Shown here one piece after another: positions 1 through 64,000 of a stretch of 64,000 bases of DNA. The DNA comes from Acididesulfobacillus acetoxydans (lineage in GTDB: Bacteria > Bacillota > Desulfitobacteriia > Desulfitobacteriales > Desulfitobacteriaceae). Below the pieces are notes generated by a model that did not search any database, was not told where the DNA came from, and saw nothing but the letters and a program-made list of their open reading frames with translations. The DNA lies in the NCBI RefSeq assembly GCF_902729405.1, contig NZ_LR746496.1:3224001-3288000 (forward strand). Direction: 5' to 3'. Position 1 is the first letter of the stretch; each line of letters begins with the position of its first letter. Made by a program: the position numbers and the translations under genes.

Positions 1-1797
1 CACTGGGCGGAAGAGACACCGCAGCATCCGGCCCACAGGCACCGAGAGCAGTCTCTGACCTATGCGGAACTCAACGCTTACTCTGATGCCTTGGCCGTAT
101 GGCTGCGGGAGAGGGTCGCTCGTGATTATCACAGTGATCACAATAAGCACAAGCGTCTTCCCGTCGTCATCTATGGCCATAAAGAAAGTGAGATGCCCGT
201 TCTTTTCCTGGCCAGCGTCAAAGCCGGTCATCCCTATATCCCCATAGATACATCCGTTCCCCCCGAACGTTTGCGCAAAATCCTGGAGACCTCCCAAGCC
301 GCGGCCGTACTCTCCCCCCAAGTGCTCCCCGCAGCGGTGAAAAGGAGCGGTTTCCTGTGGCAAGAGCAAATTCACCTGGGTGATCTCCACTCTTTGGCAC
401 CCCTTGGAACCCACCGCAAGCCCGAATGGCAGATTGGCCCCGACGATGTCTGGTATATCATCTTCACCTCCGGCAGTACCGGTGAACCCAAAGGCGTGCA
501 AATCACACGGCGCGCTTTGGAGAGTTTTGTCACTTGGGTCAACCGCCAGTACTGCCCCCGCCGGGGGGAAGAGGTCTTCCTCAATCAAGCCCCTTTCTCT
601 TTCGATTTGTCCGTCATGGACCTGTACATGTCCTTGAGCAACGGAGGAACGCTCTGGAGCGTGGACCGGGAGCAAATCGCGAATGCCAGGGAATTGTTCC
701 GGTCTTTAGCAGAAGCACACCTGAGCTATTGGGTGTCGACACCCTCCTTTGCCGAAATGTGTCTTCTGGATCCGGGCTTTGCCTCGGCACTCCTCCCCGA
801 TCTGCGGTATTTTCTCTTCTGCGGCGAAGTCCTGCCGAACGACGTGGCCTCCCGCCTCTTGGCACGTTTCCCCCAGGCTCGGGTCATTAACCTTTACGGT
901 CCCACAGAAGGCACCGTCGCCGTATCCGGGGTTGATATCAGTGCGGAAATGGCCGAAAACTCCGAACCACTCCCTGTGGGTGAACATTCCCCGGGTTGCC
1001 GGATTTATATCTGTAACTCGGACGAACTCGACACCAACAATCAAAGTCACCTCGAGACGGACAACTGCAACCGCCTTGAAGCAGGCAACCTGAGCTGTCT
1101 TGAAACAAACAATGGGGGCCGTCTTGAAACGGACAGCGGGAGCCGCCTCGAAACGAACAACGAGCAACGTCTCGAAACAGTTTCGCTGCTCAAACCTCTC
1201 CCTGCAGGAGAAAAAGGGGAAATCGTCATTGTCGGTCCCAACGTCAGTATCGGCTATCTCAACCATCCCGAACTGACAAGACAAGCTTTCTTTGCCTGGA
1301 GAGAGGAGGGCGGCACCCAGCGGGCCTACCGCACCGGGGACATCGGCTGCCAGCGCGACGGGCGGTTATTTTACCTGGGTCGGAGGGATTTCCAGATCAA
1401 GTTGCACGGATACCGGATCGAGTTGGGAGAAATCGAGGAACAGTTGCGCAAATTGCCCGGGGTCGAAAATGCGATCGTGCTCCCGCTGGAGCGGCGGGGC
1501 AAAACTGCGGCCCTGCAAGCTTTCGTCAAGCTCTGCGCTGATATTACCGTCTTGTCGGCGGCGAAGCCCCGCGAGACGACAGAACCCCGCCAGACGACAG
1601 AACCCCGCGAGACGACAGAACCCCACGGACAAAACTACTCGTTCGATTTGGGACAACACTTGCGAAAACAGTTAAGCCGGGTCCTGCCCGCCTACATGCT
1701 GCCGCAGCGCTACATCTTCATCCGCAACATCCCTCTGACGGCCAACGGCAAAGTGGACCGCAGAGCACTGCTAGGAGGCCACTATGATCCCGTATGA
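1..1797 (+). CDS. dltA: D-alanine--carrier protein ligase DltA, 5' end cut off
   Basis: Adenylates D-alanine and loads it on the carrier DltC for alanylation of teichoic acids. The reading frame is open from base 1, so the start lies outside the window; the first residues (WAEETP) already belong to the adenylation domain. The A3 core FTSGSTGEPKGV lies at 463-498, NLYGPTEGTVAV follows near 890, and YRTGDIG and NGKVDRR mark the C-terminal subdomain. The size is enlarged by two low-complexity inserts: six octapeptides of type xxRLETNN and three hexapeptides of type PRETTE. These fall in surface regions between core motifs, so activity may be kept. The stop overlaps the start of dltB by 14 bases, which supports translational coupling. 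A generic amino acid adenylation protein is the alternative, but the dltB neighbour makes DltA most likely. Confidence 0.9.
   Translation, partial: HWAEETPQHPAHRHREQSLTYAELNAYSDALAVWLRERVARDYHSDHNKHKRLPVVIYGHKESEMPVLFLASVKAGHPYIPIDTSVPPERLRKILETSQAAAVLSPQVLPAAVKRSGFLWQEQIHLGDLHSLAPLGTHRKPEWQIGPDDVWYIIFTSGSTGEPKGVQITRRALESFVTWVNRQYCPRRGEEVFLNQAPFSFDLSVMDLYMSLSNGGTLWSVDREQIANARELFRSLAEAHLSYWVSTPSFAEMCLLDPGFASALLPDLRYFLFCGEVLPNDVASRLLARFPQARVINLYGPTEGTVAVSGVDISAEMAENSEPLPVGEHSPGCRIYICNSDELDTNNQSHLETDNCNRLEAGNLSCLETNNGGRLETDSGSRLETNNEQRLETVSLLKPLPAGEKGEIVIVGPNVSIGYLNHPELTRQAFFAWREEGGTQRAYRTGDIGCQRDGRLFYLGRRDFQIKLHGYRIELGEIEEQLRKLPGVENAIVLPLERRGKTAALQAFVKLCADITVLSAAKPRETTEPRQTTEPRETTEPHGQNYSFDLGQHLRKQLSRVLPAYMLPQRYIFIRNIPLTANGKVDRRALLGGHYDPV
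1042..1185 (+). repeat. 24-bp coding tandem repeat inside dltA
   Basis: Six imperfect 24-base units in frame, each coding an octapeptide ending in LE-T-N/D-N/S (for example GGRLETDS, GSRLETNN). A partial unit (ELDTNN) precedes them. They sit between the YGPTEG region and the GEIVIVGPN region of the adenylation domain. Confidence 0.9.
1567..1620 (+). repeat. 18-bp coding tandem repeat inside dltA
   Basis: Three copies of an 18-base unit coding PRETTE or PRQTTE, nearly identical in sequence and therefore recent. They lie in a linker before the last lysine-containing motif of DltA. Confidence 0.9.
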
Positions 1798-3373
1798 CAG
1801 CTTTTCCTTCTTCTTATGGCTTCTCATTCCCATTCTTCCCGCCATCGTCTTGGGCCTCAGCCAAGCTTCTCCCAGAACGCGCTCCCTTTGGATTATGCAC
1901 GTATCCGTCGGCATGCTCTATTTAATTCTGCGCCCCCTCACTTATTTTACTCAGGCCGTCGTTTATTTTGTCTTCGAGTACGCCCTGGTCCGCACTTATC
2001 TGTACTACCGTCAATCGGAACGCCACCGGAACAAGGCTTATGTCTTTTATCTGGCCGTAGTCCTCAGCCTCTTGCCGCTCCTACTGGTCAAGTTTGTCCC
2101 CCTGCTGGGACTCAATCACTATGTGCAGAGTCTCCTGGGAAGTCCTGCCACCACAGCCCTGGCCGGACACGCGCAACAACACGCTCAGGCCGCTCACTCG
2201 GTCCGAGGCTTCTCACCGTCACTCCCCGCCTCGTCGGCTCCCTCCGGCTATCAATCATTCCCGGAGGTCCAGTCTCTGCCGGCAGTTGTCCGGTCTCTGC
2301 CGGCAGTTCACACCTTGCCCGGCACTCATGTCGTTTCAGTCGCTCAGGGTCTATCCGGCCCACAGGCACTGTCAGGCTTCCCGGCTCTCTCAGGCTCCCA
2401 CGCCTTTTCTAGCTCTCAGGCTTTGTCGGGACCCTCAGCTTCAGCCGGAGCTCACGCTTTCTCAGGTTCTCACGTTCCGTCAAGCTCCCCAAGCTTCCCG
2501 GCAGCCACTCCTTCCAACCAGGGCCAGATGAAACCTATCTGGGACTCCCTGCTGGGATTTTTGGGAATTTCCTACGTCACCTTTCGCATCGTAGGTACAG
2601 TGATTGAAATCCGGGACGGCCTGATTAAAGAAGTCAACCTGGGAGACTTCATCAGCTTCGTCCTCTTTTTCCCCACCTTGGCTTCCGGCCCTATCGATCG
2701 CTACCGCCGCTTTCTCTCCGATCTGAGAAAAACTCTGACCCGGCAAGAATATACCGGGTACATGGTGGAGGGCCTGGAGTACATTTTCCGCGGCTTTCTC
2801 TATAAGTTCATCATCGCTTATCTGATCAACCGCTATGCTCTCGCTCCCCTGACTCATGCCCACGCTTTCTGGCCCACGGTCAAATACATGTATGCTTACA
2901 GCGCTTACCTCTTCTTCGATTTTGCCGGCTACAGCGTCTTTGCCATCGGTGTCAGCCGCTTTTTCGGAATTAAGTCCCCCGAAAACTTCAAAGCCCCCTT
3001 CTGGGCCAAAAACATCAAAGACTTCTGGCAGCGCTGGCATATTTCCCTTTCCATGTGGTTCAGGGATTACATCTACATGCGTTTTGTCCTGACCAGTGCC
3101 AAAAAGAAATGGCTGACTAACCGCTACATGGCCTCGGCCGCCGGCTACCTCCTCCTTTTCCTCCTCATGGGGATTTGGCACGGCACCGAATGGCATTACA
3201 TCATCTACGGGCTCTACATGGCGATCCTGATGATCGGTTTCGAATTCCTGGAACGGGCCAACAAAAAGAAACATTTCTGGGGACAAAGCAAAGCCTGGGA
3301 TATGCTGGCCCGGATTTGTACGCTCCAACTGACCTGTTTCGGCCTGCTCATTTTTTCCGGGCACCTGTTCTAG
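1784..3373 (+). CDS. dltB: D-alanyl transfer membrane protein DltB (MBOAT family)
   Basis: Multi-pass membrane O-acyltransferase that passes D-alanine across the membrane to teichoic acids. 529 residues against about 390-400 in typical DltB. The family pattern is clear: N-terminal hydrophobic helices, SGPIDRYRRF, FWQRWHISLSMWFRDYIYM, and LMGIWHGTEWHY with the catalytic-type histidine, ending FGLLIFSGHLF as usual. The surplus length is a serine/alanine/proline-rich tract at about residues 125-245, inserted between membrane helices. The start ATG lies inside the end of dltA, with AGGAGG at 1771-1776. dltC and dltD do not follow; the next gene is on the opposite strand. Confidence 0.93.
   Translation: MIPYDSFSFFLWLLIPILPAIVLGLSQASPRTRSLWIMHVSVGMLYLILRPLTYFTQAVVYFVFEYALVRTYLYYRQSERHRNKAYVFYLAVVLSLLPLLLVKFVPLLGLNHYVQSLLGSPATTALAGHAQQHAQAAHSVRGFSPSLPASSAPSGYQSFPEVQSLPAVVRSLPAVHTLPGTHVVSVAQGLSGPQALSGFPALSGSHAFSSSQALSGPSASAGAHAFSGSHVPSSSPSFPAATPSNQGQMKPIWDSLLGFLGISYVTFRIVGTVIEIRDGLIKEVNLGDFISFVLFFPTLASGPIDRYRRFLSDLRKTLTRQEYTGYMVEGLEYIFRGFLYKFIIAYLINRYALAPLTHAHAFWPTVKYMYAYSAYLFFDFAGYSVFAIGVSRFFGIKSPENFKAPFWAKNIKDFWQRWHISLSMWFRDYIYMRFVLTSAKKKWLTNRYMASAAGYLLLFLLMGIWHGTEWHYIIYGLYMAILMIGFEFLERANKKKHFWGQSKAWDMLARICTLQLTCFGLLIFSGHLF
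2341..2505 (+). repeat. 18-bp coding repeat tract inside dltB
   Basis: Degenerate 18-base units coding hexapeptides such as GPQALS, GFPALS, GSHAFS, SSQALS, GAHAFS. Shorter related units (QSLPAV, RSLPAV) come just before. The tract keeps the reading frame and builds a low-complexity loop in DltB. Confidence 0.85.
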
Positions 3374-3383
3374 TACGGCCTCG

Positions 3384-3845
3384 TCACCGCTGAACACTCC
3401 TCTTGCCTCCGGGGCGGGAAAAGATCACGTCGGTCATAGTCAGGCGGGGAGCACAGAAAAGCCCTTTGACTTCTTCCTGAAAGCGCTCGGAAGAAACCCT
3501 GGGATCATGGGTCCCGTACACCACGCTGACCATGGGGTAGGCTTCCTCAATCACGTCCACGTACATCTTGACAAAAGGACAAAGCGATACCATGCAGAAG
3601 GTAAGATGAATGGCGTCGACATTCATCTCCGCCAAGGCTCTGACCTTGTGGAGTATTTTCTCCGGTGCCCGCACCGTCGGACAACCGGCGCAATTTACGA
3701 TGCCAATCAACTCCAATTTTTCATCCTTCGGATAACGGCTGAATTCTCCCTGGCGTTTGCGCAAATCGCGCATACATAAACCAAACGCACAATCATATTC
3801 CTGGGTCACGTTCGAACAACCCAGGATACCGATTCTCCTGGCCAC
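3384..3845 (-). CDS. CGGC domain protein
   Basis: 153 residues, similar to the small cysteine-rich CGGC family (Pfam CGGC), which has no settled biochemical role and is thought to bind metal. Begins RRIGILGCSN; carries FGLCMRDLR, NCAGCPT in place of the CGGC signature, and a later HLTFCMVSLCPF. The full family length is present. It converges with dltB, whose stop is 10 bases away, so the two are independent transcripts. Confidence 0.7.
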   Translation of the reverse strand: MARRIGILGCSNVTQEYDCAFGLCMRDLRKRQGEFSRYPKDEKLELIGIVNCAGCPTVRAPEKILHKVRALAEMNVDAIHLTFCMVSLCPFVKMYVDVIEEAYPMVSVVYGTHDPRVSSERFQEEVKGLFCAPRLTMTDVIFSRPGGKRSVQR

Positions 3846-4031
3846 ATAAGTCCCTCCCTTGAAGCTCTCCGCAACTAATGCAAAGACTTAATTTGGACCT
3901 GGCACTGCTTTCGGCCGGAATTCATCTTTGCCCTCGGCTCCGGCTGCTTCAGGCTGAGCCAAACTAACCATTAGCGCAGGCCTTTGTGAAGCTGGGATCG
4001 GGTGCCAAACGATTCCGGCGCTTAGGCGCGA

Positions 4032-5771
4032 CTAGTCAAACTCGGGAAGATTGTATTGGGCAAGTTTCCGGTACAAGACCGAGCGGTGAATACCCAAGGC
4101 CCTGGCCGCTTGCATCTTGTTGCCCTTAGCAGCGTAAAGGGCATTGAGAATCATCTTCTTTTCCGCCTCATACAGGCATTCTTTTAAGGTATTCGAACAC
4201 TCCTCACGCTTGGTCAGCCCCGCCCCCCGCAGCAATTGGGCTGGGAGATCCCTCACATCAATATAGTCGTCCGTACATAAATTGAGCATCCTCTCCAGGA
4301 CGTTGCCCAACTCTCGGACATTGCCCGGCCAGTGATACGCTTTCAAAACCCCCATGGCCTCGGGGGAAATACCCCTAATCCCCGTCCCCAATTCCCTGTT
4401 CAATTTGGCGATCAAGTGGTTGGCCAAGAGTTCAACATCATCGGACCGTTCTCTCAGAGGCGGCAGTTCCAGGGAGATGACGTTCAGCCGGTAAAACAGG
4501 TCGGACCTAAACTTCTTTTCCTTGACCAGCTGCTGCAGATCCCGGTTAGAAGCGGCGATAATGCGCACGTCGACAGGAACAGGCTGTGTCCCGCCTACCC
4601 GTTCGACTTCTTTGTCTTGTATGACCCTCAACAGTTTGGCCTGCATAGCCAGGCTCATATCGGAGGCTTCATCGAGGAGGATCGTCCCTTTATTCGCCAG
4701 TTCAAATTTTCCCGGTTTGCCCCCTTTTCGCGCTCCGGTGAAAGCACCGTCACTGTACCCGAAGAGCTCGCTCTCCAGCAGCTGTTCCGGAACGGCAGCA
4801 CAGTTAATTTTGATAAACGGACCTTTGCGGCGCGGACCGGAATTATGAATAGCGCTGGCAAATATTTCCTTGCCCGTACCGCTTTCCCCCATAATCAAGA
4901 CGGTGGATGAGGATGGGGCCGCGCGAACCGCCAAATTCTTAGCTTCCATCAGAGCCGCACTGGTACCGATAATATCAGCGAAGGTGTAATCCGAGACGTG
5001 GACTTTTCTGAGTTCTTCCTTATAATATTCGAGGTCATTTTCCAGTTGGATCATTTTCTTGGCAAAGACGCGGGCAATGGCCATATCTTTAAAAAGGGTC
5101 TTACCAATCGCGCCGATAATTTTGCCGTCCTTCTTAATCGGCACGCGCATCATGATGAATTCCCGCTCCCCCACCTTCCAGAGTTCCGCAAATTGCGGAT
5201 TACCCGTCTGCACCGTTTCCGGCAGCTGCGAATGGGGCGTGATCTCAAGGATGTGTCTCCCAATGACTTCTTCCAAACTGCACCCCACCACATCGAGATA
5301 AAACTGGTTCATCATGACCACATGGCAATGCTCATCGACCACAACCAACCCCTCATGGGGATTCTCGACGACCGCTTCCAGAGTGGCTTTCAGTTTTTGC
5401 GTGGTATGCAGTTCCTCGCTGACACTTTCCAAATCCGTGACATCCTGGAATACAGACACCGCACCAATCACTTGGTTGCGCCAAACGATTGGCGTCCGGT
5501 TACTGATCAAAATCTTGTCACCCAGTGTTTCTTTGTCCGACAAAAGGGGGACACCGCTTTGAGCAACGGTGAATAAGGCGGAGTCGGGCACCAGGCGGAA
5601 AATATGCTGACCCAGAAATTCTTCCGCCCGGCAATTGAAGATCCGCTCGGCGGCCGGATTCAAAAAAACGATTCCGCCCTCCACGTCGATCACGATGACG
5701 CCATTGTGAACAGACTCCAACACCTTACGAAAGATCTCGGTCAATTCACCCTGCCACACCGAATCACCCAA
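4032..5771 (-). CDS. PAS-domain sigma-54-dependent transcriptional activator
   Basis: Enhancer-binding protein for sigma-54 promoters. Two N-terminal PAS domains (about residues 15-120 and 135-235; FLNPAAERIF and VMMNQFYLD are typical) precede an AAA+ domain with Walker A GESGTGKE, the sigma-54 contact loop GAFTGA, Walker B ILLDEASDM and the FRSDLFYRLNV box. The C-terminal Fis-type helix-turn-helix (QAARALGIHRSVLYRKL) binds DNA. No phosphoacceptor domain is seen, so the signal is probably a PAS ligand or redox state. The start chosen is TTG at 5769-5771, because GGAGGGGGGAG lies 5 bases upstream; an upstream TTG at 5805-5807 lacks a good site. It lies just downstream of the PduL-GNAT gene, which has a sigma-54 promoter, so it probably controls its own operon. 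Confidence 0.93.
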   Translation of the reverse strand: MGDSVWQGELTEIFRKVLESVHNGVIVIDVEGGIVFLNPAAERIFNCRAEEFLGQHIFRLVPDSALFTVAQSGVPLLSDKETLGDKILISNRTPIVWRNQVIGAVSVFQDVTDLESVSEELHTTQKLKATLEAVVENPHEGLVVVDEHCHVVMMNQFYLDVVGCSLEEVIGRHILEITPHSQLPETVQTGNPQFAELWKVGEREFIMMRVPIKKDGKIIGAIGKTLFKDMAIARVFAKKMIQLENDLEYYKEELRKVHVSDYTFADIIGTSAALMEAKNLAVRAAPSSSTVLIMGESGTGKEIFASAIHNSGPRRKGPFIKINCAAVPEQLLESELFGYSDGAFTGARKGGKPGKFELANKGTILLDEASDMSLAMQAKLLRVIQDKEVERVGGTQPVPVDVRIIAASNRDLQQLVKEKKFRSDLFYRLNVISLELPPLRERSDDVELLANHLIAKLNRELGTGIRGISPEAMGVLKAYHWPGNVRELGNVLERMLNLCTDDYIDVRDLPAQLLRGAGLTKREECSNTLKECLYEAEKKMILNALYAAKGNKMQAARALGIHRSVLYRKLAQYNLPEFD

Positions 5772-5818
5772 AGAGACTCCCCCCTCCGTTCCGCTCCCTG
5801 GCAGCAAATTTCCGGACT

Positions 5819-7054
5819 CTACAATATTTGCACCAACGTCTGCAGCACTTTTTCCATGATCACGGTGTTGAGCCTGGCATCCACCATCTCGGGTTTAAAC
5901 ATGAGCATGAGTTCCTGACCCAATTTCAGTCTGTCCGACGGGTAGAAATTGGTATCCACAGGGATAGCGCCTAGGTTAAGGAAGAAATGTTTGCGTGCAT
6001 CCAACCCCTCCCGGGTTTGGCTCACTTCCAGCAGCATTCCCTCGATTTCCGGATGGTTCTTCTCCAAGAAAGAGACGATTTTGTGGTAGAAGAAACTGCC
6101 AATCCCCCGGTTGCGGTATTCCGGCAGGATGCAGATATGCTCCAAATAGGCCAGGCAGGCTCTGTGCATCCAGTAAAAACAGGCTACCCCGATCACTGTA
6201 TCCTTTTCCATCGCCATAAAGATATAATATTGGTTGGGAACCATCTTGCCATTATCTAAAACCTTTTGAGTCATTTCCTGTTGCTCGGAGGCGGAGTATT
6301 CAAAGACAGTGCGCAGGACCCGCATGCCTTCTTGAAAATAACGGTCCTGAGGGCTTTTGCTCTGAACAAACCGGATATTATCCGCGTCCACCTCTCTGAC
6401 GTTGCCAAGCCCGTCCCTGATCACGATCTCCTTGTGCTTAATCAGAGCCAGGTCACCCGTATCGACGCCCGCCGCATTCGCCTCGTCCGTATCGATATGA
6501 AATTCTGTCATGCCGGCACTAACCAAGCGCACGAGGACATCGTTGTAGGAAACCGTTTTTTCTCCTTTGATCAGGATGTCCACCTGGTCCCGGTCTGCCA
6601 GCCCCAGACTCTTCGCCTCCTGAGCCAACAGATGGATATGGGCCTTGGCAATCATGCAACCTTCTTCCAGAATGAGCATCCCTTCCGGGCCCACCAACAC
6701 GCACCCCGGGGTTCCCTGCAAGTCACCGGAATTCCGGTAAGGGGCGTCAATACCCACCGTAAAAGTGTCGGTCCGCGATAATTCCACTTGAGTTTGGGCC
6801 CGAGCCGGTCCTATAATCCTAACCTTTTGCAACACCCCTTTGGGGCCGACGACGGTAACAGTCTCCTTGCAAGCAAATTGGCCGGCCTGACCCAACTCCC
6901 GCAAAACCTTCAAGTGATAGCCTTGGCCAAAAAGCTCTTCTACGTGCTGCTGACTTAGGTGAACGTGGGCTCTGGAAATACCGATCGTGACCAGCCATTT
7001 GTTGTTGTCCATTTTCAAATCATAGGTTGGCAGCTGATAGAGAGATACACTCAT
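5819..7054 (-). CDS. PduL-type phosphotransacylase fused to a GNAT acetyltransferase
   Basis: 411 residues in two domains. Residues about 15-215 match phosphate propanoyltransferase PduL, which interconverts acyl-CoA and acyl phosphate: GISRAHVHLS and AKAHIHLL carry the zinc-binding histidines, and TPGCVLVGPEG and FHIDTDEANAAG are family motifs. Residues about 225-375 form a GNAT domain with the acetyl-CoA loop RNRGIG in HICILPEYRNRGIGSFF. Typical PduL has only the first part, so the fusion is unusual. No encapsulation peptide or microcompartment shell gene is nearby. The start ATG at 7052-7054 has AAGGAGTGG upstream; a longer reading frame to 7168 has no ribosome site. A sigma-54 promoter lies about 175 bases upstream and the sigma-54 activator gene directly downstream. 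Confidence 0.85.
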   Translation of the reverse strand: MSVSLYQLPTYDLKMDNNKWLVTIGISRAHVHLSQQHVEELFGQGYHLKVLRELGQAGQFACKETVTVVGPKGVLQKVRIIGPARAQTQVELSRTDTFTVGIDAPYRNSGDLQGTPGCVLVGPEGMLILEEGCMIAKAHIHLLAQEAKSLGLADRDQVDILIKGEKTVSYNDVLVRLVSAGMTEFHIDTDEANAAGVDTGDLALIKHKEIVIRDGLGNVREVDADNIRFVQSKSPQDRYFQEGMRVLRTVFEYSASEQQEMTQKVLDNGKMVPNQYYIFMAMEKDTVIGVACFYWMHRACLAYLEHICILPEYRNRGIGSFFYHKIVSFLEKNHPEIEGMLLEVSQTREGLDARKHFFLNLGAIPVDTNFYPSDRLKLGQELMLMFKPEMVDARLNTVIMEKVLQTLVQIL

Positions 7055-7226
7055 TTTCTTCCACTCCTTTTTATCCTCTTCATTGGCGAAGCCTGAAGTG
7101 ACTTGCAGGGAAGCGAGGCCGGGTTCACTAACGAGCGCCGGCGAAGTTAGGCACACCGACGAGCACACTTAGTGATCCCGGTTCCGCGCCGTCGACCTCA
7201 GACACTTCTCATTAAATCAAAGTAGT

Positions 7227-7242
7227 AGCAAGAATCGTGCCA
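7227..7242 (-). promoter_or_regulatory. Sigma-54 (-24/-12) promoter
   Basis: On the minus strand the sequence TGGCACGATTCTTGCT matches the sigma-54 consensus TGGCACG-N4-TTGCW at every position. It points to the PduL-GNAT gene and its activator, with a leader of about 160 bases. Further upstream (7432-7440 and 7451-7459) a 9-base direct repeat ACCGTCGTT could be part of an activator site; that part is inference. Confidence 0.85.
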
Positions 7243-7537
7243 ACCGCATGAATTTTCTGCCTAACCTGTCTATGGGTTTGGCAAAATGCCTATCTGCAAG
7301 GGGCCAGCCGTGCACCTCCTCTTTTCCGCCCGTACCCGGTACAAGCCGGAAATTAGCCATACTGTCCTTAATTGCGACACACAAACCGTCTCGGAAGCGG
7401 CCCTTCCCGTTTGGCAAGCGCCGTTTCATAAACCGTCGTTGAAAAGCGACACCGTCGTTCAGTCACAACACCAGAGGACTGAATCTCCCCCTGGCTAAAG
7501 CCGGCTAACTCCAGGAGCATGCGGCTAAGCCTCTTGG

Positions 7538-8299
7538 TCACTGAGCACTTACTTTATTTTTGATAAAATAATGGGTTATGTGTGGATTACTCGTTTTCCG
7601 TGACTGGATTTCGAACTGTTTGAGGGACGATATAAGGGGAGTGAGCTTTGAGTGCCCATAGTTCCTGGTATCAAAATCCGGATAACGTTTGTTGAGCCTT
7701 TTTCCGACTTCACCCAAAAAAGCCCAGCCATCTTCGTCTGAACTCTCCGTTACGATAACTTTTATCGATTCTATCAGTTCTTCCATATTTGCCATACCTT
7801 CTTTGGGTACATCCTGCTTTTCCGGCCTCTCACTGACATGCAATTTCCCGGCATTGGTTGGGATTACCCCTAAAACTTCAAGGTATTTGAACTTTTCACA
7901 AGCCGCTATGAAAGGCGCGGGCGTTTTCTTTTCGCCCATGCCAATCACATACATTCCGGCCTCTCTTAAGCGGGCAGCCAGCTTTGTGAAATCACTGTCA
8001 CTCGAAACAATGCAAAAACCATCCACGTTATTCGAATAGAGGATATCCATTGCGTCAATTATTAAGGCCGCGTCTGTCGCGTTTTTACCTGTTGTATAAC
8101 TATATTGCTGAATTGGGGTAATAGAGTAATTAAGCAGCACCGCTTTCCATGATACCATTTGCGGCTTGGTCCAATCTCCATAGATTCGTTTATAGGTAGG
8201 TACCCCATGGTTCGCAATTTCATCAAATATATGCTTTATATATTTGTCCGATACGTTATCCGCGTCAATTAAAACTGCGATTTTCTTGTCATTTTCCAC
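7538..8299 (-). CDS. NYN domain RNase-like protein with C-terminal LOTUS/OST-HTH domain
   Basis: 253 residues. Residues about 5-145 form a PIN-like NYN (LabA/DUF88) domain with acidic residues in VLIDADNVS, DAALIIDAMD and VSSDSDFTKLAARL, the expected metal-binding set of a ribonuclease. Residues about 175-245 (GWAFLGEVGKRLNKRYPDF) fit an OST-HTH/LOTUS RNA-binding domain, a common partner. Likely an RNA-processing or RNA-decay protein; target unknown. It stands alone on the minus strand. Confidence 0.85.
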   Translation of the reverse strand: MENDKKIAVLIDADNVSDKYIKHIFDEIANHGVPTYKRIYGDWTKPQMVSWKAVLLNYSITPIQQYSYTTGKNATDAALIIDAMDILYSNNVDGFCIVSSDSDFTKLAARLREAGMYVIGMGEKKTPAPFIAACEKFKYLEVLGVIPTNAGKLHVSERPEKQDVPKEGMANMEELIESIKVIVTESSDEDGWAFLGEVGKRLNKRYPDFDTRNYGHSKLTPLISSLKQFEIQSRKTSNPHITHYFIKNKVSAQ

Positions 8300-8610
8300 A
8301 TGTCAGCCCCCTTATATTAATATCCGACTATATTATTGCCCAAATTAATACCAATAGCGCTTCTCCATGGTTTTCCACTGAGAAATTTGTCAGCATTCGA
8401 CCGGCAAACCTCACAAGGACCGCTGGATCTCATGCTCACCTATTAGCATTCTACATCTCTTAAGGTATTTCCTCCCGGCGCAGAAAATATTACGACCTAA
8501 CCCGGACAAGCCGGAAGCAAACAGGATTTTGTAAGCCCATGTCGAAGAAGCGAGGTACACACCCGGGGCTCGTTCAAGATTATTTCGAAATACCACCTTA
8601 ACTGAGCATT

Positions 8611-8662
8611 GAACGAGCGTTCCGCTGCGGCTCAAACGCAAAGAAAAATTGAACGAGCGTTT
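8611..8662 (+). promoter_or_regulatory. Pair of LexA-box-like sites
   Basis: GAACGAGCGTTC at 8611-8622 fits the Gram-positive LexA/DinR core GAAC-N4-GTTC; GAACGAGCGTTT at 8651-8662 fits with one mismatch. The spacing is 40 bases, and the antisense RNA promoter begins about 20 bases downstream. No SOS gene is adjacent, so this is a weak call. Confidence 0.25.
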
Positions 8663-8684
8663 GTTTTACGTTCCTTACCTGCTG

Positions 8685-8714
8685 TTGCATAACGGCTTGA
8701 CTTTGCGGTATAAT
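8685..8714 (+). promoter_or_regulatory. Promoter of putative antitoxin RNA
   Basis: A perfect -10 box TATAAT at 8709-8714 is preceded after 18 bases by TTGCAT, four of six matches to the -35 box. No coding region follows; a strong terminator lies about 85 bases beyond the expected start. Confidence 0.6.
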
Positions 8715-8720
8715 ATGGGC

Positions 8721-8850
8721 AAAGAGAACGCGAGATACTAGCATATCCCGCGCTCCCAGTACAACGAGCCGCAGTTTAGGCGGCCTATAGGTGGACTCGG
8801 GAAGCGAAAGTAGCCTCCATTGTCAAGCTGGATGGGCTACTTTCGCTTTT
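8721..8850 (+). ncRNA. Putative antisense RNA of a type I toxin-antitoxin pair
   Basis: A stretch of about 130 bases between the TATAAT promoter and a rho-independent terminator (stem 8804-8815 with 8835-8846, then TTTT). It has no plausible reading frame. Its end overlaps the 3' end of the small toxin gene on the other strand, the arrangement known for txpA/RatA-type systems of Bacillus, where the antisense RNA pairs with the toxin mRNA. The terminator stem is also the end of the toxin transcript. Confidence 0.55.
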
Positions 8851-8935
8851 CCATTAAGTCCTTCGCGACTTTGAGTATGAACAGCACTAATGTCGCAAAG
8901 GAAATTGCAAACATTAGCGCATGATATACGCTCAT
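8837..8935 (-). CDS. Small holin-like membrane toxin (type I TA)
   Basis: A 32-residue peptide beginning MSVYHALMFAISFATLV, followed by one hydrophobic helix and a lysine-rich tail (LMEKRK). This matches the pattern of the putative holin-like toxin family (Pfam Hol_Tox), which depolarises the membrane when unrepressed. An in-frame GTG three codons upstream is an alternative start; AGAGGACAGGG lies before it. The putative antisense RNA lies tail to tail with the gene. Confidence 0.6.
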   Translation of the reverse strand: MSVYHALMFAISFATLVLFILKVAKDLMEKRK

Positions 8936-8970
8936 CGCCAGCACGCCCTGTCCTCTCAAGTTACCTTGGA

Positions 8971-9569
8971 AGATGAGGGGCACCATCCAGGGGAAAAGCC
9001 GCCCACCCTGCACCTATTTCGCTGTACTCGTCCCTATTTTACCATCTTTAGCCCTATTCTGCCAATAAAAAGCGTCCTTCTCACACTATTGCGTCGAGAA
9101 GACGCTTTCCGCGCTTCGTCAAGGACTCGTTGCTGCTCGACGAATTGAAAGTGTTCGCTGGCATGAACACGAGATTGCCGTTGCTCCACTGGACCTTCAG
9201 CTTGCAGTCACCGAGCAACGAGGCCTTACCGATCGAGCAATGAAGATTCTCGCCCATACAGCGACGAAGTAAGTATCGAAATAATAAACAGCGCAGTGCT
9301 GTACAAAAAGGCACGCTATGGGTTGATAGAACTCTCGATAGTAGTGACCGCGTCGAAAAGGGGAAAAGGTATACAACGGTAAGGAAGAGACACAGAAATT
9401 TGCCCAGAGTCGGAAGGGGAATGAGAATCAATATGACAAAATCAACAAAGCTTTGGCTTGTTATAGTGTGGTGACGCACTGTATTTGGCGGTTAGCGAAC
9501 AACTGCCAAAGTCGGCGATTTCAGTTGGATGAAGTTGCCACTTCCTGTATCTGAAGGTTACGCCATAAG
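8971..9569. other. Stretch without a supportable gene
   Basis: Apart from a minus-strand terminator no gene can be supported. Frames here are open by chance, lack ribosome sites and match no family I know. The run directly precedes a transposase that lacks its 5' part, so it is probably mobile-element debris. Confidence 0.5.
9062..9108 (-). terminator. Rho-independent terminator
   Basis: Arms AAAGCGTCCTTCTC (9069-9082) and GAGAAGACGCTTT (9096-9108) form a stem with one bulge, followed on the minus strand by a short T-run. No gene to its right on that strand is recognised. Confidence 0.55.
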
Positions 9570-10394
9570 ATGCCGAGAACTGACGGAGAAGATGATCAGA
9601 ATGTCAGTCTGTCTGTCGTCGGTGTCCCTAGAGGCCCTTGTCTGGAGGATGCACTCCTGAAAGCGGTTATCAAGTTTCAGATTCCCCAGATCTTTTATGT
9701 CGATAATGCCAAGATTTTCCGTTCCCAACACTTGAAGCGCATCGCGGCGGAACTGGGTTTTTGCGTAAAACACACCCGGGTTAGGCAGCCGCAAGGACGC
9801 GGGCGCATTGAACGCTGGTTTAGGACCGTTGCTGAAAAATTCGAGCCCCTACTTAAAGAACAAATTGAATCCGGCAAAGTAACGACCCTAGCCGAGGTGA
9901 ACACTTTCCTCACCGCTTGGATAGAGAGACGCTACCACGACCGTCGGCATTCTACGTTGAAGATGAGCCCCCGAGAGGCTTTAGTTGCGGCAAAGGCCAA
10001 GTACCTGGATAGGTCCCGGCCCGTGGATCCGGCCACACTGCAGGAAGCTTTTTTGTGGCGGGAAAAGCGTAAAGTCAATTCTCTGGGGGCCGTACAGATT
10101 TACAATAACCTGTATGAAGTGGATGAAGCTCTGCTCGGCAAGACCGTCGAGCTTCGTTTCAACCCCTACGACTTAAGGCGTATTCTCGTCTACCACGAAG
10201 GAATCTTCTGGGGTGAAGCCCACCCCTACCGGATGCAGAATTTTACGGAAAAGCGGGTCACGGAGCGCCAGACCGAGAGGCAAGTGGCCCTCGCCAACGC
10301 GATGCAGGCCATTGTACAGGAACACAAAGAGGAACTGAAAGCGCGTTGTGGCCTTTCTTTTGCCAAAGCTCTGGGGGTAAAAGAAGATGAATAA
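9570..10394 (+). pseudogene. DDE (Mu/IS481-type) transposase, 5' part missing
   Basis: The frame gives the C-terminal two thirds of an integrase-core transposase with a Mu-type C-terminal beta domain. YVDNAKIFRS holds the second catalytic aspartate and RGRIERWFRTV the glutamate; the N-terminal helix-turn-helix and the first aspartate are absent. The stop overlaps the start of an AAA ATPase remnant, the usual pair in two-gene transposition systems (transposase plus TniB/ExeA-like ATPase). Confidence 0.8.
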
Positions 10395-10450
10395 CGCCTA
10401 CTTCTCTTTTACGCGAGAGCCCTTCTCACGAGAGTTAGCTCCCAATGAGT
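10387..10450 (+). pseudogene. Stub of an ExeA/TniB-like AAA ATPase
   Basis: The first 21 residues (MNNAYFSFTREPFSREL...) match the N-terminus of ATPases that accompany such transposases. Similarity ends abruptly after about codon 21. It overlaps the transposase stop by 8 bases. Confidence 0.6.
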
Positions 10451-10592
10451 CACCCCAGCAATGCCACTCCGCCTGCATATATCCCCTACGCGCTGTTTCC
10501 CTGGCCCTTACCCCAGCGGGCTTCGCCAGTATATGTTTATCCACCACGAGCCGAGTCAACCAGGGGAGTTTCACCCCTCACCATCAATAGTT

Positions 10593-12251
10593 AGATTGCC
10601 CTGAAAAAGTAGGTTTGCAAACCGTCCCTTGACCGACCCCCTGGGATCGGAATACATCAGTATGAATCCCCGGCATTGTAGAGGGGTATTCCTTGCCATT
10701 TCCTAATTCATGGCGGCCAATCTTCTTAAATTGTAGGTCAGTATGCCAAATCCCACCCAGATGCTAACTCCGCGGTGTCCTCTGAGCAGACTCCTCCCCA
10801 GGCCATATTTACGTTTCAAGATGCTAATGGTTCCTTCTCCACCAGCACGCCATGCTTGCAGACGTCGAAACCATCTTTGCCTTTCATGGGTTTGTCGCTT
10901 CTGAGTTTTCTTGCCCTTCTTTGGGATGGATATTCGTTTTATCCCCAGTTCGGTTAAAGCTGCTTCATTCTTACCACTGCTGTAACCACGGTCAGTGGCA
11001 ACAGCGTAAGGGATCCGCCCAGTGTTTTCGATGTGGCGTCTCACGGTGCCCAAGAGCAAACTTTCATCGCTGGGGTTGCCTATATGGATTTTGTAATCCG
11101 TAACCAGACGGTCTTCATTCTCTGTGATTTCGGTCTTATAGCCAAATTCCGTCGGGCTCTTCAACTTGCCCTTCTGGATAGGCCTCGCGTCAGGATCATA
11201 GAGGCTAATTACCCGTTGCGGGATGTGTGTTTTTCCGCTGTTCACCTGAAGCGTTTGATTGACAATCTTGTCCGTGGTATGAATGAGCTTGTCCAATTTC
11301 TCGATCGTATTTTTTAGAGCTGGGCTTATTTGCTCGCCCCAAGTCTCTTCAACTTTATCCATTATCCGATGGGCATCGGAAATCGTCTCAATCGCTTTAT
11401 CCACAAGCTTATCCGTGATGTTGCGAACCTCCTGTACCGCCTCATGGCTTCGCCGTTTCAAGGTCTTGCCGATTTCCAGTATCCGTTTTTTCGTTGAACG
11501 AAAACGATTCCTCATCTTAGGAACTGTGCCACTCACTTGATCGCAAAGGCGGTTCGCCTGTCGGGTTATGGTTTTTACTGCATCCGCCAGCAGATGGGCA
11601 TCCGTTGGGTAGTGAACATTGGATTCGGTTACTGTAGTGTCCGTACGCAGCCGCCGGTTCCGTGTCATCTGTTCCTGACTCGCCTTAGTAACAAGTTTTT
11701 TGTTCAGATCCTCAATGATTTCGTCCCCGTATTTCTGGCTCAGCTTGATCAATGTCGTACTGTGCGGCACTAAGGCATCGAGATCAACGCGGCAGAACCG
11801 CCGCCATTTGATACTGTCACTGACTTCGCTAACAAGTGTTTCATAGCCAAATCCATAACAGAATTTGAGAAACATTAGACGGAGATAAGTTTCCACCGGA
11901 ACAGTTGGTCGGCCAATACGAATATTCCAGTGAGAGAGAAAGGGCTCCATAAATCGCTCATCATCCAAGAGACGATCAACCGTCTTGAGTTCTGGGCTTA
12001 GTTCCAGCACTTCCTTCGGCAAAATGGAGTCCCAAATTGTAAGCTGTTCGTTGCGAAGTCGTAACATTTTTTGCCCCCCAAAAAAGGATTTTCATGTCCC
12101 TTTGGAGAACCACAGGAACGAGGAATTCTCTAAAGGGTGGTTGTGGAGTTTCGTTGTTTGGTCACTTCTAAATTTCCACAAAATCCTAGTGAATTCCTTT
12201 TTGTTTCGAGGGATTTTTGCACAGAGTTTGCTTAGTTTTTCAGGGCAATCT
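10593..12251. mobile_element. Insertion sequence, IS1182/ISNCY-like
   Basis: About 1.66 kb bounded by perfect 16-base inverted repeats AGATTGCCCTGAAAAA (10593-10608; reverse complement at 12236-12251). It holds one transposase gene. No direct target duplication could be recognised. The right end abuts a C_GCAxxG-type gene stub, which it appears to have entered. Confidence 0.85.
10703..12067 (-). CDS. DDE transposase with DUF772 N-terminal domain
   Basis: 454 residues. The N-terminal part (MFLKFCYGFGYETLVSEVSD) is the DUF772 domain of IS1182/IS5-like and ISNCY transposases. Catalytic candidates are TDTTVTESN (D), YAVATDRGYSS (D) and GGEGTISILKRKYG (E). The middle (about 170-290) is a long charged helical insert. 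GGGGGGC lies 5 bases before the ATG. The gene is uninterrupted and both ends of the element are present, so it may be active. Confidence 0.85.
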   Translation of the reverse strand: MLRLRNEQLTIWDSILPKEVLELSPELKTVDRLLDDERFMEPFLSHWNIRIGRPTVPVETYLRLMFLKFCYGFGYETLVSEVSDSIKWRRFCRVDLDALVPHSTTLIKLSQKYGDEIIEDLNKKLVTKASQEQMTRNRRLRTDTTVTESNVHYPTDAHLLADAVKTITRQANRLCDQVSGTVPKMRNRFRSTKKRILEIGKTLKRRSHEAVQEVRNITDKLVDKAIETISDAHRIMDKVEETWGEQISPALKNTIEKLDKLIHTTDKIVNQTLQVNSGKTHIPQRVISLYDPDARPIQKGKLKSPTEFGYKTEITENEDRLVTDYKIHIGNPSDESLLLGTVRRHIENTGRIPYAVATDRGYSSGKNEAALTELGIKRISIPKKGKKTQKRQTHERQRWFRRLQAWRAGGEGTISILKRKYGLGRSLLRGHRGVSIWVGFGILTYNLRRLAAMN

Positions 12252-12434
12252 ATTTAGATATTTTAGCGTGAACATAATAGCCTTCTTTGTTATCTCTTCA
12301 CATAAATGTGGTGGATTTTCTGGCTTAAACCCTTCAGGTCTTAGCTCTCTGCAATTCAAACTTCCAAACTCGTCTTCGAATCCTTTTGCAAAATCATTGC
12401 AGGTATTTACTATATCCTCACGTTCGACATGTCG
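12252..12434 (-). pseudogene. C-terminal stub resembling C_GCAxxG_C_C redox family
   Basis: A frame of about 60 codons reads REDIVNTCNDFAKGFEDEFG, then SLNCRELRPEG and PPHLCEEITKKAI, like the C-terminal half of the C_GCAxxG_C_C family. It is out of frame with, and directly joined to, the DJ-1/PfpI stub upstream. The IS inverted repeat cuts its last codons. Confidence 0.45.
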
Positions 12435-12646
12435 AAGCTGGGATTATCCGCAAAACTAAAATAAGGCATAATCTGAAGTCCATTTCTTGTATTAATAATT
12501 TCCTTTGTTTGGGCAATTGTTCTCACTTCAAAGGGTTTGATATCAGTCCCAGGGTAAGTTGTTAAAGAAAATACTTCAAAAGGCCCAGCGAAATCCAACA
12601 CCTCAACCTCGTTGAAAAGTAATATCCCGACTTTCCTCTGTTGCAT
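12433..12646 (-). pseudogene. N-terminal stub of a DJ-1/PfpI family protein
   Basis: MQQRKVGILLFNEVEVLDFA and GPFEVFSLT are typical of DJ-1/PfpI-type glutamine-amidotransferase-like proteins. The frame runs about 70 codons and ends where the conserved LVIPGG strand should follow. It has a good ribosome site (GAGAGGGGGA). The rest of the gene is missing at the junction near 12433. Confidence 0.7.
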
Positions 12647-12710
12647 GCTTATCCCCCTCTCTCAATCACACCAAAGAGCGAGTTTCTTTAACCCACCACT
12701 CCACCGCTCT

Positions 12711-12757
12711 CCGGGTAGAACGGCCACCTCCGGCGACTCCACTCCCACTGCAAATCC
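12711..12757. repeat. Intergenic repeat, copy 1
   Basis: About 47 bases starting CCGGGTAGAACGGCCACCTC, roughly three quarters identical to 13416-13461 in the same orientation. It is non-coding and of unknown nature. Confidence 0.4.
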
Positions 12758-12899
12758 CCCGCACCGGTGTCTTCGGTACTTGACTGCCGAGTGGGATTTA
12801 TCGGGGCGGCTTCTTGAACTTAGCAAGGCCCAACCAGCGGGTGATTTAGTATAAGCCGGAATACGGCCGGTATTGGGTTACGGGAGAATAAGAATTAGC

Positions 12900-13331
12900 T
12901 TAGCTTCTATTCGATTCGCAGAATCCCTCAATTTTCTTAAATAGATATGGCTGAATTAAAGGGTATGTTAAACTTTCAGGTATGTTATCAAATAGCCTAA
13001 TTTCAGTTATTTCATAATCCGGTAATTCTCCAAGGGATTTTACATCAGCATAGAACAACTTTCCAAAGGTCACTGCTTCTCCTGTGTTAACTGAATAAAA
13101 CGATACTGGGACAATACTGAAGTCCTCGGCTCCAGTTTCTTCAATTAATTCTCTTGACGCAGTAATATTTATATTTTCATTTTCTTCCCTATGTCCACCT
13201 GGGATTTCCCACGTACTTCTATTTTTATGCCTTACAAATATCCATTTTCCTTCATATCTCGCCATGATAACCGCGAATAGAAGTTGGCTATCATCTACTG
13301 TATTTAGCTCATAAAAATTCACCTTTAGCAT
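12900..13331 (-). CDS. NUDIX hydrolase
   Basis: 143 residues. The Nudix box is complete: GGHREENENINITASRELIE then ETGA, fitting GX5EX7REUXEEXGU. The substrate is a nucleoside diphosphate derivative of unknown identity. The ATG at 13329-13331 is preferred because GAGGGA lies 9 bases upstream; the ATG 9 bases earlier is too close to it. Lower GC than neighbours suggests a separate origin. Confidence 0.85.
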   Translation of the reverse strand: MLKVNFYELNTVDDSQLLFAVIMARYEGKWIFVRHKNRSTWEIPGGHREENENINITASRELIEETGAEDFSIVPVSFYSVNTGEAVTFGKLFYADVKSLGELPDYEITEIRLFDNIPESLTYPLIQPYLFKKIEGFCESNRS

Positions 13332-13415
13332 AGTACCCATTCCCTCACTCTTTTAATTAGCTTAATGTGTAACAAAGAACCCCACCCCACGCCCGCCGCA
13401 ATTTCGCCACCAGTT

Positions 13416-13461
13416 CCGGGTGGAAGGGCCACCTCCAGTGACCGCACCCCCATGCCAATTT
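13416..13461. repeat. Intergenic repeat, copy 2
   Basis: Starts CCGGGTGGAAGGGCCACCTC and parallels 12711-12757. The two copies flank the NUDIX gene. Confidence 0.4.
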
Positions 13462-13663
13462 CCTGCTCACGCCCCCAACGTTTCAGGGAAAAACAGTCAC
13501 TCGCTCTTTCAAGCCTACGCTCACTCCCGCGTCAACGGAGGCGAGGAATCGGGCTCATCACCTAGCAAGCTAAACAAACTAATTCCCCTCTATGCTACGT
13601 CGGAATTTCAGCTGGTACGCAATGCCTCACGACAGAGTTACTAGGTCACATGACATAGAGTGG

Positions 13664-14176
13664 CTATCTCGTTGGCTCTTGTGATGACATTGACTCCCAA
13701 TCACTCCGGAGCATCGAATAATGCAATTGATCGTATCTTCTCCCTCTAATCCAAAAATGTTCACGAAGCCGGCCATCAAGCGTAAATCCATTCCTCTCCA
13801 ACAGCCTGGTTGAAGGCTCGTTGTTCGAAGCCGTGGTAGCATAAATCTTGTTTAGGTGATTCTCTTGCCCAAATACTCTCTCCAATAACAATCCCCTCAT
13901 ATTCTGACCTATCCCCTTGCCCCGCAGTTGGGCTGGTATGTAATATCCAAATTCGGCACTGTGGTTTCTTGGGTTAAAATCGAAAAGGGTGGTTCGTCCC
14001 AGTGGTCTACTTGGTGCTTGCTCCATTACCATTACAAAGATTTGCCGAACTTCCTGAGCAATGTCTTGCTTTAACTTTCCGATAAATTTGGACTCGCCTG
14101 GCAAAGCCTGCACGGGGCGGCATGTATATAGATCATAGTTTTGCTCATCTGACCTCCATTCATAAAGAACATGCAT
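13664..14176 (-). CDS. GNAT family N-acetyltransferase (RimJ/RimL-like)
   Basis: 170 residues. The acetyl-CoA loop is QLRGKGIGQNMRG in the centre, followed by NKIYATTASNNEPSTRLLER and the aromatic tail motif NGFTLDGRLREHFW typical of RimL-type acetyltransferases acting on protein N-termini or small molecules. Monocistronic on the minus strand. Confidence 0.8.
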   Translation of the reverse strand: MHVLYEWRSDEQNYDLYTCRPVQALPGESKFIGKLKQDIAQEVRQIFVMVMEQAPSRPLGRTTLFDFNPRNHSAEFGYYIPAQLRGKGIGQNMRGLLLERVFGQENHLNKIYATTASNNEPSTRLLERNGFTLDGRLREHFWIRGRRYDQLHYSMLRSDWESMSSQEPTR

Positions 14177-14269
14177 CTGACCACTGGATAATGGAAAAAG
14201 TCCACTTTTTCACCTGCCAAAATGACATTCAGATAGATTATACTTCGAAATCTCGAAATCAGATAGAGC

Positions 14270-14812
14270 CTATAAAGAAGTGATAATGCCAGTTGTATTT
14301 TTCAGTTCCCGATATTCTTCGTTAAATCTTTTACGTATGCCGCTACCATAAGTAATGCTATAGGTAAACAACAAACTGTCATAAATAATTTTTCCTTCAA
14401 AGGGCAGAAGAACCGTTTTCGAATATTTAGGCAAGACAAACGCAGGAAATATCTCCTCAATAGGACTGGCAATACCGATTACGCCATAAAGATTGTCGTT
14501 GCCCATGAAAACTGTAAACTTTTTCAGGTGTTTGTAAATCAAGAAATCGCCAACGATCCTCCCGCGCCAACTGGCAACCAGCGACAATTCTCGCTCAGAC
14601 AAGCCCAATGGATTATCAGCGACTATCTGGTTAATAACCTCATCACTTTCCCAAAGCTTATCCCGGACCGGCATAATCTCGGTGGGATCGACATCTAAAG
14701 CGCCTGACGCTTTTTTCAGCCCGGGTACCAAATGGTATCTCTCATTGGTGAAATCAATCAGTTTAAAGAAAATTTTATAGAACAAGGCCACATCTTCCTG
14801 AGGCAGTTGCAT
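14270..14812 (-). CDS. Conserved hypothetical protein
   Basis: About 180 residues, no signal peptide or membrane helix. It resembles a Firmicute protein family seen as a stand-alone gene, with a conserved centre (ELSLVASWRGRIVGDFLIYK) and C-terminus (IIYDSLLFTYSITYGSGIRK). Function unknown. The second ATG (14810-14812) has AGGAG ten bases upstream; the first ATG directly abuts that site. Confidence 0.65.
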   Translation of the reverse strand: MQLPQEDVALFYKIFFKLIDFTNERYHLVPGLKKASGALDVDPTEIMPVRDKLWESDEVINQIVADNPLGLSERELSLVASWRGRIVGDFLIYKHLKKFTVFMGNDNLYGVIGIASPIEEIFPAFVLPKYSKTVLLPFEGKIIYDSLLFTYSITYGSGIRKRFNEEYRELKNTTGIITSL

Positions 14813-14970
14813 TGCGAACATCTCCTACTCTTCGGTAAGTTCGGGATAACCCATCTTGATCAACACTATAACAAAAGAAGGTGCGCCCTGAAAGGAGGCG
14901 CCGGACAATACATAAGACTAAATGCAGTCTGTAGACTGCCATCCCAAAAATGGTCGCATCCCGCCGGTCG

Positions 14971-16332
14971 CTACGAAGGCCCCACTTTGCCCGAATCAGG
15001 CCGATAGATCACATGCTCCATGATCATAGCCGCCACCACCCCGACCACAAAACCGTTGCCGATAATCGGCCTCAGCAAAGCCGGGAAAGAATTTACCACC
15101 TGGACCGGCAAGAACGAGATAACCACGCAGAGCAAGGCCGGCATACCCATAACCAAACCGCTCTCAAACGAAAAATCCTCCGCGGAATGAAAGGCCATTT
15201 GCAAGGCGGCCGCCATCTGGGACGTCATGAGGTAAATCAAGATGCCGCCGATGACGACAGAGGGGATATAGCCCGTGAAACTGATCGCCCGGGGCAGGAA
15301 CGCCAAGGCCACCAGGCCCAGACCCGCCGGCAGCAGAGTAAAGCGGGAGGCCACTCCGGTCGCAATGATCACCCCGGCGCTCACCGAAAAGTTGACCGAA
15401 CCCACCACACCGAAGAGGCCGGACACGAAATTGACCAAACCGGTCACCGTTACTCCCCTGGTAATCCGCCCCTGCATATCCGTCGCCTGCAGCATCTCAT
15501 TGATCGATTGAATCGATCCCACATCATTGACGGCTACCGCCAAAAAACAAATCAGGAAAGCAATCAGCACCCCCGGATCGAAGCTGGGATGCAAAGTGAA
15601 GCCCTGGAAAAAGCCGGCCACGAGATTCAACCCTGAGACGGCTGACCCATGGTACCGGGGGAAAAACAGCGCATAGAAAACACTGCCCCCGATAACCGCC
15701 CACACGATGAGCGTCGCCTTCCAGAGACCCCTCAAATAGCGGCCGGCGACAAATATAATCAATACAAAAACCAGACCGAAAAGCAAGTTGGCTGTCGGTG
15801 ACCCCTTCCCATCCTCCGCCAGGAGCAAATGCAACATCGTCGGACCCAGGGAGATGGCGATCAACTGCAGAATGGCGGCAACAACCCGAGGCGTGAACAA
15901 ACGCCGCAGGTGGCCGAAAAGGCCGGTTGCGCTCAACAGCGCCAGCAGCAAACCGCCAACTGCAATGCCTGTGTAAACCGAACTGACACTGCTGCCCTGA
16001 CTGGCCGCAATGCCCACCATCAAGACTGTGGCCGGTCCGATCAGGACGGGAAGCCTATGGCCCCAGAGAACCTGAGCCAGCAGTGAAAGCCCCACCAGAA
16101 AAAAGAGTTTTTGCAGGTATGTTATCTGAACCAGCGGGTCCTTAAACTGCAGGGAGGCCACCACTTTACCGACGATCAAGGTCATCGGCACGATGATTGC
16201 CAGCCATTGTAACCCAAAGAGCAGGAGACGCGGCCAAGGGGGCCGATCATTTACCCCGTATTTAAACTCCAACTTATCAATCCCCTTATCTTCACAATGC
16301 TCTGAGTACTCCTCCGGGCACACCGCAGACAA
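14971..16332 (-). CDS. NCS2 family uracil/xanthine permease
   Basis: 453 residues with about 12-14 hydrophobic segments. Family signs are PVLIGPATVLMVGIA (helix 3), AVAVNDVGSIQSINEML (the loop with conserved polar residues) and GLVNFVSGLFGVVGSVNFS. It imports nucleobases by cation symport. No purine riboswitch was recognisable upstream. Monocistronic. Confidence 0.88.
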   Translation of the reverse strand: MSAVCPEEYSEHCEDKGIDKLEFKYGVNDRPPWPRLLLFGLQWLAIIVPMTLIVGKVVASLQFKDPLVQITYLQKLFFLVGLSLLAQVLWGHRLPVLIGPATVLMVGIAASQGSSVSSVYTGIAVGGLLLALLSATGLFGHLRRLFTPRVVAAILQLIAISLGPTMLHLLLAEDGKGSPTANLLFGLVFVLIIFVAGRYLRGLWKATLIVWAVIGGSVFYALFFPRYHGSAVSGLNLVAGFFQGFTLHPSFDPGVLIAFLICFLAVAVNDVGSIQSINEMLQATDMQGRITRGVTVTGLVNFVSGLFGVVGSVNFSVSAGVIIATGVASRFTLLPAGLGLVALAFLPRAISFTGYIPSVVIGGILIYLMTSQMAAALQMAFHSAEDFSFESGLVMGMPALLCVVISFLPVQVVNSFPALLRPIIGNGFVVGVVAAMIMEHVIYRPDSGKVGPS

Positions 16333-16933
16333 TAAAGAAAAGAGCGTGAACTATCCGCTCACCAAGCGTTCATACGACCATTCTCGTTTAGAGGGCAAGG
16401 CAAGACGGATTCCCGCAAAGAAGAATCCGTCTTTGCCACCTTGCACCTGAGAAGAGCCAACACTTGAGCGGGGAAAAGGGAAACCTTCCGGTCGCCGCCG
16501 AGCGCCGGATTTGGCCCCTGCAGCCAGCCGTCCGCAGCGACCGTGGCATTCCCCGTAATCAGAACCTTGCTCCGGTGTGACGCGGCAAAGCTCAGCACGA
16601 GCTTTGCTGCGTCACCTCCCTCTTTTTCCGATCTCTACTGTTTCCGCTCCCTACCGTTATTCCTGTCGGACAAGCCAATTATAGCCTATGAGCAAGCCAT
16701 CTACAATCCCGGACAGGGACCTTACGATGATTCCGGCCATTAGAAAATTCGACTAGAGTTGATAGTTGAATGAGTTGGATTTCTGCTCCCTTTCTCCGGA
16801 CACCTTTTCTAAAAGCACAAATCCACTCATGTCAGAGCCGCAGGCTCCCCACCAAACACCTCCTAACCTTCTTGACCCAATTCCATCCCTAAGAGCACAG
16901 ATGGTATCCATACACCTTCTTTCCGCCAATTTG
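16333..16933. other. Intergenic stretch with a strong hairpin
   Basis: No gene seen. At 16406-16438 AAGACGGATTC and its complement form an 11-base-pair hairpin between the permease and the lactate dehydrogenase stub. It lacks a clear T-run and could be an mRNA leader element of the permease. The rest is featureless. Confidence 0.4.
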
Positions 16934-17539
16934 TCAACTATGATCTGTTTTCTCCATGGTTTTCTCCACGGCTTCTTTCAATGCCGCCGCGGATTTTAGG
17001 AACATTCCCTGTTCAAACGGGCTCATGCTGACTTGAAGCCTACGGTTAATCCCCTCTTTACCCAGCACAGAAGGCACACTGAGCGCGGTGCCCAAGTCAC
17101 CATATTGATCATTTAGGTGCCCCGAAACGGTCAGGACTCTTTGTTCGTCCAGCAAGATAGATTGAAGAATATGTGCACTGCTTAACCCAATGCCGTAATA
17201 AGTGGCCCCTTTCCGGTTTATGATCTCATAAGCTGCCCTGCGCACTTCCGCAGTCACTTCTTCCTGCCAATTCTCAGTGCAGGCACCCGCACAATGGCTG
17301 CACATTAAGCCTAATGGGCTTCCCGCAATACTGGCCGAAGTGAAAAGAGGCACTTCCGAATCTCCATGCTCGCCCACAACATAAGCGTGAACACTCGTCG
17401 CGCTGATTCCACAGCGCCGGCTGAGCAAGTAGCGAAAACGCGCCGTATCCAGCACGGTTCCTGACCCAATCACCCGTTGCGGTGGAAACTGACCGTGCCG
17501 GACGGCAAGCGTAGTCAGCACGTCGACAGGATTGGTTAC
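16934..17539 (-). pseudogene. ldh: L-lactate dehydrogenase, 3' part (split by IS)
   Basis: C-terminal half of an NAD-dependent L-lactate dehydrogenase: VTNPVDVLTTLAV, VIGSGTVLDTARFRYLL and YVVGEHGDSEVPLF with the catalytic histidine. Joining it across the element to 18940 gives an uninterrupted frame (...ILFMTVAA-VTNPVDVL...), so the only visible damage is the insertion. Confidence 0.9.
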
Positions 17540-17600
17540 ATTCAACTACCCCTGACTAAAGTCAGAGGATTGCGGCTTTCCTCCACCGGGTCCGGCCCAG
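17540..17600 (-). ncRNA. Right-end hairpin, putative omega (re)RNA scaffold end
   Basis: TnpB proteins use an RNA read from the 3' end of tnpB through the right end, with the guide taken from flanking DNA. Here the end holds a 9-bp stem (17549-17568) and is followed on the minus strand by GTAACCAATCCTGTCGACG of ldh, which would be the guide. Inferred from the family; no RNA evidence. Confidence 0.4.
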
Positions 17601-18840
17601 TATCATTGGAATCCACATCAGGGACGGTTGAAACGCGCCCCGTAATCGTCCGGCCCTGCCGGGCGACCAACGTTCTAAGCCTTACATTACGTCCGCCTAC
17701 CAAGTCAGCATGCAACGTATAACCGCAAGCTTCGCAGGTGAAGAGCAGTCCCTTTCCTGGCCGGTTGTTCTTGCTCGTATGCTCGCAACGGGGGCATCCT
17801 TGGCTTGTATAATGGGCATCCTGGCGGGTAGCGTACCCTCCGTACAGCGATGACTTATAGAGTATTTTGCTATGGAGATCAGCAAACGCCCATTGCTCCG
17901 CTTGGCGGCGTTCCTCTGTGTCTTTACGCTTCGTATTGATCTTTACCCGTATATGAGTTAAGTCTTCAATTCCCACCAGAACCTGGGGTTGGGCGATCTT
18001 GCGGCTTAGCCGGTGGTTCACATCGGAGGTTAACCGTCTCTCTCGCCTGCTTAAAGCCGCTAACCGGCGTTTAGCTGAACGAGTGCCTTTCTCCTGGAGC
18101 CGCTTTCTTAGCCGCTGCAAGTGCCGTTTCTTATGATGGATAGGCGAACCCTTGACAAAGATTGGCTTTTCACCGGTACCAACCACCGCCAGGTAGCGCA
18201 TCCCGACATCAACACCCTGCACTTGAGTCATATCGTTTAAGTCAACGCTTTGCTCACGTGTGATCGGGACGATCAGATATAATGCCTTGCGTCTTTTATC
18301 ATACCAGAGCTTGGCAGTGCCAATTTTCCACTCGCCCGAACGCAACCGCTCAACGTGAGGAGTCCACCCCTCATAAGCAACGCGAACTCGGCCTTCCAAT
18401 GTATTGACCGAGGCCGTTTGGTTCTTGCCGAACGAATAATCCCTGCCGTAGACTATTTCAGTCGTGCGCGATTTGAATTCGGGAGCTTTCTCCAAACCGT
18501 GGTAGTATTTCTTGGTGTACCCAAGTTTGCGATGCTCGGCGTTTTGTTTTATTTTTGTCCACTCTCCTTGGTAAGTGGACGCGACTCTGCGAATCGCCGA
18601 TTGAGCCAACTGAGACGGAAGATTATACCGGATACGCAATTCTCTGTAGAGCAGATCGTTTAACTTTCGCTTATTAGCGCGCTTGTCAAGCTGGGTAAAA
18701 GCGTATCGACTAACATAGTTCATCGCATCCCTGTAGGAGTCCATCGTGCGGAGTAGCAGTGCTTTTTGTTCGTAGTTTGCGGAAAGTTTCAGTTTTATAG
18801 ACAACGTGAGACTGTCTTTAACTACATAGGGTTCATTCAT
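17542..18840 (-). CDS. tnpB: RNA-guided nuclease TnpB (IS605 OrfB family)
   Basis: 432 residues. The RuvC residues are all present: D211 in GVDVG, E292 in GIEDL and D379 in HADLVGGRN. The zinc ribbon between has CPRC and CEAC. The N-terminal OrfB helix-turn-helix region is intact. The start ATG (18838-18840) has AAGGGGGTG upstream. TnpB cleaves DNA under guide RNA and keeps the element in place after excision. It looks functional; mobility would need a TnpA supplied in trans. Confidence 0.9.
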   Translation of the reverse strand: MNEPYVVKDSLTLSIKLKLSANYEQKALLLRTMDSYRDAMNYVSRYAFTQLDKRANKRKLNDLLYRELRIRYNLPSQLAQSAIRRVASTYQGEWTKIKQNAEHRKLGYTKKYYHGLEKAPEFKSRTTEIVYGRDYSFGKNQTASVNTLEGRVRVAYEGWTPHVERLRSGEWKIGTAKLWYDKRRKALYLIVPITREQSVDLNDMTQVQGVDVGMRYLAVVGTGEKPIFVKGSPIHHKKRHLQRLRKRLQEKGTRSAKRRLAALSRRERRLTSDVNHRLSRKIAQPQVLVGIEDLTHIRVKINTKRKDTEERRQAEQWAFADLHSKILYKSSLYGGYATRQDAHYTSQGCPRCEHTSKNNRPGKGLLFTCEACGYTLHADLVGGRNVRLRTLVARQGRTITGRVSTVPDVDSNDTGPDPVEESRNPLTLVRGS

Positions 18841-18939
18841 TATTTCACCCCCTTCCACCCCTTCCTAAATTATACAAAACAATGGTTGAAGATGTAAAGG
18901 GGCGGCCTTTCCCCTCCTGAATGAATTCAGAAGTATCCA

Positions 18940-19344
18940 GGCCGCGACGGTCATGAAAAGAATGGCATCCTTTTCGTATTTTTCGATCTCGCTCAAAATC
19001 GAATGGAGAATCTCAGCGTTTTTCTGGGCAAGTTCCAGCCTGGTCTGTCCCGGTGCTTGATTCGCTCCTGCCGTTATCACAATAACTTCGGCCCCGCTAC
19101 ACTCCTCATACCCTCCTGCCCGAACTTCTACCGGCGAAACGAAAGGAAGTCCATGGCTTAAGTCCATAACTTCTCCTTCCGCTTTCTTCCGGTTGATATC
19201 CACCATGATCAATTCCGTACACAATCCCCGGATCATAGCAGCATAGGCAATACTCGCCCCCACAAATCCGCTTCCGATGATGACGACTTTACTGTCATGG
19301 ATGCTCAAACCAACCACCTGCTCTTTCTCCACTAGAATGCCCAC
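18940..19344 (-). pseudogene. ldh: L-lactate dehydrogenase, 5' part (split by IS)
   Basis: N-terminal half: SKVVIIGSGFVGASIAYAA is the NAD-binding Rossmann fold with GxGxxG, MVDINRKKAEGE binds the adenosine ribose, and AGANQAPGQTRLEL is the substrate loop. The last ldh codons before the element read ILFMTVAA. The frame continues into the element to a stop. Confidence 0.9.
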
Positions 19345-19496
19345 AGAAGAAAGCCGTTTATGCGATAGAGACTCACAGCCCGGATAATCTTGCCAATGCC
19401 AGCGGTCTGCTCGTAGTGCTGCAACGAGAGACCGTTTTTCTTTGCCTTACCTCTGTTCACTCAAACCCCTGCCGCACTCCAGGCAGGTGCTTGACT

Positions 19497-19817
19497 TCAC
19501 TGCTTCTTGATCTCAACCAAAATCTGACTGGCGTTAAAGATCGAAGAATAGGCCCCACTGAACACCCCAATCAGCATGGCCAAAGCGAAGATCTTCGTGG
19601 ATGCGCCGCCCAGAATATAGACGGAGAACAGGGCAATGAGTACCGTGATGACGGTGTCATTGATGAAGTAACCGAAAATGGTCAGAATGGCCGCCACGAA
19701 GGTCGCGTCAACCTGCCATTGAAACAGGGAAAAAATGCCCAGCGCAACCAGAACGTCGTGCACGAGGGCAATAATTCCCGAAATGGCATAGCTGAATTGG
19801 AAACGAATTGTGCCCAA
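19497..19817 (-). pseudogene. secF: secF remnant with internal deletion
   Basis: 106 codons of the preprotein translocase subunit SecF: ISGIIALVHDVLVALGIFSL, VDATFVAAILTIFGYFINDT and LIGVFSGAYSSIFNAS are SecF membrane motifs. The first ~170 residues are absent, and the loop after GYFINDT (normally DRIRE...) is deleted, so two distant parts are joined in frame. An intact secF must lie elsewhere. Confidence 0.8.
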
Positions 19818-19837
19818 TCAAAAGGGAATGTAAATTA

Positions 19838-21310
19838 TTTTGTGTAAATGGAATCTTTGCTCAAACGATTTTTGGGTTAGAATATAGCTGGCTCTTGCCA
19901 ATCTGGGAGGGCAGGGCTCTGCTGGAGAGCAACCTGAGCGCCCAGCTGGTTTCTGCCGGAGGAAATGGGAACTGTCTGTTCGAGGTTTCCCTTTCCAACT
20001 CCATTTCCTCACGGGCAGAACCAAGGCGATAAACTCCAGGGGCGAAGCCCCTGACTAGAGGGCACCGCTGAGCCGGTCCCCATATTGTATCGCAAACTGT
20101 GAGATACATTCTGCCCAATTTTGAACGGGCATAGTCCATTTCTTCGTGATTTCCATGGTTGCCAGGTAAACGATTTTTCGTAGGGCATCATCCGTGGGAA
20201 AAGCCGTTTTCGTTTTCGTGATTTTCCGCAGTTGTCGGTGATAGGCTTCCACTGTATTGGTTGTATAAATCAGCCGGCGGATTTCTCGGGGGAAAGCAAA
20301 GTAAGTGGTGAGCTCCAGCCAGTTGTTTTCCCAGGAACGAATTACCAATGGAAATTTCTTACCCCATTTTTCTTTGAACATTTCGAAAGCAAATTCGGCT
20401 TCATCCAAAGTCGCCGCTTGGTAAACCTGTTTTAAGTCAGCCATCACCGGCTTTCGATCTTTGAAGGAAATATACTTCATGGAGTTGCGAATCTGATGAA
20501 TCACGCACAGTTGAATCGATGTTCGGGGAAAAACGCTGTTTATGGCCTCTGAGAAGCCTGTCAGCCCGTCTTTGCTGGCAATTAGGATGTCTTCTACGCC
20601 CCGATTCTTTAAGTCGTTGCAGACACTGAGCCAGAAGCTGGCACTTTCACTTTCGCCAATCCAGATTCCGAGAATATCTTTACGGCCTTGTACATCCAGG
20701 CCCAAAACAGAGTAAGCGGCTTTGGTGACAATCCGATTATCTTTGCGAACCTTGAAGTGAATCGCGTCCAGAAAGACGATGGGATAGATACGCTCAAGGG
20801 GTCTGCATTGCCATTCTGTGACGAGTGGCATGACCTTGTCCGTGATTTTACTGACCAACTCGGCTGAGACATCAATGCCGTAGATATCGCGCATATGGGC
20901 TTCAATATCCCGGGTCGACATGCCTTTGGCATACATCGCGATAATCTGTTGTTCGAGTTCACTGGCGTTTTTCTCGTACTTCTTGATGATGTGTGGTTCA
21001 AACTCGCCGTTGCGATCCCGGGGAATCGCCAGTTCTGTTTCACCCATACGTGTTTGAATGGTCTTTCTCGAATATCCATTGCGACTGTTGCCTGAATTGT
21101 TGCCCTCAACACTGTGTTTTTCATAACCAAGATGGTCGCTCATCTCGGTTTCCAGAATCTCCTGCAGGGTGCGTCTGAAGAGGTCTTTGAGCGTGTTGTG
21201 GACGTCTTCGACGGTCTTACAGTCCTTGGCGACTTCACGGGCTAACCGGTCTTTAACATCTTGCATAAATGATCAACTCCTTATTGGTAGTTTTAACCAT
21301 TTACACAAAA
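19838..21310. mobile_element. IS256-family insertion sequence
   Basis: Bounded by 14-base inverted repeats TTTTGTGTAAATGG (19838-19851, and inverted at 21297-21310). It holds one Mutator-type transposase. About 200 bases lie between the transposase stop and the left end, more than usual. No 8-9 base target duplication is visible, so flanking DNA was probably rearranged after insertion. Confidence 0.88.
20055..21266 (-). CDS. IS256-family (Mutator) transposase
   Basis: 403 residues, the normal length. The DDE residues are in FLDAIHFKV, IASKDGLTGF and TTNTVEAYHRQL; the CVIHQIRNS motif lies between. The gene is intact and could be active. Confidence 0.95.
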   Translation of the reverse strand: MQDVKDRLAREVAKDCKTVEDVHNTLKDLFRRTLQEILETEMSDHLGYEKHSVEGNNSGNSRNGYSRKTIQTRMGETELAIPRDRNGEFEPHIIKKYEKNASELEQQIIAMYAKGMSTRDIEAHMRDIYGIDVSAELVSKITDKVMPLVTEWQCRPLERIYPIVFLDAIHFKVRKDNRIVTKAAYSVLGLDVQGRKDILGIWIGESESASFWLSVCNDLKNRGVEDILIASKDGLTGFSEAINSVFPRTSIQLCVIHQIRNSMKYISFKDRKPVMADLKQVYQAATLDEAEFAFEMFKEKWGKKFPLVIRSWENNWLELTTYFAFPREIRRLIYTTNTVEAYHRQLRKITKTKTAFPTDDALRKIVYLATMEITKKWTMPVQNWAECISQFAIQYGDRLSGAL

Positions 21311-21316
21311 CTTCAT

Positions 21317-21549
21317 ACGTCCTCAATCAAAATTAAAAATCATACCCTCTGAACTCCCCGTAGATATCGCCCGTACGTCCGTTTGTCCGTAGATGTTATC
21401 GATGATCACCACTAACACCACTCTATTCTTAACCCGCATAAAGTATTTCTCAAACACCAAGGTCCCAATCCAAATTCCCTTGCCCAAGTCATGAGCTTCT
21501 TCATGGACCAAATCAGGGAAATACTTACCTTAAAATTGCTAATGCTCAT
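21317..21549 (-). pseudogene. DUF6054-like protein, frameshifted
   Basis: An ATG (21547-21549) with AAAGGAG upstream opens MSISNFKVS; the match then shifts frame to LVHEEAHDLGKGIWIG, LVFEKYFMRVKNRVVL and ISTGSSEGMIFNFD, as I recall from the DUF6054 family. The C-terminal part is missing next to the IS256 end. Confidence 0.5.
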
Positions 21550-21609
21550 TCTTCTCGCTCCTTTATCTAACAATTGAAACCGTGATTCCCAACGCTTTCA
21601 TCATATACA

Positions 21610-21670
21610 TATACGTTATGGCCCAACGCCTGCTTACGAAAAAGTAAAGATATTCTCACAAAATGGTTAA
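21610..21670 (+). repeat. 61-bp intergenic repeat, copy A
   Basis: About 84 percent identical (10 mismatches by eye) to 27804-27864 in the same orientation; the shared core is AAAGATATTCTYACAAAATR. It ends on the tetR stop codon. Confidence 0.75.
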
Positions 21671-22254
21671 TGTGTCGAAGAATGCTCCTCCTCATATTGT
21701 TTTAAGGCGTTCAGCATGGTGCCGCGCACGGTGATCGACAGGTTTCTTATGATTTTCTCCGGCTTCTCCTTCATACCCTTCTGCATCCACTGGATGAGAA
21801 GACCCACAAAAGACACGGTGTAGAAATTGGCCAGGAAGTCCTTGTACGTCTCATCCACCTTCATCTCACCTGCCAGGGTGATCACCACGTGTTTGACTAA
21901 GCCGTAGACAACCGAATAGAGAAAATTCTCCAGGTGATCGCGTCCCAAGGAATAGAACGTGCAAAGGCATATTTCTTTGTTATTTTGTATGTACAGAAAT
22001 ATATTGAGAAAGCCCTCTTGCCAGGTATTGCAATCATCGTGGGTTTGCAGCTGGGCAATGGCTTCTTCTTGGTAGATCCAGCCCAACAGTTCGTAAACAT
22101 CATGAAAATGATAATAAAAGGTACGGCGGTTTAAATGGCATTCATCCACAATTTCTTGAACCGTAATTTTATTGAGCGATTTTGTCGTCATAAGGCGTTT
22201 TAACGCTTCCGCCAATACTTTTTTCGTCATCTCTGTCATCACGGAATGAGCCAT
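21667..22254 (-). CDS. TetR/AcrR family transcriptional regulator
   Basis: 195 residues. The N-terminal helix-turn-helix (ITVQEIVDECHLNRRTFYYH) is followed by a C-terminal ligand domain of the DhaS-like TetR_C type (YTVSFVGLLIQWMQKGMKEK). It is divergent from the oleate hydratase gene with 228 bases between, so it probably represses that gene in response to fatty acids, as described for other hydratase-linked TetR regulators. Confidence 0.88.
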   Translation of the reverse strand: MAHSVMTEMTKKVLAEALKRLMTTKSLNKITVQEIVDECHLNRRTFYYHFHDVYELLGWIYQEEAIAQLQTHDDCNTWQEGFLNIFLYIQNNKEICLCTFYSLGRDHLENFLYSVVYGLVKHVVITLAGEMKVDETYKDFLANFYTVSFVGLLIQWMQKGMKEKPEKIIRNLSITVRGTMLNALKQYEEEHSSTH

Positions 22255-22482
22255 ACCGCTCCCCCCTTGCGATCTTCCCTAGTTTTTCACGGCCTTGTCC
22301 CCTTTGCTCCTCCTTCTACCGTCCTTGTCTTTCCCTGCCGGGCCAAAACCGTTGCACACTTTGTATCTTTTGTGACGACATTACGCAAACTCAAACTATT
22401 GACCATTTCATCCAGCTTCTTCGCAGGCTAAGATAGTTGCAGAACGTAAAAACTCCAAAGAACAAGAAAGGTAGGGTGGCAT

Positions 22483-24186
22483 ATGGGCAGCTATCAACAC
22501 ATCAACCCCTTAAAAGAAACCGGAAGCGAAAACAAAAGAGCCTATCTGATCGGAGGCGGGATCGCGTCTCTGGCCGCGGCAGCGTATCTTATTCGTGACG
22601 GGCATATGGATGGAAATAACATTACGATTCTGGAAGAAACCCCGGTCTTGGGCGGCGCCATGGATGGAGCCGGAGATGCCGAACACGGCTACATCATACG
22701 CGGGGGCAGGGAACTGGAAGAGCACTATGAATGCGCCTGGGATCTGTTCAGTTTCATTCCTTCGCTCAATAACCCTGAAAGAACCGTCCTCGATGAATTC
22801 CGCGAGCTGAACCTGGCGGAGCCCAACGAGTCCAACAACCGTTTAACTCACCAATGCGGTCAAAAAGCGGACTTTTCCCATCTGGGACTATCCAACGCGC
22901 ATGTTAAACAAATCACGGCTCTGATCCTGGCCACGGAGGAGAGTCTTGGCTCCACGACGGTTGAGGAATTCTTCGACCCGTCTTTCCTGGAAACCAACCT
23001 GTGGTGTTTCTGGCGTTCCATGTTCGCCTTCGAAAACTGGCACAGCGTGGTGGAAATGAAGCGGTATATGGAACGCTTCATGCACATGCTGCCGGGTATG
23101 AACCAACTTAAAGGAATTCTGCACACCCAGTACAACCAGTATGATGCCCTGATTCTTCCCTTACTCACCTGGTTGAAAGATAAGAACGTGAACTTTGATC
23201 TTGGCGCCCAGGTCACGGACCTGGATATTCAGCTTAGCGGCGGAACAAAGACGGTAACCGGGATCCATATCCTGCGCCGGAGTAAGCCCGACAAGATCGG
23301 GGTTGACGAAAACACACTGGTGTTCGTCACCAATGGCTCGATGACCGAAAACTCCACCCTGGGTAGTATGCACAAACCCGCCGTTTTGAACCGGGACACC
23401 ACCCGTCCGGGCTGCTGGACCCTTTGGAAGAAGATCGCGGCCAAAGACCCGTCCTTTGGCCATCCCGAGGTATTCTGCGGTGACATTGATAAGACCAAGT
23501 GGGAATCCTTCACCCTGACCTTCAAAACCCCTCTGATGAACCAATTCCTCAAGGAATTTACGGGCAACGATCCCCTCAGCGGAGGCCCTGCTACCGGGGG
23601 AGTGGTCACCATCAAAGACTCGAACTGGCTCATGAGTTGGACCTGCTCCAAGCAGCCCCATTTCATCAACCAACCAAAGGATGTCTTAGTCTTATGGGCC
23701 TATGGCTTGTTCCCGGACAATGTCGGCAATTTTGTCAAGAAGAAAATGTCCGATTGCACCGGTGAGGAACTGGCCACAGAACTACTATATCACATGGGAC
23801 TCCGGGACAAAATCCCCGAAATATTAAAGGATGCCAACGTCATCCCGTGCATGATGCCTTATATCACCAGCCAATTCATGCCCCGGGTCAAGGGCGACCG
23901 CCCGGACGTCGTTCCCGCGGGCAGCACTAACCTAGCCTTTCTCGGTCAGTTTGCCGAAGTTCCCGACGATTGTGTTTTCACGGTGGAATACTCGGTCAGG
24001 ACCGCCATGATGGCTGTGTATCAATTGCTGGGTTTGGAAAAAGAGGTGATTCCGGTTTATCCCTCGAAATATGACATCCGTGTCCTGGCCGCCGCGGCCA
24101 AAACTTTGACCGACGGACGCCCCCTTCCCGGCCAGAGTATTGTTCGTAAACTTCTCAAGGACACAACCCTGGAAGGTCTGGTGTGA
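22483..24186 (+). CDS. ohyA: Oleate hydratase (MCRA family)
   Basis: 567 residues, the normal length. It adds water to the cis-9 double bond of oleate and similar acids, giving 10-hydroxy fatty acids; FAD serves a structural role. The FAD-binding motif is YLIGGGIASLAAAAYLIRDG near residue 20, followed by MDGAGDAEHGYIIRGGRELE. FRSMFAFENWHS-type and LTWLKDKNVNFDLG segments are family signatures. AAGGTAGGGTGG precedes the ATG. It acts as a fatty-acid detoxification enzyme at the membrane. Confidence 0.93.
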   Translation: MGSYQHINPLKETGSENKRAYLIGGGIASLAAAAYLIRDGHMDGNNITILEETPVLGGAMDGAGDAEHGYIIRGGRELEEHYECAWDLFSFIPSLNNPERTVLDEFRELNLAEPNESNNRLTHQCGQKADFSHLGLSNAHVKQITALILATEESLGSTTVEEFFDPSFLETNLWCFWRSMFAFENWHSVVEMKRYMERFMHMLPGMNQLKGILHTQYNQYDALILPLLTWLKDKNVNFDLGAQVTDLDIQLSGGTKTVTGIHILRRSKPDKIGVDENTLVFVTNGSMTENSTLGSMHKPAVLNRDTTRPGCWTLWKKIAAKDPSFGHPEVFCGDIDKTKWESFTLTFKTPLMNQFLKEFTGNDPLSGGPATGGVVTIKDSNWLMSWTCSKQPHFINQPKDVLVLWAYGLFPDNVGNFVKKKMSDCTGEELATELLYHMGLRDKIPEILKDANVIPCMMPYITSQFMPRVKGDRPDVVPAGSTNLAFLGQFAEVPDDCVFTVEYSVRTAMMAVYQLLGLEKEVIPVYPSKYDIRVLAAAAKTLTDGRPLPGQSIVRKLLKDTTLEGLV

Positions 24187-24260
24187 GAGCGCCCTGGACT
24201 GTCTTGGACTGCCCTAGAGTGCCTTGGACTGCCTTGGTCTTGTCCTTGCCAACCCGGGGT
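24187..24260 (+). repeat. Short degenerate tandem repeat
   Basis: Four to five imperfect copies of a 10-15-base unit around CCTTGGACTG directly after the oleate hydratase stop. It is non-coding. Confidence 0.6.
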
Positions 24261-24379
24261 AAAATAGGATAAGTTATCAGCAGCTTTAAAGTTTTTTAAG
24301 GAATTTTTATCAAGGGTTTAAAGGGATTTTAAATCTGCCCGCTATAATGACCTCGAAACCAAAAGAAGGAGGTCATTAA

Positions 24380-25054
24380 ATGAATAAGCTCAAATTGTTG
24401 TACGATGTGGTTACGACCCTGAAAGAAAAGGAAAGCGTCAATGGGTCCCTGGTCCTGGAAGGGAAAAAAGATCAAGTCCGCTTCCTGAGCCTCCGCAATG
24501 ACTTCCAGAAAAACTTCGCCGTCGGGGAAGTCAAAGCGAAGATCAGCGCGGAGCTCGACATGGAAGGGAAAAAGGTCAAACACGAAACCAGCCTTGAGTT
24601 CAATTCCGCAGACCAGGCGGCGGGAATGCACCGGCACTGGGGAAGGCACATGCACCATCATTTCGGACCCGGAATGATCGATGGCGAAGGAATTGGGCAT
24701 CCGGGAATCAAGCACAAACTGACGGCGCTCGCTTCCTTCCTAAACCTGCTCGACACGATGCAGGTCAGTGAACGAGAGGACAAGACATGGCTTACGCTCA
24801 ATTTGGGCGAATTTCTGACCCAGTTTAAAACCATGCATGCCGGAATGCCTCAAGGACCGGAGCACGAACTTCATATTCCCCTGCCCTTCAGGGAATTTGC
24901 GGCCATGGAAAAGCCCGCTGCGGAGCTCACTCTGCAAGTCAACAAGAAGAAAGAAGTTGAGCAGATAACCTTTAAGGTGGAAGGAAAAACGGAGGGCGAG
25001 CTCGGGGCCGCCAAAGGCCTGAGTCTTCAGGGAGAGCTGCAGTTTGCCTGGTAA
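24380..25054 (+). CDS. Hypothetical cytoplasmic protein
   Basis: 224 residues, no signal peptide or membrane segment. The N-terminus (MNKLKLLYDVVTTLKEKES) and alternating beta-strand-like parts suggest a soluble beta-rich protein. A histidine-rich segment (MHRHWGRHMHHHFG) at about residues 83-96 could bind metal. A strong GGAGGTCATTAA site precedes the ATG. It lies upstream of a two-component system, but 377 bases separate them. I do not recognise a family. Confidence 0.75.
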   Translation: MNKLKLLYDVVTTLKEKESVNGSLVLEGKKDQVRFLSLRNDFQKNFAVGEVKAKISAELDMEGKKVKHETSLEFNSADQAAGMHRHWGRHMHHHFGPGMIDGEGIGHPGIKHKLTALASFLNLLDTMQVSEREDKTWLTLNLGEFLTQFKTMHAGMPQGPEHELHIPLPFREFAAMEKPAAELTLQVNKKKEVEQITFKVEGKTEGELGAAKGLSLQGELQFAW

Positions 25055-25431
25055 GAAACAGACAGGCTCGCTTGCCAGGTGAGAAACAGACAGGCTCGTT
25101 TGCCCGCTAGAGAGTCATCAAGACAGAGTCTACCCAGCGATACGAGGGGCGCTGAACATTCCGGGTGAATTTCGCGCCCCCGCTTGTATCGCTTGTCTTA
25201 TTCGACCAATTGCTCCACAGGACTCTCCTTATACTCCAACGGAGTCATTGGAACACCGGCTGAGCCCCCAAGCAGCGAGGACTCAAGAAAACTCCCGCAG
25301 GCGCGGGGATTGCTCACGTGAGCGATTGGTTCAATCAGGGTTGAGGGAAGTTCCCCTATTTTCTTTATTTCTTCTTAACTTAGGGCGATTACCTTCTGGC
25401 GTAACAAAAAAGGGCAGCGGGTGTGTGACTA
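25055..25431. other. Intergenic stretch
   Basis: Holds two near-identical lines of about 25 bases (GAAACAGACAGGCTCG at 25055 and 25083) after the hypothetical gene. No gene, promoter or terminator of confidence was seen. Confidence 0.4.
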
Positions 25432-26823
25432 ATGCAAGGAAAATTCGCAGAAAATGTGAAAGAATACTTCAGAGGGCTGTGGAACAAGCGGAAGACGAAA
25501 TCCGCCGACGGCTCTCCGACCAAACCGAGGGAAGCTTCTTTGCTGCGGGAGAAGTATTTCCGTGAAATCCGCGAGCTGCGCCGGAGACAGGCGGAGGAAC
25601 GCCATAAACAACACCGCAAATTCCACGAGGAATTCGCCCGCCTGCACGGAGGGCACCGAAGAATTCATCACCCTGAGGAGTTCAGGCGGCTGCACCGTTC
25701 GTTGAGATTTTTACGCCCGCTCGCTCTGATTTTGAATCTGGCGATTTTGTACATTCTCTTCCGCTGGGTCGGGATTCGGGCCATCGGCATCGTTTTTGCC
25801 TTTTTGATCGTGGCCAAGGAGGTGGCGCAGCTCGTCTTTTTCGGGCGCCTGGAAAAAAGGGTCTTTCAACCGGTCAGCCGGCTTAAAACAGGATTTGCCG
25901 AGATAGCCCGCGGCAATTATCACGTTTCCCTGGAGCCCGGTATTGAGGACGAGTTTTTAGGGGAATTAATTCACTCATTCAATAACATGGCAGCCAAACT
26001 GAGCGAAAGTCAAAGGATCAATTCCGAGTATGAAGAGAACAGGAAGACGTTGGTGGCGAATATCTCCCATGATCTCAAAACCCCGATAACCTCCATCCAG
26101 GGGTATCTGGAAATGATCCTGGAGGGGCATGTCAGCGAGCCGGAAAAACTCAAACGCTATTTGCGCACGATTTATAATAACTCGACCTATATGAACAAGC
26201 TCATTGATGATTTGTTTTTGTTTTCCAAGCTGGATTTGGCTAAAATGGACCTAAACTATGATATCCTTAAGATACGCCCCTTCATGAGTGACTTGATGGC
26301 TGAATTTGAGTTTGAATTGCTGGACAGGCATCATGAGTTTACCTATAGGGATCAGATGAAGGAGACGCCATCCGTTAGGATTGACGGCAAGAGGGTGCAG
26401 CAAGCCATTCGGAATATTATCGGCAACGCTGTGAAATACGGCCCGGCCGACCTGCGCGTCGATACGGATTTGTACGCAGAGGGGAACTTTGTCTGCCTCA
26501 GCATCAGAGACAACGGCCCGGGCATACCGGAGGAGAAACTCCCCTATATTTTTGACCGGTTTTACCGGATTGATCCCGAACGCTCCAAGGACCTCATGAG
26601 CACAGGGCTCGGTTTGGCCATCGCCAGGGAACTGATTGAAGCGCAGGAGGGCGAAGTGGTGGCTTCCAGTCCGGCGGAAGGCGGCACCTGCTTCACGATC
26701 AAGCTGCCGATCGCCGGCAACGCAGTTAATAGCGACCAAAAGACCAGTGAGCCCGCGGGAGCGGCTGCAGGCCGACGGGACAGCGCGGTAAACAGCGACG
26801 AGGAAAACGGAGACGAAGTATGA
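25432..26823 (+). CDS. Sensor histidine kinase
   Basis: 463 residues. An N-terminal charged, arginine/histidine-rich cytoplasmic part (1-95) is followed by two membrane helices (about 97-140) with almost no external loop, then HAMP, HisKA with the phosphoacceptor ANISHDLKTPI, and HATPase boxes NIIGNAVKY, IRDNGPGIP and STGLGLAIAREL. The lack of an external sensor domain suggests sensing in or at the membrane. The stop overlaps the next start (ATGA), so kinase and regulator are co-translated. Confidence 0.93.
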   Translation: MQGKFAENVKEYFRGLWNKRKTKSADGSPTKPREASLLREKYFREIRELRRRQAEERHKQHRKFHEEFARLHGGHRRIHHPEEFRRLHRSLRFLRPLALILNLAILYILFRWVGIRAIGIVFAFLIVAKEVAQLVFFGRLEKRVFQPVSRLKTGFAEIARGNYHVSLEPGIEDEFLGELIHSFNNMAAKLSESQRINSEYEENRKTLVANISHDLKTPITSIQGYLEMILEGHVSEPEKLKRYLRTIYNNSTYMNKLIDDLFLFSKLDLAKMDLNYDILKIRPFMSDLMAEFEFELLDRHHEFTYRDQMKETPSVRIDGKRVQQAIRNIIGNAVKYGPADLRVDTDLYAEGNFVCLSIRDNGPGIPEEKLPYIFDRFYRIDPERSKDLMSTGLGLAIARELIEAQEGEVVASSPAEGGTCFTIKLPIAGNAVNSDQKTSEPAGAAAGRRDSAVNSDEENGDEV

Positions 26824-27506
26824 AAAACGTCTTGATCATAGAAGACGACCTTAATATCGCTGAGATGGAGCGGGATTATCTTCAGCTGAACGGCTATAAG
26901 GTGGAGATCAGCCAAGAAGGAGTAGCGGGTTTGAAGAAAGCCCTCTCCGGCATTTACGATATCCTCATTGTCGATCTGATGCTCCCGCAAAAAGACGGAT
27001 TTGAAATCATTAAAGAGGTCCGGAAAAAGCTGGAGATCCCGGTCATTGTTGTTTCCGCCCGCAGTGAGGATATTGATAAGATCAGGGGCCTGGATTCCGG
27101 GGCCGACGACTACCTGACAAAACCGTTCAGTCCGGCTGAACTCATGGCCAGGATCAAATCCCATTTGACGCGGTATGAACGCCTCACCGGTAAAGCAACG
27201 GCTGCGGAGGTCATCAATCGCGGCGGATTAGAAATCAACACCGCCTCTCATCAAGTCTATGTCAATGGCAAAGAGGTCTCCTTCACGACCAAGGAATATG
27301 AACTCTTACTCTTTTTTGCTGCCAATCCGAACATCGTTTTCACAAAAGAGCACCTTTTCAATACGATCTGGGGAGAGGATTGCTATGGAGACCCGGCGAC
27401 CGTGGCGGTTCACGTTCAGAAGGTAAGAAAAAAGATTGAAAGGGATTCCGCTAATCCCGCTTATATCGAGACCATCTGGGGAACGGGTTATCGCTTCAAC
27501 GCTTAG
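26820..27506 (+). CDS. OmpR-family response regulator
   Basis: 228 residues: receiver domain with D9/D10, phosphoacceptor D52 (IVDLMLP) and conserved lysine in LTKPFSP, then a winged-helix DNA-binding domain (TKEYELLLFF, VAVHVQKVRKKIE, ETIWGTGYRF). It is the partner of the overlapping kinase gene. Target genes are not evident; the alcohol dehydrogenase or the histidine-rich hypothetical gene are only positional candidates. Confidence 0.94.
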   Translation: MKNVLIIEDDLNIAEMERDYLQLNGYKVEISQEGVAGLKKALSGIYDILIVDLMLPQKDGFEIIKEVRKKLEIPVIVVSARSEDIDKIRGLDSGADDYLTKPFSPAELMARIKSHLTRYERLTGKATAAEVINRGGLEINTASHQVYVNGKEVSFTTKEYELLLFFAANPNIVFTKEHLFNTIWGEDCYGDPATVAVHVQKVRKKIERDSANPAYIETIWGTGYRFNA

Positions 27507-27639
27507 ACCGGCCGGAGGGGACGAGTTGAGCCGGATTATCCCCGGCTTGGCTTTCCGTAACTTTCGCCGAGGTGCAACCGCTGACCGACAGGAAACCAAA
27601 CGCCAGACAAAGAAGCGAAACCATCCTCTTCATAGCTAA

Positions 27640-27775
27640 ACCCTCCCGACTTCTCCTGTTCCCTCACGTTTTCTCCTGTTACCTCCTACTTTATCCTGTT
27701 TTCTCCTGTTTTCTCTTCTCCTGCCTTCTCCTTCTTCTCCTACCTTCCTCGACTTTGTCCTGCTTTAAATACTCC
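27640..27775 (+). repeat. Pyrimidine-rich degenerate repeat tract
   Basis: Roughly a dozen imperfect copies of TTTTCTCCTG-like units on one strand, between the response regulator and the 61-bp repeat. The surrounding 27507-27882 has no gene. Confidence 0.6.
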
Positions 27776-27803
27776 TTCAGGCTGCCGACACTTACTTTTA
27801 TTA

Positions 27804-27864
27804 TATATGTTGTAGCCCAACGCAGGCTTACAAAAAATCAAAGATATTCTTACAAAATAGTTAA
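27804..27864 (+). repeat. 61-bp intergenic repeat, copy B
   Basis: Counterpart of 21610-21670. It lies 18 bases upstream of the alcohol dehydrogenase start, in the position of a promoter or leader. Confidence 0.75.
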
Positions 27865-27882
27865 GGAATTGAGGCTGAAAAA

Positions 27883-28956
27883 ATGCTGAAAAAGACCATG
27901 AAAGCCCTTGTTTATCGCGGACCAAACCGCTACGGCCTTGAGGACGTACCGACACCTCAAATCACGGATCAAAACGATGCCATAGGCAGGGTGACGCTGG
28001 CAGCCATTTGCACCAGTGACATTCACCTGGTAAGAGGCCATATACCAAATGTTTCAGTTCCGAAAACCGTGGGTCACGAGTTTTGTGCGGAGATCGTTGA
28101 AATAGGCTCGTCTGTAAAACGCCTTAAGCCAGGTACACGCTGCGTTGTTCGCCCGGCGGCCTCTTGTGGGACATGCAAAATGTGCCAAAGCGGTATGCCG
28201 GCCCTATGTGAAAAGTATGGGATCTTCGGCCTTGGCCAACTCGAAGGTGCTCAGGCGGAATATGTTCTTATTCCCCAAGCAGACAGGGTCTGTGATCCCA
28301 TCCCTCCGGGTCTCAAAGAAGAGGATGTTATTCTGGTCCCAGATATGCTGGCAACAGGCTGGTTCGGAGTCAAAAATGCCGAAGTAAACAGTGAAAAAAC
28401 GATAGCGGTCGTTGGCGTCGGACCCGTCGGGATGTCGGCTTGCCTGATCGCCAAAACAATTTTTGGCGCTAAAAAAGTCATCGCTATTGATGTGCTGTCA
28501 GAGAGATTGGATATTCTGCTTAAAAATCACGTTGTTGATATTGTCATTAATTCGGGCAGCCAAAACGTTAGCCGGATCATTCAGGACATCACCAATGGAG
28601 TGGGGGTGGATGCTGCAATAGAATCAGGCGGGATTGAATCGACTTTTGAACTGGCAGCCGAAATAACCAAAATGGGTGGCATTGTCTCCACCGTCGCGGT
28701 ATTCTCCAAACCCCTAATGATTCCCATGGAAAAAATGTTCGCAAAGAACCTTACCGTTAAAATGGGCGTTCACAGGGGCGAAGGCATCTCAGACATGATC
28801 GGGAAGATTCAGGAGGGTCAACTCGACGCGCGTTTTATGCTCACTCACAAGAAGCCACTTAATGATGTATTGGAAGGCTATGATATTTTCGGACACCAGA
28901 AGGATGGCTGTGTCAAATGGGTGATAACCCCCTATCAAACTAACAGCGGTACTTGA
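27883..28956 (+). CDS. Zinc-dependent alcohol dehydrogenase (MDR family)
   Basis: 357 residues. Catalytic zinc ligands are seen in AAICTSDIHLVRG (C), TVGHEFCAEIVE (H/E) and PDMLATGW (D). The structural zinc loop is CGTCKMCQSGMPALC. The Rossmann motif is VVGVGPVGMSA. The ligand pattern CTSDIH and PDM-TGW recalls secondary-alcohol and threonine-type dehydrogenases; substrate unknown. The ATG at 27883 has a weak GAGG site. Confidence 0.9.
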   Translation: MLKKTMKALVYRGPNRYGLEDVPTPQITDQNDAIGRVTLAAICTSDIHLVRGHIPNVSVPKTVGHEFCAEIVEIGSSVKRLKPGTRCVVRPAASCGTCKMCQSGMPALCEKYGIFGLGQLEGAQAEYVLIPQADRVCDPIPPGLKEEDVILVPDMLATGWFGVKNAEVNSEKTIAVVGVGPVGMSACLIAKTIFGAKKVIAIDVLSERLDILLKNHVVDIVINSGSQNVSRIIQDITNGVGVDAAIESGGIESTFELAAEITKMGGIVSTVAVFSKPLMIPMEKMFAKNLTVKMGVHRGEGISDMIGKIQEGQLDARFMLTHKKPLNDVLEGYDIFGHQKDGCVKWVITPYQTNSGT

Positions 28957-28959
28957 ACT

Positions 28960-29262
28960 GCAGCGGTACTTTTTGTCCGTGCCATTATGGTAATAATCTA
29001 CCCAGTAATGGGCATCACGGCTTTCCTTCCTGGGCAGGCTCGCCTTTGGTAGACTCATATGAAAACCGAAGTAATCCATCCCATCTACCCCAACCGTGGC
29101 CAGCACTTGTTGTTCCTCTTCTGAAAGTCTTATTGGGATAATTCTCCCATCTGCACTGGCGGCTGGAACCCCGTTACTTGAACATCCCGACAGAAGCAGG
29201 ACCGCCGTAGCCAATACAATAATGGCGGCCGACAACGGGAACTCCTTCCTCTTTGGCATCAT
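28960..29262 (-). pseudogene. Lipoprotein gene, 3' end lost
   Basis: A lipoprotein signal (SAAIIVLATAVLLLSGCSS, lipobox LLSGC) follows MMPKRKEF; AAGGATGGGG lies before the ATG pair at 29257-29262. The mature part (LSEEEQQVLATVGVDGMDYF) is not recognised. The frame then runs into the antisense of the intact alcohol dehydrogenase, so the gene's 3' part has been lost near 28960. Confidence 0.55.
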
Positions 29263-29365
29263 CGGCACCCCATCCTTCGTCGCTTTTGTACGCATAACCG
29301 GACCCTGAGACTCCCGTTGAAGGATCCGCCGTGAGTTTCTCTTGTCAAAACAGTAATCAAGGTAG

Positions 29366-29878
29366 TTACATTGTTTTATAAAGCGCCAAGGCCCTTGCTT
29401 CCAACTCTTTGATGAAGCTGTCTTTACCGTCCATATAGGACTCGATGTCATCCGGAAAACGTTCCGCCAGCAATCTTTTCAAGGCCCCGTACTCCCTGGC
29501 GGCATCCTCATGCGCACGCAGAAAATCCCGAAAGGCAAGATGTCTCACGATGTCCTCGCTTCCCTCTTGAAAAATATGGACATGATGTGTCCGGGCATCG
29601 CCGCCTTTCCGAAAAAACCGGCGCCGCGAAATCCCAAACTCCCCCATGGGTTCGTATCCCAATTCGATCATTTTGTCGTTGAACCGGTCAACAGCTTCAA
29701 TATCGCGGACCACCGGCATCATGTCAATAATTGGCTTGGCCATAATCCCCGGCACGGAGGTGCTTCCGATGTGGTACAGGGCTATGAGCTCTTCACCCAG
29801 CACTCCTCGGATTAGATTCGCTTCTGCCTCAAACATCCTCGGCCAGCGGGGGTCATACTCTACGACCACTACCTTCAA
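29366..29878 (-). CDS. GrpB family protein (UPF0157)
   Basis: 170 residues with the nucleotidyltransferase-like fold of the GrpB family: VVEYDPRWPRMFEAEA, LYHIGSTSVPGIMAKPIIDM and HHVHIFQEGSEDIVRHLAFR. Role uncertain. A second, broken copy of the middle part lies at 56904-57040. Confidence 0.88.
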   Translation of the reverse strand: MKVVVVEYDPRWPRMFEAEANLIRGVLGEELIALYHIGSTSVPGIMAKPIIDMMPVVRDIEAVDRFNDKMIELGYEPMGEFGISRRRFFRKGGDARTHHVHIFQEGSEDIVRHLAFRDFLRAHEDAAREYGALKRLLAERFPDDIESYMDGKDSFIKELEARALALYKTM

Positions 29879-30055
29879 CTTGCGATCCTTCCTTTACGTT
29901 ATCTTATCCTCTCACGGGTATTCATCCTATCACGGATATTCTACGCCGATCTAAATAATCCTTCTTGCAACCCACCGGCTCGCGGAAACTTTCCCAACAC
30001 CGCTGCCTGCCCCAATAGAGCGCTAAAGGCGCAGGGAGTATTCAAGCGGTCATCA

Positions 30056-30232
30056 CAAGGGCTTCTCTGCTCTATCAAAAAGAACATTTATAAAGTTTGC
30101 CTTAAACGGGGCAAAGGGCGTGGTTTTTCTCATAGCCAAGCCAATATAGTCCGCTACAAAAAAATGATCCAAGGAAATGAACTGCAAATTTCGGTTCAAT
30201 CCAATGGCCAGCAGTCCCGGCAGGCAGTGGTA
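30056..30232 (-). pseudogene. Possible C-terminal stub of a LysR-type regulator
   Basis: An open stretch of about 58 codons without start reads LPGLLAIGLNRNLQF...VADYIGLAMRKTTPF...ANFINVLFDRA, like the end of a LysR substrate-binding domain. No start or DNA-binding part is present. The flanks 29879-30302 hold nothing else. Confidence 0.35.
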
Positions 30233-30302
30233 ATTAAGTCATCGCCACAAATCGGCACAGACCACCGCTGGCAAGGAAAACCAACCACACGTGCCTTGGC
30301 CC

Positions 30303-30818
30303 TTACCCAAGTTCAACCAAAAAACTATATCCATGCTTCCTGAAACCTAACCGTTCGTAAAAAGCATGGGCTCCCTCCCGGGCAAGATTGCTTGACAAGG
30401 CAACCTTATAACAGCCTTGCTTTCGGCAATAACTGAGCGCATACTCCATCATCAAGCGGCCTATCCCCTTGCCCCGGTATCCCGTACCGACGACCACATC
30501 TTCCAAGAGCCCTGACGGTTTTCCGGCATGAGCGAGGTTGTCCATAACCGCCAAGGCAAACGTACCGACAATGTCACTGTTGATCTCCGCCACATAAACC
30601 TTGTAGTCTGGGTACAGCTCCATCTTCGCTAAGATCCTCTCGGCCTGCTCCAGTGGCAAAACCTCATTCCTGTTTAAATCCAACTGACGGTATAAGCCGA
30701 GGACATCTCCAAGATCCGCCCGCAAGGCCTGTCTAATGCCTAACCCCTCCACCCCTAGTTGAGACGCCATGGCCTGAACTTCCCACCTCTCCTCTCTTCT
30801 TACCCCGAAAACTCCCAT
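30303..30818 (-). CDS. GNAT family N-acetyltransferase
   Basis: 171 residues; the acetyl-CoA loop is TGYRGKGIGRLMMEYAL, preceded by LLEDVVV and followed by the C-terminal FYERLGFRKHG motif. The true start may be the internal MASQLGVEG; no site is decisive. Substrate unknown. Confidence 0.85.
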   Translation of the reverse strand: MGVFGVRREERWEVQAMASQLGVEGLGIRQALRADLGDVLGLYRQLDLNRNEVLPLEQAERILAKMELYPDYKVYVAEINSDIVGTFALAVMDNLAHAGKPSGLLEDVVVGTGYRGKGIGRLMMEYALSYCRKQGCYKVALSSNLAREGAHAFYERLGFRKHGYSFLVELG

Positions 30819-30887
30819 AAAGCGCCGGCATCCTAGAGACAGCCAGCAGCTCTGCAGGCACGCTCGTTTTCACCGAATGCTTCGCGC

Positions 30888-30935
30888 GGAAGCCCCTGGC
30901 TTCAGACCGCCTTTAGGCATGGGGTGGTTGACCCG
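30888..30935 (+). mobile_element. Solo end of an IS605/tnpB-type element
   Basis: AAGCCCCTGGCTTCAGACC followed by GCCTTTAGGCATGGGG is the typical right-end hairpin sequence of tnpB-type elements, but no tnpB gene accompanies it. A 67-codon open frame downstream (30924-31127) has no family match. Confidence 0.4.
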
Positions 30936-31112
30936 AAAATCGGTCCGTATGTAAACCGGCTTGGGCTCCGGCTCCTCCCTTTAAGGATACTGGAAAAGCA
31001 TTTCAACAAGTCGGCACCCCAGGTCTCGCCGGATGAACTCAAGTACCTCCATGTCCGCATCAGGTCCGGTCTGAACTACAGTCATTCATTTGACCTCCGA
31101 CAAGGTATGCCC

Positions 31113-32027
31113 CTAGGAGTGGGTTAGTAAAACTACATCGCTGTCCAATTGCCGATACATCTCTCTTTTCTCTCTCGAGGCCAACGGCATAAGCAGTCGC
31201 CATAACCAAGCTAAGGGCATCTCGCGGTGCAGACGTCTGGCTTCCAGGCCCATTGAACGTGTTTCGGCTACCTTCCATCCGTACGGGGCAAAGAAATCCG
31301 GCCCTTCTTCAGGGGCAAACTGCATCTTAGCGTCTCCGGCTTCCGTAGCCTTGCTCCACCCCGCTTGAGCAAGCCATCGCGAAAGGGCCGCAGTCATTAG
31401 GTCCATGAGCCACCAGGTAAAGTTGGCTTGCTCGTGAAGACTCTTGGCCAAAGCCTCCACATCCTCCCTGGACAGCCAGGCCAGGAGTCCTTCACTCAAA
31501 ACCAGCACTCCCGCGTTCCTGGCATTGACTTCCGCGAATAGTGTCTGTGCCCCCACGGCATCCGCTAGATTCAGACTAACCGACTGAAGTTTACAAACCG
31601 GTTTCACACCCGCCAGCTTCTCTTCTTTGTAGGCAAGAATACCCGGCAGATCAACCTCTATCCAGTTAAACGATGCGGGAAGAGGCAAACGGTAGGGCCG
31701 GGTGTCTAATCCAGCGCCCAAATTAAGAACGGCATCCACCTTTTCTTCTCCAATCAGTTGAAGGATCATTTCGTCCAGAAGACAAGTGCGCACAGTCATT
31801 GACCAAGCACTATTTTTACCATAGGGAATGGTACGGGCGATCTCCTCCCCTCGTTCGCCCGCCAAGACTCCTGCATATGGGTCATGGAAAAGGGCATCAC
31901 GCCGCCTGGTCTCCACGGCTCGGTAATATGCCACCCAGAGGGCTGTCTCAGAAACATTTTTAATATTAGGCCCTTCCCCGGCCGGATCACTAATACCAAC
32001 ATCGTCCTTTGTCACCGTTGCAATCAT
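31113..32027 (-). CDS. Class I SAM-dependent methyltransferase (PPM1/TIGR00027 type)
   Basis: 304 residues of the leucine carboxyl methyltransferase-like family. VLNLGAGLDTRPYRL is the SAM motif, FNWIEVDLPGILAYKEEKL the acidic loop, and VLVLSEGLLAWLS motif IV. Bacterial members are linked to secondary metabolism or stress; substrate unknown. Monocistronic. Confidence 0.88.
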   Translation of the reverse strand: MIATVTKDDVGISDPAGEGPNIKNVSETALWVAYYRAVETRRRDALFHDPYAGVLAGERGEEIARTIPYGKNSAWSMTVRTCLLDEMILQLIGEEKVDAVLNLGAGLDTRPYRLPLPASFNWIEVDLPGILAYKEEKLAGVKPVCKLQSVSLNLADAVGAQTLFAEVNARNAGVLVLSEGLLAWLSREDVEALAKSLHEQANFTWWLMDLMTAALSRWLAQAGWSKATEAGDAKMQFAPEEGPDFFAPYGWKVAETRSMGLEARRLHREMPLAWLWRLLMPLASREKREMYRQLDSDVVLLTHS

Positions 32028-32211
32028 TCCCTTCGATGGTTTTCATCCCGCCCTCTCCTTTTGCCCCGCCCTTTCCTTAGTGGCCTTTGAAGGTATTTGA
32101 CATACCCTTCTGATTTCCTTCAAGACCCACAGTTGTTTTTCTAAAAGAAGCAGCCCCGCAATATAGGCACCGAACTGGAGAAAGCGTTGAACAGTCCGCT
32201 CTTACCGTTCT

Positions 32212-33802
32212 TCAAGTTGTTCCGGCTCCTGCCGTTGATATTATGGTGATGATGCCGTGGGTGCCGTCTACCCGGATGGTTTGCCCATCCTTGATTTTGC
32301 GGGTTGCATCGTCAACCCCCACCACAGCCGGAATGCCGTATTCCCGGGCTACTACCGCCCCGTGGGTCATGAGCCCGCCCACTTCGGTCACCAGCCCCGC
32401 AAGCAGGGGAAATAAAGACGTCCAGGCCGGGTCGGTGTAAGGCGCCACCAAGATGTCCCCTTTCTCCAGATTGGCATTATCCAGCCTAAGCACGACCCGG
32501 GCCCGGCCTTCTACTATACCGATGGAAACAGGACTTCCGGCCAGGGCACCGGCAGGAACTCTCCTTCCTTGTTTAGCCGTAATGATTTCCCCTTCACTGG
32601 TCATGGCCCTGGGTGGGGTAAGCCTGCCGTCGTGTCGGAATTTTTCCTGCCGCCGGCTGATGAGGTCATGGTCCGGTTGTGATCTCTGAAGCAACTGCTT
32701 AATTTCCTCCAGGGACAGCCAATAGATATCCTCCGGCAGTCTGAGAGCTCCGGCCTCCACCAGACGGTCTGCCTCTTGCAGTATGGCCTGCTTGATTAAA
32801 TCCAAAACCAGATACACAAACGTGATTTTCTTGGTCATCTGCCTCAGGGATGGGGTATAAAGTAGTGATTGGCCGGCTCTGGACAATATAAAATGTATCA
32901 TCAGCCAAACACCATTCGATGTCCTGGGGGCAGCCGAAACGTTCTTCAATCTTCCTGCCCATGTGCTCAAGCCGCAAAATCTGCTCATCCGTCAACACTT
33001 GCCTATCCTGCCGCTCAGGCGGGATCTCTTGTTCTTTCGTACCACCGTCTTTTAATGCATATGAAGCCCACTTCTTGGTGGATATCCTCTTATCGATTAT
33101 CTTGCCGTTACGCACTTTATAGATGTCAGCATTCACCCGGCCGGAGACCAAGGCCTCACCCAGTCCGAAGCTGGCATCAATGGATAACACCTTCCTATTA
33201 GAAGTGACGGGATCGGCAGTAAACACAATTCCTGCCGTCTGCGGGAAGACCATCTTCTGAACAACCACAGACAGGTGGACTTTACGGTGGTCGAAGGCGT
33301 TTTGAAGGCGGTAAGTTACTGCCCTCTCGGCAAACAGAGACGCCCAGCACTTGCTGATATGCTTTAGGATCGCCTCTTTTCCGATAATGTTCAAATACGT
33401 ATCTTGCTGGCCTGCGAAGGAGGCCGTCGGCAGATCCTCTGCCGTTGCACTGGATCGTACAGCATAGGCATTTTCTTCTCCAAGCCTGGAGAGGAAGCGG
33501 GTTATCTCTTCATTTATGTCTTGGGGGATTTCCAGCCCTTCAATGACCCTGCGAATCTCTCCGCTAAGTTCACCGATTTTATCCCGGTCTTCCACCCTGA
33601 GAAACGATAACTGATCAAGCAATCCGTCAATCGCTGACGTTTCCCCCAGGATTCTTTTAAAAGCCCCAGTAGTAATACAAAAGCCATCCGGTACGCGTAT
33701 GCCTTCAATCCCGGCAAGTTCCCCCAGGTTGGCACCTTTACCCCCAACAATCATGGATTTTGTTTTATCAATATCCTGAAAACCAAGCACATAGGAATTC
33801 AT
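32212..33802 (-). pseudogene. PEP synthase / rifampicin phosphotransferase-like gene with internal deletion
   Basis: The 5' part (32840-33802) codes a complete ATP-grasp domain: VGGKGANLGEL, AVRSSATAEDLP, SFAGQQDTYLN, FTADPVTSNRK, and ends QSRPITTLYPIPEADDQENH. The 3' part (from about 32850 to 32212) codes the end of the middle domain and the phosphohistidine swivel domain with GGLMTHGAVVAREYGIP. About 400 codons in between are missing and the two parts are in different frames, joined near CACGTTTGTGTATC. The wording of the conserved blocks fits Rph-like enzymes slightly better than PpsA. Confidence 0.85.
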
Positions 33803-33993
33803 ATGTTCTCGACAAACTGCAAAAGTTCAATGGAAACAGAAAATAGGGCTCCCTTCCAGATAACGGTTTTAAAATTAACGCGAGTTATAAACGGAAGACC
33901 GAACCCAAATGGTAGCAACAGTAAAACATTTCCCGTTCCCTGAACTGAACTCAAATAACCAAGTGTTAGTTCACGAAAGGGTATATAGTTCAA
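33799..33993 (-). pseudogene. VanZ-like membrane protein fragment
   Basis: 65 codons: NYIPFRELTLGYL, NVLLLLPFGFGLPFI and FSVSIELLQFV match the first half of VanZ-family proteins. The second half is missing where the PEP synthase-like gene begins, and the 5' end overlaps the lipoprotein gene. Confidence 0.7.
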
Positions 33994-34421
33994 GCCAGTT
34001 TTCCAGTTAATCCGTCATATACCATCGTATCGTGATGTTCATGCCCACTCAAACAAAGCAAGGCTTTGTCGTACTGTTGCTTTCCCTGATAATCGGAAAA
34101 GTCCCAAGCGACTTTCGCCGGCCCCGTCGTTGGAGCAGCGGTATGGACCTTCAACCCCATAAGGCTCAGATAGTAGGTCTTTCCAGAGTCATTACTGAAC
34201 ATTCCTTTGGGATCCGATGGCTTGTGTTCTGGTGCTGGATTGGTTTGAGCAGGCCCTTCCGTATCCATGACCTGAGCCTTCGGATTTTTTACATCCGCCA
34301 TGCCCGACCCCTGGTTACCTGGTACTTTGCTACTTTCTCCGGAAATCACTGGAGCAAAGTTACAAGCCGTTAAAATCAGCATTCCGCTCATAACAAATAT
34401 AATAAGGAATATTCTTCTCAT
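33990..34421 (-). CDS. Putative lipoprotein, perhaps truncated
   Basis: 143 residues. Signal FLIIFVMSGMLILTAC ends in lipobox LTAC; the mature part has a proline/asparagine-rich linker and then KTYYLSLMGLKVHTAAPTTG. The ATG (34419-34421) follows GGGGGACAGC. The frame ends by overlapping the VanZ stub, so its own 3' end may also be lost. Function unknown. Confidence 0.6.
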   Translation of the reverse strand: MRRIFLIIFVMSGMLILTACNFAPVISGESSKVPGNQGSGMADVKNPKAQVMDTEGPAQTNPAPEHKPSDPKGMFSNDSGKTYYLSLMGLKVHTAAPTTGPAKVAWDFSDYQGKQQYDKALLCLSGHEHHDTMVYDGLTGKLA

Positions 34422-34493
34422 GCTGTCCCCCTTCTCTATTAAGGTGAGGAAGAACGAGATACGCCCTTCCCCGCCGGTCCTAATGTAATTACG

Positions 34494-34620
34494 AATTTGG
34501 AACGTAGACAACTTCCGGACATACGGCTATACCTAAATCCTTATACCACTTGTTAATGATTTCTGTATACGTCATTCCGTTCTGGGCATCAAGATAACTA
34601 CCGTTAGACCCCGCAGCCCA
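34494..34620 (-). pseudogene. C-terminal stub of an unidentified protein
   Basis: About 40 codons without a start read AWAAGSNGSYLDAQNGMTYT, then EIINKWYKDLGIAV. The pattern suggests a secreted cell-wall type domain, but I cannot name it. Confidence 0.3.
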
Positions 34621-34621
34621 A

Positions 34622-34719
34622 GCCAGTCTCAACCTGATTCAACAGGATTTTACCGCTTCCATACCCAATCAAAAGTGGTTGGGCGATATTACAGAAATTC
34701 TTACTCGAAATCTATTTTA
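34622..34719 (+). pseudogene. IS3-family transposase (orfB) remnant
   Basis: The frame LNLIQQDFTASIPNQKWLGD, then ITEIL, matches the conserved start of the DDE domain in IS150/IS3-type OrfB. Only about 32 codons remain. Confidence 0.65.
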
Positions 34720-34875
34720 AGTGTCGCTCAAAAACCAGCCAAGAACAAGCTCTAATACCGGGCAATATAAAAACGAGTGGAAGTAAGTTCCAACGGCTTG
34801 AAAAAACGATAAGCCCAATAGTACAACAACAGATTCATGACGTTCAGTATACTTCTCGGCGTGATTGCCCTCTTT

Positions 34876-34907
34876 AAAGCCACTGATTTTTAATCACTGG
34901 CTTTTTC
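34876..34907 (+). terminator. Rho-independent terminator-like hairpin
   Basis: AAAGCCACTGATT and AATCACTGGCTTT pair with one mismatch and are followed by TTTTT. No clear gene ends here on the plus strand. Confidence 0.5.
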
Positions 34908-34982
34908 TGTATCTAGGAACATCATAAATCTCTACAAATTGTCCGATGCCGCGGCAAAGACCATCATACATAAAGCCCTCAT

Positions 34983-35177
34983 TTAGATTAGGTCCTTTAG
35001 TGTGAAAAGGCTTCCGAAAATGATTAAATATATCGCCATCTGGCGTTCCATTCTTACTATTTTTTCTTCACTGATCGGCATCCTTTCTTTAACCCACTTT
35101 ATATACCACTTTTGGTAAGATAAGTACAAAAGTAATAAGCCTCCTCCGATAGGCCATAATCCCAAAGTCCACCACAT
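34983..35177 (-). CDS. Small two-helix membrane protein
   Basis: 64 residues from ATG 35175-35177 (or 69 from an upstream GTG). Two hydrophobic segments (WWTLGLWPIGGGLLLLYLSY and AIYLIIFGSLFTL) flank a basic middle KERMPISEEKIVRMERQM. GAGGTG lies 10 bases upstream. Function unknown. Confidence 0.5.
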   Translation of the reverse strand: MWWTLGLWPIGGGLLLLYLSYQKWYIKWVKERMPISEEKIVRMERQMAIYLIIFGSLFTLKDLI

Positions 35178-35520
35178 AATCAAGAATAACACCTCAGTTC
35201 AACCTAAGAAGAATGAACACCGCTCAATTATCCAGGAATGCCTGGGCTGATTCCAGGGAAACCCATGGCCGCCAGTGGTATCGAACAAAGTTTCCGACGG
35301 GCCAAAAAGAAAGCTCAAATAGACTTTTGCCATCCTGACTCACCCCCTGACATTCAAAGGTATTCCCATTTTATGTCGAGGATAACTGTAGGTGTTTCGT
35401 AACGACAAAAGTTTTGCTGTTGACCAATTCTACAATTTGGTTGGAAATCCTGCAATCTAGCCAGGGCCAACAAAAATAAACGAGCGTTCATTTTGACGCA
35501 CTCACTTGCAGGGGAACCAT

Positions 35521-35721
35521 TCACTGGCTTATCTTATCATACTCTTCCAGCATGGTTTGCAGCCTCTCATACCGGGCCACCAGCGGGTCCATTCTCTCCT
35601 GGGCTTGTGCTTTGGTTAATCTCAGGCACATTAGTCTCTTCTGGTGGACCCGCAGGAGTTCTCGGTTGATGTCAAGCAGTTGTCGCAGGGTTTGGTGTTC
35701 CTCGTCCTCGTCCGTGTTCAT
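35521..35721 (-). CDS. Small helical hypothetical protein
   Basis: 66 residues, highly charged and probably a coiled coil (QTLRQLLDINRELLRVHQKR). A strong AGGAGGGA site lies 4 bases before the ATG. Function unknown. Confidence 0.55.
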   Translation of the reverse strand: MNTDEDEEHQTLRQLLDINRELLRVHQKRLMCLRLTKAQAQERMDPLVARYERLQTMLEEYDKISQ

Positions 35722-35959
35722 AGCATCCCTCCTGTCTTGCGTGTTACTTTAACGGCTGAGGTGTGGCAAAGAAATGGAGTGGGAACGGCAAGCAACTTTC
35801 TTTTCCTATCTGTTATATCAAAATCATCCATCCCTGGGGGCTAAGCAATACCTTGCTGCATCGAAACCGCTAGAAATGATAATTTATACCACTTGACAGC
35901 GAGACTTCACTGGTGTAATCTTGGCTTAGACGACATTTGTAAGAAGGAGGCACTTTTAG

Positions 35960-36068
35960 ATGAGCGCGGTCCTTTCATCTCTTGCTGACGAACTTTGTCA
36001 AGGATGAATACTTGTCTCCCCAAGAAATCGAAGATCTGAGAAACCTGCTGGATGCAAGGCTGGCGTAG
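35960..36068 (+). pseudogene. blaI-type repressor remnant
   Basis: An ATG with AAGGAGG upstream opens MSAVLSSLADELCQ, and after a frame change DEYLSPQEIEDLRNLLD follows, the C-terminal helix of BlaI/MecI repressors. The DNA-binding domain is deleted. Upstream at 35894 TTGACA may be the old -35 box. It precedes a BlaR1 relic, so this was a blaI-blaR1 operon. Confidence 0.55.
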
Positions 36069-36088
36069 GGGAAGGGATGTGACAGCAG

Positions 36089-37723
36089 ATGGGTTTAGCA
36101 GGTCTCTTTCGTGGCGTTGTTTCTTTATCGCTCATGGGCAGCCTTTTAGCCCTGGGGATCTTGTTCATCCAGCGGCTGTTCCGGCAGAAGCTCAGTACCC
36201 ATTGGCATTACGCCCTTTGGTTTGTGCTGATTTTGCGGTTACTCATCCCCTGGACACCGCCCAGTTCATTCAGTGCATTTAATCCCTGGTTGCCCCTGCA
36301 GCAAACCCTACATTTTCGACCCTACCCTCCTCATCCTCACCCCACACAAATCTCGCACCCACACTACCGCCCCCCCACACGACCCAACCTCTGCCGGGAA
36401 GTAGTCCTCGCTCAGCCCACTCCGCCGGGAACCTCCCCAGCCCAGCCCCGACCGGTCAAACATTCGGGCAAAACTTCGGCACAGCCGCTCTTGTCTGGTT
36501 GGCTGGAGTTTTGGGTTGCGCTACATTTTCTTACACGAACTGAGCCATCTAAAAAGACGAGACCACTGGGTCAATGCCGGGGTTACGTTGGTACAAGTCA
36601 TCTATTGGTTTAATCCGCTCATCGGGTACACGCTCCGGCACATGAAGCAGGATTGTGAAATGGCCTGTGACGCCACGGCCCTGGCTTCCGTCAGGCCGGA
36701 AGAACATAAGCAATATGGGCAGACGGTTATCCGTCTTTTGCAACTCCTATCTGAACCTCATTGGGCTCTGGGAACGATTGGTTTCGCCAATAAATTTAAC
36801 AAGAGGATAATTATCATGATTTTGACTTTCAAAAAAGCAACCGTGAAGTGGACGGTCGCAGCCCTGGCTTTGACCTTGGTCGTGGGGTGTTCGAGCCTGA
36901 ACAATCCTATTGCCTCAACGGTCAGCGCCCCAGGCCAAACCGCTAATGCCGCGACTCATCTGACCAAGACTACAAGCGCCAATCACACACAGTCACCGGG
37001 CCTAACCCCGCCAACAGCAAACCCTGCAACCAGTAACCACACAAAATCACCATACATAACCGCATCTGTATCAAATTCCGCGACTCCTAATTCTCAGGCC
37101 GGAACTCCGAATCCACAAAGGAGTATTGAAACCCCACACGGGGTGGTATGGAACCCCAGTCCATCAATGAATAGCAACGGCTCGCCTGTACCTTCGCTTC
37201 TTACTCCGTTTTCTTTGTATCTAAGCCCGAAAAACACCAGACAATTACAGACATCGTCTGCTGAGAAGATTCTCACTCTACCGTTGACAGAAAATACTCC
37301 GGTAGGTCAATTCTGCGTTTACCTCAGTAATTACTTTTACAGTGACAATTGGATCGTTTATTCCATATATCTCATGAAGCCGAGGATGGCTCAGCCCTAT
37401 ATCAGCCAATTGCGTGCAGTAAATTTAGATAACAAAAGGGATGTGTTGATCACAGACTTTCACGATGCAGGTGGAAATTTCTTCGCTGTAGGTTCGGACA
37501 ATAACTTGATTTTATTCTCACAAAAGTCTCCAGGCCCTGGTGTGACCTATCTCAAGCAGGTAAATATGTTTAATCTTGACAACGGTCAAAAAGAGCCGGT
37601 TGACACAAAGGAGCTGAAAGTAATCCCTGAGAAAAGTATTTTAGAATACCCAAAAGATGGTCAGACACTGACTTTTCAATTGCAATTAAGTTCTAGCATA
37701 TACGCATTTGATTCAACTACCCC
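36089..37723 (+). pseudogene. BlaR1-like M56 metallopeptidase gene, deleted and frameshifted
   Basis: The first part (36089-36510) gives the N-terminal helices (LMGSLLALGILFIQRLF, THWHYALWFVLILRLLIPW) and a proline/histidine-rich linker. From about 36516, in another frame, come the zinc motif FLHELSHLKRRD, HMKQDCEMACDA, a membrane helix (VKWTVAALALTLVVGC) and a C-terminal domain of about 300 residues that is not penicillin-binding. The DNA between the second helix and HELSH is missing. The gene end is interrupted by the tnpB-type element at 37711, beyond which it would stop within a few codons. Confidence 0.75.
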
Positions 37724-38777
37724 TGACTAAAGTCAGAGGATTGCGGCTTTCCTCCACCGGGTCCGGCCCAGTATCATTGGAATCCACATCAGGGACGGTT
37801 GAAACGCGCCCCGTAATCGTCCGGTCCTGCCGGGCAACCAACGTTCTAAGCCTTACATTACGTCCGCCTACCAAGTCAGCATGCAGCGTATAACCGCAAG
37901 CTTCGCAGGTGAAGAGCAGTCCCTTTCCTGGCCGGTTGTTCTTGCTCGTATGCTCGCAACGGGGGCATGCTTGGCTTGTATAATGGGCATCCTAGCGGGT
38001 AGCGTACCCTCCGTACAGCGATGACTTATAGAGCGCATAGCGACATCAACACCCTGCACTAGAGTCATATCGTTTAAGTCAACGCCTTGCTCACGTGTGA
38101 TCGGGACGATCAGATATAACGCCTTGCGTCTTTTATCATACCAGAGCTTGGCAGTGCCAATTTTCCACTCGCCCGAACGCAAGCGCTCAACGTGAGGAGT
38201 CCACCCCTCATAAGCAACGCGAACTCGGCCTTCCAAATGTATTGACCGAGGCCGTTTGGTTCTTGCCGAACGAATAATCCCTGCCGTAGACCATTTCAGT
38301 CGTGCGCGATTTGAATTCGGGAGCTTTCTCCAAACCGTGGTAATATTTCTTGGTGTACCCAAGTTTGCGATGCTCGGCGTTTTGTTTTATTTTTGTCCAC
38401 TCTCCTTGGTAAGTGGACGCGACTCTGCGAATCGCCGATTGAGCCAACTGAGACGGAAGATTATACCGGATACGCAATTCTCTGTAGAGCAGATCGTTTA
38501 ACTTTCGCTTATTAGCGCGCTTGTCAAGCTGGGTAAAAGCGTATCGACTAACATAGTTCATCGCATCCCTGTAGGAGTCCATCGTGCGGAGTAGCAGTGC
38601 TTTTTGTTCGTAGTTTGCGGAAAGGTTTAGTTTTATAGACAACGTGAGACTGTCTTTAACTACATAGGGTTCATTCAGTATTTCACCCCCTTCCACCCCT
38701 TCCTAAATTATACAAAACAATGGTTGAAGATGTAAAGGGGCGGCCTTTCCCCTCCTCAATGAATTCAGAAGTATCCA
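37711..38777 (-). mobile_element. Deleted copy of the tnpB-type IS element
   Basis: Nearly identical to 17540-18939 apart from a ~334-base internal deletion (junction near 38034), a one-base insertion at about 38236 and scattered changes. Both ends, including the right-end hairpin, are kept, so it could still be moved by a transposase in trans. Confidence 0.88.
37730..38678 (-). pseudogene. tnpB: tnpB remnant
   Basis: Frames of TnpB on both sides of the deletion: residues up to the GVDVA block and the zinc ribbon/HADLVGGRN end. The aspartate block reads GVDVA and leads straight into the deletion; the middle with the catalytic glutamate is missing. Not functional as a nuclease. Confidence 0.85.
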
Positions 38778-39008
38778 ATCCCCATCCATGAGATTTTAAG
38801 GCCAAAAGTTCACCCCGCGGATTGCACAAATCGTTCGACGGCTTTCGCGTTTCGCGGGTTTTTATCCCTGACAGGCGGACGCACAACTTCGGTCCAAAAT
38901 GGCCCGAGGTAAATTTATTTTTTTCTGTTGATATCTTTTGAAAAATAGCATATACTGTTGGTAGGAAAGTAGGAAAGTAGGACGTTTCATGCTGGGAGTT
39001 GATAGAGT

Positions 39009-39269
39009 ATGTTAGCCGAATTTCGGGCCAAATCACAAATCACCATACCCAAAGAGCTTGTGGATAAATTGGGCCTCTCCGAAGGCGACAAAATGGAGAT
39101 TTACGAGCGGGACGGTATGATTTGCATCGTGCCGGTGGCCGTGTATCCCAAGAAATATCTGAATGAGCTTCGGGAAGAAATTAAAGAAACAAAAGCGAAA
39201 ATTGCCTCTGGTGAACAGCCCGTTTTTGATAATGTGGATGCGCTGTTCGCAAAGCTGGAGGGAAACTGA
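39009..39269 (+). CDS. AbrB/MazE-type antitoxin
   Basis: 86 residues. The swapped-hairpin DNA-binding domain (FRAKSQITIPKELVDKLGLS, EGDKMEIYER) occupies the first half; an acidic helical tail (NELREEIKETKAK) would bind the toxin. The stop overlaps the toxin start by one base. Such antitoxins repress their own operon. Confidence 0.88.
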   Translation: MLAEFRAKSQITIPKELVDKLGLSEGDKMEIYERDGMICIVPVAVYPKKYLNELREEIKETKAKIASGEQPVFDNVDALFAKLEGN

Positions 39270-39535
39270 TGGCGTACCGATTTACCTTCACCCGTCGTTT
39301 CCAGAAGCATTTCAAATCGCTGACCGAACAAGAAAAGAAGCAGCTTATGAACAAGCTGGAGCTACTGTCAGAGAATCCGATGCATCCTTCCTTGCGGTCT
39401 AAGCGCATTCAAGGGGCTGAGGATTTATTCGAGTGCAGCGTCAACATGGATATTCGTATCGTCTGGTATTACGAGGGTGACACCATGATTATCCTTGTTG
39501 ACGTTGGGCATCACGATATACTAAAGCAGTTTTAG
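39269..39535 (+). CDS. RelE/ParE-family toxin
   Basis: 88 residues: FTRRFQKHFKSLTEQEKKQL, HPSLRSKRI, ECSVNMDIRIVWYYEGD and the ending VGHHDILK. It resembles RelE/YoeB-type mRNA interferases. The ATG overlaps the antitoxin stop (TGATGG). A second pair with the same ending lies at 61338-61872. Confidence 0.87.
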   Translation: MAYRFTFTRRFQKHFKSLTEQEKKQLMNKLELLSENPMHPSLRSKRIQGAEDLFECSVNMDIRIVWYYEGDTMIILVDVGHHDILKQF

Positions 39536-39544
39536 TATCTTGCG

Positions 39545-39876
39545 GTGCGCATGACTTTACCTTTAAACGTTTGCCCTTGGATACTCTGGATTTCAATCCC
39601 ATTGTCTCGAGCGGCCGGCACCTGTTTACTGACAACATTGTTTTGGGTATTCACGCCCAACGCGCTGTGACCGTCCAGAATACGCTTGAGTTCATCAATT
39701 TCAGTCTCTGAGCGTTCATCCTCTGCCAAGACGTTCATCAAAAGGAGATTAAGAGAACCGTCATAGACCTTTTTGAAAAACAATCTTCGCTCTTCTCTTC
39801 TGTATTCTTCTCGGGTCAACATGGGTCTGCAAACAGGGGAGATGAACTTTTTTCAATGGCAATTGCAAATGTTTAC
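39545..39876 (-). pseudogene. Chimeric relic: BlaI C-terminus joined to NAGPA start
   Basis: The first part (MLTREEYRREERR...TEIDELKRIL) equals the C-terminal half of the BlaI at 53851-54234, and continues in frame into GHSALGVNTQNNVVSKQVPA, which equals the linker of the BlaR1-NAGPA protein at 51693. The whole M56 part is missing, and a frameshift lies near 39840. It is the remnant of a third blaI-blaR1-NAGPA locus. Confidence 0.8.
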
Positions 39877-40174
39877 GACAGCCCCGGCTGCTTTAAAATT
39901 CCAAAGGCAAATAGCCGTCATCGGCGCCAATATAGAAGACTAAGTCCATCATCTTTTCCCGAACCTTGGTGGCCGGTAGATTGTCTTAAGTCGAATTTAG
40001 CGAGACGACTGGCTGCGGCAAGCAAAAAGCGGCAGTGCCATTGAGGTTCAGAGCTCCTATGCTATCCATGAGAGAAACTCAGGGTGCGAATACAAAGATT
40101 ACCTGAGCGCAAGCTAAACCCCGCATTTTGCCGATGGGAGGCTCAATTTGCCCACATCTGCCAAATTGCCACAG

Positions 40175-40203
40175 ATGACAAACGATACGCTCAGGTCTAT
40201 AAT
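40175..40203 (+). promoter_or_regulatory. Promoter of the hutP-nif transcript
   Basis: ATGACA (40175-40180, five of six matches to the -35 box), a 17-base spacer, and TATAAT (40198-40203). Transcription should begin near 40210, upstream of the hutP-like gene. Confidence 0.7.
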
Positions 40204-40229
40204 ATTCATCATACTAACTGATTGGGCAA

Positions 40230-40273
40230 CGACGCCGTGCAGATGCGAATATCGCAACTTGCGGCGTTTTTTT
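40230..40273 (+). terminator. Terminator/attenuator in the hutP leader
   Basis: GACGCCG pairs with CGGCGT around an inner stem (TGCGA-ATA-TCGCA), followed by seven T. Its place, about 20 bases after the transcription start and before the hutP-like gene, suggests attenuation or a short leader RNA. Confidence 0.65.
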
Positions 40274-40375
40274 CTTTCCCTATCAGTATCAGAAGTGCAA
40301 CCCCGGCTTCCCCTGCGCGAAGCCCGGCGCTCACCCCGTTTCCTTATATTCCAGCGGAAGGAGGATGGCTCTCAA

Positions 40376-40819
40376 GTGCGATCGATCCCGGTGGAATCTG
40401 ACAACAAATTCTCTCTCGAACGGGCTGCCTTGCTCTTGGCTTTAACCGAAACCCGGCAGGAGGAAAATGACTTAAGAGAACATTACACCGTTCAGGAGAG
40501 AATCACCTGTGGCGTTACCGAAACCGGCGGAACGGTTGCCGCTTTACAGCATACGGGAAAACTGACAAATTCTGTGCTCTCAACCGGCCTTAACACCGGA
40601 GTGATCCACAAAGACGCCAAACAGATCCACGCGTTGGTACACGCGGCTTTGGAAGCCAGCAACAGCATTTTTATTCATACCAACGGCAATGCCAGTTTTG
40701 CCCTGAAAATCGGTTTGACCACCGACGGAGACTGGCTGGCCGTGGCCATCTTCGGTCGTTCCTCCCTGCACCCTCTCTCCGAGCATTGCCGGGTAGGATT
40801 GGGCTACATGCATCTCTGA
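40376..40819 (+). CDS. HutP-family RNA-binding antiterminator
   Basis: 147 residues, the same length as HutP of Bacillus subtilis (148). HutP binds UAG-rich RNA with histidine and magnesium and prevents termination. Aligned blocks: HALVHAALEAS (HutP HALYHATMEAL) with metal-type histidines H85 and H89, GDWLAVAIFG (HutP GDWIAVSLYG) and SEHCRVGLGYMHL (HutP LEHETFGVGINHI) with H137. The start is GTG at 40376 behind AAGGAGG; the frame stays open upstream to 40148, but that part crosses the terminator and is untranslated. It is the first gene of the transcript leading to nif, where it would act as hutP does on hut. Confidence 0.82.
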   Translation: MRSIPVESDNKFSLERAALLLALTETRQEENDLREHYTVQERITCGVTETGGTVAALQHTGKLTNSVLSTGLNTGVIHKDAKQIHALVHAALEASNSIFIHTNGNASFALKIGLTTDGDWLAVAIFGRSSLHPLSEHCRVGLGYMHL

Positions 40820-41149
40820 GCGAAGGCTCAGCCGGAAACAGGATTCGTCCAAGGGGAGATTCCTATCCCCCTGTCCCCGGACACCACGGGAGCGAACCCC
40901 ATACCCAATGAATGTAGCTTCATCAGAGGATGAAAGTGCCCTCGAAGCCTGTAAGCACCGATAGACGTAGAAGCTTTCGTGCTTCGGACTTCGATTTTCC
41001 GAGGAGAAGTTTGTCAGCAGGGCAGCAGCCACCTTCAATCCTTACCGCGAGACAAGAGCCGGAGTGAATAACCGATGTCTGACCGGACCTTGAAAGAAGC
41101 AAAATGCTATTCGGGATTGGGACACAGAGAATACAGAGGAATGACAAAA

Positions 41150-41284
41150 TAGATAGACAGAGATAGACAGAGATCGGCAGAGAATAGAGAAAGAGAAAGA
41201 GACAGAAACAGAGGAAGAAACAGAGAAACGAACCGGCCTTCACAAACCTCAAAACAGTAACAAGTTATCACTTGCGACTTATAG
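41150..41284 (+). promoter_or_regulatory. UAG-containing leader, candidate HutP binding region
   Basis: UAG triplets at 41150, 41154, 41164, 41185 and 41282 lie in a purine-rich run (units of ATAGACAGAG). HutP of Bacillus recognises UAG triplets with short spacers upstream of its terminator. The spacing here is irregular, so the binding is inferred from position and triplets. Confidence 0.4.
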
Positions 41285-41328
41285 CTGAGACGGGCACCTG
41301 AGAACCTCAGGAGCGTCAGAGAGTAAAG

Positions 41329-41372
41329 AGAGAGCCCTTAAACCTTTTGTTTAGGGGCTCTCTTTGTCTTTT
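41329..41372 (+). terminator. Rho-independent terminator before the nif genes
   Basis: AGAGAGCCCTTAAAC and GTTTAGGGGCTCTCT form a 15-base-pair stem (one G-T pair) with loop CTTTT, then TTGTCTTTT. It lies between the hutP-like gene and nifI1, with the next coding start 183 bases on. Confidence 0.85.
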
Positions 41373-41554
41373 GCCCCGGTTGTCTTCCCATGGTCATTGG
41401 ACGAGTTCACTCAGACAGATTGAGGGGAGGCCGAATTTAAGGAGGTGATGTGGAGAAGTGCCAAAGCGCACGAACAAGTTGTCGGCGCAAGAAGGTACCA
41501 AGAAGGGACACAGCCCGGAAGTACACTAACGGGAGAAGGCAGGAGGTAAAGAAA

Positions 41555-41872
41555 ATGAAAATGATCAGAGCGATTATCCGTCCGGAAAAAGCGGACACCG
41601 TCGCTGAAGCTTTAGCCGCGAACGGGCTCCCCTCCCTGACGAAAGCGCACGTTTTCGGACGGGGAAGAACCAAAGGTATCCGCATAGGGGATGTGGTCTA
41701 TGATGAGTTTCCCAAAATCCTGCTCCTCATGGTGGTGGAGGATGAGCAGGTGGATCAGGCGGTAGGCATCATCAACACCACCGCGCGCACAGGAACCATG
41801 GGAGACGGCAAGATCTTTATCTCCCCGGTGGAAGAAACCTATACCATCAGCAGTGGAAGTAAAGGGTTATAG
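41555..41872 (+). CDS. nifI1: PII-like nitrogenase regulator NifI1
   Basis: 105 residues of the GlnB/PII family, NifI1 subgroup, which with NifI2 binds and switches off nitrogenase when fixed nitrogen rises. MIRAIIRPEKADTVAEALA opens the fold; GRTKGIRIG is a short T-loop type region; TGTMGDGKIFISPVEE is the PII C-terminal signature. The start is ATG 41555 behind AGGAGGTAA. An in-frame GTG at 41450 with a perfect AAGGAGGTGAT site would add 35 basic residues not found in the family. Confidence 0.92.
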   Translation: MKMIRAIIRPEKADTVAEALAANGLPSLTKAHVFGRGRTKGIRIGDVVYDEFPKILLLMVVEDEQVDQAVGIINTTARTGTMGDGKIFISPVEETYTISSGSKGL

Positions 41873-42058
41873 GGAAAGTCGGAAGCGCCACGAGAAGGCG
41901 GGACCGAGCGGAACAACGTGCGACCGGGCGGGATAACGCGAGACCGCAGGGCAATGCGGCGGCAAAACAAAGAACACCCCGCGCAAAGACCTTTTCCCGC
42001 GAAAGGCTAAACCAGACCAACCCAAATGACCGTCAGAGAGGAGTGCCGAAAATAGATT

Positions 42059-42442
42059 ATGAAAGAAATCATGGCTTTTGTGCGCCGGCATCAGGTGCCG
42101 GCCACCAAAAAGGCCCTGGAGGACGCCAACTTCCCGGCCCTGACGATTCAAAGTGTGGAAGGGCGGGGAAAACAGGGCGGGATCGGCGGTTGGGCTGCCG
42201 AAGTCGATCCGGAACTCAATCGGGTCCTCACAGCGGAAACGGCCGCTGAGGCCCGCATCAACTGGATTCCCAAAAGGATGTTGACTTTGGCAGTGCAAGA
42301 CGAAGAAGTGCAAAAGGCAGTACAAATCATCATCAGCGCCAACCAGACGGGGCATATGGGCGACGGCAAAATCTTTGTCTGTTCGCTGGCAGACACGCTC
42401 CGAGTGCGCACGGGCGAAAACGGCCCGGCGGCAGTGACTTGA
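42059..42442 (+). CDS. nifI2: PII-like nitrogenase regulator NifI2
   Basis: 127 residues, partner of NifI1. KEIMAFVRRHQVPATKKAL and ALTIQSVEGRGKQGGIGG are followed by the longer T-loop typical of NifI2 (ELNRVLTAETAAEARINWIP) and TGHMGDGKIFVCSLAD. The NifI1-NifI2 pair responds to 2-oxoglutarate and ATP in known systems. It normally acts on NifDK, which is not encoded here. Confidence 0.92.
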   Translation: MKEIMAFVRRHQVPATKKALEDANFPALTIQSVEGRGKQGGIGGWAAEVDPELNRVLTAETAAEARINWIPKRMLTLAVQDEEVQKAVQIIISANQTGHMGDGKIFVCSLADTLRVRTGENGPAAVT

Positions 42443-42566
42443 TGGAACAGGTTCGTCGGCTCCGTTGCCGGCGGAAACCGGGGCCGGCAAAACGAGAATA
42501 GCACAAAGGGTATAGCACAACGAAACCGGACCGTCGGCACATCACCGGTGGATAGGGATTAAATAA

Positions 42567-43424
<858 letters not shown>

Positions 43425-43482
43425 GTCGTATGCACTTCCGGATCAATACCTTTCCACACCCCTAGCGAATTGAAAGGACTGG

Positions 43483-43660
43483 GTGATAGTCATGGAAGAC
43501 ACGGGACCCGGCTCGGCGGCACGCCTTCAGCTCAGCCAAAAAGCCGTGGAAGAAGTTTTAAAACTCTATCCGGAAAAAGCCCGTAAGAACCGGAGCACTC
43601 ATTTGACGGTCAAGGACGGGAACTGCCCCGAGTGCACCCTCAAATCCAATGTCAAATCCG
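43483..43660 (+). pseudogene. nifD: nifD stub (first ~58 codons)
   Basis: AAAGGA precedes a GTG; the frame reads SQKAVEEVLKLYPEKARKNR, STHLTVKDG and LKSNVKS, the start of the MoFe protein alpha chain, which should go on IPGIIT-RGCAYAG. Instead the DNA passes at about 43655-43660 into nifE, out of frame. All three cluster ligands and the whole active site are missing. Confidence 0.85.
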
Positions 43661-44896
43661 ATAACCGACGCGGCCCATCTGATTCACGGTCCCATTGCCT
43701 GTGCCGGCAATTCCTGGGATAACCGGGGAGCCCTCTCCACCGGCTCCCAACTTTACCGGCGCGGCTTTACCACAGATTTAGGTGAAAACGATGTCGTCTA
43801 CGGGGGAGAAGAAAAACTCTATCAGGCCATCCTTGAGATCTCCGCCAAACATCGACCCCAGGCGATTTTCGTCTACAGTACCTGTGTCTCCGCTCTCATC
43901 GGGGATGATTTAGCCGGAGTCTGTGCCCGGGCCCAGAAAAAAGTCTCCCTTCCCGTCATCCCAGTCGATGCTCCAGGCTTCCTGGGGGACAAGAACATCG
44001 GCAACCGCATTGCCGGTGAGACGCTTTGGCAGCGAGTGATTGGCAGCAAGAACGCGGGCGCCCCGAAAATACCCCGTTCCATTAATTTAATCGGAGAATA
44101 CAACATCGCCGGGGACCTAGGCGGGATCCTGCCGGATCTAACGAAGCTGGGCATTAAGCTGCAGACGGCGATTACCGGAGATGCCCGTTATGCCGATTTG
44201 ACTCAAGCCCACCGGGCCGCTCTCAATGTCCTGGTCTGCTCGAAAAGTCTGACAAATCTGGCCTGTTCTTTGCAACAGCAGTGGCAAACTCCTTATATTG
44301 AAGCCTCCTTTTACGGCATTGAGGACACCTCCCAGGCCTTGCGCAACATCGCGCGGGGTTTGGGTGACCGGGGATTGTCGGGCCGGACTGAGGAATATAT
44401 CCGCCGCCAAGAGAAAGAAACCCGGCAGGCGATCGCCCCTTACCGGGAGCGCCTGCAAGGCAAAAGAGCCGTTCTGTTTACGGGAGGGGTGAAAACATGG
44501 TCCATGGTTTCCGCTTTGACCGAACTCGGAATTACCATTCTGGCCGGAGGGACGCAGAATTCCACACCTGCGGATTTCGAACGCATGAAGGCCCGGCTGG
44601 ATCCGGCAGCCCGGATTATCGAGGACACCAGCGCCGTCGGATTTTTGACTCTGATCCGCGAGAAGAAGCCGGATTTGCTGGTCGCCGGAGGCAAAATCAA
44701 GTACTTGGCCCATAAAATGCGCTTACCGTTCCTGGATATCAACCATGGACGGAAACGTCCTTATGCCGGGTATCCGGGCATGATAACCCTGGCGGAAGCG
44801 ATAGCCAGAACAGTTTTCAGCCCGGTCTGGGATCTCAGCCGCCGGCCCTATCCCCCCGCCCGCGGCGGCGAAGGAGGAAATGAAAATGTCGTATGA
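43649..44896 (+). pseudogene. nifE: nifE lacking its 5' end
   Basis: 415 codons of the NifE subunit of the cofactor scaffold NifEN: NPITDAAHLIHGPIACAG and SWDNRGALSTGSQLYRRGFT are the NifE signature, VYSTCVSALIGDD holds the third cluster cysteine, and GGVKTWSMVSALTELG the C-terminal domain. Roughly the first 40-50 residues, including the first conserved cysteine, are gone. An ATG at 43649 inside the nifD stub could allow translation, but a truncated NifE is unlikely to hold its cluster. The remainder is free of stops, so the deletion may be recent. Confidence 0.85.
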
Positions 44897-46463
44897 AGCA
44901 CAACGCCACCTTGAATGCCACCCGGAATATCGTCCGGAAAGCCACCCCAGGGGCGAGCGCACCGAACGCCATTATCAGGGAAACCCGCAAAAAAACAGCC
45001 CCTCCCTGGGAGCGACTCTGGCCTTTCTGGGCATGAACGGCATGCTGGCCCTCCTGCACGGCTCCCAAGGCTGTTCCACTTTCATCCGCCTGCAACTCTC
45101 CCGGCATTTCAAAGAACCCATCCCTCTGAACTCCACCGCTATGACTGAGGAAAATCTGGTCTTTGGCGGCTGGGAACAGCTTCAGAAAGGAATCACCCAA
45201 GCCGTGGAAAAATTCCACCCGGAAATTGTCGGTGTCATGAGTTCAGGTCTCAGTGAAACCATGGGTGAAGACATGGCCGCCGCCCTGCGGACTTGGCGCA
45301 GAGACCGGCCGGAACTGGCCGGAGTACCGGTTGTGACTGTCAGTACCCCGGACTATATAGGATCCATGCAAGAGGGCTATCGCCTGGCGGTGACCGCTCT
45401 GCTCGCTTCTCTCCGGCCGAAAGAGCCGGAGAAAGGAACGGGGACGGAAAGGGTGGAGACGGAAAGCCCGGCAAGTGAACTCGTTCAACTAAAGTTGAAT
45501 GAACCTACCCCGGAAATCAGAGACCAGGGATGCCGGAAGTCAGAGATCAGAGGCCAGAGTAAATGTACTTTTAGGTCAGAGCCCGGAAACCAGAGTGAAT
45601 GTACTCTTACCTCCGCCTTTTCCCGGAAAACTGCCCTTGTCCCAGACGTAATCCTTCTACCCGGCTGTCACCTGACACCCGCCGACGTGGAGGAGTTGAA
45701 AGAAACCGTATCTCTTTTTGGCCTGCAACCACTCGTCCTGCCGGATTTGTCCACATCCTTGGACGGTCACCTGGAATCTGAACCCAGCGCTGTCGTCCAG
45801 GGAGGAACCACGCTCTCCCATCTGAAACGCCTGCCCCAAGCCGTGGCTGTTTTTTCCTTCGGCTTGAGCCTGGTTCAACCGGGAGATTATCTCCGGGACA
45901 CTTATGGAGTTCCTCATTACCCCATCCCTTCCCTGACAGGTTTAGAGGCTACCGATCGCTTCTTGCTGGCCCTGGCCTCTTTCAGCGGTCAACCGGTGCC
46001 GGAACCGTTGTTGCGGCAAAGAAGCCGCCTGCTCGATACCATGGCAGATTATCACGACCGGCTGGCCGGCCTGCGCGTGGCCCTGGCTTTAGAATCGGAC
46101 CTGTTATATTCTCTGAGTTTAGCCTTGGCCGAAACCGGGGCCGAGATCTCCCTGGCCTTGGCAGCCACTCCTGAGGGGAGAAAGAATTTCCCGGCCACAA
46201 TCCCCTTCCGGGTAGGAGATTTAGAGGACCTGGAAGACTTGGATAACTTGGGGGAATTGGCGCATCCTGCCACGCCCGGAAAATCCTTTAATCTGATCAT
46301 TGCCAATTCCAACGGACGTCAGGCGGCAAAAATCTTGCAATGCCCCCACCTGCGGGCCGGATTGCCGGTCTTCGACCGCGCCGGCTACCCTCAAAAACTC
46401 TGGACCGGGTACCGGGGCAGTCAAAATTTCCTTTTCGATGTTCTAAACACTATGTCTGGATAG
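44886..46463 (+). CDS. nifN: Nitrogenase cofactor scaffold subunit NifN
   Basis: About 525 residues. It forms the NifEN scaffold on which the FeMo cofactor precursor matures. NSPSLGATLAFLGMNGMLAL and LLHGSQGCSTFIRLQLSRHF with the cluster cysteine, EENLVFGGWEQL, GLSETMGEDM and VPVVTVSTPDYIGS are NifN motifs. An insert of about 60 residues at 185-245 is rich in repeated units (SEIRGQSKCT, GNQSECTLTS). ATG 44886 lies 8 bases after AAGGAGG; it overlaps the nifE stop by 11 bases. Confidence 0.92.
   Translation: MSYEAQRHLECHPEYRPESHPRGERTERHYQGNPQKNSPSLGATLAFLGMNGMLALLHGSQGCSTFIRLQLSRHFKEPIPLNSTAMTEENLVFGGWEQLQKGITQAVEKFHPEIVGVMSSGLSETMGEDMAAALRTWRRDRPELAGVPVVTVSTPDYIGSMQEGYRLAVTALLASLRPKEPEKGTGTERVETESPASELVQLKLNEPTPEIRDQGCRKSEIRGQSKCTFRSEPGNQSECTLTSAFSRKTALVPDVILLPGCHLTPADVEELKETVSLFGLQPLVLPDLSTSLDGHLESEPSAVVQGGTTLSHLKRLPQAVAVFSFGLSLVQPGDYLRDTYGVPHYPIPSLTGLEATDRFLLALASFSGQPVPEPLLRQRSRLLDTMADYHDRLAGLRVALALESDLLYSLSLALAETGAEISLALAATPEGRKNFPATIPFRVGDLEDLEDLDNLGELAHPATPGKSFNLIIANSNGRQAAKILQCPHLRAGLPVFDRAGYPQKLWTGYRGSQNFLFDVLNTMSG
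45480..45615 (+). repeat. Degenerate coding repeat in nifN
   Basis: Imperfect units around CAGAGTAAATGTACT and CAGAGTGAATGTACT with preceding GGTCAGAG/AAATCAGAG words. They stay in frame and lie in a variable loop between the first and second NifN domains. Confidence 0.65.
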
Positions 46464-46475
46464 GAGGAATGTATC

Positions 46476-46901
46476 ATGATTAGGGTTGCTTTTTGCAGTC
46501 AAAGCGGACAGTATGTCGATGCTCATTTTGCCTCCTGCCCTTATCTTTTCATTTATGAGATAGGCCCTCAGGGCAGCAGGCAGTTGGAACAAATCAGCTT
46601 TTCCGGGACGGAACAGGGAGAAGACGATCGGGTGGCCAGGCGCCTGCAAGCTTTGCGAGGTTGTTCTTTTCTCTATTGCGGCCAAATTGGGGGTCCGGCG
46701 GCGGCCCGCTTAGTACAGAACGGTATCTATCCCCTTAAAGTTGAAGCGCACACAACGATCGCTGCAGCGGGGGACCGTCTGGAAAAGCTTTTGCAAACCA
46801 ACCCGCCTCCCTGGCTGAAGAAGCAGATGCTCCGGGAACCCGTGGTCGCGCGGGAAACGTACACCGACGTCGGGGAAGATGTAATGCTCAAAATCCCATA
46901 A
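46476..46901 (+). CDS. nifX: NifX-type cofactor carrier
   Basis: 141 residues of the NifX/NifB-C/VnfX family, which binds the cofactor precursor and passes it to NifEN. MIRVAFCSQSGQYVDAHFAS is typical, followed by RRLQALRGCSFLYCGQIGGP and a C-terminal half with GIYPLKVEAHTTI. AGGAATGT precedes the ATG; 12 bases separate it from nifN. Confidence 0.87.
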   Translation: MIRVAFCSQSGQYVDAHFASCPYLFIYEIGPQGSRQLEQISFSGTEQGEDDRVARRLQALRGCSFLYCGQIGGPAAARLVQNGIYPLKVEAHTTIAAAGDRLEKLLQTNPPPWLKKQMLREPVVARETYTDVGEDVMLKIP

Positions 46902-46926
46902 TTTACGATTGAAGGAGGCTCCGCAC

Positions 46927-47772
46927 ATGGCTAGTCATTGTCTGGAAACCGGAAACAGAATTTACACCGCTACGCCCGAGCCAACGGAGCATCCTTGTTT
47001 TTCCCCGGACGGACACGGTCGAGCCGGGCGGATTCACCTGGCGGTAGCAGCGGAATGCAATATCTCCTGCAACTACTGTGTGCGCAAATATGATTGTGCG
47101 AATGAGTCCCGCCCCGGAGTGACCAGCAAGCTTATCGGGGCTGAGGAAGCCATACGGGTAGTACAGGAAGCAAAACTCTCTTCCCTGGGAGCCTATCTGC
47201 ACGTGGCCGGAATTGCCGGCCCCGGTGAGCCGCTCGCCAACCCGGAAACCTTTGCTACCCTGGCACTGCTCAAAGACAAGTTTCCGGAAATGAAACGCTG
47301 TCTGAGCAGCAACGGTCTGTTGTTGCCGGAAAAATTGCCGGAACTCCTGGCCTTGGGACTTTCCCATATTACTGTGACTCTCAATACGCTGGACACGCCT
47401 TCGGCCCTACAGATCTACGGTTATGTACGCTGGCAGGGACAGACCCTGATCGGGCGGCCGGCAGTCACAATGCTTCTGGAGAATCAGCTGCTGGGAATCG
47501 AACAAGCAGTCCGGGCCGGGCTCCACGTCAAAGTCAACACCGTGGTAATTCCCGGAATCAATGACACCCGGCTCACGGTCCTGGCCCGGGAGATCAAGCA
47601 AAGAGGGGTGGAAATTCATAACCTGCTCCCCCTTATCCCTCAGGGAAAGTTTGCCTTGCGCCCGGCGCCCCGTCCCGCCGATATGCACCATTACCGCCAA
47701 GAATTGGGCCGCGTTCTTCCCCAGATGAGCCACTGCCGGCAATGCCAGGCCGATGCCATCGGCCTAGTGTGA
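46927..47772 (+). CDS. nifB: FeMo-cofactor biosynthesis radical SAM protein NifB
   Basis: 281 residues, the short NifB type without a NifX domain. The radical SAM cluster motif is C44-x3-C48-x2-C51 (AECNISCNYC), followed by VRKYDCANESRPG, AGIAGPGEPLANPE and the C-terminal CRQCQADAIG. It makes the 8Fe-9S-C core NifB-co. ATG 46927 lies 6 bases after AAGGAGGCT; a TTG at 46909 is inferior. Confidence 0.95.
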   Translation: MASHCLETGNRIYTATPEPTEHPCFSPDGHGRAGRIHLAVAAECNISCNYCVRKYDCANESRPGVTSKLIGAEEAIRVVQEAKLSSLGAYLHVAGIAGPGEPLANPETFATLALLKDKFPEMKRCLSSNGLLLPEKLPELLALGLSHITVTLNTLDTPSALQIYGYVRWQGQTLIGRPAVTMLLENQLLGIEQAVRAGLHVKVNTVVIPGINDTRLTVLAREIKQRGVEIHNLLPLIPQGKFALRPAPRPADMHHYRQELGRVLPQMSHCRQCQADAIGLV

Positions 47773-47813
47773 TAAAAACTATGGTATGAGACTAAGCTGG
47801 GCAGGTGAAAGTG

Positions 47814-48935
47814 ATGAATGACAATATCATACTCTGTGACACAACTTTACGGGACGGAGAGCAGACTCCGGGGGTGGCCTTTACCTATGCGGAAAGGGAA
47901 ATGATCGCCCGGGCTCTAACGGACGCCGGTATCGATGAGTTGGAAGTAGGTGTTCCGGCCCTGGGAACGGATGAGGTAGACGTTATCCGACAACTGGTCT
48001 CCCTGCGCTTGCCCGTACGCATGCTCACTTGGAACCGGGCGGTGAAAGCCGATCTGGAAGCCAGTTTCCGCAGCGGCTGCGCCGGGGTGTCCATTTCCGT
48101 TCCGGTCTCGGAACAGCAGATGAGCCGCAAATTGAAAAAAAGCCCGGCCTGGGTGCTGGAACAGATGGGACAATGCGTTTTACGGGCCAAACAAGATGCG
48201 GATTACGTCTGTGTGGGCTTGGAGGATGCCAGCCGGGCTTCGGCGGATTTTCTGCTGAAGGTTTGCCGGGAGGCGGAACAACTGGGAGTTAATAGAATCC
48301 GACTGGCCGATACCCTGGGCATCCTGACGCCTCTGGAACTCGCCCACCGCTTGAGCGGTCTGCCGTCAGAACTCAGCGTTCCTCTGGAGTTTCATGCTCA
48401 CAATGATCTGGGCCTGGCCACAGCCAATGCCGTAACCGCAGTTCAATGCGGATTCCGCGCCGTCAGTGTCACGGTGGGCGGCTTGGGAGAAAGGGCCGGA
48501 AACGCCGCTCTGGAAGAAGTGGCTGTCATCTTAAAACAGATGTTACAAAAGAAGGTCCGCTTCAATCTCCGTCGCTTGGGAACCATCTGTTTCATGCTCA
48601 GCCTGGCGACTCACAGGGAAATTCAAAGAAATAAACCCATTTCCGGACAAGACGTTTTCACGCATACCTCTTCCCTGCTCATTGACGGCATAAAGAAAGA
48701 CCCCGCCAATTACGAACCTTTTCCTCCGGAAAAGGTATCACGCCGGCATTCCCTGGCTCTCGGCAAATATTCAGGGGTTAAAACTCTAAACCGGTTGCTG
48801 GAGCAAAACGGCATCTTTTTGAATAACGAACAAATCGACGAGACGATCAAAAAGGTCAGGGCCCTGAGTACGCGTTTCAAAAGGCCCCTACGATCACAGG
48901 AAATTATCGAGAATTGTTGCCGGGCCAGGCACTGA
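47814..48935 (+). CDS. nifV: Homocitrate synthase NifV
   Basis: 373 residues. It condenses acetyl-CoA with 2-oxoglutarate to homocitrate, the organic ligand of the FeMo cofactor. LCDTTLRDGEQTPGVAF is the family start, EFHAHNDLGLATANAV the metal-binding HxH and NDLG region, and VTVGGLGERAGNAALEEV the second signature. ATG 47814 behind AGGTGA is preferred to the GTG at 47805. It is the last gene of the cluster; no terminator of confidence follows. Confidence 0.94.
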   Translation: MNDNIILCDTTLRDGEQTPGVAFTYAEREMIARALTDAGIDELEVGVPALGTDEVDVIRQLVSLRLPVRMLTWNRAVKADLEASFRSGCAGVSISVPVSEQQMSRKLKKSPAWVLEQMGQCVLRAKQDADYVCVGLEDASRASADFLLKVCREAEQLGVNRIRLADTLGILTPLELAHRLSGLPSELSVPLEFHAHNDLGLATANAVTAVQCGFRAVSVTVGGLGERAGNAALEEVAVILKQMLQKKVRFNLRRLGTICFMLSLATHREIQRNKPISGQDVFTHTSSLLIDGIKKDPANYEPFPPEKVSRRHSLALGKYSGVKTLNRLLEQNGIFLNNEQIDETIKKVRALSTRFKRPLRSQEIIENCCRARH

Positions 48936-49070
48936 AAGTCTGATTCACTCAAGGGAATACGGCAGACAACGATCTTTGCGGATCCCAACCATGTTGTTCA
49001 GGTGAAGTCCAGAAGAGCTAACCGGCGCTCTATGCGCCCGGACCTGCCCCAGTGTCAGGATAGTGTATCC

Positions 49071-50045
49071 CTATTTAGGCATGACCACAAAACCCGTCGC
49101 AACATAGCGCTCCTGAAAAATATCGCACGGACGGTTAATCACTTTTCCCTGATAAACCATTTCCGCGGAAGACCCGCCGTCTAGGTTGACGGCATTAATC
49201 GCGTGGTATTCCAGAAAGACGTTCATCAAATCGCGCCCAGTCGCTCCCCAACTCCAACCCGGCTCGCGCCCGTCAATAACGACGAAGATAATCGTTCCAT
49301 CCGCTGTCTGCCCAATTCCCGTCCTGGGGGCAATACCGATACCGCCATCTCCCTCGATAACCGGTGTCCCATTCTTGATCAGAGTCGGACCATAGAAAGT
49401 CACGGCTTCTTGAATGTGCTTGGCGACCAGTTCGTCCGCCGACATGGGGGCTATGATCAATTTTCCCTGGCTGTCAATGCCAATCACTTGGTGCACAACG
49501 GCCTTTCCGGCACTGTTATAGACGAGCTTACCGTCGTGGACGGTCAGCCCTTCGGGAAAAGACCCGTTCCCTTTACCATTCGGATCATTGAAACCGCCGG
49601 CGTTGATTCCGGCAAGCGCCCCGGTTTGCTTGACGAAACTCGTTATCCGTTCTCCCGCTACTCCCGGCTGATTGGTCATGACAGCTTTGACCCGTTTCGG
49701 ATCTTTAATCAGCATGACCTTCCCTTTGAAAGAATGACCTTGGATGTTCTGGATTTCAATGCCGCTATTCGGGTCGGTCGCCACCTGCTCCCTGACCACG
49801 TGACTTTGGGTGTTCACTCCCAAACTGTCGTACTCACGTGTTATCTCATCAATTTGAGCCTGGGACAGAAAAGCCCGCACCACCTGCGGGTGGCGGGACA
49901 GCGCAATTGAACCCACTGTCATGACCTTCAGGGCTTGAAAAGGACCATAAAAAACGATGAGGGGTGCCAGTAAGGCAGCAAAGACAATATTGAAACCCAC
50001 AAAACTCATGAACCTTTTCCCGCTGAATCTTACCCTGCGTTTCAT
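49071..50045 (-). CDS. Membrane-anchored NAGPA-type phosphodiester glycosidase
   Basis: 324 residues. An N-terminal membrane anchor (FVGFNIVFAALLAPLIVFYG) is followed by a helical linker and a NAGPA domain (Pfam PF09992, named for the human enzyme that removes GlcNAc from phosphodiesters): ITSFVKQTGALAGINAGGF, LTVHDGKLV, TFYGPTLIKNG and AINAVNLDGGSSAEMVY. In bacteria such proteins are thought to act on wall or capsule polymers outside the cell. The ATG at 50043-50045 has AGGAGG upstream. The domain is almost identical at DNA level to that at 51693-53717. Confidence 0.88.
   Translation of the reverse strand: MKRRVRFSGKRFMSFVGFNIVFAALLAPLIVFYGPFQALKVMTVGSIALSRHPQVVRAFLSQAQIDEITREYDSLGVNTQSHVVREQVATDPNSGIEIQNIQGHSFKGKVMLIKDPKRVKAVMTNQPGVAGERITSFVKQTGALAGINAGGFNDPNGKGNGSFPEGLTVHDGKLVYNSAGKAVVHQVIGIDSQGKLIIAPMSADELVAKHIQEAVTFYGPTLIKNGTPVIEGDGGIGIAPRTGIGQTADGTIIFVVIDGREPGWSWGATGRDLMNVFLEYHAINAVNLDGGSSAEMVYQGKVINRPCDIFQERYVATGFVVMPK
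49135..49722. repeat. ~590-bp direct repeat, copy 1 (NAGPA domain)
   Basis: Matches 51772-52359 at an offset of 2637 bases, with only a few percent differences by eye. Similarity drops sharply at the linker end. Confidence 0.9.
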
Positions 50046-50133
50046 TTTCGGCCCTGTCCTCCTGCACAAAAGACTCCACATACTCCGCTTTTCCAGCCCT
50101 AAGCTCCTGATCTTCCCATGTTAAATGCCACAT

Positions 50134-50843
50134 CCCTCGTACATAAATATTGGATATCGTTGTCAGTCACGCTACCACTCCTTCAAGGGGTGGCTTCATT
50201 TTGCCCTATAAGGGCATGTTACTGGCTACGCCTGCGCCTGAAGGCGTGGTTTCGCAAGCCATTGTCGCTTGCTACCCCTATAGGGGTCTTATGATTGCTT
50301 CTTACCTATCTTCGGTTTGATCTGCTTCAAGCTGATTCTTGATGTACCTTTTGATCTCTTCCTCATTCCGTCCGACCGTATTGACGTTTGACAGAACACC
50401 TCTTCGTTCAAAATGCCGATTGCCCTTTTGCTTATACTCTGGGTGCTAATCAAAAATCATTAATATTAATGCGCTTTTCCCTTTTAAGTACCCCATAAAT
50501 TCGGAAACACTCAGCGTAGGCGGGATCTTTACATATTGATGCACTTGATCTTACACTAGATTGAAACATCTTTATACTCGCCTGGTTTTTGATGATCTCT
50601 CAGATATCGGCTCTCAGTTCCCCGTCCATCTCTTTTCGTCTGTATTTCGGAAGGAACATTATGTGATACGTGCAGTCCCACTTCGTATGTGATAAACTTG
50701 AATTATCCATTTTGATGCCCTCCTCTACTACTGATTTTGACTTGCGAAACCTTAGTCGCTAGAGCAGAGGAGAGCTACATTATCATGTTCCCCGTTACTT
50801 TCTATTCTGGTCTCCCACGCATAGCGTGGGACTTAAGCTCAAA
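50134..50843 (-). mobile_element. Degenerate IS200-type element
   Basis: Contains a decayed Y1 transposase flanked by small perfect hairpins of the sort found at IS200 ends: CTCCCACGCATAGCGTGGGA (50813-50832), GCCCTATAAGGGC and TACCCCTATAGGGGT (50204-50285). Confidence 0.65.
50306..50710 (-). pseudogene. tnpA: IS200 tnpA (Y1 transposase) remnant
   Basis: Begins MDNSSLSHTKWDCTYHIMFL, then PKYRRKEMDGELRADI, followed by a stop and further frames (KDPAYAECFRIYGVLK). The HUH motif and the catalytic tyrosine are not found. Inactive. Confidence 0.8.
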
Positions 50844-51248
50844 TTAGAAAGTGTAAGGTGGAACCTCCAAATAGGTCGCTGATCCATACTCATAACTGCC
50901 ATCATATGCCTGGAATTCACACCAATTACCGGAACCATCAGAAGAGCTAACGGTTGTAATTGCATCCCCAGTCTGTCCGTAATCTATGCCAAATTTAATT
51001 GGGTAGTTTAGTCCAGGGCCGGTACGGGTATTTAAGTACGGATCCGCCGTGCACTTAACCTCCCCAGAATAGCCTACCCATGGCTGTTGCGGCGACACAA
51101 ACTGTGGATTCGTTTTCCCTTGAGTTGATAATTTATTATGCGATGATACTTGAGTATTAGTAGTTGATGCAAGAGATGTAGAAGTGGAAGCGAACATCAA
51201 GCAAATAGCCAAAGCTGTAGATATAGCCAGTAGGCGCCTAACATTCAT
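50844..51248 (-). CDS. Secreted protein with SH3b-like domain
   Basis: 134 residues. A signal peptide (RRLLAISTALAICLMFASTS, cut after SLA) precedes a serine/threonine-rich linker and a bacterial SH3 domain (TADPYLNTRTGPGLNYPIKF). SH3b domains bind peptidoglycan. The ATG at 51246-51248 follows GAGAGGGGGA. Two cysteines may form a disulfide. Confidence 0.75.
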   Translation of the reverse strand: MNVRRLLAISTALAICLMFASTSTSLASTTNTQVSSHNKLSTQGKTNPQFVSPQQPWVGYSGEVKCTADPYLNTRTGPGLNYPIKFGIDYGQTGDAITTVSSSDGSGNWCEFQAYDGSYEYGSATYLEVPPYTF

Positions 51249-51287
51249 TGTGAATCCCCCTCTCAACGTACTCACTGATTCAGTCAC

Positions 51288-51692
51288 TAATTCAGTGAGA
51301 TCACTCCTTCGGATTTGGCATGGTCGCAGCTAATGAATCTTTAGACAAATCGCTAAGCGAAGTTTCTGTTTCTCCTTCCTAATTAATTAGTGTTCAGTGC
51401 GGAAATTCAAATACTTAGGGGATGAGTATAATGGAACGGAACCCTCCTCCCTTCCTTAAAATCTCCCTTCACAAACACCCCCAGTAGGTGTAGTATTGTG
51501 TAGTATTAACTTACCTACTATTTGTGTAGGGGCCAGCGCCTCCAGATCATTTGCTACTTTTCGGGTGTAAATGGTCTGGAGGCGTCCCTATTTAATTGGC
51601 ATCAGCCAACTAAACACCAGTATTATGGGTTCGGGAGCGCCTTTATTGCGTATATTCCAAATGTATGGAAGCACAGAACACATCTACTTCCC
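51288..51692. other. Intergenic stretch with long hairpin
   Basis: No gene. CGCCTCCAGATCATTT (51540-51555) and AAATGGTCTGGAGGCG (51570-51585) can form a 16-base-pair stem with one G-T pair. A direct repeat GTAGTATTGTGTAGTATTA lies at 51491. It could be a non-autonomous element or an RNA structure. Confidence 0.45.
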
Positions 51693-53717
51693 TTAGCTTG
51701 CTTTTCCCGCCTGCGGCATCACGACAAAGGCGGTGGGCACACGGCGTTCCCCAAAAATATCCCACAGGTGGTTAATCACTTTTCCCTGATAAACCATTTC
51801 CGTGGAGGACCCGCCGTCTAAGTTGACAGCATTAATCGCGTGGTATTCCAGAAAGACGTTCATCAAATCGCGCCCAGTCGCTCCCCAACTCCAAGTCGGC
51901 TGGCGCCCGTCAATAACGACGAAGATAATCGTTCCATCCGCGGTCTGCCCAATTCCCGTCCTGGGGGCAATACCGATACCGCCATCTCCCTCGATAACCG
52001 GTGTCCCATTCTTGATCAGAGTCGGACCATAGAAAGTCACGGCTTCTTGAATGTGCTTGGCGACCAGTTCGTCCGCCGACATGGGGGCTATGATCAATTT
52101 TCCCTGGCTGTCAATGCCAATGACTTGGTGCACAACGGCCTTTCCGGCACTGTTATAGACGAGCTTACCGTCGTGGACGGTCAGCCCTTCGGGAAAAGAC
52201 CCGTTCCCTTTACCGTTCGGATCATTGAAACCGCCGGCGTTGATTCCGGCAAGCGCCCCGGTTTGCTTGACGAAGCTCGTTATCCGTTCTCCCGCTACTC
52301 CCGGCTGATTGGTCATGACAGCTTTGACCCGTTTCGGATCTTTGATCAGCATGACTTCACCTTTAAACGTTTGCCCTTGGATACTCTGGATTCTAATCCC
52401 ATTGTTCGGAGCGGCCGGCACCTGTTTACTGACAACATTGTTTTGGGTGTTCACGCCCAATGCGCTGTGACCGTCCTTGCCGGAACCCGAACCGGAGTCT
52501 GCGCCGGCTGACTTGAGATTGGCACCCTGGGCCTGACTTGTGTGCAAAGACTCTGCGGAGCTATTGGGAGCCCTTGTCAACAGGATGACACCCAGAACCA
52601 TTAGCAGGGCCACTCCCAGTGCAACTCGCATTGCGGAACCTTTCTTGAAAGAAGAGATCATGATAATTCTCCTTTTCATTCTCGATGGTTTTCCCAGGAT
52701 ACCCATGCCTCCCGGAAAACCCTGAGGCTTAGCGATCTGCAGCAGATGAATCATTGTATAGCCATAATGGGAACGTTCCGTGGGATCCAGATGGGATAGC
52801 ACCCGTGCATCACACGCCATCTCGATATCCTGGCGCATGAGGTAGAAAGCGTACCAAACCAGGGGATCGAACCAATAGATCCCTTTTAAGAAGACCATAA
52901 GCCCGTTAACCAGAAAATCCCTTTGCCTATAATGCACCAACTCGTGCAGGAAGATATGCTTCAACTCATGCGGATTTATTTGGTCCGGGAGTCCGGCGGG
53001 GAGCAAGAGAGTGGGCCTGAGGAAGCCGAAAAGCACAGGCATCCGAACCAGGGGACTGATGCGCAGACGAATATCGGCCTTAAGATTGAGAATGCGCTTG
53101 GATCGCTCAAGCAGCTCTCTTTCGAATTCTTGAGGTTCCCGAGCGGTTTTCTCGACTCTCAGAAACAAACGCCCGTTCACGAATATAACATAGAGCCCAA
53201 AAAGCATTGCCCCTGCCAGCCACACAAGCAAAGCGGACAGAGCCATCTGGCCGGCGTCTACGGGCCGCCCCATGGTTTGCGCCATGGTATGTCCTCGGCT
53301 GTCACCTGGCCTAGCAACGGCTTCTCCCTGGCCTTTCCCTCCGGTTTGACCTGATCGGGAGAGAGGGTCGGTCAGTCCCTGACCCGAAACGGCGACCCGG
53401 GGCTGAGTGATGCCTGAGGCAGGAACGGCTGCCGCCCCGATCTTCTCCGTGAAGTTCTTTCCTGTTGGAGCCAGAAGATATGTTTTTGCAAGCACATCTC
53501 CGAACGCCGGTACAATATTCAGCACGCTGAGAGAACTTGCGGGGGCAAGCGGGATGGCTAAGCGTACCAGGAGAAGAAACCAGATCCAATAATGCCAGGA
53601 AGGCGGCATCTGACTCTTAAAGAGCCATTTCAGCCCCAAAATAATCGGCACGATGAGACAAGCCATTAGTGAAGAATACAATACCCAGTGAAAAGGCGTC
53701 ATCAGAAGGTCCAACAC
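51693..53717 (-). CDS. BlaR1-type M56 metallopeptidase fused to a NAGPA domain
   Basis: 674 residues. Residues 1-360 are a BlaR1/MecR1-like membrane peptidase: several helices, the gluzincin motif IFLHELVHYRQRD and MRQDIEMACDARVL. A further helix (ALGVALLMVLGVILLTRA) leads to an outer domain. In BlaR1 this is a penicillin-binding sensor; here a serine/glycine linker is followed by a NAGPA phosphodiester glycosidase domain (about 430-670; AGINAGGF, LDGGSS). Start GTG at 53717 with GAAGG upstream. blaI lies just upstream on the same strand. It is probably a sensor of a sugar-phosphate polymer or glycan signal; that is inference. Confidence 0.88.
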   Translation of the reverse strand: MLDLLMTPFHWVLYSSLMACLIVPIILGLKWLFKSQMPPSWHYWIWFLLLVRLAIPLAPASSLSVLNIVPAFGDVLAKTYLLAPTGKNFTEKIGAAAVPASGITQPRVAVSGQGLTDPLSRSGQTGGKGQGEAVARPGDSRGHTMAQTMGRPVDAGQMALSALLVWLAGAMLFGLYVIFVNGRLFLRVEKTAREPQEFERELLERSKRILNLKADIRLRISPLVRMPVLFGFLRPTLLLPAGLPDQINPHELKHIFLHELVHYRQRDFLVNGLMVFLKGIYWFDPLVWYAFYLMRQDIEMACDARVLSHLDPTERSHYGYTMIHLLQIAKPQGFPGGMGILGKPSRMKRRIIMISSFKKGSAMRVALGVALLMVLGVILLTRAPNSSAESLHTSQAQGANLKSAGADSGSGSGKDGHSALGVNTQNNVVSKQVPAAPNNGIRIQSIQGQTFKGEVMLIKDPKRVKAVMTNQPGVAGERITSFVKQTGALAGINAGGFNDPNGKGNGSFPEGLTVHDGKLVYNSAGKAVVHQVIGIDSQGKLIIAPMSADELVAKHIQEAVTFYGPTLIKNGTPVIEGDGGIGIAPRTGIGQTADGTIIFVVIDGRQPTWSWGATGRDLMNVFLEYHAINAVNLDGGSSTEMVYQGKVINHLWDIFGERRVPTAFVVMPQAGKAS
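51772..52359. repeat. ~590-bp direct repeat, copy 2 (NAGPA domain)
   Basis: Partner of 49135-49722. The linker next to it (52350-52477) also recurs in the relic at 39549-39684. Confidence 0.9.
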
Positions 53718-53760
53718 GCTACCCTTCCTTCACTCTCTACTCTTCCTTCACTCTCTACTC

Positions 53761-53856
53761 TTCCGTCACTCTACTCTTCCGTTACTCTACTCTTCCGTTA
53801 CTCTACTCTTCCGTTACTCTACTCTTCCGTTACTCTACTCTTCCGGTATTCTATCC
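53761..53856. repeat. 16-bp tandem repeat between blaI and blaR1-type gene
   Basis: Six consecutive units of CTTCCGTTACTCTACT, nearly perfect, preceded at 53725-53760 by two 18-base variants (TTCCTTCACTCTCTACTC). They lie between blaI and the M56 gene and reach the 3' end of blaI. Confidence 0.95.
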
Positions 53857-54234
53857 CTCCTTATTCCCGCCTTTTTCCAGAATACGCTTGAGTTCGTCGA
53901 TTTCAGTCTCTGAAAGTTCGTCCTCTGCCAAGATGTTCATCAGAAGGAGATTGAGAGAACCGTCATAGACCTTTTCGAGAAACGACCTTCGCTCTTCTCT
54001 TCTGTATTCTTCCCGGGTCAACATGGGCCTGCACACAAAAGGAGATGAACTTTTGTCAATGGCAATTGCTTTCTTGCTGACCAGCCTGCTGATAAGCGTG
54101 TAGACCGTGGTCGGCTTCCAACCCGTGCTTGAGCGCAAGATCTCGACGACTTCCATGGCTGTGATGGGAGCTTTTTCCCACAGTACGTTCATGACCTGCC
54201 ATTCCGCATCCGAAATTCTCGAAGTTTTATTCAA
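53851..54234 (-). CDS. blaI: BlaI/MecI-type repressor
   Basis: 127 residues. Winged helix (ISDAEWQVMNVLWEKAPITA, TVYTLISRLVSKKAIAI) and a C-terminal dimerisation helix (LSETEIDELKRILEKGG). Such repressors are inactivated by cleavage when the partner M56 protease senses a signal. TTG start at 54232-54234 behind GAGGTGATG. A promoter with an overlapping inverted repeat lies upstream. Confidence 0.93.
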   Translation of the reverse strand: MNKTSRISDAEWQVMNVLWEKAPITAMEVVEILRSSTGWKPTTVYTLISRLVSKKAIAIDKSSSPFVCRPMLTREEYRREERRSFLEKVYDGSLNLLLMNILAEDELSETEIDELKRILEKGGNKEG

Positions 54235-54255
54235 GGCACATCACCTCTACATATT

Positions 54256-54299
54256 TAGAATACGGGGTTATTCTACACCAATAGAAATCGACTTGTCAA
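54256..54299 (-). promoter_or_regulatory. blaI promoter with overlapping operator
   Basis: On the minus strand TTGACA (54294-54299), 18 bases, TAGAAT (54270-54275). The -10 box is one arm of the inverted repeat TAGAATA-N6-TATTCTA (54256-54275), placed as an autorepressor site would be. Confidence 0.7.
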
Positions 54300-54433
54300 C
54301 ACGGAGTTGCCGGGGTTCTTGCGCAACGGGGTTATGTCCATGTAGTCGCTCAGTGTTAGTTTGCCTCCCTGTTTCCTCTCGGAACAAGCAGGGAAAACGA
54401 TCTGCCTTCGTGCCGCCCCAGAAATGTTTCCGC

Positions 54434-56080
54434 TCAGCCTTCACAGGAGAGATGGCGAACGCAGTTTCTTCCCTCTTTTTTCGCTTGGTATAATAAATCG
54501 TCGACCCGTCGGAGTAAAGAATCGCTTGTATCCGAAAGGCAAAATTCCGCGACACCAAAGCTGGCGGTTACCGAGCCTACGCCTTCGAACGGCAAGTGGG
54601 ACAATCTTTCTCTTAAGTCCTCCGCCACCGTTAGAGCTGACTGAACCGTCGTATCCGCCAGCAAAACCATAAATTCTTCCCCACCCCACCGGGCTAAAGA
54701 ATCTACCTTGCGAATCCTCTCTTGCACCATGGTCACGGTACCACAAAGCACACGGTCTCCAGCCTCATGGCCATAGGTATCATTGATTCTCTTAAAATGA
54801 TCAATATCGAACATAGTTAGGGAGAAAGGAATGCCACTTCTGTTCTTGCGCTCAATTTCCCGCTTGATAACTTCGACAAAATAACGCCGATTGTACGCCC
54901 GGGTCAAAGGGTCCGTCACCGACATCCGGCGCAATTCTTCTTCCATTTTTCTCTTTTCCGTGATGTCGCGCAAAATGGAGACCGCGTGCCAACCATGACT
55001 TTGGGGCAAAGCGCTGAGAGACATCTCAATGATGATTTCCCGCCCTTCTTTCGGCCAAGCCTCAAGTTCCGTGATTCTATTCACAAAATTTCCCCGCCCA
55101 GTTCTTTGAAAGCGGGCAAATCCCTCGTTGTGGGCTGTACGATGGCGTTCCGGGATAATCCTCTCTATGTGCGCGCCGAGCATCTCGGCTTCCGAATAGC
55201 CTAACAATCGTTCAGCCGATGGGTTCCAGAAAATAACATGGTCTTGCTCATTAAGCATGATAATGGCTTCCTGAGCCGCCATGGTAATGTTGCGAAGCCT
55301 GGCTTCACTCTCCCTCAATTCCGCCTCCATTTTCTTCTGTTCAGTAACATCGAAAATAATGGAGTAAAGCAACTCTTGACTCTGAATCCGCATCGGATAA
55401 GAAAAGACCTCCACATTGCGGACTTCCCCGGTGGCTTTCCGGTGCGAAAAAACAAAAGAACTAAATTTCCCGTCAACCGCCAGCTGCAGATATTTTGCCA
55501 ATTCCACCTGAGGTAAGGCACTTAGAGCATAGATCGTCATCTCCCGCATTTTTTCCGGGGGATAGTCATAAAATTGGCAGGCCGCACGATTGGCCTCCAA
55601 AATACGCCCGCTGTGCGGCTGGATGAGCAGCATCATCGCGCCGTGATTGAAGAACATGGTCTTAAATTTCTCGGCACTTTCTTTTAATTCTTTGTGTGCT
55701 TCGGATAAAGCCAGCGCCATTTTAATGGAAGAAAGCAGGACAAATTCCCCTGAGTCCTTGACGACATAACCATAATAAGCGATCGTATGCACTCTTTCCA
55801 ATATGGACCGCCCCGTACATGCCGAAAGAAAAACAATGGGCAGATCTTTCACGCGCAGGATTTCTTCCGCCACTTGGATACCATCCAGGCCTCCCTCAAG
55901 TTCGACATCGATCAGTGCCAGGTCGATTGTTTCGTCAAGCGCTATCTGGGTGAGTCCCTCTGCGCCCGTCCGTGCCGTAATAACTTCATAGCCCGCATTC
56001 CGTAGCAATTTTTCTTCGACTTTCGCTTGGAACCTGCTATCTTCCAGTAACAGGATTTTCTTGCCCCCAGGATCAATCAT
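54434..56080 (-). CDS. Diguanylate cyclase with REC and two PAS domains
   Basis: 548 residues: receiver domain (about 8-125; KILLLEDSRFQAKVE, phosphoacceptor LALIDVELEGG), PAS (about 140-255), PAS (about 270-390; IFWNPSAERLLGYSEAEM), and GGDEF (about 395-545) with active site RWGGEEFMVLL and substrate block FDIDHFKRINDTYGH. It makes cyclic di-GMP. No RxxD inhibition site is seen before GGEEF. Start ATG at 56078-56080 behind GGGGGAC. Monocistronic; no partner kinase adjacent. Confidence 0.93.
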   Translation of the reverse strand: MIDPGGKKILLLEDSRFQAKVEEKLLRNAGYEVITARTGAEGLTQIALDETIDLALIDVELEGGLDGIQVAEEILRVKDLPIVFLSACTGRSILERVHTIAYYGYVVKDSGEFVLLSSIKMALALSEAHKELKESAEKFKTMFFNHGAMMLLIQPHSGRILEANRAACQFYDYPPEKMREMTIYALSALPQVELAKYLQLAVDGKFSSFVFSHRKATGEVRNVEVFSYPMRIQSQELLYSIIFDVTEQKKMEAELRESEARLRNITMAAQEAIIMLNEQDHVIFWNPSAERLLGYSEAEMLGAHIERIIPERHRTAHNEGFARFQRTGRGNFVNRITELEAWPKEGREIIIEMSLSALPQSHGWHAVSILRDITEKRKMEEELRRMSVTDPLTRAYNRRYFVEVIKREIERKNRSGIPFSLTMFDIDHFKRINDTYGHEAGDRVLCGTVTMVQERIRKVDSLARWGGEEFMVLLADTTVQSALTVAEDLRERLSHLPFEGVGSVTASFGVAEFCLSDTSDSLLRRVDDLLYQAKKEGRNCVRHLSCEG

Positions 56081-56325
56081 ACTCGGTCCCCCTACCCCAT
56101 CCAAATGCCTGTCCATCTTCGATATTGACCACGCTTGGTACTCACGCTTGGGTCCTGGGACCTTCGTCCAAGAATCCCTATGGTAATATTCTGTGGGCTT
56201 CCGCCGAATTCCTTCCTATTATAATTCCCTTTATGAATGTTGCATGAATTTTAAGCAACGGACTCATACTAAAGCCTGGAACTTAAAGCAGCTCTCAAGG
56301 GAAACGGCATGGAGAGGTGAGTAGT

Positions 56326-56769
56326 ATGGCAATAGGTATCTTCAAATCCACAGTCCGTTGGGATCGGCACGGACTTCAATGCACGGGGGACATCCGGGGC
56401 AAGAAATTCGTCATTGACGAGCCGGAAGAACTGGGTGGCACTGATCAGGGGCCCAATCCGGTCGAATATGTGTTGGGGGCTTTAGGTGGATGCCTAAACA
56501 TTCTCATCACTTCCTTCGCCCCGAAATATCAAGTAGAAATCGACGATGTCACGGTTTACGTCGAAGGAGATTTAGATCCCGATGGTTTTACGGGCAAAAA
56601 CCCGGCTGTGCGGCCTGGTTTTCAGCAAATCCGTTATAAGATAACGATTGACTCCCCATCTCCGGAAGCCAATATCCAGAAATTGCTGCAACATGTCGAA
56701 ACCGTCTGTCCGGTAAAAGATACACTGAGCGGGGTGCCTGTACTACAAATATTGAATGAACAGGCATAA
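56326..56769 (+). CDS. OsmC-family peroxiredoxin-like protein
   Basis: 147 residues. The two redox cysteines are in YVLGALGGCLNILIT and VETVCPVKDTLSG, as in OsmC/Ohr/YhfA proteins that reduce organic peroxides with thiols. GAGAGG lies 8 bases before the ATG. A single-gene unit. Confidence 0.88.
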   Translation: MAIGIFKSTVRWDRHGLQCTGDIRGKKFVIDEPEELGGTDQGPNPVEYVLGALGGCLNILITSFAPKYQVEIDDVTVYVEGDLDPDGFTGKNPAVRPGFQQIRYKITIDSPSPEANIQKLLQHVETVCPVKDTLSGVPVLQILNEQA

Positions 56770-56903
56770 GGAGCGAATAGGGACAATCTCCCGGGACAAT
56801 CTTCGGAGACCCACTGATCAGGCGGCAACGTGTTCCTACCGTGTCCGCGAAGGCGCGATACAGGGGTCCACGCATCAGGAACCGGATTGTGGCGGCAATA
56901 TGG

Positions 56904-57040
56904 GGGAAGAAATCCCAAACTCCCCCATGGGTTCGTAACCCAATTCGGTCATTTCGCCGTTCAATTGGTCGACGGCATCCATATCGCGCACCACCGCCAT
57001 CATACCGATAACCGGCTTGACCATAATTCCCGGCACGGAA
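56904..57040 (-). pseudogene. GrpB family fragment
   Basis: The middle of the GrpB gene at 29366-29878 recurs here: VPGIMVKPVIGMMAVVRDMD and ELGYEPMGEFGIS. Both ends are missing. It may derive from a partial duplication. Confidence 0.75.
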
Positions 57041-57241
57041 GAAAAAGAACCGAGAACCCATAAAGCCGCAGACCCGCAGAAAAAATTCAGGAAACTCTGC
57101 AAAGAGGCTTTCCTTAGAATGCAAAGACTGATATGCTATTCTTGGTATTCGGTTCAGTGCCGACATTGCCAAGTTGATGTGCGAAAGGATCTACGGGAGT
57201 TGAGTTTAGACAAAGCAAATCCGACCGCCTTACCGACTAAA

Positions 57242-58102
57242 ATGGGGCGGCCCAAAGCCATCCTTTTCTTAGTCATCACAGCCACCCTTTGGAGTTCGGG
57301 CGGACTCTTAATCAAATCAGTCCACGCCAACCCTCTGGCCATAGCCGGGGTAAGAAGCGCCATTGCGGCGGTCCTCATGCTCCTGGTGCTGGGAAAACCG
57401 AAAATCACCGGGTCTTGGGCGCAAATCGGCGGATCTGTATCCTATGCCGCCACCGTCATCTTATTTGTTGCCGCCACCAAATACACCACAGCCGCCAATG
57501 CTATCTTACTGCAATACACCGCGCCGATTTACATCGCCTTTTTGGGGACATGGCTTCTGCATGAGAAGACAAAGCCCTCTGACTGGCTCACTATCATCAT
57601 CGTGATCATCGGCATGGTCCTCTTTTTTCTCGACCACCTTAGTACCAAAGGAATCTTCGGCAATACCCTGGGGGTCCTAAGCGGAATCAGTTTTGCTTTC
57701 CTTCACATCTTTATGCGCATGCAAAAAGACGGTTCCCCTTGGGAATCGGCTTTCCTGGGAAACATTCTGACCGCCGTCGTCGGCCTCCCCTTTCTGTTTC
57801 AATCCTGGCCCAACGCTACCGGCTGGTTCTACCTGTCCATCCTGGGAACCGTGCAGCTCGGCGTGTCCTACATTCTCTATGCCAAAGCCATTAAGCATGC
57901 CACCGCTCTGGAAGCGGTCCTGATTCTAATCCTGGAACCCATTCTCAACCCGGTCTGGGTGTTTCTCTTTTTAGGCGAGGCACCCGGTCCTTGGGCCTTA
58001 GTCGGGGGTATCATTGTGCTCGCGGCCATCACCCTCAGGAACGTCCTGGCCGCCTTACCCACTCTGTCCTCCTCTCCTTCCCCGACCTCTAAAGGAGGTT
58101 AG
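57242..58102 (+). CDS. EamA/DMT family transporter
   Basis: 286 residues with ten hydrophobic helices in two EamA repeats (ILFLVITATLWSSGGLLIKS; LGVLSGISFAFLHIFMRMQK). Typical of exporters of amino acids or metabolites. The frame is open back to 57017, but that part overlaps the GrpB remnant and lacks family similarity, so ATG 57242 or a TTG near 57202 behind CGGGAG is the likely start. Confidence 0.88.
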   Translation: MGRPKAILFLVITATLWSSGGLLIKSVHANPLAIAGVRSAIAAVLMLLVLGKPKITGSWAQIGGSVSYAATVILFVAATKYTTAANAILLQYTAPIYIAFLGTWLLHEKTKPSDWLTIIIVIIGMVLFFLDHLSTKGIFGNTLGVLSGISFAFLHIFMRMQKDGSPWESAFLGNILTAVVGLPFLFQSWPNATGWFYLSILGTVQLGVSYILYAKAIKHATALEAVLILILEPILNPVWVFLFLGEAPGPWALVGGIIVLAAITLRNVLAALPTLSSSPSPTSKGG

Positions 58103-58187
58103 CCTAAGCCGAACAAGGAACACGCACCCCGGCTGCGGACACTCAGCGAACACCAGTATATGTTCCGACACGACAGCGGTAAGCAAG

Positions 58188-60698
58188 TCAACGCCTTGCA
58201 AAGTCCAGCGTTAATCCTGTCAGCCGCTGAAATTCCTCCCGGATCAAGGCCTCGCTGCCCGGCGGTTCCGACACATAAGCCACAACCTGACTTTCTCGCG
58301 GCAGGAAAGCCAGGTTTTTTCTCAAAACCACGCCATACTTTTCCATTAAACGTTTGCCCATGTTCAAAACCTCATGCTGATTCACGGACTGGCTGATTCT
58401 AATCGGCCGGTGAATCTCATTTTCCAGTTGTTCGATCCGGTCTTTATAGCGCTCACCGACGGCAGGAGAGGCGAAAGAGAGCTCGACATATGATTCGGGA
58501 CCTTGCGATTTAAGACTCTTTTTGAAAATTCGATCCGGTATGCCGGCCAGTGCATCCTCTATATAGCGTAGGGCCAGGTTTTGTTCCATGGGAGGACTCC
58601 CCGCCTCAGCCGGGCTTGCGGTCTTTTTCCCCTCGCTCGCTGTGCCGCCTCTTTTTTCCAAAATCAAACGCATACCGGATTGCGCGGCAAAAGTCCGCAC
58701 AATTTCCCCAGACCGCTCCGGATCGCACAAAAGCTTCACCTTAAAGGCATCGCTCAGTGGTAGGTAAGAAATCTTCTCAATCTTGTCTTCCTCCCGCCCA
58801 AAAAGTTGGCGAATGTAAGCCTGTGCTTCCATTTGATTGCATTCGGCATTCGTTTCCACTTTCCAGCCGGTGGCCTGTTCAAATTCCGCGATCTTCTCTG
58901 CCAGTTGGCGGGCTTGGGCCGGAAACACGAAACTGAGCAAAGCGATTTTTTCCCCAAAGCGCGCGCCTTTTTTATAAAGACCCATCGCCGGAGGAAAATA
59001 CTCGTCCACCAGCGCCAGCATAGTGTTGACCTCCATCTCGGCAGGGGCCTCTTCCGCCTCCACTTCCTCCGCCCTGCGGACATGAAAGATAAAGGGCCTT
59101 CTCGCTTCAGCTTCAAAATAGCGTGAATGATTCACGTGCGAGGAAATCTGTTGAACTTCATCCGGAGCAAAATCCCGGCGTCCACTCCAAATATAGCCCA
59201 GTTCTTCCACCGTAAATCCACGTTTGCTTTGGGCCGACTCCCTGATAAACGCCCACAAAACAAGCATATCCTCTTCCGTCAACCAAGCCGTGTGGGAAAG
59301 AGTCGGCAGATCCTCCTTGAAACTCTGCTTTCTGGGTACCCGAAGGGAGAGTTCATACTCCTCGCCGTTTCTCGGCGCGAACACCCGACCGCGTAATTCT
59401 CTTTGCACGTCTTGAGCCAATTTGGCGGTTACTTCCGAGTTCCCGTGCACGAAAAAAGCGTTCCTGGGCGCCAAAGCTTGCACCAGGGACTGAATCTCGG
59501 TTCTGTCGGCATGAGCGGAAAGGCCGTATTTGGCGATACCGCACTTCAGGGGAATGGTCACATCCCCTAATTTCAACACCCGTTCCTCCGCTTTGGCGTC
59601 CGCCAAGGCCAGGAGTTGCTGCCCCGGTGATTCCTCGTCCTGATAGCCCGTGAGGGCGATGAAGTTCCCTTCGTCAGCCGCCAGCCGGGCCGCGTACCAT
59701 TGGCTCGGCCCCCCGCTCAGCATTCCGGAACTTGAGACGATGCAGCAAGGTTCGGCCGCAGAGACAATCTCTTCGCGCTGAGCCTGCCTCCCTGTCACAG
59801 CGGTCACGTTCCGGTCATAGAAGATCTCATTGCCCTTGAGGATGCGTTGGGCCAGCCGATGATTGAGGTAGTTCGGATTTTGTTCATAGACCCGGCAAAT
59901 GTCTTTAACCATGCCGTCCACATAGATCTTGCAGGCCGGAAGCTCCCCCTTGTTGATCGCACGTTTAAGGATGAGGAGTACTTCCTGGGCCCTACCCAGC
60001 GCGAAAGCCGGGATCAAGATTTTCTTCCCGGAGGCCAGCACTTCCTTAACCTTCGCGACCAATCTCTCTTCTTCGATCGTACGGTTGGCGTGCAGCCTGT
60101 CGCCGTAAGTTGATTCAAATACCGCCACATCCGGCCTTAGCTTAGGTATGGAGGCTCCTTCCACGGTCCTTTGCGGGTTGACCGAAAAGTCCCCGCTGTA
60201 AAAAAAAGCCCCTTCTTCACTCGACACATAAACGGACACTGCGCCGGCGATGTGCCCCGCATTGTAAAATGTGACCGCGATATTTTCCCCCAAGGGTCGA
60301 AAAGTGTAGCCCGGTGAAAAACAGACTGCCCGGTCCAGCGCATCTTTTACCTGTGCCTCCGCAAAAACGGGAATCTCCTGTTCCCGGCTCTCCATGATTT
60401 TCAGACTGTCAAAAAGTAAGACCCTCATCAACTCTTTGGTGGCATGGGTCATGAAAATGCGGGCTTGGGGGAACTCATGGCTAAGCACCGGCAGGCTCCC
60501 GATATGATCCATGTGGGCATGGCTGATAAAAATAGCATCGACACTTCCACTTTCCTGGATCATGCGCAGATCCGGCAACAAATCCCTATTTTGACCCATG
60601 CGGATTCCGACATCAAAAACGAGATTTCGCCCCGCAATTTGTAAAAGCAGACAACTCGCGCCGACCTCCGCCGCTCCGCCACTAAACATAAGCCTCAT
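58188..60698 (-). CDS. Beta-CASP metallo-beta-lactamase ribonuclease with long C-terminal extension
   Basis: 836 residues. The MBL domain shows SHAHMDHIGSLP (HxHxDH) and FYSGDFSVN; the beta-CASP part has PDVAVFESTYGDR, IPAFALGRAQEVL, VSSSGMLSGGPSQWY and FVHGNSEV. This half matches RNA-processing nucleases of the YSH1/RNase J-like KOG1136 type. The C-terminal ~370 residues (from about 465) are not found in plain family members; they contain HTAWLTEEDMLVLWAFIRES and two segments that may be RNA-binding. Single gene. Confidence 0.88.
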   Translation of the reverse strand: MRLMFSGGAAEVGASCLLLQIAGRNLVFDVGIRMGQNRDLLPDLRMIQESGSVDAIFISHAHMDHIGSLPVLSHEFPQARIFMTHATKELMRVLLFDSLKIMESREQEIPVFAEAQVKDALDRAVCFSPGYTFRPLGENIAVTFYNAGHIAGAVSVYVSSEEGAFFYSGDFSVNPQRTVEGASIPKLRPDVAVFESTYGDRLHANRTIEEERLVAKVKEVLASGKKILIPAFALGRAQEVLLILKRAINKGELPACKIYVDGMVKDICRVYEQNPNYLNHRLAQRILKGNEIFYDRNVTAVTGRQAQREEIVSAAEPCCIVSSSGMLSGGPSQWYAARLAADEGNFIALTGYQDEESPGQQLLALADAKAEERVLKLGDVTIPLKCGIAKYGLSAHADRTEIQSLVQALAPRNAFFVHGNSEVTAKLAQDVQRELRGRVFAPRNGEEYELSLRVPRKQSFKEDLPTLSHTAWLTEEDMLVLWAFIRESAQSKRGFTVEELGYIWSGRRDFAPDEVQQISSHVNHSRYFEAEARRPFIFHVRRAEEVEAEEAPAEMEVNTMLALVDEYFPPAMGLYKKGARFGEKIALLSFVFPAQARQLAEKIAEFEQATGWKVETNAECNQMEAQAYIRQLFGREEDKIEKISYLPLSDAFKVKLLCDPERSGEIVRTFAAQSGMRLILEKRGGTASEGKKTASPAEAGSPPMEQNLALRYIEDALAGIPDRIFKKSLKSQGPESYVELSFASPAVGERYKDRIEQLENEIHRPIRISQSVNQHEVLNMGKRLMEKYGVVLRKNLAFLPRESQVVAYVSEPPGSEALIREEFQRLTGLTLDFARR

Positions 60699-60864
60699 AA
60701 CCGGTTTGCGAGGATACCCCCCAACATTTTAAGCAAAATGCTTCAGAAATGACTGAAGGTTCCCCTACCCCCCTTTCGTTCGGGTATTTTTTTCCCTCAA
60801 TTTTGGTCGTTGAACAGCCGCATTTTATTTGAACGAGTTCACTGATCTCGCCCCCGAGCGCCCG

Positions 60865-61251
60865 CTACTTCTCCAGACTAGACAATTTTTGGGCGAAGGG
60901 AATATCTGCCGCAGCAAAATCATACCGTTCCAGTTCACGGCCCGTGACCCACTCCAGGCGGCTGTGCACACGCAGGGAGAAGTCACCGGCAATCCAACGG
61001 CAGTAAAAAGCCTTGAGCCTGATCGTCCCGCTGTCATACTCATAGCTGCTCTGGCCAAAAAAACTCAGGACCTCTATGTCCACATTAAGCTCCTCTTTGA
61101 TTTCACGCTTGAGACACTCTTCCGGCGTCTCTCCCGCTTCGATCTTTCCGCCCGGAAATTCCCATTTGCCGGCCAAGTTTTCGCCGGGAGCCCTCTGAGT
61201 GATGAGGACCCTGCCATCCCGAACGATGATGGCCGCCGTAACTTCTTTCAT
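60865..61251 (-). CDS. MutT-type NUDIX hydrolase (8-oxo-dGTP diphosphatase-like)
   Basis: 128 residues. The Nudix box GGKIEAGETPEECLKREIKE-EL is complete; AAIIVRDGRVLITQRAPGE and KWEFPGG are MutT-like. It probably removes oxidised nucleotides. ATG at 61249-61251. Confidence 0.9.
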   Translation of the reverse strand: MKEVTAAIIVRDGRVLITQRAPGENLAGKWEFPGGKIEAGETPEECLKREIKEELNVDIEVLSFFGQSSYEYDSGTIRLKAFYCRWIAGDFSLRVHSRLEWVTGRELERYDFAAADIPFAQKLSSLEK

Positions 61252-61337
61252 GATAGCTTCACCGCCACAATCCCCCGCAAGGCCGGGCCAGGACCTGACC
61301 CTGTAGCTTTCGCCTTTCTCTTGCCAGAAAGGTTTGA

Positions 61338-61595
61338 CTAAAGGCTCTTTAGGATGTCATGGTGCCCTACGGCACGCAATACAATTGTATCACTTGTCCG
61401 TTCAAATATTATCCTAATATCCGTATTTGCATATGCTTCAATAAACACAGTGTCCTCAATCTTGTGCGTGTGCAAAGATGGATGCCCCGGGTTTTCGGAA
61501 AGGTAACGGAGGGCTTTTAAAACTTGTCTTTGCTCCCTTGGCGATAGCAAGAGAAAGTCCGCGTCAAACGGTTTGGTTCTTATTATTATTGGCAT
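61338..61595 (-). CDS. RelE/ParE-family toxin
   Basis: 85 residues: MPIIIRTKPFDADFLLLSP, LSENPGHPSLHTHKI, YANTDIRIIFE and VGHHDILKSL. Same fold and ending as the toxin at 39269-39535. The ATG at 61593-61595 has GAGGAA upstream and lies inside the antitoxin gene (32-base overlap). Confidence 0.85.
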   Translation of the reverse strand: MPIIIRTKPFDADFLLLSPREQRQVLKALRYLSENPGHPSLHTHKIEDTVFIEAYANTDIRIIFERTSDTIVLRAVGHHDILKSL

Positions 61596-61872
61596 GGACA
61601 AGTTCCTCCAGGTCTTTAATAGCCTCATCCATGTTGCTAAATGTTTTATATTCTCCATTTTCCAGGGCTTCTTGGCTTCGCTTCATCTTTTCTTGCCATT
61701 CTTTAGTCCAAAAGTATTTTTGATTCTTATCTACCCAATCAACCGGCCTTAAAAAAATGCCACCATCTTTCTCCTCTATTATGAGATGATCTCCCTCATG
61801 TAAATTAAGGTCCTTGGCAATCTGGGCTAAACTGACAATCATCCTTTTCTGTATTTGTTGAACAATGGCCAT
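61564..61872 (-). CDS. AbrB-like antitoxin
   Basis: 102 residues. The N-terminal hairpin domain (QKRMIVSLAQIAKDLNLHEG, DHLIIEEKDGGIFLRPV) is AbrB/SpoVT-like; the tail with SQEALENGEYKTFSNMDEAI would cover the toxin. It lies upstream of and overlaps the toxin gene. Confidence 0.82.
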   Translation of the reverse strand: MAIVQQIQKRMIVSLAQIAKDLNLHEGDHLIIEEKDGGIFLRPVDWVDKNQKYFWTKEWQEKMKRSQEALENGEYKTFSNMDEAIKDLEELVHANNNKNQTV

Positions 61873-62013
61873 TGTTTTCCACCCACCTTTCAGTCTCGCT
61901 GCATATACAGCTTAGCACATTCCGCTCAATCGATCAACTCCACTCAACATAATTCGAGGTGGGGTTCGACCACAGGCTGACCCTCGTCCAGCTTGCCTTT
62001 CTTGCAATTTATC

Positions 62014-62373
62014 TTAATTATTGGGAGACCCTTCAGTAAAAGGTTTAGGCAGTCTGCGATACCTATAACCCATGATACCTCCGATCAACGTAAAACGTAT
62101 TCCGGCGGTTGGAGAGGAATCTTTCAATAGATTGTAATGCATCAGCGTTTCTTTATAGGCATAGCTGTTACTCTGCTCAATGGTTGTCAATTGCTGTTTA
62201 AGCCGGTCTAACTCGTTGTTTCGGCCCTTAGTATACACGTTGGCACTCTCTATAGAACCGCTCAGACCACCAATGCGCTGTCCTGTCAATCTTAACTGTG
62301 CAGATCCCCCGCCGCTGTCAGAGCTCCAATAGCTCTGGCCGTTCGATGAGCAAGAAAACCAAAGTAACGACAT
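62014..62373 (-). CDS. Hypothetical protein, doubtful start
   Basis: Up to 119 residues with a charged helix (NNELDRLKQQLTTIEQSNSY) and one possible membrane segment (TAGIRFTLIGGIMGY). No ribosome site is evident, and the N-terminal cysteine/serine/glycine-rich part looks non-native. It could be a gene fragment. Confidence 0.35.
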   Translation of the reverse strand: MSLLWFSCSSNGQSYWSSDSGGGSAQLRLTGQRIGGLSGSIESANVYTKGRNNELDRLKQQLTTIEQSNSYAYKETLMHYNLLKDSSPTAGIRFTLIGGIMGYRYRRLPKPFTEGSPNN

Positions 62374-62779
62374 ACAAGATTTTCCGGCTGAAGATCTACA
62401 ATATGAAGGACCGTTGACCCAGACGAAAATTCGGATGGCCCAAAAACATGAATTTTTCGGGCGAGCAGAGGCTATACGGCGATACCCGGGAGTACTATGC
62501 TTGGCTTAAACCTTGTAAAGCTCGTTCTTTAAAAGTTCTTTCATTCCTCCGCCTCCCTGTCAAAATAGTAGAGATACATATCCTCGAATCCCGGTTCAAC
62601 GGAAAGGGCCTCCGGCAAGGGCTTGTGGTCGGAAATGATCCTCGCTTCCATCATTCCGCTCTCCCTTCTCCGGGTGCTGATCTGTCGGCACCTTTTCACC
62701 GCCTCTCATATAGGACAACGAAGTAAACCGGGAAAAAGATCAAGCGAGTTCAATCTGCAAAAGAATAGATAACGCAACA
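62374..62779. other. Stretch without a supportable gene
   Basis: Short frames only; none has a family match or ribosome site. It precedes the kdpC terminator on the other strand. Confidence 0.4.
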
Positions 62780-62816
62780 AGAAAAACTCTCCCGCCTATG
62801 GACGGCAGGAGAGCTC
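62780..62816 (-). terminator. Terminator of the kdp operon
   Basis: On the minus strand CTCTCCTGCC and GGCGGGAGAG form a 10-base-pair stem followed by TTTTTC, 85 bases after kdpC. Confidence 0.85.
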
Positions 62817-62900
62817 TTATGATTCTCAAAGAACGTATTTCGCCATCAAGTCCGGACCGGGGAGGGCCGAACGCCCGTCTCCGGCCCCTCCGGCCGCGGT

Positions 62901-63494
62901 TCAACGACCCGTCAGGGCATCCAGAGCCAAGTTTAAGCGCAGGACGTTGACCCGCGGTTCGCCCAGAAAGCCGAACTGTCTTCGTTCCGTGTAGCGGTTG
63001 ACCAAAGTCTGAACTTTGGCCACGCTTAAGTTCCTGGCCTTTGCTACCCTAGCTACCTGAATCCGGGCCGCCGCCGGAGTAATGTCCGGATCCAGCCCGC
63101 TGGCCGAAGCGGTGATCAGGTCGGAGGGAACAGGGGCGTTCGCCGCCAGTCCGTTTTCCCGGCGCACCTCGGCCGCCCGCTGTCCAGCCTCTGCCAGCAG
63201 GGTCTTATTCGTCGGCCCCAAGTTTGAACCGCCGGAGCTCGTTGCGTCATAACCCGTCTTGCCGGCAGCCGAAGGCCGGCCGTGGAAATAGCCCGGAGCC
63301 GTAAAGTCCTGCCCGATCAGGGCCGAACCCACCGGCTTCCCGTCTTTATACAGCAGCGAACCATTAGCCTGGTGCGGAAAAATGAGCTGATCCAAGCCCG
63401 TCACCACCAGCGGATAAGCAATTCCCGTGATGAGAGTCATAATCAAGAGGAGCACAAAGGCTCTGCCCGCTGTTCTCAACATCGAATTTGTCAC
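62901..63494 (-). CDS. kdpC: Potassium-transporting ATPase subunit KdpC
   Basis: 197 residues from GTG (63492-63494, AGGGG 5 bases before) or 193 from ATG 63482. One N-terminal helix ([20 protein letters not shown]) and motifs [33 protein letters not shown] and [20 protein letters not shown] define KdpC, the assembly subunit of the high-affinity KdpFABC potassium pump. Last gene of a minus-strand kdp operon. Confidence 0.95.
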
Positions 63495-63711
63495 CCTTTC
63501 CCCTAGGCAAAATAGCATCTTGTTCCCGTGAACTGCAAACTGCCGCCTTGGCGCCCGCTTTCTCAAACGCGGCTTCGCCCCAAATCTCGTACGGACCCAA
63601 GAGACCAAGATCCGCCGCGCTCCCAACGCCTGTTTCCATCTCTGCCCCGGCCCCGTGCCCGCGGCTGCCTATGCCCGGGACATGGTAGTCGTTGACACCC
63701 GAAACCCCTCG

Positions 63712-64000
63712 TTAGCTCAAATGGAAAGCGGAGAGAATCAGGTCAATGAGCTTGATACCGATAAAGGGAGCAACGATTCCCCCTAAGCCGTAGATCAAAA
63801 GATTGCGCCGCAGAATGATATTGGCACCCAGCGGCCGATATTTAACCCCGCGCAGGGCCAGGGGCACCAAGGCGATAATGATCAAGGCGTTGAAGATGAC
63901 GGCCGAAAGAATAGCACTTTGCGGCGTGGCCAGCCTCATGATATTCAAAACCTTTAATTCCGGATAGGTGACCATAAACATAGCCGGGATGATGGCAAAA
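63712..64000 (-). CDS. kdpB: Potassium-transporting ATPase subunit KdpB, C-terminal part
   Basis: The last ~95 residues of the P-type ATPase subunit: [40 protein letters not shown] and the final helix pair. The frame is open to the window end, so the 5' part lies beyond. About 217 bases separate it from kdpC, more than usual for these genes. Confidence 0.95.

Follow-up and report, generated by a model that had tools for sequence, protein, structure and literature searches.

The 64,000-nucleotide stretch analysed here (the window; C1:3224001-3288000) belongs to the genome of Acididesulfobacillus acetoxydans, a bacterium of acidic waters, which is assembled as one contig of 4,520,225 bases. It carries a nif operon, the features of which are listed in Table 1. 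By its NifE, the closest named relative is Peptococcaceae bacterium CEB3 (96% identity, the next best reaching 74%), and CEB3 is likewise the reported nearest relative of A. acetoxydans INE, with an amino-acid identity of 89.3%, the INE genome consisting of one chromosome of 4.52 Mbp (PMC8982180). The nif operon of CEB3 (LDXJ01000058, locus L004) is intact, with open reading frames of 491 aa for nifD, 472 aa for nifK and 467 aa for nifE, all scoring over the curated cut-offs (791, 663 and 575 bits, respectively). The two operons share the order nifI1-I2-H-[D-K]-E-N-X-B-V, with a HutP-family gene upstream, and their proteins are 80-98% identical for nifI1, nifI2, nifH, the remaining part of nifE, nifN, nifB and nifV. 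What sets them apart is a segment of 3,059 bp, running from nifD codon 57 to nifE codon 56, which is missing from the window.

Table 1. Features of the nif locus (positions in the window; identities are to the CEB3 counterparts)
Feature	Position	Strand	Evidence
HutP-family gene, upstream of the nif operon	40358..40819	+	PF09021, E 7.1e-34; aligned to CEB3
nifI1, PII-type regulator	41555..41872	+	PII-family models, under curated cut-offs; 89% identity, 105 aa
nifI2, PII-type regulator	42059..42442	+	PII-family models, under curated cut-offs; 91% identity, 127 aa
nifH, open, full length	42597..43424	+	TIGR01287, 460 bits (cut-off 394); 98% identity, 275 aa
nifD remnant, 56 codons and one base	43492..43660	+	TIGR01282 positions 2-40; 76.8% identity to CEB3 NifD 1-56
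Deletion junction, 3 bp	43658..43660	+	nifD arm L004:4942-4944 = nifE arm L004:8001-8003; 3,059 bp gone
nifE, 5'-truncated	43649..44896	+	TIGR01283 from position 55; 96% identity, residues 4-414
nifN, open	44880..46463	+	TIGR01285, 405.7 bits (cut-off 326.8); 80% identity
nifX, open, C-terminal tail unaligned with CEB3	46476..46901	+	TIGR02663, 116.7 bits (cut-off 112)
nifB, radical-SAM part	46909..47772	+	TIGR01290 positions 10-275 of 441; 285.9 bits, under cut-off 343.65
nifV-like homocitrate synthase	47805..48935	+	TIGR02660, 438.8 bits, under cut-off 462.9; 91% identity

A first-pass annotation of this DNA had described all the other nif genes as intact. This holds to the extent that nifI1, nifI2, nifH (present by its profile), nifN, nifX, nifB and nifV are all open and have nearly the length of their CEB3 counterparts: nifV encodes 376 aa in both, and NifB is 90% identical over 287 aa to a CEB3 product of 289 aa. 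The description has to be qualified for nifB and nifV, which remain under the curated NCBIfam cut-offs, and for NifX, which is 84% identical to that of CEB3 over the first 123 of its 141 aa, its tail being unaligned. As for the set formed by nifE, nifN and nifB, only nifN is both untruncated and over its cut-off. NifN also contains a charged insert of some 60-70 residues (residues ~184-253), located between the two parts that match the model; the nifN reading frame of CEB3 is also long (510 aa). No molybdate transport gene is found among the four open reading frames checked downstream of CEB3 nifV, which encode a polysaccharide deacetylase, a protein without Pfam match, an ABC-transporter ATPase and an ABC-2 membrane protein.

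The HutP-family gene, of the RNA-binding antiterminator type and with a longest reading frame beginning at 40148, lies upstream of the nif genes both here and in CEB3. A HutP match is present on the same strand, upstream of nifE, in 22 of the 25 named loci (L004-L028), from Desulfosporosinus to Heliobacterium; in each of the other three (L018, L021 and L026), about 5 kb or less lies upstream of the nifE match. One possibility is that this gene is a conserved regulator of these nif operons. The surroundings of the operon also contain repeated sequences. Two phosphodiester-glycosidase (NAGPA) genes, at 49071-50081 and 51693-53717, have 746 bp in common at 92% identity, one of them being preceded, within a single reading frame, by a BlaR1-type M56 peptidase domain. 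Upstream of the nif operon, pieces at 39549-39866 match 52349-52476 (94%) and 53876-54069 (90%). Finally, 17540-18939 and 37711-38777 are two copies, 98% identical, of one element with what looks by eye like a transposase-type gene, the second copy lacking about 330 bp from its middle.

Between nifH and nifN, only two remnants are recognised, the beginning of nifD and a nifE truncated at its 5' end, in different frames. The former matches positions 2-40 of the 466 of TIGR01282 (E 1.8e-5), and the reading frame that follows it matches the nifE model TIGR01283 from position 55, with 552 bits for a cut-off of 505. When aligned to CEB3, the window tracks nifD up to L004:4944 and resumes after L004:8003, the three bases CCG being common to the two arms. 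The missing 3,059 bp, which are not a multiple of three, comprise 435 of the 491 nifD codons (57 onward), the whole of nifK, the nifK-nifE gap and nifE codons 1-56, as counted from the first possible start of CEB3 nifE, a mechanically chosen GTG at L004:7833. Profiles and alignment thus bear out the initial proposal that nifK is deleted in full, together with most of nifD and the beginning of nifE, with two corrections. The homologue of the CEB3 nifD start is the ATG at 43492 rather than the GTG at 43483, and the two genes are not fused into one reading frame, as the nifE frame is one base off that of the stub. The stub frame runs past the junction, out of register with nifE, to a stop that ends at 43722, while the nifE frame now opens at an ATG within the nifD stub, at 43649.

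The junction is compatible with illegitimate recombination. Since at least 3 bp are shared in 5.8% of random nifD-nifE joins, the observed microhomology is weak evidence for any mechanism. A deletion between long repeats of the two paralogues is unsupported, only 3 bp being common to the arms. The direct repeats and the recombinase expected of a programmed excision are not found either, the junction showing the same 3 bp and the nifH-nifN interval only the two remnants. We also considered whether nifE had been acquired from a donor resembling CEB3, through a homologous exchange on one side only, with the junction as its end point. Identity to CEB3 is of 97% in the first 100 bp past the join and of 86-96% over the following eleven windows of 100 bp, nifH being at 90-97%; as no block of raised identity follows the junction, this origin is rejected.

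The apparent deletion could also be an assembly error, by which nifD would have been joined to nifE and the 3 kb between them dropped from the sequence of a cell that has the full operon. Such a mis-join had been envisaged from the start, nifD and nifE being paralogues, and the completeness of the genome is scored at 97.71%, which leaves some room for it. However, the arms have no more than 3 bp in common and diverge beyond them on both sides, and the lost DNA is absent from the rest of the assembly. Furthermore, the genome of A. acetoxydans INE was assembled with HGAP from PacBio RSII reads and corrected with Pilon using 250-bp paired MiSeq reads (PMC8982180). If the present genome is that of INE, as it appears to be, these reads should span such a gap and expose it, making a false 3-kb join unlikely. 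We therefore regard an assembly error as improbable.

The search of the genome for nifD and nifK that the first-pass annotation had called for finds neither outside the nifD stub. The nitrogenase component 1 family (PF00148) has three matches in the A. acetoxydans contig, of which NifE and NifN only are over the cut-off, compared with four matches over the cut-off in CEB3; the contig consequently contains no Vnf, Anf or Nfl subunit at this threshold. The third match (C1:3214733-3215191) is under the cut-off, at 19.2 bits, and lies in a reading frame which we take, from motifs seen by eye, to be D-2-hydroxyacid dehydrogenase-like. CEB3 NifD, used as a query, retrieves only the stub, over residues 1-57 (E 2.8e-21; 75% identity), and its paralogue NifE (35%), and CEB3 NifK retrieves only NifN and NifE, at 28-35% identity. 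Finally, the deleted DNA (3,056 bases as query) has no match in the genome, and the same query detects its counterpart in four out of four relatives, CEB3 included, down to 67% identity.

These results leave the suggestion that nifDK lies elsewhere in the strain without support, at least within the contig. A related scenario is that another replicon, outside the assembly, has received nifDK or carries a replacement for it, nitrogen fixation continuing with split genes. This is formally possible, because contigs not judged to be of Peptococcaceae were discarded during the INE assembly (PMC8982180), and a nifDK copy could have been among them. Against it, the contig holds no protein over the PF00148 cut-off besides NifE and NifN and, with a damaged NifE, nifDK located elsewhere should not by itself restore the usual cofactor assembly. 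We thus consider this scenario very improbable.

The damage to NifE can be specified by comparison with the NifEN structure, in which the O-cluster is bound by NifE Cys37, Cys62 and Cys124 (PMC13031127). On the basis of an alignment to 3PDI chain A, with the numbering corrected by 8 residues, the equivalents of Cys62 and Cys124 are retained in the window, and the equivalent of Cys37, which is Cys46 of CEB3 NifE, falls within the deleted part. By eye, a ribosome site is not apparent before the ATG at 43649, unlike for nifH, nifN and nifX. This is weak evidence against NifE synthesis, since none is close to the called nifE start of CEB3 either, and none is seen for nifB in the window. From the gene content, we infer that MoFe protein is not made and that NifE is absent or defective, its N-terminus and one O-cluster cysteine being missing; with the Cys37 equivalent deleted, cofactor assembly should fail too. 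The strain therefore probably no longer fixes N2. Ammonium can be produced from nitrate by A. acetoxydans (PMC10949509), so that, when nitrate at least is available, the bacterium should be able to do without N2 fixation.

To place this deletion among related bacteria, nifD and nifE were sought in a class sample of 62 genomes with a completeness of at least 90%. nifE is over its cut-off in 40 of them and nifD in 39, and the two lists differ by A. acetoxydans only, which is the single genome of the sample to have nifE without nifD over the cut-off; in two others (G028 and G061), both genes are slightly under their cut-offs. In a second, overlapping sample of 61 relatives, nifE is over the cut-off in 35, among which the nifE of the window alone begins at model position 55, all the others beginning at position 34 or lower. 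Not every relative has a spotless operon, as one of these others (G037) has a stop within its nifE match.

The age of the loss was approached through the amino-acid differences between the window and CEB3, polarised by two outgroup loci (L005 and L006), those that could not be polarised being dropped. There are 44 derived changes on the A. acetoxydans branch and 41 on that of CEB3 (p 0.83), and this lack of excess change in the remaining nif genes makes the loss look young. dN/dS is 0.13 across nine genes or parts; the nifD stub is above its neighbours, at 0.31, a value that is based on 55 compared codons only. The counts are uneven for nifB (8 changes on the A. acetoxydans branch and 2 on the other) and for nifE (2 and 8), and neither difference is significant (p 0.11 in both cases). 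Given neutral evolution since the loss, the 95% bound obtained with all genes confines it to roughly the final 10% of this branch; the bound is 2% with nifE alone and 19% with all genes but nifE. Such limits are valid only if no function was retained by the operon, and continued selection on what is left of it would equally predict an absence of decay.

Such a function can be imagined: NifH, NifB, NifN and the short NifE could have been kept for another purpose, for instance as an NifEN-type, NifDK-free reductase on which selection would still act. NifEN of Azotobacter is able to reduce N2 at its L-cluster (PMC11168457), the leftover genes are constrained, as indicated by the dN/dS given above, and nifE can be read without interruption from an ATG and scores over the cut-off of its model. 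If true, this would provide a living parallel to the NifEN-like ancestral nitrogenase that has been proposed. However, NifE no longer has the three O-cluster cysteines expected of such an enzyme, its Cys37 ligand being deleted; the ribosome site is not apparent before 43649, with the reservation that CEB3 nifE is in the same situation; and a recent loss accounts for the constraint without any new function. We accordingly give this possibility hardly any credence.

All these results are best explained by an ordinary loss-of-function deletion leaving a nifH-positive genome without nitrogenase. Judging from the sequence, a single and recent deletion of about 3.06 kb very probably removed the catalytic core of a once complete molybdenum-nitrogenase operon. 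It would have occurred in one step, by illegitimate rather than homologous joining of ends sharing 3 bp. The loss of nifDK would prevent the formation of MoFe protein, NifE being absent or defective, and the strain, deprived of N2 fixation, would live on combined nitrogen. The remaining nif genes would be passengers that have had too little time to decay. At the gene level, the recent loss of nitrogen fixation put forward initially is thus supported by the intact operon of the relative, the single deletion and the absence of excess change. It would represent a loss caught near its first step, apparently in the type strain of A. acetoxydans, with an intact relative for comparison. It is also a caution for genome surveys in practice: one that relied on nifH, nifE or nifN would score A. 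acetoxydans as an N2 fixer, because all three genes, truncated nifE included, pass their curated scores.

The nif deletion is not described in the literature, seen largely as listings, that was found on the species, on CEB3 and on nif loss or truncation. The words 'nitrogenase' and 'nitrogen fixation' have no occurrence in the main texts of PMC8982180, PMC10949509, PMC11471286 and PMC13188906, and the single 'nif' match, found in PMC10949509, seems to come from its list of references, where van Niftrik is a cited author. Three known situations can be compared with that of the window, and two of them share with it the absence of classical nifDK. In the third, that of heterocystous cyanobacteria, nifD is broken in the chromosome, as it is here, by a programmed rearrangement: the interrupting element, which carries its own recombinase, is excised between direct repeats. 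In the window, by contrast, genes are missing and the junction has three shared bases only. Heliophilum fasciatum is also without classical nifDK, but it is diazotrophic, with other NifDK-like proteins and without NifEN and classical NifH (PMC9147875); A. acetoxydans shows the reverse pattern. There is also a likeness in gene content with the 'T3' or pseudo-nifH genomes, in which nifH is present and nifD and nifK are not found; a survey of RefSeq counted 236 of these, 136 of them in Clostridia (PMC8597730). A. acetoxydans is a new case of this kind, a nifH-bearing genome without nifDK. Unlike in the 'T3' genomes, however, nifH of the window is over the equivalog cut-off and 98% identical to nifH of an intact operon, and it has been orphaned by a deletion, still standing beside nifN, nifX, nifB, nifV and part of nifE. 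What distinguishes the present case is the freshness of the event, together with its undamaged neighbours and its intact close relative.
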